Source: Pseudomonadota bacterium (GTDB lineage Bacteria; Bdellovibrionota; Bacteriovoracia; Bacteriovoracales; Bacteriovoracaceae). Taken from it: a stretch of 43,388 nt of DNA. Below are positions 1 through 43,388 of this stretch, piece by piece; positions within the stretch are counted from its first letter, which is position 1; each line of letters opens with the position of its first letter. The notes under the pieces are model-generated. The model was not told the DNA's origin and made no database searches. It saw only the letters and a list, made by a program, of their open reading frames with translations. The stretch spans positions 1 to 43,388 of the forward strand of contig JAIYDC010000010.1 of NCBI GenBank assembly GCA_027487685.1, given 5' to 3'. The position numbers and the translations under genes were made by a program.

Positions 1-1545
1 ACCTACGAAGTCTCGCGCTCCCTTGCTTCTTGTGAAGGTGCCCTGTTAATTGTCGATGCCTCCCAGGGAATCGAGGCCCAGACACTCGCGAATGTTTACA
101 TGGCGCTGGAGAACAATCTTGAGATTATTCCTGTCATCAATAAGATCGATCTCCCCCACGCAGATCCGGAGAAGGTTAAAAAGGAAATCGAAGACGTGAT
201 CGGTCTTGATGCTTCCGAGGCCCCGCTGGTATCCGGAAAATCTGGTATTGGGGTCGACGGACTTCTTGAAGAGATCGTCAAGCGAATCCCACCTCCAGAG
301 GGAAAGGCTGCAAATCCTCTTCAGGCCCTGATCTTTGACTCCTGGTTCGATTCCTACCGCGGAGTTGTTGTACTCGCGCGAGTCATGGAGGGGAATCTGA
401 AGCTGAAGGATAAGATCCACTTCAAGTTCTCAGGCATGGACCACGAGATCCTTAAGCTTGCTGTTCATCAGCCGTTTTACCACGAGGTCTCAGAACTCGG
501 GGCCGGTGAAGTGGGCATGATCGTCTGTGGGATTAAGACTGTCAGAGATGTAAAAGTGGGTGATACCATTGTTCACGCAGACCGAAAGGATACAACACCC
601 TCTTTAGCTGGCTATAAAGAGATCAAGCCGATGGTCTTCTGCGGGATTTTCCCTGTGGATTCAGAAGAGTATGAGATTCTTAAAGAGGCACTAGAGAAGC
701 TGGCGCTCAACGACTCTTCGTTTACCTATGAGCCAGAGGTTTCTCAGGCGCTTGGTTTTGGTTTCCGTTGTGGTTTCCTGGGCCTGCTTCATATGGATAT
801 CATCCAAACGCGCCTCGAACGTGAGTTCAACCTTGCTCTCATTTCTACGGCACCATCTTGTAGCTATGAGGTCCGCATTGCTTCTGGTGATATGGTTGTC
901 GTGGACAACCCTGCGAAGCTCCCTGATCCTAGCATTATTGAGACGATCTTCGAACCCACAGTGAAGCTCTCGATCCATCTTCCGAACGAATACGTCGGTA
1001 AGATCATCAAGCTTTGCGAAGACCGCCGAGGTCGCCAGCAGGCAATTAATTACATTACAGAGGATAGAGTTCAGCTCATCTACATTCTCCCTCTTTCCGA
1101 GATGATGTTCGACTTCTATGACCAGCTCAAGTCCCTTTCAAAGGGCTATGCCTCCATGGACTACGAGCTCAATGAGTACCTTGAATCTGACATGGTCAAA
1201 CTCGACGTGCTCCTCAACGGAGACAAGGTGGATGCTTTATCGGTGATTACTCACCGGAGCACGGCGCAGCAAAAAGGCAAGGACCTTACACACCGGCTCA
1301 TGAAGGTCATCGACCGGCAACAATTCGACATCGCGATTCAGGCCGCTATTGGCTCCAAGGTTGTCGCCCGCGAAACCATCAAGGCGCTTAGAAAAAACGT
1401 CTTGGCCAAGTGTTACGGTGGCGACGTGTCCCGGAAGCGGAAGCTTTTGGAGAAGCAGAAAGAAGGGAAGAAGCGGATGAAAATGGTCGGGAATGTTGAA
1501 ATTCCGCAAGAAGCCTTCTTGGCAGTTTTAAGGACTGAAGAGTAG
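1..1545 (+). CDS. lepA: Elongation factor 4 (LepA), 5' truncated
   Basis: This is the translational GTPase EF4, which binds the ribosome and promotes back-translocation or late assembly. The frame is open from base 1, so the start and the G1/Walker A region lie outside the window. The first visible residues ([20 protein letters not shown]) are the stretch just after the G3 motif. The G4 motif NKID follows at about residues 45-48 of the visible part. The carboxy end ([16 protein letters not shown], then [15 protein letters not shown]) is the LepA-specific C-terminal domain and is complete, ending RTEE. This C-terminal region separates LepA from EF-G and other GTPases, so the identification is firm. 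A hypothetical gene follows 10 bases downstream on the same strand. Confidence 0.97.
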
Positions 1546-1555
1546 AATATTCACT

Positions 1556-2179
1556 ATGCTCGACATTGTTCACGATCACTTAGATAAAGTTTTAAGCCTC
1601 TACACACAAGGCCAGTTCTTCGCGGACCTAAAGGAAGCGAAGGACAAATATTTTTCTATGACCGGAAAGCTCGATGAGGACAAAGACGAGTTTGAGTCGC
1701 GGATGAATTCCTTTAACGATTGGTACATTTTTCAGTACCGTCAGAAAGATGGCTCTAAGGTCATCGAAGAATACATCCGTAATACCCAGCTTGAAGAAGA
1801 ACTTTCCCAGGCACTTCTCAACGTAAACCACTCGCTCTTCGAATTCAATCGAACCAGTTTTCGGAAGCAGATCGTTCTGAAAGACATTCTCCACGACGAG
1901 AAGATCGTTCTGAAGAAAGACCATCCGACCATCAGCCTTATGGAGGGTGACGTATTCAGTGGTCGAATTATTAAATTTAAGTCGGAGAGTTACCTCCTCC
2001 GTGGCGTTTGCACTCTTCCTCAGGGAGTGAAGTCGATCCTCAAGAAACAATCGAAGAAAGTCCGGAAGCTTAATAGCTTCGACGAAGAACTTAGCTTCCT
2101 CCTCCAGCTTGAGTCGCTAAAGACCAAGGCCATGCACTACTCGCACATCGATCCTGCTAAAATTTTCATTTTCACTTAA
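1556..2179 (+). CDS. Conserved-looking hypothetical cytoplasmic protein
   Basis: I do not recognise this 207-residue protein. It has no signal peptide or membrane segment and is rich in Lys, Glu and Asp. The N-terminal third looks alpha-helical, and residues 95-155 contain alternating hydrophobic residues suggestive of a small beta domain. The ATG at 1556 lies 10 bases after the lepA stop, with only a weak purine-rich site (gaagag) upstream, so translation may depend on coupling to lepA. Its stop overlaps by three bases the stop of the convergent flippase-like gene (shared ttaa). The codon choice resembles lepA, so it is probably a real gene rather than a shadow. Confidence 0.75.
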   Translation: MLDIVHDHLDKVLSLYTQGQFFADLKEAKDKYFSMTGKLDEDKDEFESRMNSFNDWYIFQYRQKDGSKVIEEYIRNTQLEEELSQALLNVNHSLFEFNRTSFRKQIVLKDILHDEKIVLKKDHPTISLMEGDVFSGRIIKFKSESYLLRGVCTLPQGVKSILKKQSKKVRKLNSFDEELSFLLQLESLKTKAMHYSHIDPAKIFIFT

Positions 2180-3141
2180 CCCTGACTTTTGGCCTTCGTC
2201 GTAAGGTACGGAACAACGCCCAAGATATTCACCGCCAGCGCCACCACGAAGTACAAGTTAAACAGGGAGGCCCCGTTAGTAATACCGGAGAGTTCGAAGA
2301 GCTTTTGAAAGATAGCATGGCCAACACCCAGGCCTGAGGGAGCTACGGGGAGGGCGAGTGCCATTAAACCGATAGGAATAAAGGCGAGCGCTTGGACAAA
2401 GGTCATTTTATCCCCGACGTAGGGGTAGATTAAAAACCAGAACACGAGCACACCTATAAACTGCACAACGATGGAAAGCGCGACGGCCGCGGCCATTTTA
2501 CTTCGGATCAGTACGAGATCTTCCCAGAGTTCGCCTAGCTTTTTGAAGAGCGTGGGGAATGCCACTTTTTCAAAATGCCGTAAGACCGAGCGGATGATTT
2601 GGTGAAAGAAGAAAAAGATGGAGTAGGCGAGGAGCACGATCCCCGTCAGAACGTAGTTTATCCTAAGAAGTGGTACCATCGCCGGAGCATTTGCACTGAT
2701 CCGTTCTCCAAAGATAAGAGAACTCATTCCTACCAGGAGTATCAGACCAGATAGGCCCATGACTCGGTCAATGAGGATGGAGGCGAAGATGAATCTCTTC
2801 GAGAATGAGCTGTCAAACTTCTGAACGTAGAGAATCTTTATAAGGTCTCCGCTGACGCTTCCTGGAAGCACGGAGCTGAAAAACTGGCCGATCCAATTAA
2901 TTTTCATCACACCGGTGATGGGCAAGTGGACCTGACTTCGGGAACAGAGAATTTTCTCCCAACGGACTGAGATCAGGCCGAGGTTTATCATGCTCAGGAG
3001 GATGGCCGCCAGGACTGTAAACGGGTGATCCTGGAGCTTGGCCAGGAGACGGAAGTCGAGCTTCCCGCTCGTGATAAGCCAATAGAGAAGTGCAACAGCG
3101 ACTAGGATTTTAAGCGTGTTAACGAAAACAGTTTTCAGCAT
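2176..3141 (-). CDS. Flippase-like membrane protein (LPG synthase TM / UPF0104 family)
   Basis: This is a 321-residue integral membrane protein with about eight hydrophobic segments. They include residues 8-23, 40-60, 115-140, 155-180, 220-240, 250-275 and 295-315. The order and the polar motifs between them fit the lysylphosphatidylglycerol synthase transmembrane / glycosyltransferase-associated flippase family (PF03706): RWEKIL near residue 60, SSVLPGSVSGDLIK near 92-105, and PVAPSGLGVGHAIF near 265-278. Members act in moving or modifying membrane lipids; the substrate cannot be read here. No soluble aminoacyl-transferase domain follows, so it is not a full MprF. The start is the ATG facing the divergent nitrilase gene 56 bases away, with no clear ribosome binding site. 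Confidence 0.85.
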   Translation of the reverse strand: MLKTVFVNTLKILVAVALLYWLITSGKLDFRLLAKLQDHPFTVLAAILLSMINLGLISVRWEKILCSRSQVHLPITGVMKINWIGQFFSSVLPGSVSGDLIKILYVQKFDSSFSKRFIFASILIDRVMGLSGLILLVGMSSLIFGERISANAPAMVPLLRINYVLTGIVLLAYSIFFFFHQIIRSVLRHFEKVAFPTLFKKLGELWEDLVLIRSKMAAAVALSIVVQFIGVLVFWFLIYPYVGDKMTFVQALAFIPIGLMALALPVAPSGLGVGHAIFQKLFELSGITNGASLFNLYFVVALAVNILGVVPYLTTKAKSQG

Positions 3142-3197
3142 GGTGCGATGATCTTATAACTGGGGGTAACATTTGGTAAATTCAAAATGGAGTATGC

Positions 3198-3998
3198 ATG
3201 AAGATTGGAATCATTCAGCTGAGCTCGGTGCTGTCGCCAACTGCGAACCTCGCGACCATCGCTCGCTTTCTGGTCGAAGCTTCGGCCTCTGGTGCGAAGG
3301 CCGTATTCCTTCCAGAAGTCTTCTATTCGATGTCTGACGGAACAAAACCTACGCCCTACCTGGTCGAGGATAAAAATGAGCATTACCAGGCGATCCGAAA
3401 CCTCGCCGTTTCATCCGGCCTCTATATCCTCGGCGGATCGGCGGCAACTACCGTCGCCGGCAAAGTTCTCAACCGCTCTTATAACTTTTCTCCGACTGGA
3501 GAGGATCTCGGCATCTACGATAAGATGAATCTCTTTGCAGTGGACCTCTCTAAGCATCCGAGTAACACCGTCGTCGACGAAGCTCGTATTTACACCGCGG
3601 GCATGACTCCGAAATTGATCGCCGTTGAAGGCTTTACCTTGGGCCTTTCGATCTGTTTTGACCTGCGCTTCCCGGAAGTTTTTAGGAGCTACTCCTATCA
3701 GGGTGCCAACGTGCTCTCAATCTCTTCGGCTTTTACAGTGCCGACGGGAAAGGCCCACTGGCACACTTTGCTGCGTGCACGGGCCATTGAGAACCAATGC
3801 TACGTCGTGGCGTCTGCCCAATGGGGCCAGCATAACGAAAAGCTTTCTACCTTCGGGCATTCGCTGGTGGTGGACCCTTGGGGAGAAGTGCTGGTGGATG
3901 CAGGGGAGGGCGAGAAAATCGTCTACGCTGAGCTTTCTCTTGAAAAGCTCGAGTCAGTACGCTCTCGCTTGAATGTCCTGCGCAATCCTCGAGTCTAA
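3198..3998 (+). CDS. Carbon-nitrogen hydrolase (nitrilase superfamily, Nit/omega-amidase-like)
   Basis: This 266-residue enzyme carries the Glu-Lys-Cys triad of the nitrilase superfamily: E40 in FLPEVF, K109 in YDKMNLF and C153 in SICFDLRFPE. The last motif and the full length match the Nit1/Nit2 branch. That branch hydrolyses deaminated glutathione or alpha-ketoglutaramate, a metabolite-repair role in the cytosol. The exact amide substrate is an inference from the branch. A GGAG site at 3188-3191 sits 6 bases before the ATG, which supports the start. It is transcribed divergently from the flippase-like gene and faces the convergent nfu-like gene. Confidence 0.92.
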   Translation: MKIGIIQLSSVLSPTANLATIARFLVEASASGAKAVFLPEVFYSMSDGTKPTPYLVEDKNEHYQAIRNLAVSSGLYILGGSAATTVAGKVLNRSYNFSPTGEDLGIYDKMNLFAVDLSKHPSNTVVDEARIYTAGMTPKLIAVEGFTLGLSICFDLRFPEVFRSYSYQGANVLSISSAFTVPTGKAHWHTLLRARAIENQCYVVASAQWGQHNEKLSTFGHSLVVDPWGEVLVDAGEGEKIVYAELSLEKLESVRSRLNVLRNPRV

Positions 3999-4013
3999 AT
4001 TGCACCGGATGGT

Positions 4014-4268
4014 CTACATATAAGGGTTAGTACCTGACTGATGATCGGTGACGTCAACGACTTCTGTGATTTCAGGAAAAGTCTGCTTAATCAGCTGTTC
4101 GATTCCACCTTTTAAAGTGGCCTTAGAACTGGAGCAGCCCTGACATCCTCCGTAAAACTTCACGAATAAAATATTGTTATCAACGTCGACGATTTCTACG
4201 TTGCCCCCATGCTGAGCTAGGGCGGGACGAATCTGTTGATCGAAAAGCTTCTCAATTTGCGTAATCAT
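4014..4268 (-). CDS. NifU C-terminal domain Fe-S scaffold/carrier protein
   Basis: An 84-residue protein consisting only of the NifU C-terminal (Nfu) domain. The cluster-binding CxxC is C42 and C45 in YGGCQGCSSSKATLKGG, the family's diagnostic motif. It would bind or transfer a [4Fe-4S] cluster to client apoproteins. Unlike E. coli NfuA it has no N-terminal A-type domain, and unlike NifU no IscU domain, so it resembles the short Nfu/HesB-independent carriers. It follows the small exported protein gene (4288-4791) by 19 bases on the minus strand and is probably co-transcribed with it. Confidence 0.93.
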   Translation of the reverse strand: MITQIEKLFDQQIRPALAQHGGNVEIVDVDNNILFVKFYGGCQGCSSSKATLKGGIEQLIKQTFPEITEVVDVTDHQSGTNPYM

Positions 4269-4287
4269 ATGGCCAGCTTAGCACAAG

Positions 4288-4791
4288 TTAGAGGCTTCTT
4301 TGACTGTTAAAATCTTGAAGCAGCGCCTGAAGGCGTTTCGGACGGTAGTTTCCGTAGGAAAAGGGTGGCACCCAAGTCAGACCCTCAATTAAACCTTCAG
4401 AGGTGATTTTGTAGATCAGACCTTCCTCAGGCTTACCGGCAAAAAACCATGAAGGGTTGGTATCTTCCAGTCCGTTATGCTGCATCTGGACGAGTGTGAG
4501 CTTACGCATCTCGGGATCTTCGATCTTGATCTCTCGGTGAAATTTGATGTTTGCACTTGAGACTTTTTGATCCCGTAGCGTAATTAGCAGCTCGGACCCG
4601 TCATGGAGGATAAACGTATAGTGATTACGGGCCTCGGCTGAAGGTGTACCGAAAGTCGCGATAATATCAGAAATGCTCATACCAAGACGTATGGAATTGA
4701 GCTCAAGTGGACGCTCCATTTTTACTTGGGCAACTTGATAAGCTCCGAATGTGAGGCAGAGCATTAAAGCTAAATAGAACCCATACTTCAT
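4288..4791 (-). CDS. Small exported or membrane-anchored protein, possible SmpA/OmlA-like fold
   Basis: A 167-residue protein of unknown function. Residues 3-20 form one hydrophobic N-terminal segment (signal peptide or anchor) without a lipobox cysteine. Residues 33-83 contain the pattern IRLGMSISDIIATFGTPS followed by short beta strands. This resembles the GMS-x4-LG-x-P helix and strands of BamE/SmpA-type or BLIP-like domains; that is a weak fold inference. A purine-rich AAGGAG site lies about 11 bases before the ATG. It leads the two-gene minus-strand unit with the Nfu protein. Confidence 0.7.
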   Translation of the reverse strand: MKYGFYLALMLCLTFGAYQVAQVKMERPLELNSIRLGMSISDIIATFGTPSAEARNHYTFILHDGSELLITLRDQKVSSANIKFHREIKIEDPEMRKLTLVQMQHNGLEDTNPSWFFAGKPEEGLIYKITSEGLIEGLTWVPPFSYGNYRPKRLQALLQDFNSQRSL

Positions 4792-4992
4792 GAGTCGGCC
4801 CTCTCCTTTCGAGGTGGAATAAATACTTTACTGTAGAAACACCATTCTTGGCCATATGTATAAAGCTTGCGGCCAAACAGTTTTTATATTGCTGATTCTA
4901 GGATATGGGGGGCCTATAGCAGAGAAGAAAAATTTTCCCTGTCACCTTCTCCTCTCATTTCAGGTCCAGGATCCCAGGAGTACAGACGAGTC

Positions 4993-5916
4993 ATGGATTT
5001 CACCAACACTCTCGTTCTACTTTCAGCTCCACCTGCTTCAGGAAAGACATACTGGATCGGACAGTTTCAAGAAGCCTTGGCGGAGGAACTCCTACTTGTC
5101 ACTCCTTTGCGGGCCCTCGCTAACGAGTGTCGACTCAAGTGGGACACGGCTATTCGAGTCGTCACTCCAGAGGAATACCTGTTACGTCCCTCCAGGGCCG
5201 ACGTTGTCATCTTCGACGAGTTTCACCTTTACGTGTACTGGGGTGACTCCTTTCGCGAGAGAATGTGGGAGGCCTTTTATGGGGCATCAGATACCGCACG
5301 TGTATGCATTCTTCTCACGGCGACTGTGTCTCCTGAGCTTGTCGGTCTTGTCCGCTCCTTCGCTGTACACTTCGATCAACTCCTTTGGGTTGATCACGGC
5401 AACCGGCAGCTCAAGTTTCCTCCGCGAACTTACCTCAAGGCCCCCTCTCGAAAGTGGGTGATAGCGGACATCATGCGACAGGAAAAGAGCACCGGGGTTA
5501 GGATCGTTTTCTGCCGCTATCGGGAGGAAGTTCTCGCTCTCGGCAAACAGTTGTCTGGGGCAGGGTTTCGCTGCCTGACCTGCCTTGGTGGAGAAGCGGG
5601 GGCATTGGGCGGAAAACTTATTGAGACTCCGACGCCGGACTACATCGTTTGCACTACAGTCCTGAGCCACGGTGTAAACCTTCCGGAAATATCCAGGGTT
5701 TACTTACTTTATCCGACGGGTAACTGCGACTTTTGGATCCAGATGATTGCCCGCGGTGGTCGCTGCGGGAGTGACTACACTGTCATAGGTCTGGAACTGC
5801 CACACTCCATTTCGTGGTCACCTATTAGAAACTTCCTGGCGGTGCTAAGAGAATCGCTCTACACATGGCTTTGTCTTCGGGAGGGTTTACTGCCGCCGCG
5901 AAGTGTAGAAGAATGA
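4993..5916 (+). CDS. Compact SF2 DEAD/DEAH-like helicase linked to recO
   Basis: A 307-residue superfamily 2 ATPase. Seen motifs are Walker A APPASGKT (12-19), Walker B DEFH (75-78), motif III LTATVS (108-113), motif V TTVLSHGVNLP (221-231) and motif VI QMIARGGRCG (250-259). At barely 300 residues it is nearly the bare two-RecA core with no accessory domain. The frame stays open up to a TTG at 4867. I prefer the ATG at 4993 because AGGAG (4976-4980) lies 12 bases upstream and the protein then starts just before motif I. A possible -10 box TATAAA at 4859-4864 would also place the transcript start downstream of that TTG. The stop is 3 bases before recO, so the two are surely one operon and the helicase may act in RecFOR-type repair (inference). 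Confidence 0.85.
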   Translation: MDFTNTLVLLSAPPASGKTYWIGQFQEALAEELLLVTPLRALANECRLKWDTAIRVVTPEEYLLRPSRADVVIFDEFHLYVYWGDSFRERMWEAFYGASDTARVCILLTATVSPELVGLVRSFAVHFDQLLWVDHGNRQLKFPPRTYLKAPSRKWVIADIMRQEKSTGVRIVFCRYREEVLALGKQLSGAGFRCLTCLGGEAGALGGKLIETPTPDYIVCTTVLSHGVNLPEISRVYLLYPTGNCDFWIQMIARGGRCGSDYTVIGLELPHSISWSPIRNFLAVLRESLYTWLCLREGLLPPRSVEE

Positions 5917-5919
5917 GGC

Positions 5920-6699
5920 ATGACTTTTGAAGGCGTCCTGATCCATCGCGTGCCTTATAAAGAGCGCGACCTCATCGTAAAACTGCTGCTGCGGAGTGGG
6001 CTCGTCGGAAGTTTTTACATCTACGGTGGCCAGGGAGGTGGTAAGTCTCACAAACCCACGATCTTTGAGCTCGGTTCCATGATCCGGATCATGCCTAAGG
6101 AGCAGCGGGCAAGAGTTGAGACCTCGGAACTCATGATCTCTCAGGAGCATCAGCGGCTCTGGGAGCCACGGGCACTCCGGCACGATGTCAAAGCCTTCTA
6201 TCTGGCCTGCCTTTATTTTGAATTAGTCCAGAAGTTTGCGATCGCCTTCCACCCGAGTAGTGGTGAAGTCTCTGATGGAGACCACGAGGGAGTCTTTTCG
6301 GTCGTGAGCAACGCTCTTTTCCACCTCGAAGATGCCCTCGCCAAGGAGCGCTTCATTCCGCACCAGCAGCTGACACTTTTCCTGGTGAAGCTTCTTTTCC
6401 ATTTGGGCATCATGCCGGACACGGAATCCTGCACCTACTGCCAGACTAACCTGCTTGAGAATCCCGGGGCGATTTTTCTTCCGGCACAAGGCCAGTTTTC
6501 TTGTCAGCAGTGCGCCCCAGGAGATAATGAAAAGAGCTTCCTCCTGAGAATCAAAATGGGGTACCAGACGCGCTTTCAGGATTACTTCGAATTCCTGGGG
6601 ACGAATTTCACTGAATGCGACAAACTCCTTCAGTACTTTTGCCATCAGTACCACTTGCGGCCGGTGGAACTCAAAAGCTACAAGTTACTTTTTAAGTGA
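5920..6699 (+). CDS. recO: DNA repair protein RecO
   Basis: RecO loads RecA on SSB-coated single-stranded DNA and anneals strands in the RecFOR pathway. The 259-residue protein has the usual layout. There is an N-terminal OB fold beginning EGVLIHRVPYKERD, then a helical middle. A zinc-finger-like Cys4 site follows: C171 and C174 (CTYC) with C195 and C198 (CQQC). The ATG is 3 bases after the helicase stop, giving tight coupling. Its last 15 bases overlap the end of the convergent gmhB-like gene. Sequence is divergent from E. coli RecO, as is normal for this family, but the OB start and cysteine spacing are characteristic. Confidence 0.88.
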   Translation: MTFEGVLIHRVPYKERDLIVKLLLRSGLVGSFYIYGGQGGGKSHKPTIFELGSMIRIMPKEQRARVETSELMISQEHQRLWEPRALRHDVKAFYLACLYFELVQKFAIAFHPSSGEVSDGDHEGVFSVVSNALFHLEDALAKERFIPHQQLTLFLVKLLFHLGIMPDTESCTYCQTNLLENPGAIFLPAQGQFSCQQCAPGDNEKSFLLRIKMGYQTRFQDYFEFLGTNFTECDKLLQYFCHQYHLRPVELKSYKLLFK

Positions 6700-7197
6700 T
6701 TGCGCAAACTCGAGGAGAGTTTTGAAAGAAGGGAAATCCGGATGAGCGTGCCCTCGGACGATGGCGCTGAGGATCCCGGCGTTTCGGCCCGCCTCCGCAT
6801 CGATGAGTTTATCGCCGACCATGTAGCATTGATCGGGAGAGAGATGATGTTTTTCAATTAGCTCGAGGATCATTTTTCCTGAAGGCTTACGGCAATCACA
6901 GTTATCTTGAGGGGCATGGGGGCAGATCGCGAAATCCCGAAACGGAGCGAGTTTCGATTCTCGCAGGTCGTTCTGAAGCTGGCGATGAATGACGTAGACC
7001 GATTCGAGAGAGAAGTAGCCGCGACCGACCCCGGACTGGTTGGTTACGACGAAGAGGTCGAACCCGAGTGCCTGAAAGAGCTGAAGTGCTTTCAGTGTGT
7101 CCGGAAAGTACTCAATATCCTCGGCCCGAGAGAGGTAGTTTTTATCTAGGATGAGTGTGCCATCACGATCGAGGAATAGTGCTTTCCGCGTTTTAAT
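6685..7197 (-). CDS. gmhB: D-glycero-D-manno-heptose-1,7-bisphosphate phosphatase-like HAD enzyme with AUU start
   Basis: A 170-residue HAD-superfamily phosphatase of the GmhB/HisB-N group. Seen motifs are DRDGT with nucleophile D10 and general acid D12, TNQSG (52-56), K104 in CRKP, and GDKLID (128-133). The zinc loop CPHAPQDNCDC (92-102) is the short form. In the ADP-heptose pathway GmhB removes the C7 phosphate before LPS core assembly; HisB-type histidinol phosphatase is the alternative. No ATG, GTG, TTG or CTG precedes motif I in frame. A stop (7198-7200) directly precedes an ATT at 7195-7197, and GGGAG lies 8 bases upstream of it. An AUU start places the catalytic Asp at residue 10, as in E. 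coli GmhB (residue 11). It is divergent from msbA, which fits an LPS role. Confidence 0.88.
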   Translation of the reverse strand: MKTRKALFLDRDGTLILDKNYLSRAEDIEYFPDTLKALQLFQALGFDLFVVTNQSGVGRGYFSLESVYVIHRQLQNDLRESKLAPFRDFAICPHAPQDNCDCRKPSGKMILELIEKHHLSPDQCYMVGDKLIDAEAGRNAGILSAIVRGHAHPDFPSFKTLLEFAQSLKK

Positions 7198-7230
7198 TTA
7201 CTTCGCTCCCGTTAAAGCTTAAGATAGCGC

Positions 7231-8943
7231 ATGCTTAAAGTGCTCAAGCTCATGTTCCCATATCTGCGGCCATTTTGGAAGGAGGCCGCCCTGGCCGCGC
7301 TTCTTGCCCTTCCTCTCTCAGCGATCAAGGCTTACGAAGCCTACCTGGTCAAAGATATTTTTGATAAGGGTTTTTCTCCAAACTCTACCAGTGACGACGC
7401 TCAAGTACTGGCCCTTATCCTTGTGGGCCTGGGTATTTTAAACTACCCCTTACGCTACTATCACTACTTTGGTCTCAGGCAGGTTGTGGATAAGTCCACG
7501 CGGTTAATACGCTCGCGGATCTACGAAAAGTTTCAGCTGCTGCCGGCCCGGTTCTATGCTCAATCGAAGCAGGGGACTCTCATCTCCACCATCATGAGCG
7601 ACACGGCGGTTTTTTCTGAGGCGTTTAAGAACTCTCTTGAGGTGATTCGTGAACCGGTGACTGCGGCCGCACTTCTGGGAGTCGCGTTCTATCATGACTG
7701 GCAGCTGACACTTATCATCTTTGCTACCGCTCCACTCTTCGTGGTGACACTCCACTATTCCGGCAAACGCATCCGGAAGTATGTCGGACGGGCCCAGCAG
7801 GATAGCGCGGATATGACCCATGTCGTCGGAGAGACCCTTGGTGGTCAGAAAATCGTTAAGGCCTTCGGGCTTCAGCATTACGTTTTGGCCCGCTTTGAGC
7901 GGCTCCAGGCCCGCCTCTTGGAGCACCGCCGGCGCAGTAATTCGGCAGAGGAACTCTCGCACCCATTGGTTGAACTGATCGGTTCCTTCGCCTTCGCGGG
8001 AGTCATAGTTTTTGCCCACCATCGGATCACCACAGGTCAGCTGACGACCGGAGGATTTATCTCCTTCGTCGCTGCTCTTGCTATGTTTATGGATCCCGTT
8101 CGGCGGTTCACCAAGGCAAACGCTAAACTCAATCAGGCCCAGGCCGCTGCTGCGAGAATCTTCTCGCTCCTCGATGTGAAGGAAGAGCCCCAGACGGACC
8201 TCCGGGAATTTCCTGGCGCCTTTGAAACAATCGAGTTTCGAAACGTTTCTTTTTCCTACGGTGAAGGCATGGTTCTTCGGAACTTTAATCTCATGATCCG
8301 GAAGGGAGAAAAAATTGGTCTGGTAGGCCTTTCTGGTTCAGGGAAGTCCACTTTGGTGAGTCTTCTTTTGAGGCTTTATGACGTCACTGAAGGACAGATC
8401 CTAATCGACGGGCAAGACCTGCGTGGCTTCACCCTGACATCAGTTCGAAAAGTATTTGGTCTTGTGAGCCAGGATATTTTCCTTTTCAACGATACGGTTC
8501 GAGAAAACCTCACGACCGGCGACGCCCATTCTGACCAAGAGATCCAGCACGCCCTAGAGATTTCCTATGCCTGGGAATTCGTAAAGGACCTACCACAGGG
8601 TCTCGAGACTCCTATCGGGGACCGGGGCCTTCGCCTCTCCGGGGGCCAGAGTCAGCGGCTCACCATCGCCCGGGCGTTCCTCAAGAACCGTGATCTCCTC
8701 CTCTTTGACGAAGCGACCTCTGCTTTGGATAATGAATCCGAGAAAATCGTCCAGGCCGCCCTTGAGCGCGTCGCAGGCCATAAGACTGTGATCGCTGTCG
8801 CCCACCGTCTTTCAACCCTAAAAGACTTCACCCGCATCATCGTTCTCAAAGACGGCGCCAAGGTTGAAGAAGGGAGCCACTCCGAACTCCTCCAGCACGA
8901 CGGTGAGTACCGCAAACTCTACGAGCTCTCCCTCCGCGACTAA
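7231..8943 (+). CDS. msbA: Lipid A export ABC transporter MsbA
   Basis: A 570-residue half-transporter with an N-terminal six-helix membrane domain (about 1-310) and a C-terminal ATPase. Motifs are Walker A GLSGSGKST (366-374), signature LSGGQ (469-473), Walker B LLLFDEATSALD with D493-E494, and H525 in VAHRLST. Length and the membrane-to-ATPase order match MsbA, which flips core-lipid A across the inner membrane. Exporters of the LmrA/Sav1866 type are similar, so the substrate is inferred. The divergent gmhB-like heptose enzyme only 33 bases away supports an LPS function. No strong ribosome binding site is visible before the ATG. Glycyl-tRNA synthetase follows after 65 bases. Confidence 0.88.
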   Translation: MLKVLKLMFPYLRPFWKEAALAALLALPLSAIKAYEAYLVKDIFDKGFSPNSTSDDAQVLALILVGLGILNYPLRYYHYFGLRQVVDKSTRLIRSRIYEKFQLLPARFYAQSKQGTLISTIMSDTAVFSEAFKNSLEVIREPVTAAALLGVAFYHDWQLTLIIFATAPLFVVTLHYSGKRIRKYVGRAQQDSADMTHVVGETLGGQKIVKAFGLQHYVLARFERLQARLLEHRRRSNSAEELSHPLVELIGSFAFAGVIVFAHHRITTGQLTTGGFISFVAALAMFMDPVRRFTKANAKLNQAQAAAARIFSLLDVKEEPQTDLREFPGAFETIEFRNVSFSYGEGMVLRNFNLMIRKGEKIGLVGLSGSGKSTLVSLLLRLYDVTEGQILIDGQDLRGFTLTSVRKVFGLVSQDIFLFNDTVRENLTTGDAHSDQEIQHALEISYAWEFVKDLPQGLETPIGDRGLRLSGGQSQRLTIARAFLKNRDLLLFDEATSALDNESEKIVQAALERVAGHKTVIAVAHRLSTLKDFTRIIVLKDGAKVEEGSHSELLQHDGEYRKLYELSLRD

Positions 8944-9008
8944 AAGTGTGTTGGAACATTGGCCGTTTATGATAGATTAAGAGCGAAATATTCACACAGG
9001 AGTGCATT

Positions 9009-10328
9009 GTGTCAGAAGAGAATCTGAAGTCCATGGCGGACTTAGTGTCCCATGCCAAACATCGTGGTTTTATTTTTCAGAGTTCGGAAATTTACGGTGG
9101 CCTAGGATCCTGTTGGGACATGGGGCCCTTGGGTGTGGAACTCAAAAATAATCTCAAAAGCACCTGGTGGAAGGCGATGACTTACCGGGAGGACATCGAT
9201 GGTATCGACGCCGCGATCCTCATGCACCCGACGGTTTGGAAGGCCTCAGGCCACGTCGATAACTTCTCCGATCCTATGGTGGATTGTAAATCTTGTAAGT
9301 CCCGCTTCCGGGCCGACAACATTGACCTCTCTGCTCCTTGTCCCGTTTGCAAGGCGAAAGATTCCTACACTGAGCCGCGCATGTTTAATCTCATGTTCAC
9401 GACTCACATGGGTCCAGTAGAAGATTCCGCGTCTGCAGTTTACCTTCGGCCAGAGACGGCCCAGGGGATCTTCGTCAACTTCCCCAACGTCCAGCAGACC
9501 ATGCGGCGTAAGCTTCCATTTGGTATTGCTCAAATTGGTAAGGCCTTTCGTAACGAAATCACTCCCGGAAACTTTATCTTTCGGACTCGAGAGTTCGAAC
9601 AGATGGAGATGCAGTATTTTATTAAGCCAGGTACTCAAGCTGAGGCGATGGAACTCTGGAAAGATCTGCGTTGGAAATGGCACCTTAATAATGGTTTGCG
9701 TCCTGAGCGGCTTCGCTGGAAGAAACATGAAGAACTCGCTCACTATGCGGACGCGGCTTTTGATATCGAATACGAGTTCGCCCATGGTTGGGGAGAGATG
9801 GAGGGGATCCACTCGCGCACGGACTTTGACCTTCGTCAGCACCAAGAGTTCTCCAAGAAGAACCTTCTCTATGTTGACCAAATTGACGGCAATAAAAAGT
9901 ATCTTCCCTTCGTCCTCGAGACCTCCGTCGGTTGTGACCGGTGCATGCTCGCTCTCATGACGGATGCCTTCCGGACCGAGTTCCCTGGAGATCCTGAGAA
10001 AGAGCGCGTTGTCATGCGCTTCAAATCGAATCTGGCGCCGATCAAGGCAGCGGTCATGCCGCTCATGAAAAAGCCCGAACTCGAGGGTGTGGCGACGAAG
10101 CTTCTTCAGGAACTGCAAAGAGACTTTAAGTGCGAGTATGATACTTCTGGATCTATTGGTAAGCGCTACCGCCGCCAAGATGAGATTGGAACACCGGCCT
10201 GTTTGACGGTGGACTTTGATACGCTCAAAGATAACGCCGTTACTATCCGTGACCGCGACTCGATGGTTCAGGAGCGGGTCTCTCTCGACCATGTCCGCAC
10301 TTACCTAAAAGAAAAATTCAATCTCTAA
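9009..10328 (+). CDS. glyQS: Glycyl-tRNA synthetase, dimeric (alpha2) type
   Basis: A class II synthetase of 439 residues that charges tRNA-Gly. The N-terminus ([17 protein letters not shown]) and the motif 2 stretch [19 protein letters not shown] (180-198) are diagnostic of the single-chain eukaryote/archaeal-type GlyRS. That rules out the alpha2beta2 GlyQ/GlyS form. Four cysteines C93, C96, C111 and C114 form a zinc-ribbon-like insert. Motif 3 is seen in [12 protein letters not shown]. The C-terminal anticodon-binding domain is complete. The start is GTG, 6 bases after AGGAG (8998-9002). A weak promoter-like pair TTGGAA (8951-8956) and TAGATT (8973-8978, 16-base spacer) lies in the gap after msbA. 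ppdK follows after 11 bases. Confidence 0.95.
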
Positions 10329-10339
10329 GGAGAAACCGA

Positions 10340-12997
10340 ATGAAACAGTGGGTTTATAAATTCTCTGCAGAACAAACCGACGGCAATAAAGATATGAAGG
10401 CGCTCCTCGGTGGAAAAGGTGCGAACTTGGCCGAAATGTGCGCCATGAAGCTCTCCGTTCCCCCAGGCTTCACCGTCACCACCGAGGCGAGCCTTGATTT
10501 TTATCGCACGAACAAAGAAATCTCCAAAGAGATTCGTGAACAAGTCGTTGCTGCTCTCACTTGGGTCGAAGGTCTGACTGCGAAAAAATTCGGTGACCTC
10601 GAGAACCCACTTCTCTTCTCTGTTCGCTCCGGCGCTCGGGCCTCGATGCCCGGCATGATGGACACCGTCCTGAACTTAGGCCTTAACGACCGGACGGTGC
10701 TTGCACTTGCCAAGAAAACAGGGAATGCACGCTTCGCCTGGGATTCGTACCGCCGTTTTATCCAGATGTTCTCTAACGTTGTCCTCGGCGTGAACACGTC
10801 TCTCCTCGAGTCAAACCTCGAGGATCTTAAAGAGGCCCGTGGTGTTCACGAAGACACGGCACTCACGGCGCAGGATCTTGAAGAACTCGTCAAAGTCTAC
10901 AAGACCGTGCTCCTGGAAGACCATGGCATTGTCTTTCCTCAGGACCCGATGGAGCAGCTCTGGCGCGCTATTGGTGCTGTCTTTGGCTCATGGAACAACA
11001 ACCGTGCGATGAAGTACCGCGAGATGCACAGTATCCCTCACGACTGGGGAACTGCTGTCAACATTCAGTCCATGGTCTTCGGAAACATGGGCGACACCTG
11101 TGCTACCGGTGTCTGCTTCACCCGTGATCCATCCACTGGTGAGAAAAAGTTCTTCGGCGAGTTCCTCGTCAACGCTCAAGGCGAAGACGTGGTTGCGGGA
11201 ATCCGCACCCCTCAGCCGATTAACAACGCCTCAAAGAATGAATCGAATAAGCATCACCGTACTCTCGAAGAGCTGATGCCGAAGGCCTACGGTAATTTGG
11301 TCGAAGACTACAATATGCTGGAACAGCACTACAAAGACATGCAGGACATCGAGTTCACGATCGAGAATAATAAGCTCTGGATCCTTCAGACTCGGAACGC
11401 GAAGCGGACCGTGAACGCGGCCCTCAAGGTCGCGGTGGATCTCGTCGCAGAGGGCCTCATCTCACAAAACGAGGCGCTTCTTCGTATTCATCCTGAGGAC
11501 CTGAACCAACTCCTTCATCCACGGCTTGATCCGAAGGCCCAGAAGACGATCATCGCGACGGGGCTTCCTGCTTCTCCTGGGGCCGCATCCGGTCAGATGG
11601 TCTTTACCTCGGCCGATGCTGAAGAATGGCACAAGAACGGTAAGAAGGTTGTCCTGGTACGGGCAGAAACTTCACCGGAAGACATTGGTGGGATGGTGGC
11701 CTCGGCCGGTATTCTCACCGCCCGAGGGGGAATGACTTCCCATGCTGCAGTCGTTGCTCGAGGTATGGGTAAGCCATGCGTTGCTGGCTGTACCTCGCTG
11801 GTGATTAATGAAAGAGAGAAGACACTCACGGTGAAGGGGAAGGTCTTCAAGGAAGGCGACTCGATCACTTTCGACGGCGCTAATGGCGAAGTCTATGAGG
11901 GGATCGTTCCAACCATCGAAGCTAAAATCACCGCGGACTTCGCTACATTTATGAAGTGGGCCGATGGAGTTCGAAAGCTCCGGGTCCGTACCAACGCCGA
12001 CACGCCTGAGGACTCGAAGGTTGCCGTACAGTTCGGCGCCGAGGGCATTGGCCTGTGCCGAACGGAGCACATGTTCTTCGCTCCTGAGCGGATCCTGGCC
12101 GTTCGCGAGATGATCTTTGCTGAGACTGAGCGCGAGCGCAAAAAGGCCCTGGATAAACTGCTCCCATTCCAGCGTTCAGATTTCGTCGGTATTTTCCGTG
12201 AGATGAGTGGTCTTCCGGTGAACATCCGGCTCCTCGATCCTCCACTGCACGAGTTCCTTCCTCATACCGAAAAGGATCAGAAGGAACTCGCCGATGTCCT
12301 CGACATAACACATAAGGCAGTGAAGGAGCGTAACGACGCTCTTCACGAGTTCAACCCGATGCTGGGCCACCGGGGTTGCAGACTCGCCATCACTTATCCG
12401 GAGATCTACCTGATGCAGGTCAGGGCGATCATTGAGGCAGCGATTGAAGCCGAGAAAGCGGGGATAAAGGTACTTCCGGAGATCATGATCCCGCTGACCT
12501 CGGAAATGAAGGAGTATGCGCTGATTCAGGCAGAGTGTAAGGCCGAGATCGAGCGAGTCTTTAAAGAGAAAAATCACACCTTGAAGTACAAGATGGGGAC
12601 GATGTTAGAACTCCCTCGCGCGTGCATCATGGCCGGTGAAATTGCCCGGGAGGCGGAGTTCTTCTCATTCGGGACGAACGACCTCACCCAGACGACCTTC
12701 GGCCTTTCCCGGGATGACGCCGGAAAGTTCCTCCCGAGCTACACTCAACGCAACATCTACCCACGGGACCCGTTTGTTTCCATCGATCAGCCCGGTGTTG
12801 GCTTCCTCATGAAACATGCCATTGCTGAAGGGAAGAAGACGAATACGGGGATTCATACCGGGATCTGCGGCGAGCACGGCGGGGAACCGCAGTCTGTTGA
12901 GTTTTGCCATAAAATTGGCCTCGACTACGTGAGCTGTTCACCGTTCCGGGTACCGATCGCACGACTCGCAGCCGCCCAAGCGGTGGTTCGAGGATAG
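10340..12997 (+). CDS. ppdK: Pyruvate, phosphate dikinase
   Basis: PPDK interconverts pyruvate + ATP + Pi and phosphoenolpyruvate + AMP + PPi. At 885 residues it has the full family layout. The N-terminal ATP-grasp domain contains GGKGANLAEM and a run of arginines in SVRSGARASMPGMMDT. The central swivelling domain has phospho-histidine H468 in GGMTSHAAVVARGMGKPC. The C-terminal TIM barrel contains GTNDLTQTTFG and the catalytic C843 in HTGICGEHGG. The ribosome binding site AAGGAG (10327-10332) overlaps the stop of the glycyl-tRNA synthetase gene 11 bases upstream, so the two are likely co-transcribed. In a protein-consuming bacterium it would serve gluconeogenesis from pyruvate-forming amino acids (inference). 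Confidence 0.97.
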   Translation: MKQWVYKFSAEQTDGNKDMKALLGGKGANLAEMCAMKLSVPPGFTVTTEASLDFYRTNKEISKEIREQVVAALTWVEGLTAKKFGDLENPLLFSVRSGARASMPGMMDTVLNLGLNDRTVLALAKKTGNARFAWDSYRRFIQMFSNVVLGVNTSLLESNLEDLKEARGVHEDTALTAQDLEELVKVYKTVLLEDHGIVFPQDPMEQLWRAIGAVFGSWNNNRAMKYREMHSIPHDWGTAVNIQSMVFGNMGDTCATGVCFTRDPSTGEKKFFGEFLVNAQGEDVVAGIRTPQPINNASKNESNKHHRTLEELMPKAYGNLVEDYNMLEQHYKDMQDIEFTIENNKLWILQTRNAKRTVNAALKVAVDLVAEGLISQNEALLRIHPEDLNQLLHPRLDPKAQKTIIATGLPASPGAASGQMVFTSADAEEWHKNGKKVVLVRAETSPEDIGGMVASAGILTARGGMTSHAAVVARGMGKPCVAGCTSLVINEREKTLTVKGKVFKEGDSITFDGANGEVYEGIVPTIEAKITADFATFMKWADGVRKLRVRTNADTPEDSKVAVQFGAEGIGLCRTEHMFFAPERILAVREMIFAETERERKKALDKLLPFQRSDFVGIFREMSGLPVNIRLLDPPLHEFLPHTEKDQKELADVLDITHKAVKERNDALHEFNPMLGHRGCRLAITYPEIYLMQVRAIIEAAIEAEKAGIKVLPEIMIPLTSEMKEYALIQAECKAEIERVFKEKNHTLKYKMGTMLELPRACIMAGEIAREAEFFSFGTNDLTQTTFGLSRDDAGKFLPSYTQRNIYPRDPFVSIDQPGVGFLMKHAIAEGKKTNTGIHTGICGEHGGEPQSVEFCHKIGLDYVSCSPFRVPIARLAAAQAVVRG

Positions 12998-13060
12998 TTC
13001 TTGGGCCCGATTTTTTTCATTGGGTGACTCTCATGGATGTCTAAAGGCACCAATTGCCTA

Positions 13061-13090
13061 TTGATCGCATCAAGCACTTTCGATTATGAT
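13061..13090 (+). promoter_or_regulatory. Candidate sigma-70-type promoter for the secreted protein gene
   Basis: TTGATC at 13061-13066 and TATGAT at 13085-13090 are separated by 18 bases. The -10 box matches consensus at five of six positions and the -35 at four of six. The predicted start near 13097 gives a leader of about 30 bases that ends in AAAGGAG before the ATG at 13128. It would drive the secreted protein gene as its own unit, separate from ppdK. Confidence 0.5.
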
Positions 13091-13127
13091 TTTGTCAGGA
13101 TAAATTTTTTTTTAAAGGAGAATCCTA

Positions 13128-13577
13128 ATGCCTTATTTCCCACAGTTTCGTTTACTTGTACTCACAGTAGGTATTGCTTTAGGGATAACCTCGGTTAGCG
13201 CTATGACGACTAAAGAGAATTCGGCAGCGAAGGTCCCGACCACAGTGAGAAGCATTGCCAGCGGATCAGGGAATTCGAGATTGTTTTTTGCAAAAGAGAG
13301 TGAGGCAGACTTAAATAATGTAAGCGCTAAAATTGGAATGCTTGCAATGGACTCATCTGAATTCTTGGAGGTAACTGGCAGGGATGTTGGTGTGTCTTGT
13401 CGAATCTCCAAAGCCGTAGCAAGGAGCGCTGGGTTCAGTGATCTCGGAACTCTTTTCTTGTTGCTTACAAAAAGTAAAGGAGTATACCTTTACTGTTTCT
13501 ACAACCAGAATCAACTACGACCTACTGGTGGTACTGCAGCTCTGAGAATTTCGATCAGCCATGCAAATTTCCTATAG
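13128..13577 (+). CDS. Hypothetical secreted protein, single-gene unit
   Basis: I do not recognise this 149-residue protein. Residues 8-25 (RLLVLTVGIALGITSVSA) form a clear signal peptide with a likely cut after the SVSA at 22-25. The mature part is about 124 residues with two cysteines (in VSCRIS and YLYCFYN) that could form a disulfide. Residues after about 95 look beta-rich. The ATG has a strong AAAGGAG site. It has its own candidate promoter (13061-13090) and a strong hairpin immediately after its stop (13588-13612). By eye its third codon positions are more A/T-rich than in its neighbours, so a recent acquisition or a fast-evolving surface protein is possible. Confidence 0.75.
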   Translation: MPYFPQFRLLVLTVGIALGITSVSAMTTKENSAAKVPTTVRSIASGSGNSRLFFAKESEADLNNVSAKIGMLAMDSSEFLEVTGRDVGVSCRISKAVARSAGFSDLGTLFLLLTKSKGVYLYCFYNQNQLRPTGGTAALRISISHANFL

Positions 13578-13587
13578 CGATATTTTC

Positions 13588-13612
13588 AGATCCAGCGGCA
13601 TTCGCTGGATCT
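13588..13612 (+). terminator. Strong hairpin after the secreted protein gene
   Basis: A perfect 10-base-pair stem (13588-13597 with 13603-13612, arms AGATCCAGCG and CGCTGGATCT) closes a 5-base loop. It sits 11 bases after the stop. The following bases are pyrimidine-rich (cttctccccccc-like) rather than a pure T tract. It may therefore be an imperfect intrinsic terminator or a 3'-end stabilising hairpin. Confidence 0.55.
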
Positions 13613-13644
13613 CTTCTCCCCCCAAGCCGACTTAAGTTGCCCAA

Positions 13645-14559
13645 GTGAAGAACCTTAAGCACATCGTCTCAGTACTCCTACCCGCAAGCCCAATGGATGC
13701 CGTGGGCGTTGGTGTAATCGATTTTGAGAAGGGAACTTTCGTTGCCTTCGACGCAAACGTCGATACAGGAACTGTCCTGGTCAACGAGACGCCGGACATC
13801 TGGTTCGACCTGGCCTCGGTGACAAAGCCCCTTACCAATTCTTTGGCTTACTTCCTTAATCCTGCGATTTTCGATCCGGACATGATGCTTTGCCTCAACC
13901 ACCGCGCTGGGCTTCCAGCCTGGGGACTCCTGCCGGACATCGGCTGGAAAACGCAGATTCTCTCTTACCCGATTCAAGCGAGCGAGACGCTCTACTCTGA
14001 CTTTTCCGCCCTCCGCGTGATGCTCGAGCTCGAACGGAAAGGTGTAGATCAAAAACGTCTCTGTCAGTCCATCTGGGACCCGGAGCTGACCTTCTGGACT
14101 GATCTTCCGGAGGGGGCCTTCGTTGTTCAGACCGGATATAAAATGAACCAACCTAATTTTGGTTACGTCCATGACCCCAACGCATGGACCATTCAAGATT
14201 TCTGCTCCCACGCAGGCCTTTTTGCGACAGTCGGAGGGCTCTGTCGAACGCTGCTTCGTTACGAGGCTGAGACTGGCTTCATCCAGAATGTTCGAAATGA
14301 TCTCGAAGGCCACAACCAGCGCTTCTCCTTCGGTTGGGACCGAGTCGTGAACCCCCAGGAAACCCTGGCAGGGAAGGGATGTGGCGCCTTCACCTTCGGT
14401 CATTTGGGCTTTACCGGAACCTCGGTCTGGATCGACCCGGATCGGCGGCGAGGCCACGTGATCCTGTCGAACGCTGTAAAGTTCAGCTGGTATGATAAAG
14501 CGAACCTCAACGATCTTCGGAGAGCGTTGGGAGAGGCGATCTGGAAAGATGCCCTGTAA
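13645..14559 (+). CDS. Serine hydrolase of the beta-lactamase / class C penicillin-binding fold
   Basis: A 304-residue protein of the PF00144 family. The catalytic triad motifs are S58-V-T-K61, Y117-S-D and H253-L-G (GHLGFTGTS, the KTG equivalent). The VHDPNAW and SHAGLFATVGGL stretches around 175-199 are typical of the esterase/peptidase-like branch rather than true AmpC. No signal peptide is visible, so it may be cytoplasmic and act on peptidoglycan fragments, in keeping with mpl nearby (inference). The start is uncertain. The GTG at 13645 gives the full N-terminus but has no ribosome binding site; the ATG at 13693 would still keep the domain. Confidence 0.85.
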   Translation: MKNLKHIVSVLLPASPMDAVGVGVIDFEKGTFVAFDANVDTGTVLVNETPDIWFDLASVTKPLTNSLAYFLNPAIFDPDMMLCLNHRAGLPAWGLLPDIGWKTQILSYPIQASETLYSDFSALRVMLELERKGVDQKRLCQSIWDPELTFWTDLPEGAFVVQTGYKMNQPNFGYVHDPNAWTIQDFCSHAGLFATVGGLCRTLLRYEAETGFIQNVRNDLEGHNQRFSFGWDRVVNPQETLAGKGCGAFTFGHLGFTGTSVWIDPDRRRGHVILSNAVKFSWYDKANLNDLRRALGEAIWKDAL

Positions 14560-14587
14560 TTATTTAATTCTCACTTGCCTGACTGGA

Positions 14588-14609
14588 GCCGCCTGACTAC
14601 TGTGGCGGC
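14588..14609 (+). promoter_or_regulatory. GC-rich hairpin abutting the APP1 copy 1 start
   Basis: GCCGCC (14588-14593) and GGCGGC (14604-14609) form a six-pair all-GC stem with a 10-base loop, ending one base before the ATG at 14611. The only GGAG-like site (14585-14588) touches the 5' arm. The structure could limit ribosome access. If a GTG at 14602 is used, it would lie within the loop. Confidence 0.35.
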
Positions 14610-14610
14610 C

Positions 14611-15372
14611 ATGAAAGTCTTCTTCCTCCTTATAAGTCTCTCAAGTTTTACTACCTTTGCTGGAGTCACCCTCATTAGTGACCTGGACGACACGATCAAG
14701 ATCACGAACGTCGCGAATAAGCCCCGCGCCACTTATAACGGAATTTTTGGGCGCAGAGTTTTTGCTGGGATGCCGGAGTTCTTCGAGGAAGCTCGAAAGT
14801 ACGCCTCAGAACTCCATGTGGTTTCTGCCTCTTTCAAAATCATACGCCCAAGCGTGATCAAAACCCTTGAACTCCATGGCATCGAGGCAGAGTCTATCAC
14901 CCTTCGAAACCCACTCCTTCGAGGGGGGAAGATCTCGTACAAGCTCCGTGCCATCTCGCGCATCATCGACTCTGGAGTCGATGATATCGTTCTGATTGGC
15001 GACGACGTCGACAAGGATCCGGAAATCTTTGTCGAGATCCAGCGCCGCTACCCGGGAAGGATTCTGGCCTCCTATATCCACGTGATCCGGAATCGCCCTC
15101 TGCCAGAGGGCGAGGGCCTTGAGACCTACTACACGGCCGCCGATCTTGCGTTGCGGGAGTTTCTCGCGGGTCGGATGGATCTAGAATCAACCTCTCGCAT
15201 TTTTGAGCGCCTCATTCTCGATGAGTCTCTTTTCAACGTCATCCCGGGCTTCGCCCACTGCCCGAGCGAGAGCACCATCTGGGATTGGCAACTCGGGACC
15301 GTGTTCTCAGAAGAGGCCTCACGCCTGGTGGATAGGATTATCCAGCACTGCACGCCCTCACCGAAGTCTTGA
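14611..15372 (+). CDS. Secreted APP1-type (DUF2183) phosphatase-like protein, copy 1
   Basis: A 253-residue protein with a short signal peptide (residues 1-17, MKVFFLLISLSSFTTFA) followed at once by the HAD-like motif SDLDDTIKIT. A second acidic motif GDDVDKDPE lies near residues 130-138. These are the signatures of the APP1/LNS2 phosphatidate phosphatase catalytic domain (PF09949), whose eukaryotic members dephosphorylate phosphatidic acid. The cargo here would be periplasmic or exported. The frame extends upstream to GTG 14602 and TTG 14575, but the ATG at 14611 gives the best signal peptide. A GC-rich hairpin (14588-14609) abuts this ATG. A paralogue follows 85 bases downstream. Confidence 0.87.
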   Translation: MKVFFLLISLSSFTTFAGVTLISDLDDTIKITNVANKPRATYNGIFGRRVFAGMPEFFEEARKYASELHVVSASFKIIRPSVIKTLELHGIEAESITLRNPLLRGGKISYKLRAISRIIDSGVDDIVLIGDDVDKDPEIFVEIQRRYPGRILASYIHVIRNRPLPEGEGLETYYTAADLALREFLAGRMDLESTSRIFERLILDESLFNVIPGFAHCPSESTIWDWQLGTVFSEEASRLVDRIIQHCTPSPKS

Positions 15373-15457
15373 TTCGATAAAAAGAAGGCATAAGCTACTG
15401 ATATCTTAATCAGAAGTAAGACTTTGGTAGTTCCCCTTATATGCTGCTCGGGCTTTA

Positions 15458-16231
15458 ATGTCGCCCATGAAAAACACCATCTTAAGTTTCCTCTTCCTCT
15501 TCCTCTTTTCTTTTTCCCTTAACGCCTCCGTCGCGATCCTGAGCGATCTTGACGACACGATTAAGATCACCGAGGCCGGTGGCAACCCCACGGACATCAT
15601 CGGTGATGACGTCTACACTGGCATGCCTGAGTTCTTCGAGGGCGCTAAGGAATATGCCTCCGACCTCTACATCCTCTCTGCTTCACCGTCGTTCATGCGA
15701 GGTAAGATTGAGGGCACTCTCTCTAAGCGGCGGATTAACTACCGGGGCCTCATTCTTCGCAAGAACATCTTCAAGGATAAGTTTGAGTATAAGGTCCGGG
15801 AGATCCGCCGGATCATGGATTCGACTTCCGAAGATTTTGTCTTCATTGGCGATGATCTCGGCAAAGACCCTGAGGTTTATGCGGAAATCAAGCGCCTCTA
15901 CCCGGCCCGGGTCTTGGGGAGCTATATCCACGTCGTGAATGGTCGCCCCTTTCCGACTGCCAGCAACGTCCCTTACTTTACGAGCTTTGACCTCGCCCTC
16001 CGCGAGCACATGTCATACCGGATCGATGCTGCTTGGATTGAACGGATCGCCCAGCGACTCCTTGGAGAGCGGGACCTATCCATGATATTCCCTACTAAAG
16101 CTCAGTGCCCGACCGAGGCCACTGTTTGGGAGTGGCAAACGCGGACGATCTTCCAGCGGGAAGCCCAGGAGCTCACCTCACGCTTCATCCGCTTCTGCCA
16201 AGCGAGACGGTCGGATATAATTCCGAACTAG
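15458..16231 (+). CDS. Secreted APP1-type (DUF2183) phosphatase-like protein, copy 2
   Basis: A 257-residue paralogue of the preceding protein with the same layout. The signal peptide is residues 4-23 (MKNTILSFLFLFLFSFSLNA, counting from the second ATG at 15467). SDLDDTIKIT follows, then GDDLGKDPEVYAEIKRLYP near residue 137, and a tail with CPTEATVWEWQ that matches CPSESTIWDWQ in copy 1. The two copies align end to end, so they come from a tandem duplication, but they have diverged well beyond recent copies. Either ATG (15458 or 15467) is possible. Its 3' end carries the candidate promoter of mpl. Confidence 0.87.
   Translation: MSPMKNTILSFLFLFLFSFSLNASVAILSDLDDTIKITEAGGNPTDIIGDDVYTGMPEFFEGAKEYASDLYILSASPSFMRGKIEGTLSKRRINYRGLILRKNIFKDKFEYKVREIRRIMDSTSEDFVFIGDDLGKDPEVYAEIKRLYPARVLGSYIHVVNGRPFPTASNVPYFTSFDLALREHMSYRIDAAWIERIAQRLLGERDLSMIFPTKAQCPTEATVWEWQTRTIFQREAQELTSRFIRFCQARRSDIIPN
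16211..16226 (+). promoter_or_regulatory. Consensus -10 box inside a dyad, candidate mpl promoter/operator
   Basis: A perfect TATAAT (16216-16221) is flanked exactly by the inverted repeat TCGGA (16211-16215) and TCCGA (16222-16226), at the very end of APP1 copy 2. At a 17-base spacing the -35 position reads TTCTGC, a poor match. A start near 16228 would yield a leader made up almost only of the large hairpin in front of mpl. A dyad centred on a -10 box is a classic repressor-site arrangement. Confidence 0.4.
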
Positions 16232-16236
16232 AAAGT

Positions 16237-16294
16237 GCCCAAACCTTTTTCGTTCCTGTTAAAATAGCAGGACCAACGAAAAAGGATTTTGGGC
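16237..16294 (+). promoter_or_regulatory. Large leader hairpin that buries the mpl ribosome binding site
   Basis: Three nested stems can be read directly. The outer stem pairs 16237-16243 (GCCCAAA) with 16288-16294 (TTTGGGC). The middle stem pairs 16244-16254 (CCTTTTTCGTT) with 16275-16285 (AACGAAAAAGG), 11 perfect pairs. The inner stem pairs 16255-16258 (CCTG) with 16268-16271 (CAGG). That makes 22 base pairs interrupted only by a 2-base and a 3-base bulge. The mpl ribosome binding site AAGGA (16282-16286) lies mostly inside the middle stem, and the hairpin ends on the base before the ATG. No T tract follows, which argues against a simple terminator and for translational control. Confidence 0.6.
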
Positions 16295-17743
16295 ATGGAC
16301 CTCTCTCAGCTGATCTCTCAGGCCGACCTCATTAAGCGTCGCTCCGCTATTAAAAAAGTATTCTTTTATCGCATCTGTGGTGCCGGCATGGGTCCTGCTG
16401 CCGTGCTCGTAAAACAGGCCGGCTTCGACGTTCATGGTGCCGATTCCGCCTACTATCCTCCCATGAGCACCTTCCTTGAAACCACGGGAATCCCTTTATT
16501 TAAACTGGATGAGGTGACACCGGAGTTCTTGCGACGCTACGACTTGATCGTTGTTGGAAACTCCGTCTCTGGCAAGGCCGAAGCCGCTCGCATGATTGAG
16601 CAAGCAGGGGTTCCGTTTACGTCCTTCCCCTCAGCGCTTGGGTCCCTGGTACTGAAGGATAAAAATGTCATCGGTATCGCTGGAACTCACGGTAAGACGA
16701 CCACGACTTATTTTATGACTCAGCTACTTGAGAAGCTGGGGCAGAACCCAGGCTATCTCGTCGGTGGCATCATTGAGGGGCGTGATCCGGCAAAACTCGG
16801 AGATAAGTATTTCGTGATTGAGTCCGACGAGTACGATTCAGCTTATTTCCACAAAATTTCTAAGTTCCGTCTTTATGAACTCAAGCACATGATTCTCACG
16901 AGCCTTGAGTATGACCACGCCGATATCTTCGCTTCCGTGGAGAAGATCGAAGACGAATTCCGTGCGATTCTACCGGACCTTCACTCGACTCTGGTCATCA
17001 ATCAGGAGTACGCCTCGGCGATGAAGCTCTACCGTGAGTACGTTGGTAAAAATTCGGCCCAGAAGTGGTTCCTTTACGGAGAGGGCTCGGAATCCGGCCC
17101 TCAAAATGTGTGCACATTCGAAAATGGCTCAGAGTTCTCTGTGACTTGGAAGGGCGAAAGTCTCCCATTCACCTCTAGTGTCGTGGGTCAGCATAACGTT
17201 CTTAATCTCACGAGCTGCATCCTCTTCCTCCTCTCAGAGGGCTTCGCTCCCGCCGACGTCCAGCGGGCCGCCCGTGAGATTGGTATGGTTAAGCGGCGGC
17301 AGGAAGTGAGGGGCACCTACAAAAATATGACCGTCATCGATGACTTCGCTCACCACCCACGCGCTATAACAGTGACCCTCGATGCCGTCCGAGCGCGCTT
17401 TAAAGGTAAGAAGATTATCACGATCTTTGAGCCCATCTCCGCGACGGCCCGTTCTTCCATTTTTCAGGCGGAGTTTCGTGACTCTCTTGCGGCCTCTGAT
17501 AAGGTGATCATCGCAAAGGCCAGCATCCCGACCACGGCCCTTAACGGTAAGGACCTCGACGTTGACCTTTTAGCGCGGGAACTCGGTGACCGAGGAAGGC
17601 CATCTGCCTGCGTGACCACCCTCGCAGACCTGCGGCAAACGATCGATCAGTACAACGAAACGGATAGCGTGCTCTTGGTTCTGAGTAACCGCACGTGCCT
17701 GGGACTTTGGGAGTCGAGCTTTGTTCAAGAACTTACGCCCTAG
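16295..17743 (+). CDS. mpl: UDP-N-acetylmuramate:L-alanyl-gamma-D-glutamyl-meso-diaminopimelate ligase (Mpl)
   Basis: Mpl attaches recovered murein tripeptide to UDP-MurNAc, returning it to peptidoglycan synthesis. The 482-residue Mur ligase has the N-terminal motif ICGAGMGPAAVLVKQAG (28-44), then GADSAYYPPMSTFLE (48-62), which is typical of Mpl rather than MurC. The ATP-binding site is GTHGKTTT (130-137) and the Mpl-type DDFAHHP stretch lies near 340. The ATG at 16295 has AAGGA 8 bases upstream and is preferred over an in-frame TTG two codons earlier. That AAGGA lies inside a large leader hairpin. The 3' end overlaps by 23 bases the TTG start of the lipoprotein gene. Confidence 0.93.
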   Translation: MDLSQLISQADLIKRRSAIKKVFFYRICGAGMGPAAVLVKQAGFDVHGADSAYYPPMSTFLETTGIPLFKLDEVTPEFLRRYDLIVVGNSVSGKAEAARMIEQAGVPFTSFPSALGSLVLKDKNVIGIAGTHGKTTTTYFMTQLLEKLGQNPGYLVGGIIEGRDPAKLGDKYFVIESDEYDSAYFHKISKFRLYELKHMILTSLEYDHADIFASVEKIEDEFRAILPDLHSTLVINQEYASAMKLYREYVGKNSAQKWFLYGEGSESGPQNVCTFENGSEFSVTWKGESLPFTSSVVGQHNVLNLTSCILFLLSEGFAPADVQRAAREIGMVKRRQEVRGTYKNMTVIDDFAHHPRAITVTLDAVRARFKGKKIITIFEPISATARSSIFQAEFRDSLAASDKVIIAKASIPTTALNGKDLDVDLLARELGDRGRPSACVTTLADLRQTIDQYNETDSVLLVLSNRTCLGLWESSFVQELTP

Positions 17744-19448
17744 CGCACTCGCTCTTACACTCTGTTTGGGCTCGGTCAGCTCCTGTGCCTCCTCCCCGAT
17801 ACAGTGGGAGGGAGACCTCAAGAAGCATGCAAAAAGCTACATGCACGCATTCGACGACTTTCGAAAAAAGATCTGCGTTCCTAAGGCCGAGACGCTCTTT
17901 GATCAGTATCTTTTAGCATACCGGGGACAGGGTTACTGGATTCCCGAACTTGAAGGTGACGTCGACGTCGAAACCATCCGTTCGCTCCTTCCTCAGATGG
18001 AACGAAAGCTTTCCTGGATCAGAACCCAGCGGGAGCTCGTGGAGCGGAAAGGTATTCCCCTTGCCAATGTGACGAAGGAATCTCGATCGCTTTTAGGCCG
18101 ACTCCTCGCTTTGAAGAAAACGGAACTGTCCCCAGATGAGGTACAACGGACAGCTGCCCGAAAAGAGTCATTGAAGCTTCTGGGGGATCTCCTGAGGAGC
18201 TACGAAGTACTGATTAAGAAGGTCTCGTTTCTCTCGAGTTTTCAGTACCCGGTTGATCACTTGAAGAACCGGAAGGTGCACGACAGTTACCGGGAGAAAG
18301 AAGACCTGGAGTCGGTCAAAATCTCCAATTACACCTTCCTCTATCGAAAACTGCTCGAGGACGGAGCGTACAACAAGGACCGGAGCGGCTCCGACATCTA
18401 CCTCCGGACTACCATTGACTCCCTCCACTTTGAACTCGCTCAACACGACTTCTACCTCTCCGAGGATGCCCGCTATGACGCTGACTTTGTGCTGGCGAAG
18501 ATAGAATCCGAACTCGGAAAGGGCAGGGCCAGGATCTCAGAGCGCCTTGAGGAGTGGGAGGAGAGGACTCAGCGGACTTACGATTTCTACCACTCGCTGA
18601 CACTTCCAGAGAACCAAGTGCCTGCGATTGCAGGGGATCGTTCCTCAACACCGAACCGTCAACTTATTCGCGAGCATAATCGCGCCGCGGACCGGCTTAA
18701 AGATTACGTTTATACGAAGCAAGCCGAGGTTTACAAGCATTGGCTGAATCAGCCGGAACTGGCGCGAGCCATCTTTGTCTTAGAAACGATCCTTTTAAAC
18801 GAAGTGGGTGGTGTCGATGGTGAGGATGCTCTCGAGCGAATGGATGTCGCGCGGGTGGTGATGAACCGACTCGACAAGCCGAAGTACCTTGCTATCGGAA
18901 AGAAAGAGTTCATCCTACCCTACCTCCTGAAGACCAATAGCGCGTTTGCGGTTCAGAATGAACGCTGGCTTAACGCTCTCTTTAAGCAAGGAGAATTCTC
19001 TTTTACGTACTACTACATGGGCGGCGTCGCTAAAATCTTTTGTCCCGACATGGCGCCAGGCGCCCGGAAGCTCAGGCAGCGAAACGTCGAGATCGCTCTC
19101 CAGGTTTTAAAGGAAACCCCTACATCGTTTAAGACCACCCGCTACTTTTCCCGAGCGAGCATGATCGGTCGGATTCACATGGACTCTATCTGGGAAGATT
19201 ACATCCCGTACCCCGAAAGACCGGGTCTCCTCGCCAGTGGCCAGGACCGTCTCCTCGCTGAGTTTCAGGCCGGCAATTACACTTATCATTACGCTTTCAC
19301 TGATCCGGAGTTTTCCATTTACCAGGTTTTAGAGATCGGTGGCCGGACTTATTCCCTCGGAGAGAGGAGTGGGCTCAAGCTTTTCTTTGAGCACCGGAAT
19401 CCACACTATTTTCGCTACTTCACAAAAACTGAAATCAAGAGTCAGTAG
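17721..19448 (+). CDS. Large lipoprotein with a possible cell-wall-hydrolase-like C-terminal region
   Basis: A 575-residue protein with a lipoprotein signal: hydrophobic residues 9-18 and lipobox VSSC with the lipidated C22. Residues 80-330 are mostly charged helices. Around residue 350, VLETILLNEVGGVDGED is followed by MDVARVVMNRLD. This pattern faintly recalls SleB/CwlJ-type hydrolases, where a Glu precedes an A-x-V-x-NR helix. I treat that as a weak inference. The start is TTG (17721) with GGGAG (17709-17713) 7 bases upstream, inside the end of mpl; no other start would keep the signal peptide. The 23-base overlap implies translational coupling to Mpl, so a role in wall turnover is plausible. 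Confidence 0.8.
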   Translation: MFKNLRPSALALTLCLGSVSSCASSPIQWEGDLKKHAKSYMHAFDDFRKKICVPKAETLFDQYLLAYRGQGYWIPELEGDVDVETIRSLLPQMERKLSWIRTQRELVERKGIPLANVTKESRSLLGRLLALKKTELSPDEVQRTAARKESLKLLGDLLRSYEVLIKKVSFLSSFQYPVDHLKNRKVHDSYREKEDLESVKISNYTFLYRKLLEDGAYNKDRSGSDIYLRTTIDSLHFELAQHDFYLSEDARYDADFVLAKIESELGKGRARISERLEEWEERTQRTYDFYHSLTLPENQVPAIAGDRSSTPNRQLIREHNRAADRLKDYVYTKQAEVYKHWLNQPELARAIFVLETILLNEVGGVDGEDALERMDVARVVMNRLDKPKYLAIGKKEFILPYLLKTNSAFAVQNERWLNALFKQGEFSFTYYYMGGVAKIFCPDMAPGARKLRQRNVEIALQVLKETPTSFKTTRYFSRASMIGRIHMDSIWEDYIPYPERPGLLASGQDRLLAEFQAGNYTYHYAFTDPEFSIYQVLEIGGRTYSLGERSGLKLFFEHRNPHYFRYFTKTEIKSQ

Positions 19449-19486
19449 AGTCCTTTTATTTACGATGATTTATTCTGAAATTCTTT

Positions 19487-19515
19487 TTGATAAACTGCCG
19501 CATAAAAGGTATAAA
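19487..19515 (+). promoter_or_regulatory. Promoter of metK
   Basis: TTGATA (19487-19492) and TATAAA (19510-19515) are separated by exactly 17 bases, each matching the sigma-70 consensus at five of six positions. The predicted start near 19522 gives a leader of about 40 bases before the metK ATG at 19563. I see no riboswitch-like structure in that leader. Confidence 0.7.
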
Positions 19516-19562
19516 ACCCAACACTAGATTATTATTTGTTTAGACCTCACAGGAGCACATCT

Positions 19563-20732
19563 ATGTTGAAAGATTATATGTTTACCTCTGAATCTGTGAC
19601 CGAGGGCCACCCGGACAAGATCGCCGATCAAATCTCAGATGCCGTCCTTGATGCCATGCTTATGCAGGACCCAAAGTCGCGCGTTGCCTGCGAGACTCTT
19701 ATCACGACAGGACTCGTGGTTGTTGCTGGTGAAGTCACCACCGGGGCCAACGTTGATATCAATGAAACCGTAAGGAATACCATCCGGAAGATCGGCTACG
19801 ATCACTCTGATAAAGGCTTCGACGCTAGCACTTGTGGCGTCACCATCGCCCTCGGAAAGCAGTCTCAGGATATTGCTATTGGGGTCAACGAAGGCGAAGG
19901 CAAGTTCCTTGACCAGGGCGCCGGCGACCAGGGTCTTATGTTCGGCTACGCGATCAATGAAACCGAAAGTTTCATGCCGATGACCATCGACCTTTCTCAT
20001 AAGCTCGCCAAGCGTCTCTCAGAAGTCCGTCACAATGGAACACTCAAGGACCTTCGCGCTGACGGAAAGACTCAGGTCACGGCCCAGTACCTAGACGGGA
20101 AGCTCGCTCGCATCGACGCGATCGTAGTCTCTACTCAGCATGCTGAGAGCATGACTCAGAAGCAGATCGAAGAAGGCATCATGGAAGAGGTGATTAAGAA
20201 AACCGTTCCGGCCAACCTCATCGATAAAAATACGAAGTACTTCATCAATCCTACCGGTCGTTTTGTTATCGGTGGACCCATGGGAGACTGCGGTCTCACT
20301 GGCCGGAAGATTATCGTCGATACCTACGGTGGGCACGGTGCACACGGTGGTGGAGCTTTCTCTGGAAAAGATCCATCTAAGGTTGACCGGTCTGCTGCCT
20401 ATGCTGCTCGCCACATCGCTAAGAACGTCGTTGCCGCAGGCCTTGCTGACCGCGCGCTCGTTCAGGTTGCCTACGCCATCGGAGTCGCCAGGCCGATGTC
20501 TCTCCTCATCGATACTTTCGGAACAGCTAAGGTCGATGAAAAAAAGCTTACTGCTGCCATTAATGAACTTTTTGACATGCGGCCGAAGGCCATCATTCAA
20601 CGCCTAGACCTTCTTCGCCCGATCTACTCTGAAACTGCTGCCTATGGGCATTTCGGTCGGACGTCGCAGACCGGTTTCACCTGGGAGCGACTGGATATGG
20701 TAGACAAGCTCAAAGGTATGTTCTCGAAATAA
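19563..20732 (+). CDS. metK: S-adenosylmethionine synthetase
   Basis: MetK makes S-adenosylmethionine from methionine and ATP. The 389-residue protein begins with [20 protein letters not shown] and contains [12 protein letters not shown], the ATP-binding signature. It also contains the glycine- and aspartate-containing [16 protein letters not shown], the phosphate-binding signature. Length is normal (E. coli 384). The ATG at 19563 has AGGAG (19551-19555) 7 bases upstream; an in-frame TTG at 19536 lacks a site and is rejected. It has its own promoter and an intrinsic terminator, so it is monocistronic. Confidence 0.98.
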
Positions 20733-20753
20733 CCTTTCCTCAATTTCATTTTA

Positions 20754-20783
20754 AAGGCCACCATTGCGTGGCCCTTTTTTTTT
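20754..20783 (+). terminator. Rho-independent terminator of metK
   Basis: GGCCAC (20756-20761) pairs with GTGGCC (20768-20773) around a six-base loop, followed by a run of nine T (20775-20783). It lies about 25 bases after the metK stop. Confidence 0.85.
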
Positions 20784-20821
20784 GACTGTTCCCACCTCCT
20801 GTTTTGCGATAGCCTTGTTTT

Positions 20822-21055
20822 ATGCAGCAACTCTTCTTTCTCGCGCGGCACATTCCCTTCTGGGCAGTACCACTCATGGTCCTCGGTGGTGAATTTGCCT
20901 ACCTTTATTGGCTACGTAAGAAGCGCGCGACTGCTGTTTTCTGTCTTATGTTGGTCTTCATTGGTGCGCTCTCTACTGTATTTTACGTTTGGGCCGGAGG
21001 CCCAGAGCGATCCGTAAAGCAGATTAAGAAATGGCACCGCGATCATTTCACATAA
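20822..21055 (+). CDS. Small two-helix membrane protein
   Basis: A 77-residue protein that I do not recognise. Two hydrophobic segments (about residues 11-31 and 37-58) are joined by a short positively charged loop (RKKRA). The tail KQIKKWHRDHF is basic. By the positive-inside rule both the loop and the N-terminus topology are ambiguous. It sits alone between the metK terminator and the regulator promoters. A TTGACT (20782-20787) overlapping the terminator T run could serve as a -35, but no good -10 is seen. Confidence 0.6.
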   Translation: MQQLFFLARHIPFWAVPLMVLGGEFAYLYWLRKKRATAVFCLMLVFIGALSTVFYVWAGGPERSVKQIKKWHRDHFT

Positions 21056-21066
21056 CATCGTCTTAC

Positions 21067-21153
21067 AATTGACACCTATAAATTAAGCTTCTGAAATTGT
21101 TCGGTTCGTCTAAGGTCTGAAAATTGACACCCGGACTTTGACTCCGGTAAATT
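21067..21153 (+). promoter_or_regulatory. Tandem promoters with a direct repeat upstream of the NtrC-type regulator
   Basis: The 10-base direct repeat AATTGACACC occurs at 21067-21076 and 21122-21131, 55 bases apart, each carrying a perfect TTGACA. The first pairs with TGAAAT (21092-21097, 17-base spacer). The second pairs with TAAATT (21148-21153, 18-base spacer). Transcripts would start near 21104 and 21160. The proximal start leaves only about 12 bases before the ATG at 21172. Confidence 0.5.
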
Positions 21154-21167
21154 CAAATCTCCGGAGG
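21131..21167 (+). promoter_or_regulatory. Alternative hairpins overlapping the regulator's ribosome binding site
   Basis: TCCGG at 21143-21147 can pair with CCGGA at 21131-21135. As CTCCGG (21142-21147) it can instead pair with CCGGAG at 21161-21166, which contains the GGAGG ribosome binding site (21163-21167). The two pairings exclude each other. In the second form translation of the regulator would be blocked, and only transcripts from the distal promoter would carry both arms. Confidence 0.4.
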
Positions 21168-21171
21168 CCTA

Positions 21172-22683
21172 ATGGATGATATGAATTTCCTGCATCAAAG
21201 TTTTGATGGCGCTAACCTCATGAACTTTCCGCCGATCATTATCGTCGAAGACGACAAGCTTCTCGGGCTTAGTCTGAAGAAGTATCTTGAGCAGACTCTG
21301 AAACTCGATGTTCAGCTCTATACGAGTTCTGAAGATCTTCTCATGAACTTTGCCCGCTCTCAACCCAAGGATGCGCCATTCTGTCTCGTGACTGACATCA
21401 GCCTCGAGCAGGGCTCCGACGGCCTTCTTTTGATTGATATTCTCAAGGATAAAGGCTTCGAGTTTGTCTCGATCGTCATGACTGGTTTTGCGAGCATCGA
21501 GACAGCTATCGCTGCTACCAAAAAAGGTGTTTTCCACTACCTCACAAAACCCTTTGAACTTGAGAATCTAAAAAAGCTTATTATCCAGGCCCTCCAGACC
21601 AAACTCAAGACGGTTCTCCCTCGTGAGATTGTAACCGCAGGAGAGGGTGTCTTCGAGTCAGCTAGACTGAAGGTCCCATCCCGGCTTCGGCTCGATCGGC
21701 CTACGGTCGAAGATTCCTTCCAGGGAATGATTGGTCGCTCCAGGTCCATGAGAGACGTTTTTGAGCGCATCGAAAAGGTGGCGCGCACGGACTCAACGAT
21801 TCTTATCACCGGACCATCAGGTACAGGCAAGGAGCTTGTAGCTGGTGCCATTCACAAGCTCTCGTCTCGCGGCGCTAAGAGCAGAATCTCAGTAAATTGC
21901 GGTGCGATTCCTGCCGAGCTCCTTGAGAGCGAGCTTTTTGGCCACATCAAGGGTTCCTTCACCGGTGCGATCTCCAACCGCAAGGGTCGCTTCGAACTCG
22001 CTCAGAATGGAACCATCTTCCTTGATGAGATCGGTGATATGCCTCAGCTTCTTCAGGTCAAACTCCTGCGCGTTCTACAGGAAAGAGTTATTGAGCAGGT
22101 GGGTTCTTCCGAAACTATGCCTATCGATGTCCGAGTCATCGCAGCGACTCATCGGGATCTGGATAAGTCTGTACTTGAGGGCAAGTTCCGTGAGGACCTC
22201 TTCTACAGACTCAATGTCATACCGATTAAAATGCCTGCCTTAAAAGAGCGGCGAGAGGATATTCCGCTTCTCATCTCTCACTTCCTTGACCGCTTTGTCT
22301 CTGCAGATCGGTCTAATGAAATCAGTTTTGCTTCACTCACGATGGATCTTCTCATGGGCTATGATTGGCCAGGGAACGTCCGGGAGCTCGAGAATGTCAT
22401 TGAACGCCTCGTGATCCTTCGTGGGGGATATGAAATTCTTCCTGAAGATCTTCCTGCGAAAATCTTCCGGTCGAATCCCTTGGCGACCCAACAGTACAAG
22501 ACTCTCTTCGAACTCCCTGACTTAGGAGTGGATTTAAAGCAAATTCTTTCAGATATCGAAGACTCATTGATTATGCAGGCAATGAACCGGACTCGTGGCA
22601 ATAAGAATCAGGCATCCAAGCTTCTGACACTTAACCGGACCACTCTCATCGAAAAGATGAAGAAAAAAAATCTCGAGTTATGA
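21172..22683 (+). CDS. NtrC-family sigma-54-dependent response regulator
   Basis: A 503-residue activator with the three classic domains. The receiver (about 20-140) has the acidic pair E26-D27, phospho-acceptor D75 (VTDIS), T104 and K126 (YLTKPF). The AAA+ domain has Walker A GPSGTGK (214-220), the sigma-54 contact loop GSFTGA (261-266, a tolerated variant of GAFTGA) and Walker B IFLDEIG (282-288). The C-terminal Fis-type helix-turn-helix is near 470-500 (RGNKNQASKLLTLNRTTL). On phosphorylation it would open sigma-54 promoters. No cognate kinase is adjacent; the kinase at 37909 is a candidate only by proximity to flagellar genes. A FlrC/FlgR-like role is possible but unproven. A strong terminator follows. 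Confidence 0.93.
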   Translation: MDDMNFLHQSFDGANLMNFPPIIIVEDDKLLGLSLKKYLEQTLKLDVQLYTSSEDLLMNFARSQPKDAPFCLVTDISLEQGSDGLLLIDILKDKGFEFVSIVMTGFASIETAIAATKKGVFHYLTKPFELENLKKLIIQALQTKLKTVLPREIVTAGEGVFESARLKVPSRLRLDRPTVEDSFQGMIGRSRSMRDVFERIEKVARTDSTILITGPSGTGKELVAGAIHKLSSRGAKSRISVNCGAIPAELLESELFGHIKGSFTGAISNRKGRFELAQNGTIFLDEIGDMPQLLQVKLLRVLQERVIEQVGSSETMPIDVRVIAATHRDLDKSVLEGKFREDLFYRLNVIPIKMPALKERREDIPLLISHFLDRFVSADRSNEISFASLTMDLLMGYDWPGNVRELENVIERLVILRGGYEILPEDLPAKIFRSNPLATQQYKTLFELPDLGVDLKQILSDIEDSLIMQAMNRTRGNKNQASKLLTLNRTTLIEKMKKKNLEL

Positions 22684-22685
22684 TC

Positions 22686-22714
22686 AAAGGGTCCCATTTG
22701 GGACCCTTTTTTTT
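22686..22714 (+). terminator. Rho-independent terminator of the regulator gene
   Basis: A 10-base-pair stem (22686-22695 AAAGGGTCCC with 22700-22709 GGGACCCTTT) closes a 4-base loop. It is part of a run of eight T ending at 22714, three bases after the stop. Confidence 0.92.
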
Positions 22715-22730
22715 AACCTAAGGATGCCCT

Positions 22731-23696
22731 TTGCTTCAGACAACACCTCTCTTAAAGCTAGATTCTCTTAGCCGTCTTACAGGTTGTGAGATTTATGGGA
22801 AGGCAGAGTTCCTGCACATCGGCGGAAGCGTGAAGGACCGGGCCGCCGAGGCGATGCTTGATGCTGCTCTCGCAAGCGGTGAACTATCGCCCGGTGGCGT
22901 TTTAGTCGAGGGAACGGCCGGGAATACAGGAATCGGCCTCGCAGTCTATGCTGCGCGCAAACAGATCAGCTGCGTGATTGTTATGCCCGACAATCAATCG
23001 GCAGAAAAGTACCAGACGCTACAGGCCCTAGGTGTGGAGCTTATCAGAGTGCCTCCATGTCCTTTTTCTAACCCTGATCACTTTTATCATACGGCACGAA
23101 GAATCGCGCAAGAGCGTGGAGCTTTCTGGGTCAACCAATTTGAAAACACGGCCAACTACCGGGCCCACTACCACACGACGGGACCTGAGATCTGGGAACA
23201 AACCTCAGGAAATGTAGATGCGTTTCTGTGTGCGGCAGGTACTGGGGGAACCATCGGAGGCGTCTCACGCTTTCTTAAAGAAAAGAACCCTGCTGTTCAA
23301 ATTGGCCTCATCGATCCGGCGGGCTCCGGTCTCCATAGTTACCTCACAACAGGTGAACTCAAGGCGAGCGGATCCTCGATCACGGAGGGGATTGGCATCA
23401 TGCGCTTGACTGAAAATTTCCGGGCGGCAACGATCGATGGCTCACAGGTCGTGAATGACCAGGATATGATAAGTATGCTTTTCCACCTGGCCCGCCAGGA
23501 GGGGCTGCTCGTTGGAACATCCTCGGCCCTGAATGCCTTTGGTGCCTACGCCTATGCCGCCGCTCACCAGGGTTCGGGGAAGGTCATTGTCACTATCCTC
23601 TGCGACTCGGGCTCACGCTATGCCTCTAAGATCTTCGACGAAGTTTTCCTTCATGGAAAAAACCTCGATCCCATGAGGCCCCTACCAAAGCTTTAA
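22731..23696 (+). CDS. cysK: Cysteine synthase (O-acetylserine sulfhydrylase family)
   Basis: A 321-residue PLP enzyme of the fold type II beta-synthase group. The PLP lysine is K35 in GGSVKDRAA. The phosphate and carboxylate loops are EGTAGNTGIGLA (60-71) and AAGTGGTIGG (168-177). GITEGIG-type residues appear near 218-223 (SSITEGIG). It makes cysteine from O-acetylserine and sulfide; a cystathionine beta-synthase-like role is less likely because the length is that of CysK. The start is TTG (22731), with AAGGA at 22720-22724; the nearby ATG at 22724 is out of frame. It follows the regulator's terminator by only 16 bases, so its promoter must lie in or upstream of that terminator, or read-through occurs. 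Confidence 0.92.
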   Translation: MLQTTPLLKLDSLSRLTGCEIYGKAEFLHIGGSVKDRAAEAMLDAALASGELSPGGVLVEGTAGNTGIGLAVYAARKQISCVIVMPDNQSAEKYQTLQALGVELIRVPPCPFSNPDHFYHTARRIAQERGAFWVNQFENTANYRAHYHTTGPEIWEQTSGNVDAFLCAAGTGGTIGGVSRFLKEKNPAVQIGLIDPAGSGLHSYLTTGELKASGSSITEGIGIMRLTENFRAATIDGSQVVNDQDMISMLFHLARQEGLLVGTSSALNAFGAYAYAAAHQGSGKVIVTILCDSGSRYASKIFDEVFLHGKNLDPMRPLPKL

Positions 23697-23716
23697 GTTT
23701 CTTACACCTAGAAAAG

Positions 23717-23733
23717 TGATGAAGGATTCATCA
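23717..23733 (+). repeat. Short perfect hairpin after cysK
   Basis: TGATGAA (23717-23723) and TTCATCA (23727-23733) form a 7-base-pair stem with a 3-base loop, 20 bases after the cysK stop. No T tract follows, so it is at best a weak terminator. The rest of 23697-23828 holds no convincing signal. Confidence 0.3.
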
Positions 23734-23828
23734 ACCCTTACTTCTCGGAAAAATCCAATGAGGTCAAAAAGCACCTTTGACGGCATTGAAGAATTCTCTT
23801 AGCCTGAATCTCTTATGGAGAACTACAA

Positions 23829-23903
23829 ATGAATAAAGTTCTATGGCTCAGCTTCTTAATGCTCTCGGTCGCACTGATGGGTCTTAAGGCGATCAATTTT
23901 TAA
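23829..23903 (+). CDS. 24-residue hydrophobic micro-ORF
   Basis: An ATG at 23829 opens a 24-codon frame whose product (MNKVLWLSFLMLSVALMGLK plus AINF) is one membrane-spanning helix with a single Lys near each end. GGAG (23817-23820) is placed 8 bases upstream, as good a site as the larger genes here have. Its stop overlaps by two bases the stop of the convergent mlaD. Such single-helix peptides can be membrane regulators or toxins, but the function here is unknown, and chance remains possible for so short a frame. Confidence 0.45.
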   Translation: MNKVLWLSFLMLSVALMGLKAINF

Positions 23904-24748
23904 TCAGCACTTGGCCTTTTACCCTCTGAGTTCTTGATTGACTCACGGATGAAGTACTTGATGACCTTGTTCCGCTGAGCACCCCCCAAGAGGGCCCTTA
24001 GGTCGTCGTGAACGGCGTCGTCATAGATCAGTGCGTTTGCGGTACCTGGCCCTTTTTCGATCCGTGAGAGCACGCGGTCGAGGGAACCGGAAGCCTTCGA
24101 GAGATTTCCCATCCCGACACTTACTTCCTTGGCCATGGCGCCAAGCTTGGCCATTCGGAGTTCGGTCGTGACCGCTTCAAGGTTTCCAGCGGTCCGGTTA
24201 AGAGAGGCGACCGTTGATGTGAGCTGGTTTCCGTTGTCGAGTCGAGTGAGGACAGCGTCCAGTTTCAAAAGGATCCGCTCAGTTACTGTCGCGATCGAGT
24301 CGCCCTTATTCATAATCTGCTTCATATCGATGGATTCCTCTGCGAGCAAGAGGTCCTTCTCGGGGTCAAAAGCCGCTGTCTCAGGTCGGCCCTTAAAAAC
24401 CTCTACATACTTATCCCCTACGAGACCTGCCGTTGAGACCGATACCCGGGAGTCTGCTTTAATCCATTTCAATTGGCTCTGGAGGATCCTGAGGGTCAAA
24501 TCCACGGCATCTTCATTTGCAATCTGGATATCTTCTACGCTTCCGATCCGGATCCCCATGAGCTCTACGTAGGAGCCGGTCTTTAAATTCGAAACATTGG
24601 GCACCCGAGCGCGGATCGTAACTTTCGGTTCGAAGAGCGAACTCTCTTTTCCGATGCTAACGACCAGGATCATCAGAACAACGGTCAAAGCGCTGATGAA
24701 GATTCCTACTTTGATCAGATTTGTCTGGTCTTTTTTTCTGAATATCAT
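23900..24748 (-). CDS. mlaD: MCE-domain phospholipid-transport protein (MlaD-like)
   Basis: A 282-residue protein with an N-terminal membrane anchor (about 12-33) and one MCE domain (about 40-120), containing LKTGSYVELMGIRIGSVEDI and STAGLVGDKYVEV. MlaD forms a periplasmic hexameric ring on the MlaEF ABC core and passes phospholipids between the membranes. After the MCE domain come about 150 residues of helical, coiled-coil-like sequence, longer than E. coli MlaD (183 residues in total). This extension is common in MCE proteins outside Enterobacteria. It is last in the operon, 7 bases after mlaF. Confidence 0.9.
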   Translation of the reverse strand: MIFRKKDQTNLIKVGIFISALTVVLMILVVSIGKESSLFEPKVTIRARVPNVSNLKTGSYVELMGIRIGSVEDIQIANEDAVDLTLRILQSQLKWIKADSRVSVSTAGLVGDKYVEVFKGRPETAAFDPEKDLLLAEESIDMKQIMNKGDSIATVTERILLKLDAVLTRLDNGNQLTSTVASLNRTAGNLEAVTTELRMAKLGAMAKEVSVGMGNLSKASGSLDRVLSRIEKGPGTANALIYDDAVHDDLRALLGGAQRNKVIKYFIRESIKNSEGKRPSAD

Positions 24749-24755
24749 GGTTATC

Positions 24756-25484
24756 CTACTGGTTGGTTAAGAACGATTTTATGAAGGGGTCTGGACTCGA
24801 CTCAAACTCGTGGACTGTTCCAGTGAAGGCGATCTTACCTTCGCGAAGGATGAGGATCCGATCGCAGATCCGCTTGGCCGCGGGAATGTCATGGGTGACG
24901 AAAATACCGGAGATCCCTTTCTTCTTGAATCGGTCTATGACCTCGATGACCATCTCCACGTTGGTTGGATCGAGACCGGCAGTTGGCTCGTCGTAGAGCA
25001 GGACCTCTGGGTTGAGGACCATGGATCGGGCCAGACCGACTCGCTTCTGCATGCCCCCAGACAGGTCTGACGGCATGAGATGGAAGGCGTCTTCCATGTT
25101 CACAATCCGGAGGATTTCACGCACCCGCAACTCGATCTCAGGTTCTGAAAGGCGCGTGTGCTCGAAGAGTGGATAGGCGACATTTTCAAACACCGAAACA
25201 GAGTCGAAGAGAGCACCAGTCTGAAACGCGTAGGATATCTTGGTCCGGATAGGGTAGAGCTGAACTTCCTTCAGGGTATCGATTCGACTCTGGTGGAACA
25301 ATATTTCCCCTGCGTCGATCTGCTCAAGACCGATGAGTGATCGTAGCAGGACCGACTTTCCGCTTCCGGAGGGCCCAAGAAGCCCAACGGTTTCGCCGGC
25401 CTCAAGGGAGAAGGTGATTCCACGATGGACTGCCTTATCGTCAAAGCTCTTATGTATATTTTTAAGCTCAAGGATTTTTGCCAT
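24756..25484 (-). CDS. mlaF: ABC transporter ATPase MlaF-like
   Basis: A 242-residue ABC ATPase with Walker A GPSGSGKS (38-45), signature LSGGMQKRVGLARS, Walker B VLLYDEPTAGLD and the switch His in FVTHDIP. The LSGGMQ-K/R-V form and the GLDP-T segment are typical of the Mla/Ttg2A group. It powers phospholipid exchange through MlaE. It lies 3 bases after mlaE and 7 before mlaD in the leftward operon. Confidence 0.93.
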   Translation of the reverse strand: MAKILELKNIHKSFDDKAVHRGITFSLEAGETVGLLGPSGSGKSVLLRSLIGLEQIDAGEILFHQSRIDTLKEVQLYPIRTKISYAFQTGALFDSVSVFENVAYPLFEHTRLSEPEIELRVREILRIVNMEDAFHLMPSDLSGGMQKRVGLARSMVLNPEVLLYDEPTAGLDPTNVEMVIEVIDRFKKKGISGIFVTHDIPAAKRICDRILILREGKIAFTGTVHEFESSPDPFIKSFLTNQ

Positions 25485-25487
25485 ACA

Positions 25488-26252
25488 TTAATCGAAGATG
25501 AGGATTAAGAGTTTACTGAGAAAAAAATCTGAGATGAGAATGACGATGGAGGTCCGGACCACAACCCATTTTGCGGCTGTTCCTACGCCCTGTGTTCCTT
25601 CGCTGGTCTGGAAGCCTCTGTAGCAGGCGAGGATGGCGATCACAAAGCCGAAGAAGGCGGTCTTAATCATCGCACCAAAGACGTCGTGGAGCTTGATGGT
25701 ATAGAGGACCTTGTTGACATAGAATCCTGGCGGCATATTAAGCTCCCAGGATGCGATAGCAAGGCCCCCAATGATCCCCATGAAAGCGGATAACGTGGTC
25801 AGCAAAGGAAGAGAAAGGACCGCCGCCAGAACTCGCGGGACGACGAGGACTCGAAGTGGGTTAGTTCCCAGAGCCCGAATGGCGTCGATTTGCTGGGTCA
25901 CGTTCATAGCACCGATTTCGGCGCTGATGCCTGATCCGATGCGTCCAGCGATAAGAAGAGAGGTAAAGATCGGTGCGAGTTCGCGAACCAAGGAAAGTGA
26001 AACGATGGCAGGAACGTAGAGAGTGCCTCCGAACTTCGCAAGGCCATACCCAAACTGGAGCGTCATGACAAGGCCAGTGACGACTCCGATCACCACAGTG
26101 ATTGAAAGGGAGCCCACTCCGAGGTTGATAATTTGCTCGAAGAGCCGGCCAAGATAAAAGGGTCTCGTAAAGATGCATACGATACAATCCCTGGTGAGGA
26201 CCATGACCTCACCCACCATCCGCATGTCATTCCGGAACCGTCCCAGGACCAT
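25488..26252 (-). CDS. mlaE: ABC transporter permease MlaE-like
   Basis: A 254-residue membrane protein of the MlaE permease family (PF02405). It has the characteristic segments LVRELAPIFTSLLIAGRIGSGISAEIG (given here as two halves: LVRELAPIFTSLL, then AGRIGSGISAEIGAMNVTQQ) and NPLRVLVVPRV. Five to six hydrophobic stretches are visible. It forms the inner-membrane core of the phospholipid transporter. Its ATG shares one base with the stop of the upstream lipoprotein gene (taatg), showing translational coupling. Confidence 0.93.
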   Translation of the reverse strand: MVLGRFRNDMRMVGEVMVLTRDCIVCIFTRPFYLGRLFEQIINLGVGSLSITVVIGVVTGLVMTLQFGYGLAKFGGTLYVPAIVSLSLVRELAPIFTSLLIAGRIGSGISAEIGAMNVTQQIDAIRALGTNPLRVLVVPRVLAAVLSLPLLTTLSAFMGIIGGLAIASWELNMPPGFYVNKVLYTIKLHDVFGAMIKTAFFGFVIAILACYRGFQTSEGTQGVGTAAKWVVVRTSIVILISDFFLSKLLILIFD

Positions 26253-26728
26253 TAGAAGTTCACACTTTTAAGGAAGTCTTCAAAGGGTGCATCGTCTTTT
26301 GAGGTACCTGCAGGAGAGATGGCAAGGAAATCGAAGTAACAATTGTTCCGACGGGTGTTAAGAAGCTGAAGTGTGACTGGTACACCGTCGACTTGACCAG
26401 TGCCTAGAATGCGATAGGCCTCGCGGTCTTGAAAAGTTGTGTACACGCCTTCTTTGACGACGAACTCTGCGACTGAGTTAAACGTTTTAGTTGCCAGTTG
26501 ATCAAGTGGCTGCTCCTGGAATTCGTCGCAGAAGCTATTGGAGAGGAGGATTCGGCCATCTGCCCTGTTCTCAAAGACGTAGTCAGATCTCGGGTCAGAC
26601 TTCGGTGGCCAGCCTGATTTATTAAAATTGACCACGTAGCGCGAACCCTTCGCCGACTTCGGCGTGTCTGAACCTCCGATAAAGAGTGAGCATCCAGAAA
26701 GGAAAATAAGAGAGATGAGCAGTTTCAT
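26252..26728 (-). CDS. Lipoprotein leading the mla operon
   Basis: A 158-residue lipoprotein with a short signal and lipobox LSGC (lipidated C13). Three further cysteines or aromatic-rich segments follow, including FCDEFQEQP and NNCYFDF. I recognise no family. It is not clearly MlaC, which is soluble and lacks a lipobox, nor VacJ/MlaA. Being first in a tightly coupled operon with mlaE, mlaF and mlaD, it may serve the same lipid pathway, perhaps as an outer-membrane or periplasmic partner (inference). Its candidate promoter is at 26776-26806. Confidence 0.8.
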   Translation of the reverse strand: MKLLISLIFLSGCSLFIGGSDTPKSAKGSRYVVNFNKSGWPPKSDPRSDYVFENRADGRILLSNSFCDEFQEQPLDQLATKTFNSVAEFVVKEGVYTTFQDREAYRILGTGQVDGVPVTLQLLNTRRNNCYFDFLAISPAGTSKDDAPFEDFLKSVNF

Positions 26729-26775
26729 ATGGAACCATTATTCAAAGGAAAACATGCTTTGTATTTTAAGTTATT

Positions 26776-26806
26776 GTTATATCTATGAACATAGTGAAAG
26801 TGTCAA
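26776..26806 (-). promoter_or_regulatory. Candidate promoter of the lipoprotein-mlaEFD operon
   Basis: On the minus strand a perfect TTGACA (26806-26801) and a TATAAC (26781-26776, five of six) are separated by 19 bases, longer than optimal. The start near 26769 gives a leader of about 40 bases before the lipoprotein ATG at 26728. Confidence 0.5.
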
Positions 26807-26811
26807 AATTT

Positions 26812-26834
26812 CCATCGGCGGTTTTTGCCGGTGG
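26812..26834 (+). repeat. Hairpin just upstream of the mla promoter
   Basis: CCATCGGC (26812-26819) pairs with GCCGGTGG (26827-26834), eight pairs including one G-U, around a seven-base loop. It lies directly upstream of the mla -35 box in the shared intergenic region. No T run follows in either direction. Confidence 0.35.
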
Positions 26835-26884
26835 GTAAAAATGTTCTTTTCCAAAATCAAATCTACGTTAAACTGAGCTGAGTA

Positions 26885-26911
26885 GGTAAAAAAGACCACA
26901 CGAAGTGGTCT
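26885..26911 (-). terminator. Minus-strand intrinsic terminator between the divergent mla and TPR genes
   Basis: AGACCAC (26893-26899) and GTGGTCT (26905-26911) form a 7-pair stem with a 5-base loop. Read on the minus strand, the stem is followed by a run of T (complement of the A run at 26888-26893). It is therefore oriented to stop transcription running leftward, although no minus-strand gene lies to its right. Plus-strand read-through would meet the hairpin without a T tract. Confidence 0.6.
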
Positions 26912-26940
26912 CACCTCGGTAAGACAGGAAGTCTTTGCGA

Positions 26941-29649
26941 ATGATTAAGCTCCCGGCCCTTTTCATGACTCTTTGGGTGGCCAGCGCCTTCATCGGTGCG
27001 AGTGCTTTAGCCGAGGTCGTTGCTCAGGAAAAACTCAAGACCCATTTGCGCTGGAATCTTCGGGTTCCTCGTGACCAGTTCCACATCGTCAAGCGCGAGC
27101 AAACGCTCTTCATCGAAACTGTGAATCTCGAACTCTTTGACGAACTCGCCTCGGAAGTTGCCCGACTGCCCATTGAAAAACAGTATGTGGCACAGATCTC
27201 GGTCACAAAGGACAACTTTCCTGCCCGGCCAGCAACGGTCGCGGTTAAGCTGGCCGATCCCTCAGTTGAGCTTTTCTCCTTCTACCGAGACACAGATAAG
27301 AAGTACATCCTCGACTTCTGGATTAATTCCGATGCCGCTAGTCCGCCTTCGGGCAAGGCTTCCGTCAAGACTCCGACAAAATTCCCTCCGCTAGCGGTCT
27401 TGAAGGACGATGCTGTCCCAACAAAGCGCGCGCCTCTGCCCGGAACTTCACTCCTTGATCCCCGGAATAGCTCCCTCCCTATCCTCGAGGCGACCCAGGC
27501 CGCTGCTGATGAAAAAGAGCCCAATCCGGGTTACCGCGATTTCCGTTACGGTGCCAACTTTTTCTGGGAATACCAGGCCATGATCCCCCAGCTCGAAAAG
27601 GACGTGAACCTCGCCTCGAAGATTCCCGACTCTCTTTATCCCATCCGGGATCGCACCGCTATCGATGATCCGAAAGAGGCCCATCTCCAGCTTTCAATTA
27701 ATTTTTACCGGGAAGGGAAGTGGGGACTGATGAATAAGTCCATCACTCTCTATGAGAAAAAATATGGCCGGGATAGCAATCTCGTCGTTAATGAATTCCT
27801 TAAGGTCAACGCTCTCTTAAAGAATAACCTGCCCAAACCAAACCGCGGCCTTACCCAGTCTGCCATGGTTATGCTCTTGAATATCAAGGACCTCACTAAG
27901 GAGTATGAGCTTCGCTCGGCCATTCTTCGGTACCTCCTTCAGTATCACTTGGATTCCCGTGATCATGTGAAGACTCTTGAGCTGGCCAAAGAGCTCTACG
28001 TGGAGGCCCGGGGACAGTTTGATCAAACCCTCGTGATTCAGGCTTCCCTCACAATCCTTCACTCTCTTGCAGAACTCCGGCAAGTGGAAAAAATTGAGGC
28101 ATTCCTGCGCGAAAATAAAAAGCTTGATAGCATCTTACCTCCGCAAATGAGCATGGCCTACGGTACTTTTGCATTGCTCTCACGTGGCGAAACCGGTGAG
28201 CTGATCAAGCGCCACAAGCTGGTCGAGAAATCCCTTGTAAAGCCGGTTCACCCTGCGATCCTCTATAACCTTGCTGAGAGTTATTTCCGTGAAGCCGATT
28301 TCGTCGGGGCGATTAAGATATATGATGAGTTTCTCGCTTCATATTCCTATCTTCTTCAGGCGCCCCACGCACGGCTTCGGCTTGCCCTGGCCTATGAACT
28401 ACTGGATCGGCCTGTGGCCGAGAGTCTCGTGCTTTACAAGAATGCGATTGATCGTTCAACTTCGCCTGAAGTCCGGTATGAGGCCAAGCTACGATACGTC
28501 GCCCTTCGATTGGCGCGCAAGCGGGCGATCAGGTCAGAGGACCGTGAGACGGAGATTTTCCTGGAGCAATCACCGGATGAGGCCAGGGCCCTTACACCTC
28601 AGTTAAAAAAGCTACTTTGGTTAGTTCGTTTAAGGCTTTTCATCGCCGGCGGAGAGTATGATAAGGCCCTCAGTTACCTGACAACTATTCCCCTGGATGA
28701 GTTCAAGCCGGCGGAACGAAGGGTATTCGAGGGAGACGGAGCAGAGGTAATCTACGGCATCATTCAAGATGCCTACATCAAAGAAGACTACGCTAAAGTC
28801 ATCAAGCTGTGGGAAGTCTATAAGGACAAGTACGAGACCAAGGTTGCCAAGAATCTCTATTTAAATTTCGTCGCCTGTGATGCCTTCCTGAAGCTTGGGC
28901 TCTACCGAAGCTACGACCGCGCTCTGGCGAGCTTTAAGGAAGTGCAGAGTTCTGAAGCCAGGACCTACCCTGTGTGGATTGAGCGAGTTAAGAGTACAGA
29001 TCTCGCCCAGATGATCGATGAGCTCAGCATGATCCGGATGGTGGCGGACGCAAATTGGGCAGGTGCCGAAGCCAAGTTGGCTTCGTTTCCGGTGCCACTT
29101 CGGGACTCGCTCAACTACTCCTACTACCAGGGACTGGTTCACTTAAAGCAAAACCGTTACGCCGAAGCCGTGGGGGAATTCGAAAAGGTCCTGGTACGTC
29201 AGAACCCACAAAACCAGCTCACTCCTAGGCAGACCGCAGACCTTCTCATGGGTTACGTCGATGCTCTCTACCAGTTGAAGGACCAGGCCCGCTTTAAAAC
29301 TGTGGTGAAAGCACTGAACGAGGACGTTGGTCGTTCGACTTCGGCACCGATCTTGAATATCTCCGAGAGAATCAATTATCTCCTCATCGAAGCATTCGCT
29401 GGGGAGGGAAGTCCGGACTGGAAGGAGATTGAGAGTATGACAAAAGCATTTCGCGGCAAATTTCAAAAATCTCCTTACAGCGCGCGGATCGGGTATGTTT
29501 ATGGCCTATCATTGATTAAGAACGCAAAGCTGACGGAAGGCCGCGAGGTCTTCAGAGCTTTGACTAAAGATACAAGTGCCCCGGCCCACATCAGGGAGAT
29601 GTGTCGGGGAGAACTTGCAGTATTGGAGTTACAGGAAAAGAAGTTATAA
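26941..29649 (+). CDS. Large secreted TPR-repeat protein at the head of the flagellar block
   Basis: A 902-residue protein with a signal peptide (residues 1-22, ending ASALAE). Residues 30-130 resemble an AMIN-like beta domain (VELFSFYRDTDKKYILDFW). A low-complexity Pro/Lys linker follows, then from about 240 to the end a long array of helical tetratricopeptide-like repeats such as ILYNLAESYFREADFVGAIK and YYQGLVHLKQNRYAEAVGEF. AMIN plus TPR proteins in related bacteria are envelope scaffolds tied to motility or wall machinery; the precise role is not known. The ATG at 26941 has AGGAAG (26926-26931), which sits in the loop of a small hairpin (AAGAC 26921-26925 with GTCTT 26931-26935). The in-frame TTG at 26935 is too close to that site. 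Confidence 0.85.
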   Translation: MIKLPALFMTLWVASAFIGASALAEVVAQEKLKTHLRWNLRVPRDQFHIVKREQTLFIETVNLELFDELASEVARLPIEKQYVAQISVTKDNFPARPATVAVKLADPSVELFSFYRDTDKKYILDFWINSDAASPPSGKASVKTPTKFPPLAVLKDDAVPTKRAPLPGTSLLDPRNSSLPILEATQAAADEKEPNPGYRDFRYGANFFWEYQAMIPQLEKDVNLASKIPDSLYPIRDRTAIDDPKEAHLQLSINFYREGKWGLMNKSITLYEKKYGRDSNLVVNEFLKVNALLKNNLPKPNRGLTQSAMVMLLNIKDLTKEYELRSAILRYLLQYHLDSRDHVKTLELAKELYVEARGQFDQTLVIQASLTILHSLAELRQVEKIEAFLRENKKLDSILPPQMSMAYGTFALLSRGETGELIKRHKLVEKSLVKPVHPAILYNLAESYFREADFVGAIKIYDEFLASYSYLLQAPHARLRLALAYELLDRPVAESLVLYKNAIDRSTSPEVRYEAKLRYVALRLARKRAIRSEDRETEIFLEQSPDEARALTPQLKKLLWLVRLRLFIAGGEYDKALSYLTTIPLDEFKPAERRVFEGDGAEVIYGIIQDAYIKEDYAKVIKLWEVYKDKYETKVAKNLYLNFVACDAFLKLGLYRSYDRALASFKEVQSSEARTYPVWIERVKSTDLAQMIDELSMIRMVADANWAGAEAKLASFPVPLRDSLNYSYYQGLVHLKQNRYAEAVGEFEKVLVRQNPQNQLTPRQTADLLMGYVDALYQLKDQARFKTVVKALNEDVGRSTSAPILNISERINYLLIEAFAGEGSPDWKEIESMTKAFRGKFQKSPYSARIGYVYGLSLIKNAKLTEGREVFRALTKDTSAPAHIREMCRGELAVLELQEKKL

Positions 29650-29683
29650 CGGAAAACCAAACTAACAACGGACAGGAGGTCTA

Positions 29684-30625
29684 ATGTTATCTCAAGGTTT
29701 AGTGCTCGTCGGTAATCATCCTAAGTTCAACATCGCGCTCGAAACGGCACGGAATGTCGCCGTGACAAAGACGCCTGTCCTCATCTCTGGGGAGATCGGA
29801 TCAGGAAAGCGTGCTGTTGGAGCGTACATCCACCAGAACTCAGTCCGCCGAAGCGCGCGCCTAGAGGTCGTCGACTGCTCTGTCGAATCTCAGACTGTCG
29901 AGAAAATCGTCCTCGGTCACCGCGACGATCAAACCGGCAAGTTCAACCGGGGAGTGTTGGAACTCGCTAACGGTGGGACGGTAATTTTTGCCAACATTGA
30001 CGCACTGGATGAAAATTTTCAGAAACGCCTCTATACTATCCTCCAGGAACTACCCGACTATGAACTCGACGTCCGAATCCTCGCGACGACTTCCAAAAAC
30101 CTGTCGAAGCTGGTCGGAGCAGGTAAGTTTTCTCGGGCACTTTATACTTACTTCAGCGGGGCCCAGATCGATTTGATCTCCCTCCGCGAGAGAGGAACCG
30201 ACTTGGAACTGATTGCGCGCCATTTCATCGAAGAATACGCCGTCGAGACCAACGCAGGTGACATCTCCCTCTGTTCCGAAGCTGCTCGCAAGCTCACGGA
30301 TTACAATTGGAACAATAATCTCCACGAGCTTCGCTCCTTCATCCGGAAGACCCTCTCTAACATGGAAGGAATGACCCTCGACGTTTCAGCGATCGAGAAG
30401 GGAGAGCGTAAGGTTGAGTTTTCATCATCGGAAGCTGATGAAGATGGATTCAAGCTCATGTCTCTTAAAGATGCTGAGAAACTTCTTATTAAGAAGGCCC
30501 TCGTTTTCACTTCCGAGAACCGGACTCAGGCGGCGAAGATCCTCGGCGTTTCGATTCGGACACTTCGGAATAAGATTAATGAATACCGCGCCGAAGGCAC
30601 GATTTACTTCGTTAACCTTCGCTAG
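29684..30625 (+). CDS. Degenerate sigma-54-activator-like AAA+ protein with Fis-type HTH
   Basis: A 313-residue protein related to the AAA+ and DNA-binding parts of NtrC-type activators, without a receiver domain. A Walker A-like GEIGSGKR (36-43) remains. The sigma-54 contact loop GAFTGA is absent: at the equivalent place (79-90) the sequence is GHRDDQTGKFNRG. Walker B reads TVIFANID (99-106) instead of the usual DE pair. The C-terminal helix-turn-helix (ENRTQAAKILGVSIRTLRNK) is intact. It probably binds DNA and the AAA core may act as an assembly or anti-activator module rather than a remodeller. It starts at ATG 29684 after GGAGG (29676-29679), and is followed 30 bases later by flgB, so it likely regulates flagellar genes (inference). 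Confidence 0.85.
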   Translation: MLSQGLVLVGNHPKFNIALETARNVAVTKTPVLISGEIGSGKRAVGAYIHQNSVRRSARLEVVDCSVESQTVEKIVLGHRDDQTGKFNRGVLELANGGTVIFANIDALDENFQKRLYTILQELPDYELDVRILATTSKNLSKLVGAGKFSRALYTYFSGAQIDLISLRERGTDLELIARHFIEEYAVETNAGDISLCSEAARKLTDYNWNNNLHELRSFIRKTLSNMEGMTLDVSAIEKGERKVEFSSSEADEDGFKLMSLKDAEKLLIKKALVFTSENRTQAAKILGVSIRTLRNKINEYRAEGTIYFVNLR

Positions 30626-30655
30626 TCGCAACCAAACGGGTTGCCGGAGCTGTAC

Positions 30656-31063
30656 ATGGACGTGAACGACAAAACGCTGAGTTCCCTGGCCACTGCGCTC
30701 AACTTCCGGGAGATGCGCCAAGAGCTCATCTCCTCGAATGTCGCGAATGCGAATACTCCTGGCTTCAAGGCCAAGAGGATCGACTTTGAGGAAGCTCTGG
30801 CACGTGCTTTGGATGTAGATGGACAAATGCGTATGGTGACGGCGGATGACCGTCATCATACGGTTGGCAACGGCGGCTTTAACAACCTCGAGCCGGAGAT
30901 CTACGACGATCCAAATGGCGTCGTCGCAGAGAATGGCAATACGGTTGACGTGGAAGCAGAGATGGCAAAGATGGCCGAAAACAAGCTTATGTACGACGCT
31001 CTCGTTCAGTTGATAAACAAAAAAATGGGTATTATGAAATACGCCATCAACTCGGAGAAGTAA
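30656..31063 (+). CDS. flgB: Flagellar proximal rod protein FlgB
   Basis: A 135-residue rod subunit. The N-terminal motif LATALNFREMRQELISSNVA followed by NANTPGFKAKRIDFEEAL is the conserved flagellar rod/hook ANTPG signature. The C-terminal helix KLMYDALVQLINKKMGIMK is the second half of the D0 coiled coil. It forms the first rod segment on the MS ring/FliE. The ATG at 30656 has GGAG (30646-30649) 6 bases upstream and is preferred over an in-frame TTG at 30641. Confidence 0.95.
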   Translation: MDVNDKTLSSLATALNFREMRQELISSNVANANTPGFKAKRIDFEEALARALDVDGQMRMVTADDRHHTVGNGGFNNLEPEIYDDPNGVVAENGNTVDVEAEMAKMAENKLMYDALVQLINKKMGIMKYAINSEK

Positions 31064-31066
31064 TTC

Positions 31067-31507
31067 ATGGACCTACTTTCGTCGCTCCGGATTTCCTCCA
31101 GTGGTCTCGCGGCCCAGCGTAAGCGGATGGAGGCGCATTCGTCGAACATCGCCAACGCCCAGACGACCAGAACTGCCGAGGGTGGTCCTTATCGGCGTAA
31201 GGAAGTTGTGTTCGGCTCAGAACCTGCAAGGGAAACATTCTCCGAAATTCTCGAAGGAGAACTCGCGGAGAATGCCCAAACTGTTCACGCCACAGAGGTC
31301 ATCCATACGGACAAGGTTGTCTATAAGCACGACCCTTCTCACCCTGATGCTAATGCCGAAGGATACGTAGCGATGCCAGATGTAAATCCGATGGTGGAAA
31401 TGGCAAACATGATCGAGGCACAGCGTGCGTACGAATCCAACGTGACAGCGATTAATGTCACCAAGCAGATGGCGACAAAGACTCTTGAAATTGGAAGAGG
31501 AAACTAA
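31067..31507 (+). CDS. flgC: Flagellar proximal rod protein FlgC
   Basis: A 146-residue rod protein. It has the typical start LRISSSGLAAQRKRMEAHSS, then NIANAQTTRT, in place of the usual NxANxxT rod motif. It ends with MVEMANMIEAQRAYESNVTA, the C-terminal helix shared by FlgC, FlgF and FlgG. It stacks on FlgB in the proximal rod. The start is 3 bases after flgB. Confidence 0.96.
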   Translation: MDLLSSLRISSSGLAAQRKRMEAHSSNIANAQTTRTAEGGPYRRKEVVFGSEPARETFSEILEGELAENAQTVHATEVIHTDKVVYKHDPSHPDANAEGYVAMPDVNPMVEMANMIEAQRAYESNVTAINVTKQMATKTLEIGRGN

Positions 31508-31510
31508 TAA

Positions 31511-31873
31511 ATGGCAATTAAAGACATTGGATCATTTCAGCAAACTCTTGGTGCGAGTGACGCGCGCGGCTGGAGCCGTCGTGTGGACAACGATGGCCCA
31601 GGAAGCCTTGGCATCTCTTCGTCGCCAAACTTGGAAAGTGGAGATGCAGTTGGCAAAACCTTCGGAGAGTTTCTGACAGATTCACTGACTAAAGTGAATT
31701 CACTCCAGCAGGAGGCGAATGTCGCCATGGAGCAGCTAGCGAGCGGAGAAAGTCAAAATCTCCATGAAACACTCCTCGCAGTCGAAAAGGCCGAGATCTC
31801 ATTTAAAATGATGAACCAGGTGCGCTCAAAAGTACTGGATGCGTACCGTGAAATTATGAAGATGCAAATCTAA
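31511..31873 (+). CDS. fliE: Flagellar hook-basal body protein FliE
   Basis: A 120-residue adapter that joins the MS ring to the rod. The C-terminal half has the family helix: FGEFLTDSLTKVNSLQQEA, then LHETLLAVEKAEISFKMM and the closing VRSKVLDAYREIMKMQI. Its N-terminal 45 residues are Gly/Ser-rich and variable, as usual. It starts 3 bases after flgC. A 56-base gap to fliF follows, the only sizeable gap in the first part of the operon. Confidence 0.95.
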   Translation: MAIKDIGSFQQTLGASDARGWSRRVDNDGPGSLGISSSPNLESGDAVGKTFGEFLTDSLTKVNSLQQEANVAMEQLASGESQNLHETLLAVEKAEISFKMMNQVRSKVLDAYREIMKMQI

Positions 31874-31888
31874 GTGAGTGCGACTCTG

Positions 31889-31907
31889 CTGGCAGGATGC
31901 CGGCCGT
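31889..31907 (+). repeat. Hairpin in the fliE-fliF gap
   Basis: GCTGGCA and TGCCGGC (one G-U pair) form a 7-base-pair stem with a 3-base GGA loop inside the 56-base gap between fliE and fliF. No T run follows. It could be a processing or stability element that sets different levels for the two segments of the message (inference). End positions are accurate to about one base. Confidence 0.35.
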
Positions 31908-31929
31908 TTGCTAGAATCAGGAGGATTCG

Positions 31930-33618
31930 TTGAATAACTTCGTTACCCAGACCTTTCAAAACTTCCTCGACTTCTTTCGCTCCCTCGATTGGACGCGTCG
32001 GTTCGGTCTTGTGGCCATTGCTGGGCTACTGCTTGCGTGTATGGCCGGGATCGTTGTGTGGTCTGGAAGAACAGATTACAAAGTCCTCTACACCGATCTC
32101 ACCAAAGACGACTCCGCGACTATCGCCCGGATGTTAGAAGAGGGGAAGATCAATTACCAGGTTGCTGATGATGGAAAGACCATCCGAGTCCCCGAAGATC
32201 AGGTCGAGATCTGGCGGCTTGAGATCGCCAAGAAGGGAGTCAACTTCAACGGCACAGTTGGCTACGAAGTCTTTGACAAGCAAGCCTTTGGGACAACTTC
32301 CTTCGTTCAGAAAATTAATAAGCAGCGGGCACTGGAAGGTGAGCTCGTCAAAACGATTATGCACATAAAGGGTGTTACCCGTGCCCGGATTCACCTTTCA
32401 ATTCCCGAGTCTTCACCCTTCGTATCCGAGCGAAAACCACCAAGTGCTTCGATTGTCCTCGACGTCGAGCGCGGAGTGACGATGACCCCTGACGAAATCA
32501 AGGGTGTCCAATCTCTCGTAAGTTCTTCTGTGGATGGCATGCGCTCTCATCATGTTGTTGTCATCGATAGCCGTGGAAAAAAATTGTCTGAGAATGATGG
32601 GGACAACATGTCTACCGAGACAGCGAATCGAATCGCTCTCGAGACCAAGCTCAATTCTCAATATGAGAAGAAGGTTGAAGAGATCCTTTCACGAGTCATA
32701 GGGGAGGGAAAGGTCATTGCCAAAGTCGCTATCAAGATGGACTTCACCGAAAAATTTGAAACACAGACAACCTATGACGGAGAGAATTCTGCCGTCGTAT
32801 CAGAGGTTAGGAATGAGCAGAAGATGGTCGGTGTCAGACCCTCTCCCCAGGGGATCCCCGGGGCACGCTCAAATCTCCCCGGCGAGACGCCTCAGCCCGG
32901 AATTCCAGAAACTCGCAATGATGTCGATAAGTCCCTTGTGACTAAGAACATGGCCGTTCCGACGATAGTGACAAAGTCCAAGAAGCCTACGGCCGAGGTT
33001 TCTAGCATGTCCGTCGCGGTGATGGTCGATGGGAAGAAGGTCCCTGTTCTGGCCAAAGACGGAACTCCCATGGTTAACGATGATGGGGTGAACGTGACCA
33101 AGTATCAGGCGTGGAGCCAGGAAGAACTTAATAACTTTTCGCAGATTGTCGGTAGCGCTCTGGGTATCAATCAAACCCGCGGCGACAAGCTCGTCATAAA
33201 GAATATGGAGTTTGCGACGGAAGACCTTTCGGAAATGGAAGCTATCATGCGCGCTCGAGAGAACCGCGAGCTCATGAAGAATGTCACCAAGTACCTGATG
33301 ATCGGTGCTATCATATCCCTATTCTTCTTCATGGTGGTGCGACCATTCATTCAGTGGCTCACAGAGAATTCAGTCGAGTCTATTGAGGACTTCCTTCCTA
33401 AGACGATTGAGGAACTCGAAAAAATTCAGGCGAACCAACGCCTCCCTGGGCTAGAGGATGTGCTCCCGTCAATTGAAGACAAGCTCAATCCGGAGAAAAT
33501 CGAGGGGAACATGCTGAGGGAAAAGATCATTTCTCTCGTGGAACAGAATCCTGCCAAAGCCGCTCAAGTCGTCCATGAGATGATCCACGCGGCCGATACG
33601 CATAAAGAAATCGCTTAA
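31930..33618 (+). CDS. fliF: Flagellar MS-ring protein FliF
   Basis: The 562-residue MS-ring subunit spans the inner membrane twice: about 25-47 (FGLVAIAGLLLACMAGIVVW) and about 456-476 (YLMIGAIISLFFFMVVRPFI). Between them lie ring-building motifs, including YKVLYTDLTKDDSATIARML near 53-72 and RARIHLSIPESSPFVSERKPPSAS (as RARIHLSIPESSPF near 156). The cytoplasmic tail ending VVHEMIHAADTHKEIA is the FliG-binding part. The start is TTG (31930) with AGGAGG (31919-31924) 5 bases upstream; no ATG lies nearby in frame. Confidence 0.96.
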   Translation: MNNFVTQTFQNFLDFFRSLDWTRRFGLVAIAGLLLACMAGIVVWSGRTDYKVLYTDLTKDDSATIARMLEEGKINYQVADDGKTIRVPEDQVEIWRLEIAKKGVNFNGTVGYEVFDKQAFGTTSFVQKINKQRALEGELVKTIMHIKGVTRARIHLSIPESSPFVSERKPPSASIVLDVERGVTMTPDEIKGVQSLVSSSVDGMRSHHVVVIDSRGKKLSENDGDNMSTETANRIALETKLNSQYEKKVEEILSRVIGEGKVIAKVAIKMDFTEKFETQTTYDGENSAVVSEVRNEQKMVGVRPSPQGIPGARSNLPGETPQPGIPETRNDVDKSLVTKNMAVPTIVTKSKKPTAEVSSMSVAVMVDGKKVPVLAKDGTPMVNDDGVNVTKYQAWSQEELNNFSQIVGSALGINQTRGDKLVIKNMEFATEDLSEMEAIMRARENRELMKNVTKYLMIGAIISLFFFMVVRPFIQWLTENSVESIEDFLPKTIEELEKIQANQRLPGLEDVLPSIEDKLNPEKIEGNMLREKIISLVEQNPAKAAQVVHEMIHAADTHKEIA

Positions 33619-33629
33619 GGAGAATGGCC

Positions 33630-34667
33630 GTGGCCGAAGATAACAAGCAGCTCGAACCCGATGTCCAGTATGCCCTCCTCTCCGGCCAGGAGAAGGCGGC
33701 AATCCTTCTTTCGTCGCTTGGTCCGACGACTACGAAACTCATCTTTAAGCACATGAAAGATAACGACGTTAAACGCATGATCAATTCCATGTCTGGGATT
33801 TCAAAGTCTCCGATTTGGATGGTGAAGCGCGTTCTCGAAGAATTCTACTCGTCGATCAATGAGGATGCCGATCTCCTCTTCTCCGAGAACAAAGGCAGAG
33901 ACTTTATCCTTGGAACTCTGGGCGAAGATCGTGCTAAACAGCTTCTGGGTCAGATCGTCGATGTCGGAAACTCGAACTCCCTGGAATCACTTGAACTCGT
34001 TGACACAAGAACTCTTGCAAACTTCCTTATTAATGAACACCCACAGACCATTGCTCTCATTTGTGCTCACTTGCCGGTGGAGAAAAAAGTCGATGTCCTC
34101 CGGAAGCTCCCAGAGGGACTTCAGGCGGAAGTTGTCCTGCGTGTAGCGAACCTTGACTTTGTATCTCCAGAGCTCATCGCTCAGCTCGACGATGTCCTAA
34201 AAACAGAGCTCTCTACTCTCGGATCTATCGATACCCAGCAGCTCGGTGGTATCGAACCTATCGCCGACATGCTCAATCTTATGGATAAGAACTCTGAAAA
34301 AAATATCATGGCCCGAGTCGAGGAAAAGGATCCGGAACTTGCCGAGGAAATCCGCAAGCTCATGTTCGTTTTCGAAGACGTTATCTTCGTCGACGATCGC
34401 GGTATCCAGGAACTCCTCAAAATTGTCGACAATCAAAAGCTTGTTATTGCACTCAAGACAGCTCCGGATGATGTTAAATCCAAGCTCTTTAAAAATATGT
34501 CAAACCGTGCGGCGACACTCCTCAAGGAAGACCTTGATGCTATGGGGCCAACGAAGATTTCTGACGTGGAGAAAGCGCAACAGGAAATCGTACAGCAACT
34601 CAAAGACCTCGAGTCCAAGGGGAAGGCGCTCATTTCAAGGGGCGGCGAAGGCGACGCGTTCGTCTAA
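33630..34667 (+). CDS. fliG: Flagellar motor switch protein FliG
   Basis: FliG is the rotor protein that contacts the stator and sits on FliF. With a GTG start at 33630 it has 345 residues. Seen are the N-terminal SGQEKAAILLSSLGPTTTKL, the middle-domain EHPQ motif (LINEHPQTIALICAHLP) and the C-terminal torque helix region FVFEDVIFVDDRGIQELLK, with charged residues. An in-frame ATG lies at 33624 but AAGGAG (33617-33622) is only one base before it and 7 bases before the GTG, so GTG is preferred. The gene follows fliF closely. Confidence 0.95.
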   Translation: MAEDNKQLEPDVQYALLSGQEKAAILLSSLGPTTTKLIFKHMKDNDVKRMINSMSGISKSPIWMVKRVLEEFYSSINEDADLLFSENKGRDFILGTLGEDRAKQLLGQIVDVGNSNSLESLELVDTRTLANFLINEHPQTIALICAHLPVEKKVDVLRKLPEGLQAEVVLRVANLDFVSPELIAQLDDVLKTELSTLGSIDTQQLGGIEPIADMLNLMDKNSEKNIMARVEEKDPELAEEIRKLMFVFEDVIFVDDRGIQELLKIVDNQKLVIALKTAPDDVKSKLFKNMSNRAATLLKEDLDAMGPTKISDVEKAQQEIVQQLKDLESKGKALISRGGEGDAFV

Positions 34668-34682
34668 GGAGAGTTTACCTGA

Positions 34683-35486
34683 ATGGAAAAGTTTCGAAAC
34701 CAAGAGATCAAGCCCTTCCAATTTTCGGCCTTGGAATCGACACACGTCGTGTCGTCGAACAGCTTTCAACCCTTCGAGTTTCAAGCGCTGGCCGGAGATG
34801 CCGGGGCCAAAGACCCGGCTTCCCAGGAAGAAATTCGTTCTGAACGTAAGTTCGCCAAGAAAAATAATTTTAAGATAGACGCCGTTGTGAGTGACTCAAG
34901 GGGTATCTCTGGACAGGAGCAAAACGACCTAGAGCTGCAGATTAGGGATGAGGTGCAACGACGGGTCAAGGCTACCTACGATGCCGCCTACCAGGAGGGC
35001 CTTCAAAAAGGCCGGGTTGAAGGGCGTTCCGTAGCTGAAGCCGAAGTCCGGTCCAAGCTTGAGCAGCATGTGAATGAATTTGCGATTAATCTGGGAGAAG
35101 TTCAAGGACAGACAGCAGGTATTGTTGATGCCAATCGTGCTGAGATTTATGAGTTTGTTAAACGTTTCACGAAATGGATCCTCCTACGCGAGATTGATGA
35201 AAAGGTTTATCTTGAAACCCTCCTCGAGAAACTGATCCTCGAGCTGAATGCTCGGAAAAATCTCATTGTAAAAGTAGGGCGCGCTAACTTCGCTCGTATG
35301 CCTGAGGTTATTGAAGTCGTTGAGGCCCGGCTTGGCCAGCTTTCGAACGTCCGTGTTGAGATCGTTCCTGAGCTTGAACACCCTGGGATCATACTCGAAT
35401 CAGAGAATGGTCTTATCGATGGATCCCTTGAGGGGGTCTTTAAGAACATCGACAAGATCTTTGAGCAAGTTCTTGGGGCCCAATAG
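34683..35486 (+). CDS. fliH: Flagellar export-apparatus regulator FliH
   Basis: A 267-residue FliH-like protein that would dimerise and hold the ATPase FliI. The middle has the charged helix with small-residue repeats typical of FliH (AAYQEGLQKGRVEGRSVAEA, about 100-120). The C-terminal domain (about 150-267) matches the FliH/YscL stator-like fold. The position between fliG and fliI is the standard one. AAGGAG (34666-34671) is 11 bases before the ATG, a little far, but an in-frame stop at 34680 excludes earlier starts. Confidence 0.88.
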   Translation: MEKFRNQEIKPFQFSALESTHVVSSNSFQPFEFQALAGDAGAKDPASQEEIRSERKFAKKNNFKIDAVVSDSRGISGQEQNDLELQIRDEVQRRVKATYDAAYQEGLQKGRVEGRSVAEAEVRSKLEQHVNEFAINLGEVQGQTAGIVDANRAEIYEFVKRFTKWILLREIDEKVYLETLLEKLILELNARKNLIVKVGRANFARMPEVIEVVEARLGQLSNVRVEIVPELEHPGIILESENGLIDGSLEGVFKNIDKIFEQVLGAQ

Positions 35487-35488
35487 TT

Positions 35489-36838
35489 ATGTCAACCCTT
35501 GGCTTTTCTCGAATCCTTCGTCACATTGAGAGCCGGATTCCTTACGAGAAAATTGGCAAGATCATCGGATCGCGAGGAACGGTTTTTGAGGCGAGTGTTC
35601 CGAGAGCAGTCCTTGGATCGAACGTTGAATTCTTCGCAGAGAACGGCGAGAGCTCTCTTGGCGAGGTCGTTGCCATTCAAGGCCAGAACTGTATGGTGAT
35701 GCCTTATAACGAAATTTCTGGAATTAATTCCGAAACACGGATTCACCTCAGGGACATTGTTACCGAAATCAACATTTCGGCCAATATGCTCGGGCGAGTC
35801 GTTGATTTTCAAGGTAATCCTATTGACGACAAAGGTCCCATCCTGGGTCCCTTCGAGCGCAGGTCCATCTTTGGTACGCCACTTAATCCACTAGACCGTC
35901 CTCCGATACGTGAGCCCCTGGACACGGGAATAAATTCTATCAACTGCTTTATTACTGCCGGAAAAGGTCAACGCCTAGCAATCATGGCGGGTTCGGGTGT
36001 TGGTAAGTCGGTTCTTATGGGCATGATCGCACGTAACACTAATGCCGATATTAACGTCATTGCACTGATCGGGGAACGAGGTCGAGAGGTTTTAGAGTTT
36101 ATTCAATCAGATCTCGGTGAGGAAGGATTGCGACGCTCAGTCGTTGTCGTGGCGACCTCTGACACCTCAGCACTTATTCGAATGAAGGCCGCTTACACGG
36201 CAACGACCATCGCCGAATTTTTCCGGGATCGAGGCGATGACATTCTCCTCATGATGGATTCCATCACACGCTTTGCGATGGCCAACCGAGAGATTGCGCT
36301 CTCGACAGGGGAACCTCCCGGCCAGAAGGGTTATACCCCTTCTGTCTTCGCAAAACTTCCGAAGCTGATGGAGCGGGCGGGAACGAAGAAGGGCGCTGGC
36401 TCTATCACTGGGATATATACGGTCCTAGTAGAGGGGGGAGACCTCGACGAGCCCATCGCCGATGCTGTCCGAGGGATATCCGATGGACACATAGTTCTCT
36501 CTCGTCAGTTAGCTGCTAGGAACCACTATCCTGCGATCGATGTTCTTGCCTCGATCTCACGGGTCATGCCAAAGGTCGCTACAAAAGAGCATAAGATCGT
36601 CGCCTCACATTTGCGTGATCTTCTAGCGGCGTACAAAGAGTCGGAGGATCTGATTACTGTAGGTGCTTATGCTCGTGGCTCAAATCCGAAGGTGGATAAG
36701 GCCATAGTGATTTACGAAGATCTAGTGAATCTCCTTCGGCAACAGGTGGAGGAGTCCTATACCATTAATGAACTTTTTGAGCGGATGGTGGAGGTCGCGC
36801 GCAAAGCCGAGTCCGCCGTTGATCCAAACTTTAGATAA
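35489..36838 (+). CDS. fliI: Flagellum-specific export ATPase FliI
   Basis: A 449-residue F1-beta-like ATPase that powers early steps of flagellar type III export. Walker A is AGSGVGKS (167-174), Walker B lies in DDILLMMDSITRFAMA near 250, and the FliI-type segment GEPPGQKGYTPSVFAKLPKL follows. The N-terminal part GRVVDFQGNPIDDKGP is also family-typical. It starts 2 bases after fliH. Confidence 0.97.
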   Translation: MSTLGFSRILRHIESRIPYEKIGKIIGSRGTVFEASVPRAVLGSNVEFFAENGESSLGEVVAIQGQNCMVMPYNEISGINSETRIHLRDIVTEINISANMLGRVVDFQGNPIDDKGPILGPFERRSIFGTPLNPLDRPPIREPLDTGINSINCFITAGKGQRLAIMAGSGVGKSVLMGMIARNTNADINVIALIGERGREVLEFIQSDLGEEGLRRSVVVVATSDTSALIRMKAAYTATTIAEFFRDRGDDILLMMDSITRFAMANREIALSTGEPPGQKGYTPSVFAKLPKLMERAGTKKGAGSITGIYTVLVEGGDLDEPIADAVRGISDGHIVLSRQLAARNHYPAIDVLASISRVMPKVATKEHKIVASHLRDLLAAYKESEDLITVGAYARGSNPKVDKAIVIYEDLVNLLRQQVEESYTINELFERMVEVARKAESAVDPNFR

Positions 36839-36840
36839 CC

Positions 36841-37293
36841 ATGAAAAAGTACGTCTTCCGTCTCGAGCCAGTCCTGAAATTAAAAAAGCTAAAAGAGGAA
36901 AACTGCCGCATGGAGCTGGGCCAACTCGTGACCCAGTTAACCCGGATAGATGAGCAACTACAGCGCGATAGCAATGAAATTAGAAGTTACTACGAAATTC
37001 AAGATGGAGGCCTTCGTACGGGTATCTCCGGTCGGCAACTCCAGGCCTTTCCGATGCTGATTTCTGCCAAAGAGCAGAACATCCGCATTCTTGAGGGAGA
37101 TCGAAAGAAGCAAGAAGAGATGATCGCCCATAAAAGGCATGAGCTGGCACTCCTCCGAGGAGATCTTAAGGTCATGGAGAACCTTCGGGAGAAGGATTTT
37201 GAAGCCTATAGGCGAGCTCTTCGTAAAGACATCGATCAAAAGGTCGAAGAACAGACGCAGATTTGGTTACAGTATAAAGATAAAAAGGCTTAG
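36841..37293 (+). CDS. fliJ: Flagellar export chaperone FliJ
   Basis: A 150-residue, almost wholly coiled-coil protein. Its start FRLEPVLKLKKLKEENCRME is the FliJ signature, and its place 2 bases after fliI is standard. FliJ is the gamma-like stalk of the export ATPase and escorts chaperones. Sequence conservation in this family is low, so the call rests on that N-terminus, the heptad pattern and the context. Confidence 0.9.
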   Translation: MKKYVFRLEPVLKLKKLKEENCRMELGQLVTQLTRIDEQLQRDSNEIRSYYEIQDGGLRTGISGRQLQAFPMLISAKEQNIRILEGDRKKQEEMIAHKRHELALLRGDLKVMENLREKDFEAYRRALRKDIDQKVEEQTQIWLQYKDKKA

Positions 37294-37295
37294 CG

Positions 37296-37820
37296 ATGAA
37301 AGTTCTAGGTATAGCTCTCATGATGATTTCTTGTGTCACTTTTGCTGCACAGAAAAGTTACACTGAGGAAGATTTTATACGAAAAGTGAGTGAGGAGGTT
37401 CGCAAGAAGGTGGATAGCGTCAAGAATAAGTCCGTCGCGGAGCTAACCAAGGAACTCCTCGAACGGGAGGAAAAGCTTAAACTACGGGAACTAGAGCTGC
37501 TCAAACAACAAGATTCTCTCAGAGTATCTGAGGGAGAGATTGCCAAGCGGTACATTGAGCTCTCAAATAAGCAAAAAGATTTCCTGGGCTGTGTTGAGCG
37601 AAACGAAGACGACTCTAAAGCACGAGTGGGTCAACTTGTAGAGATGATATCCAATATGAAGCCGCAAAAAGCTGCAGAGATACTTGCCGTGCAGGATGCT
37701 GAAATCGCCGTTAAGATTCTTCAAATGATTGATGCGAAAAAGGCATCAAAAATTTTCAATTTTATGGATAAGGAAGTTTCGGCAAGACTTCAAAAGCAAT
37801 ATCTTCAGATGAAGAAGTAG
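37296..37820 (+). CDS. MotE-like periplasmic coiled-coil protein (MgtE N-terminal domain fold)
   Basis: A 174-residue protein with a signal peptide or anchor (residues 1-18), then a coiled coil (about 45-100). Its C-terminal helical domain contains MISNMKPQKAAEILAVQDAE and AVKILQMIDAKKASKIFNFM. That repeat pattern is the MgtE intracellular N-like domain found in MotE, which folds the stator-associated periplasmic protein MotC in epsilon-proteobacteria. Such genes commonly sit after fliJ. It starts 2 bases after fliJ and ends the tight part of the operon. Confidence 0.82.
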   Translation: MKVLGIALMMISCVTFAAQKSYTEEDFIRKVSEEVRKKVDSVKNKSVAELTKELLEREEKLKLRELELLKQQDSLRVSEGEIAKRYIELSNKQKDFLGCVERNEDDSKARVGQLVEMISNMKPQKAAEILAVQDAEIAVKILQMIDAKKASKIFNFMDKEVSARLQKQYLQMKK

Positions 37821-37908
37821 AGAGTTACGCTCCGGAAAGAGTATTTGTTACTAGATCTACTTGTTCTCATCACTTTTTTCAAAACTATTATAAAATACTT
37901 ATAACTTA
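37821..37908. other. AT-rich 88-base gap before the kinase gene
   Basis: The gap contains TATTAT (37886-37891) and TATAAA (37889-37894) as possible -10 boxes, but the upstream -35 candidate TTGTTC (37861-37866) is badly spaced. A start near 37900 would leave an almost leaderless message. No ribosome binding site precedes the kinase ATG at 37909. Confidence 0.35.
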
Positions 37909-40443
37909 ATGAAGGCTAATACTTTCCGCTTCTCACTCCCTACGGTACTCGTGATGTCCCTACTTGTGGTCTGCGGACTCATGCTAGGACTGATCCTTTA
38001 CGTCGGTAATGAACGGATCAATGCAGATAAGGCGATGGATCTTAGCTCGACTACGACGGAATTCCTACGTACGCAGGAAGCAAGCTTTTCCCAGTACCGT
38101 GAAGCTAAAAGAAACTTTGCCATGGCCCTCATGGCCAATAAAGGTATCGAGGCCCTTGAGAAGTCTCTCTTTACAGCAGACACCGATCTACTTGAAGTCG
38201 CGAGCTTCAAATTCATGGCAGACCGAAGTACCCCGGAGGGTATCTATACTCTTTATAAGCGACCTTTAATCCCTAGGAATTTGCGAAATCCTGAGCATGA
38301 CCTCGAGATTCCCGAGGCCCTGTATGTAACTCTGGCCGAGGAAGCCAAACGGGGTGGTGTTATAGAGAGATTCTACTTTAAGTCGGGTAAGGCCCCGCAT
38401 CTTCTTATCTTTGGTTTTGATGAAAAAACTTCTCGGGTTCTTTGTTTTGACTTCTTGATGGATGATTTTTACGAAAAATACTTTTCCCGGGCGAAGTACC
38501 CTCTGATCCTTCTCTCTGATTCAGGAGACGTCATTTTCCAATCACTATCGTCTCCCCCACGCCAGGAGCTAGTTGCAGCGCTCAAGTCTTCCACTTCAAA
38601 GGCGATGACTGAGATAAAAATCGGTATTGAGTCCTACCAGCTGAGCCGAAAGTCCTTAGTCGTTTTCCCAGAACTTCATCTCCTGACCCTTAGGGCGAAA
38701 AGTGAGACCGAGGCAGTTAAATCACTTATCCTCTTCGATGCATTGATGTGGTCCGCTGGGGTTTGCGGATTTCTTTGTCTCCTTGCAGTCTTAATTGCAA
38801 AACTCGTTCTCTTCCGGCGTGAGAGGCTGTCAAAAGTTCTCCAGCGGATTGCTGATGGAAAATTCGATCAGCGCGTTCCATCTCAACTGACGGCAGAACT
38901 CGAACTTTTGTCTGGTGCTTTCAATCGTATGCTTCTGAAGGTTAACGATTGCCAGGTCAAGCTCGATGAATGCCGAAGAACAATTGAGCAACAAGTTCGG
39001 TACGAGACTGATGTCATTAAGCACGAGAATCAGCTCCTTACGGCCATGGCGAAGGGCCTGGGCTTCGGTTTTCTGATCTTCGACCGGCAAGGCATATGCA
39101 TGGATCTTCACTCACCTGCTACGGCGAAACTTCTCAAAGGACCACCTGGTGGCCGTCACTTGTCAGAGCTCATTGAGGTTGATGATTCTGTCCCACTCCA
39201 GGAGTGGATCAGAGAACTCTTTGAGGAGAAGGTGCCCTTCGACAATTTAGTCCTCCACGGGCCCCGTTCTATTTCTTCGAAAGTTCATGACTCTGAGGCA
39301 TCCTTCCGCCATCTGACACTGGATTTCTCCCCAGTCCGCGACCAGTCAGGGAAGGTTCAGCACGTGGTTCTTGTGGTGAACGATAAGACTCGTGAGTTAA
39401 GTGCCGTGAAGGAAGTTGAAGCGCAGAAGAACCTACTCAATCTCATGTCCAAAGTCCTGAGAGACAAGGCAAGTTTCATCCGGTTCGCTGTCACTTTTAA
39501 CGAATCGCTCCAGCATGAGCGTGCAGAGGTCCAGGGTCTGGCGCCTCTGCGACGTGAAGAGCTTATTGGCATCCTGGGTTCGATGAAGAGTTTAGCCTCT
39601 TTTTACTCACTCCGCGAACTCGTGGCGCAATTGAATAGCTTTGAAGCCTACCTTTTCCAGCAGGAGATTGATCGGCCGATTGTACTGAAACGAATCGACG
39701 AGCTCTCTCGGACGCTTGATCAGAGTCTAGCTAGTTTAAAAGAGATACTAGGTCATACTCTGACACGAGTGATTGAAGTTAAAGAGGATAAGATTCGAAA
39801 CTTCTGGAGCTTTCTCTCTGCCCGTAGTCCTGAAATTGCCAGCGAATTTGCCGGTGAATTTCTTCAAAAGGAAGCTGCAGAGTATATCCGACCTCTTGAT
39901 CTTATGGCCCAGGATTACGCTCGAGATCTTGGGAAACAGATTTCTTCAATTTCCATCACGAACGGTGGTCTTTTGATTGACTTCAATCACTTTCAGGACT
40001 TCTTTACCGCCTGTCAGCAGCTCATCCGGAATGCTCTAGATCATGGGATCGAAGACCCCATTGAGCGCGAAAGAATAGGGAAGGAAGCTGTGGGTGCTAT
40101 CAAAGCGACTTTTGGGCTTGTGAAGTCTGACGATGTATCCTACCTTGAATTTAGCCTCCAAGACGATGGCGCAGGAATTGATCCTAATCGAATCCGCGAC
40201 CGCCTAAGGGAGTTGAACTATCCCGATGAAGTTCTCATGAAAAGTGATCAGCAACTGGTCTATCATATTTTCGATCCTTTTTTTAGTACCATGGATCAGA
40301 CCTCCGTCCTTGCAGGTCGAGGCATTGGCCTTTACGAAATCCGACGCGCTACGAAGAAGCTCAATGGCTCCTTAGAGCTCGAATCCAAATTAGGCATGGG
40401 AACTGTTTTCACCTTCCTTCTACCACTTCCACAACACGCTTAG
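37909..40443 (+). CDS. Large membrane sensor kinase with CheA-like ATPase and a histidine-less Hpt-like segment
   Basis: An 844-residue membrane protein. Two membrane helices (about 10-32 and 278-302) bracket a periplasmic sensor region. A HAMP-like linker (303-350), coiled coil and PAS-like domain (about 378-495) follow. The C-terminal ATPase (697-840) is of CheA type: LIRNALDHGIEDPIER (N708), DDGAGID (752-758) and GRGIGL (803-808). There is no normal dimerisation His box. At 556-568 the stretch LGSMKSLASFYSL aligns with the Hpt helix LHTLKGNARTYGL of related kinases, but the histidine position is G557. It may phosphorylate in trans, or act as a phosphatase or allosteric sensor. It lies between the MotE-like gene and fliK. 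Confidence 0.87.
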   Translation: MKANTFRFSLPTVLVMSLLVVCGLMLGLILYVGNERINADKAMDLSSTTTEFLRTQEASFSQYREAKRNFAMALMANKGIEALEKSLFTADTDLLEVASFKFMADRSTPEGIYTLYKRPLIPRNLRNPEHDLEIPEALYVTLAEEAKRGGVIERFYFKSGKAPHLLIFGFDEKTSRVLCFDFLMDDFYEKYFSRAKYPLILLSDSGDVIFQSLSSPPRQELVAALKSSTSKAMTEIKIGIESYQLSRKSLVVFPELHLLTLRAKSETEAVKSLILFDALMWSAGVCGFLCLLAVLIAKLVLFRRERLSKVLQRIADGKFDQRVPSQLTAELELLSGAFNRMLLKVNDCQVKLDECRRTIEQQVRYETDVIKHENQLLTAMAKGLGFGFLIFDRQGICMDLHSPATAKLLKGPPGGRHLSELIEVDDSVPLQEWIRELFEEKVPFDNLVLHGPRSISSKVHDSEASFRHLTLDFSPVRDQSGKVQHVVLVVNDKTRELSAVKEVEAQKNLLNLMSKVLRDKASFIRFAVTFNESLQHERAEVQGLAPLRREELIGILGSMKSLASFYSLRELVAQLNSFEAYLFQQEIDRPIVLKRIDELSRTLDQSLASLKEILGHTLTRVIEVKEDKIRNFWSFLSARSPEIASEFAGEFLQKEAAEYIRPLDLMAQDYARDLGKQISSISITNGGLLIDFNHFQDFFTACQQLIRNALDHGIEDPIERERIGKEAVGAIKATFGLVKSDDVSYLEFSLQDDGAGIDPNRIRDRLRELNYPDEVLMKSDQQLVYHIFDPFFSTMDQTSVLAGRGIGLYEIRRATKKLNGSLELESKLGMGTVFTFLLPLPQHA

Positions 40444-40491
40444 AGTGTTGTCGTCGAACCAACATTTTCCCTCGTTAAACGAATCTTGAGT

Positions 40492-40506
40492 CGGCAATTA
40501 TTGCCG
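40492..40506. repeat. Perfect 15-base palindrome upstream of fliK
   Basis: CGGCAATTATTGCCG is a perfect dyad with seven-base arms and a one-base centre, in the 165-base gap between the kinase gene and fliK. A second dyad, TCGTTAAACGA, lies about 15 bases upstream. Both could bind a dimeric regulator or fold as short hairpins in RNA. Confidence 0.45.
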
Positions 40507-40521
40507 GTCAAATTTTAAAAC

Positions 40522-40549
40522 TAAAGTTTTCGGAACATCTTGCCCGGCT
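40522..40549 (+). promoter_or_regulatory. Possible sigma-28-type promoter before fliK
   Basis: TAAAGTTT (40522-40529) equals the enterobacterial FliA -35 consensus. At a 12-base spacing the next eight bases are GCCCGGCT (40542-40549), which share only GCC with GCCGATAA. The -35 also belongs to a small A/T hairpin (AAAAC, TAAA loop, GTTTT), so it may be coincidence. Confidence 0.25.
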
Positions 40550-40608
40550 TTAAAAGTATGTAAGGAGTGTGGAATAATCTCCGTAGGACCACTTCATACA
40601 GGAAACTT

Positions 40609-41871
40609 ATGATCCAGGCGCCGCTACAAAAACCAATTGAACCGCCGAAGGCACCACGCCCTCGTGCTGAGCTTGACGAGTCAAACTCGAAGGTTCGTAA
40701 AGCTAATCCTAAGGATGTAGCGGCATCCCGAACATCGAAGATTAAGGAAGGCGGCGAGGCAAAAACTAAGAGTGCGGCGAAAGAAAATAAAGAGGGCGAA
40801 AACGAATTTGCCTCCGAACTTGCTACCAGTCTTGGAGAGGCCACCGTTAATTCCGTGGAAGTCTCTCCAGAGCAGGCCCTTGTGCTTCCCTCGACCTTGA
40901 TTCAACCCGCCACGGGCGAGCTTGCTGCGCCTAAGGTTTTTGATCCGACCCTGACGAAGGATGTCGAGAACCTGATACGTCCAACCACGACCCAGACTGA
41001 CCCCTTGCCGGATGCAGTTGTCCTGGAGCTGGCCGGGAAGGGATCAGCAACAGAAGTTCCTGCGGAGCTTGGCCCTGTGCTCCCGGCGGTCTTGGCCGCG
41101 GCAACACCAGCAACCGATATGAATGGGCGTGCACCGGCCATTGACTTAGCAAAGTCTGAGATAGACCCCCAGCTTCTGAATAATGAAGATTTCGTTGCTC
41201 AGAAGAATCTCGCGACACGCAAAGTGTTTCCGAACGCCTATGGCATGAAAGCTTTGCCCCAGGAAAAGATCGCTCTTGAGTCAGGGCTAACACCTACTCA
41301 GGTAGTGAAGGATACTTCAGCGCTCGAAGGCCCGGTTAATTCTCAGCAGTTCATCCTGGGACTTCAAACCGAGAAGTCTCTCACCGTGAATGAAGGGGCG
41401 GCCCCGACAAAGGTTTTTGATCTCGGCTCGGTTAAGTCAGGCAATCCGACGGAGATCATGAATCAAATAACGGATTACGTTGTCCAAGCTCGGGCCGCAA
41501 AAGAACCGACGGTGAGCCTACGGATGAATCATGCCGAGCTTGGGCTCATTGATATTACGGTTACAAAGTCGGTCTTCGGCCAAGACGCAGTGGCGATTAA
41601 CATCGGCGCTCATTCTGTGGACGGGAAAAACTTTTTCCAACAAAACTCAAAAGACCTCTTTACCCATCTCACCTCCGCCGGCGTCTCTGTTTCGGACCTC
41701 AAGGTTGAAACCCCGAACTCGACTGCCAAAAACGATTTTGACTTTGGCTCACAGTCCGGACGGAATTCACAAAGCGGTGAGCGGCAGTTTGGATCCGAAC
41801 AGAACCAGCGTCGGCATGAATCTGATCGACGTAAGGAACTCTGGAACCTCCTTAACAAGGAAGCGGCCTAA
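40609..41871 (+). CDS. fliK: Flagellar hook-length control protein FliK
   Basis: A 420-residue protein with a long low-complexity, Pro/Ala/Lys-rich N-terminal part (1-290) and a compact C-terminal domain (about 295-390). That domain contains VSLRMNHAELGLIDITVTKS, the Flg_hook motif in which FliK contacts FlhB to switch export from hook to filament. The ATG at 40609 with AGGA 5 bases upstream is preferred. The in-frame GTG at 40567 overlaps its own AAGGAG. The stop shares one base with the flgD ATG. Confidence 0.9.
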   Translation: MIQAPLQKPIEPPKAPRPRAELDESNSKVRKANPKDVAASRTSKIKEGGEAKTKSAAKENKEGENEFASELATSLGEATVNSVEVSPEQALVLPSTLIQPATGELAAPKVFDPTLTKDVENLIRPTTTQTDPLPDAVVLELAGKGSATEVPAELGPVLPAVLAAATPATDMNGRAPAIDLAKSEIDPQLLNNEDFVAQKNLATRKVFPNAYGMKALPQEKIALESGLTPTQVVKDTSALEGPVNSQQFILGLQTEKSLTVNEGAAPTKVFDLGSVKSGNPTEIMNQITDYVVQARAAKEPTVSLRMNHAELGLIDITVTKSVFGQDAVAINIGAHSVDGKNFFQQNSKDLFTHLTSAGVSVSDLKVETPNSTAKNDFDFGSQSGRNSQSGERQFGSEQNQRRHESDRRKELWNLLNKEAA

Positions 41872-42848
41872 TGCCAGAAATCGGACGGCCAGTGACGCCT
41901 CAGGAGCTTCAGTATCGGCAGGTTTCCATAGGGCCTAAGTCCCTTGCTGGCAAGAGCAAGAGCGAGCGCGAGATCCAGGAAGCGATCATTAATAAGGCGA
42001 CGGGATACAAGCCCAAGAATGAAGTTATCAAAGAGGGGCCGCATAATGCGATGGGAAAGGATGAGTTCCTCAAACTCCTCACATTCCAGCTACAGCACCA
42101 GGATCCGATGAACCCTATGGATCAAAGTAAGATGACAGGAGAGTTGGCGCAGTTCTCACAACTAGAGCAGCTTTCCAACCTTAATAAGAAATTCGACGAT
42201 CAGAATAAGACGAAGGCCATCGAAGACAAGTTCTATGCGGCTTCCTTTGTAGGAAAGAAAGTTGTCACGACTGGATCGACGATTACCCTGAAAAACTCTG
42301 GTGATCCAGGTGATGTCCTCTTCAAGCTCGACGGCGATGCCTCCAAAGTGATGGTTCGGGTGCTTGATGAAAAAAACAACATCATGGGTGAAATCTGGCG
42401 CGAGGGAATGTCTGGAGGCTCACATCAGGTAACATGGGACGGAGTGGCGCTTGATGGCTCACCGGCGGTCAAGGGAACATACCGAGCGCAGGTTAAGGCC
42501 TGGGACAGTTCTGGTAACGTGATAGGAACTCAGACGGAAGCAACGGGAGTCGTCTCTGCTGTAAGCTTTGATGAAGGTGAGCCTGTGCTCACGGTTAGGG
42601 GTGGGCAGAAAGTTTATCTCCGCGACGTGCAGAGCTTCCATACCGCTGAGAGCTCAACTCACGCTGGAGCAGAGCAGAGCGGCCAGGAGAGCACGGGGCA
42701 GTTGGGTGCTTTGGCAGCGGAAACTAATTCCGGGTTGTCGGGGCAGAGTGGTCCGATAGAATTTAAGAACGCCGCACCAAGTGCAGCTCGCGTTCCTGCT
42801 CAGCAAGCAATGAATGCATACATAGAGAACACAGGGATTTACGATTAG
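41871..42848 (+). CDS. flgD: Flagellar hook-capping protein FlgD
   Basis: A 325-residue hook cap that guides FlgE assembly. The N-terminal signature GKDEFLKLLTFQLQHQDPMN then PMDQSKMTGELAQFSQLEQL (residues about 63-102) is diagnostic. A Tudor-like/FnIII-like region follows, with WDGVALDGSPAVKGTYRAQV near 195. The C-terminal 90 residues (Ser/Gly/Gln-rich) extend beyond the E. coli protein (231 residues). Its start overlaps the fliK stop by one base. Confidence 0.95.
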   Translation: MPEIGRPVTPQELQYRQVSIGPKSLAGKSKSEREIQEAIINKATGYKPKNEVIKEGPHNAMGKDEFLKLLTFQLQHQDPMNPMDQSKMTGELAQFSQLEQLSNLNKKFDDQNKTKAIEDKFYAASFVGKKVVTTGSTITLKNSGDPGDVLFKLDGDASKVMVRVLDEKNNIMGEIWREGMSGGSHQVTWDGVALDGSPAVKGTYRAQVKAWDSSGNVIGTQTEATGVVSAVSFDEGEPVLTVRGGQKVYLRDVQSFHTAESSTHAGAEQSGQESTGQLGALAAETNSGLSGQSGPIEFKNAAPSAARVPAQQAMNAYIENTGIYD

Positions 42849-42849
42849 T

Positions 42850-43272
42850 ATGAGTAAGGTCAATTCGTTCTTAATCCCTAACGTCTCGACGCTGCCGACT
42901 GACACCCAGAAGGCGGGGCAGTCGAATGCGCTTAAAAATGGTCAGGCGAGCGAGTTCAAGGGCCTCATGGAGCGGGAGCTCGTCCGGCCACAGATCACGC
43001 CAAAGGACATCGGTCCAGAGCTTAAGGTATCTACGCATGCTACTAAGCGCCTGCAAGAGCGAAACATCGAGTTAGACGGAGATGAGTACGTCAAGCTTAA
43101 GGAAGCGATCGGAAAGCTTCGGGCCAAGGGTGGTCACGATTCACTCGTGATTACCGGGAAAGCCGCTTACGTCGTGGACGTAGATAAGAATACGGTCGTG
43201 ACCGCGGTCGACCGAAATAGTATGAATGATAACGTGTTTACAAAGATCGATTCGACGATATTTATGGTGTAA
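42850..43272 (+). CDS. Conserved flagellar-operon protein (TIGR02530-like)
   Basis: A 140-residue protein that follows flgD by one base. The C-terminal part STHATKRLQERNI, then DSLVITGKAAYVVDVDKNTV and NVFTKIDSTIFMV, is the conserved core of the small family found between flgD and flgE in many bacteria (TIGR02530). Its role is not established; the position suggests hook assembly. The N-terminal 50 residues are variable. Confidence 0.85.
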   Translation: MSKVNSFLIPNVSTLPTDTQKAGQSNALKNGQASEFKGLMERELVRPQITPKDIGPELKVSTHATKRLQERNIELDGDEYVKLKEAIGKLRAKGGHDSLVITGKAAYVVDVDKNTVVTAVDRNSMNDNVFTKIDSTIFMV

Positions 43273-43388
43273 GGCTGCTAAGGAGTTTGCAGAACTACAA
43301 TTTTATTAATTTTGGTAGAGGTGGCCGGTCCTTTCCGGAAGCCGTGGATGTGGGGCCCGTTGTGCTCTCGTCCCCTCGCCAGCGTCTA
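43273..43388 (+). other. Unresolved right edge; expected flgE not recognised
   Basis: AAGGAG (43280-43285) follows the last gene, and a frame beginning TTG at 43287 stays open to the end of the window (MQNYNFINFGRGGRSFPEAV then about 14 more residues). It does not resemble FlgE, and the site is only one base from the TTG. From about 43316 the sequence is roughly two-thirds G+C by eye, well above the rest of the window, so a contig-edge artefact is possible. Confidence 0.3.

Follow-up and report, generated by a model that had tools for sequence, protein, structure and literature searches.

The 63 bp that separate an app1 homologue from an mpl homologue in a genome of the Bacteriovoracaceae (Bdellovibrionota) hold most of a long hairpin that covers the ribosome binding site of mpl, and this locus raises the question of which RNA carries the hairpin and what it does there. 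The Bacteriovoracaceae are a group of predatory-type bacteria, and the named relatives are Bacteriovoracaceae MAGs. The window, the whole stretch of DNA that was analysed, comprises 43,388 nucleotides of contig JAIYDC010000010.1. The two genes are as follows:

15458..16231, + strand: app1 homologue, with a phosphatidate phosphatase APP1 catalytic domain (open reading frame; Pfam PF09949, E 3.4e-14).
16295..17743, + strand: mpl homologue, a Mur ligase of the UDP-N-acetylmuramate:tripeptide ligase type (TIGR01081, PDB matches, MDL start).

The stop codon of app1 occupies 16229–16231, and the mpl ATG (16295–16297) is backed by a conserved MDL start in relatives. The mpl protein scores 279 bits against TIGR01081, below the curated cut-off of 388.7 and above the murC score of 218, and its top PDB matches are 3hn7 and 3eag, the second of which is named as an Mpl ligase. 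At C77, the same genome encodes another Mur ligase homologue, which is more distant (26% identity). Judged from these matches, mpl is a fair name for 16295–17743, if not a proven one. The app1 homologue is the second of two tandem APP1-domain paralogues in the window (14575–15372 and 15458–16231), and the pair is preceded by a serine-hydrolase gene of the beta-lactamase family; in some relatives, genes that look like serine-hydrolase homologues when their sequences are read by eye directly adjoin mpl. At the other end, a lipoprotein-like gene (17721–19448), with no Pfam or NCBIfam match, overlaps or abuts the mpl stop codon and is probably co-transcribed with mpl. The elements between the two genes are the following:

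16235..16261, + strand: 5' arm of the hairpin (RNAfold; arm-swap and arm-shuffle tests).
16257..16265, + strand: extended −10 promoter element TGTTAAAAT, inside the hairpin (conservation; transcription predicted to start near 16272).
16265..16296, + strand: 3' arm of the hairpin, which holds the ribosome binding site and extends to the A and T of the mpl ATG (RNAfold).
16282..16286, + strand: Shine-Dalgarno sequence (SD) of mpl, AAGGA, paired in read-through RNA and open in the predicted native RNA.

The RNA of 16235–16296 folds at −34 to −41 kcal/mol. For 16211–16300, RNAfold gave −40.9 kcal/mol, versus −15.8 kcal/mol for shuffled sequences (z −8.7), none of the 200 shuffles being as stable. 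No other close inverted repeat in the window is as long, and the mpl start has the lowest energy among 356 gene-start regions sampled over about 390 kb of this genome. An earlier, sequence-only reading of this DNA had described a three-tier hairpin of 7 + 11 + 4 pairs that contains AAGGA and ends on the base before the ATG. The three tiers and the enclosed AAGGA are borne out in substance, with revised counts of 9 (16235–16243/16288–16296), 10 (16244–16253/16276–16285) and 8 pairs (16254–16261/16265–16272), and the pairing runs on into the start codon. A search of the genome for further copies of the palindrome yielded the query with its reverse strand and otherwise nothing but chance matches of 14–17 bases; a REP-like genomic repeat is ruled out by this single copy.

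Whether mpl mRNA carries the hairpin depends on where its transcription starts. The pattern TGnTAnnnT is found at −38 to −32 from the mpl ATG in 21 of the 24 genomes of the genus, at a nearly fixed spacing, and its T, G, T, A, A and T columns are near-invariant. A −35 match is not apparent (mean of 3.0/6 at the best spacing), as expected for an extended −10 promoter. By this conservation, mpl transcription should start near 16272, from the internal element, and the native mRNA would consequently lack the 5' arm and leave the ribosome site open.

The pairing of the arms persists while their sequence changes, as an alignment-free comparison shows. RNAalifold on a sequence alignment gave a weak result (−3.8 kcal/mol), since the register of the arms moves by a single base, and a swap test was therefore used, in which 5' arms were exchanged between genomes. 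The mean interaction fell from −11.9 kcal/mol with the genome's own arm to −6.6 kcal/mol with a swapped arm (z −10.3; 0/5000 rearrangements as good), and shuffling of the 5' arm alone destroyed stability, at or below the 4% level, in 18 of the 24 genomes; the nulls preserve composition but not phylogeny. Arms that differ and still pair are illustrated by GAGTTCTGCTA/TGGCTAGAACTC in G010 and CCTTGAGTTCT/AGAACTCCAAGG in G004. A list of pairs changed in both arms arises by construction and was not counted as proof. Summed over 16, the folding energies of the two strands are nearly the same (−346 vs −327 kcal/mol), and wobble pairs are therefore no proof of selection on this RNA strand. The arms thus evolve together, and the check for conservation and covariation proposed in the earlier reading came out in favour of the hairpin, which is kept in relatives sharing the app1-mpl order.

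We consider it rather probable that the hairpin insulates mpl, at the level of translation, from transcription that reads through from upstream. The mpl promoter lies within a palindrome, and the 3' arm of this palindrome is the ribosome binding site of mpl. RNA made from this promoter would begin without the 5' arm and be translated, whereas RNA reading through from app1 would have both arms, fold over AAGGA and the ATG, and be translated poorly, so that mpl expression would be shielded from upstream transcription. The start site, the read-through RNA and the repression are predicted elements of this scheme; what the computations show is the fold, the conservation of the internal −10, the joint change of the two arms and the co-directional orientation of the upstream gene. 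The complete 5' arm is present only in RNA coming from upstream, for which app1 is a possible source. Opening AAGGA is predicted to cost 9.0 kcal/mol in read-through RNA vs 1.3 kcal/mol in the predicted native RNA, and the means for the SD over the genus are 5.5 and 1.1 kcal/mol, respectively (24 genomes, predicted folds). The difference reaches at least 3 kcal/mol in 16 of these 24 genomes, the site being hidden in the read-through and exposed in the native RNA. SD hiding is absent in the other eight, two of which (G013 and G025) have app1 upstream, and several of these losses group in one subclade of the mpl tree. The gene upstream of mpl is co-directional in all 23 genomes in which it is visible (app1 in 15, other genes in 8).

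Outside this locus, SD hiding was only weakly commoner behind co-directional genes in a sample of about 1.5 Mb from three genomes (7/42 vs 3/80 at 4 kcal/mol, p 0.019; p 0.39 in a rank test), and this weak enrichment does not amount to a genus-wide rule of promoter-in-hairpin starts. The best other hairpin case in this genome is the leader of an RNase E/G gene (L121, 7640–9218; C72), in which a 12-bp hairpin with the arms TGTATCCTGAC/GTTAGGATACA hides the ribosome site and has CATAAT in its loop. It was set aside as a parallel case: a comparable hairpin was not recognised in the relatives read, and start calling is uncertain.

The hairpin could instead serve app1, as a 3' end that protects its mRNA or ends transcription (Rho-linked or as a weak intrinsic terminator), the pairing with the mpl site being a by-product of a 60-bp gap. 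It begins a few bases past the app1 stop codon, and SD-hiding hairpins are found in 13 of the 15 genomes where app1 precedes mpl vs 3 of the 8 with another upstream gene. However, no terminator-like site was found and no conserved T run follows the stem in the genomes of the genus; an intrinsic terminator, which needs a G+C-rich stem with a T run directly behind it, was rejected, in agreement with the earlier reading, which had thought a plain terminator unlikely. In addition, the ribosome site is covered also in wider gaps and behind other upstream genes (G014, G015 and G024; M0603 in another genus), and in the gaps of 85–97 bp (G014, G015, G017 and G024) the hairpin covers it without spatial need. 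A role at the app1 3' end seems unlikely as the explanation of the hairpin, and it is possibly compatible with insulation rather than exclusive of it.

The sequence-only reading had placed the promoter further upstream, at a TATAAT (16216–16221) framed by TCGGA (16211–16215) and TCCGA (16222–16226), from which an mRNA starting near 16228 would carry the hairpin as a leader to be opened by a signal. The motif and its arms are present as described, and the hairpin would fill such a leader. However, this TATAAT recurs in only 3 of the 15 app1-mpl junctions (those of G000, the present genome, G006 and G018), with the dyad in G000 and G006 and without it in G018, and it sits within app1 coding sequence, in the final codons. 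The geometry of the dyad is also cheap, since five-bp arms with a 6-nt loop occur 65 times in the window. The conserved element is the internal −10, and the window contains no Rfam match at gathering score to riboswitch, leader or thermometer families. The TATAAT is probably the wrong promoter, and control of the leader by wall-turnover state, temperature or an RNA-binding protein, would depend on it; the stability of the hairpin, −34 kcal/mol, also seems excessive for an RNA thermometer of the ordinary kind. A transcript start beyond 16254 had been named as incompatible with such a leader, and the start near 16272 lies there, as a prediction only. We regard a signal-opened leader as quite improbable. 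Least probable is a role of the palindrome as DNA, as a protein binding site or a cruciform over the promoter: it is centred on the −10 and folds about equally in both strands, but its arms vary widely in sequence with complementarity kept, unlike a site read by one protein.

The TATAAT dyad overlaps a motif that is more widely shared:

16211..16223, + strand: TCGGATATAATTC, the dyad of the earlier reading and a copy of TC[AG][AG]nTA, 49 bases upstream of the internal −10.

TC[AG][AG]nTA is found at −48 to −51 or at −38 to −41 from the −10, two distances separated by a single helical turn, in about 20 of the 22 genomes of the genus with enough upstream sequence, against a background of 1.3% of 22-base windows for a pattern that was picked after the sequences had been seen. 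It is intergenic in several genomes and may be an activator site. A whole-genome search with the pattern gave matches at control level and revealed no regulon.

Outside the genus, the hairpin is patchy and most other family members have none. G079 (M0603) and G121, from another genus, surround TGTTAAAAT with hairpins whose arms, CCTCAC...GTGAGG, are unrelated; their SD belongs to the GTGAGG type and their upstream gene is another one. In G029 and its relatives, the −10 is part of a different hairpin. In G027 (L032), G114 (L256) and G124 (L257), of another genus, a terminator-like hairpin with a T run immediately precedes the mpl start, and a TATAAT leads into this hairpin without a gap; a native start would fall in the 5' arm of this terminator, possibly giving the same insulation by another device. 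It is conceivable, if rather unlikely, that in the Bacteriovoracaceae the mpl promoter has repeatedly been rebuilt within an insulating hairpin with ever-changing arms (apparently a true terminator in another genus), keeping mpl independent of its upstream gene, and that TC[AG][AG]nTA is an mpl-specific activator site.

Insulation of mpl from read-through would have precedents. In IS10 and similar transposase genes, occlusion of the ribosome site protects against outside transcription; read-through RNA folds over the site as it would at mpl, although IS10 is a mobile element and uses a terminal inverted repeat. The ribosome sites of phage T4 gene e (lysozyme), I-TevI, soc and 49 are sequestered in early long transcripts (PMC3014915). 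For gene e, late promoters lie just 5' of the ribosome site, so that the 5' part of the structure is missing from late RNAs; the long transcripts yield 100-fold less lysozyme (PMC3014915). T4 gene e and mpl share a promoter in the hairpin region, a native RNA without the 5' strand (predicted for mpl), a read-through RNA that hides the ribosome site, and a layout kept in related genomes. They differ in that gene e serves phage timing under a late sigma factor, with its 100-fold repression measured, whereas mpl is a cell-wall gene on the chromosome, its −10 is of the ordinary extended type and its repression is predicted. For Bacillus subtilis sigG, it has been proposed that read-through RNA is blocked by a hairpin of >20 pairs, which RNA from PsigG is unable to form (PMC5942855). 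Like mpl, sigG is a chromosomal gene behind a co-directional gene, with a long hairpin in read-through RNA only; unlike mpl, it belongs to a sporulation switch, and its native RNA also bears a small hairpin in the leader. If insulation is confirmed, mpl would offer a clear example, on a chromosome and outside both phages and sporulation, of a promoter embedded in a hairpin that hides a ribosome site, and about two dozen variants would be available in nature whose arms stay complementary as their sequence drifts. The locus would also caution that a hairpin over a ribosome site is not necessarily a leader, as an internal promoter yields a native mRNA that never carries it. As in T4 gene e and sigG, the mpl ribosome site lies in a stable predicted helix of upstream-derived RNA, and the conserved extended −10 leaves a native RNA, from its predicted start, without the 5' strand. 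The best reading of mpl is probably read-through occlusion of the ribosome site of the T4 e and sigG kind, in which the trick is known and the gene is new.
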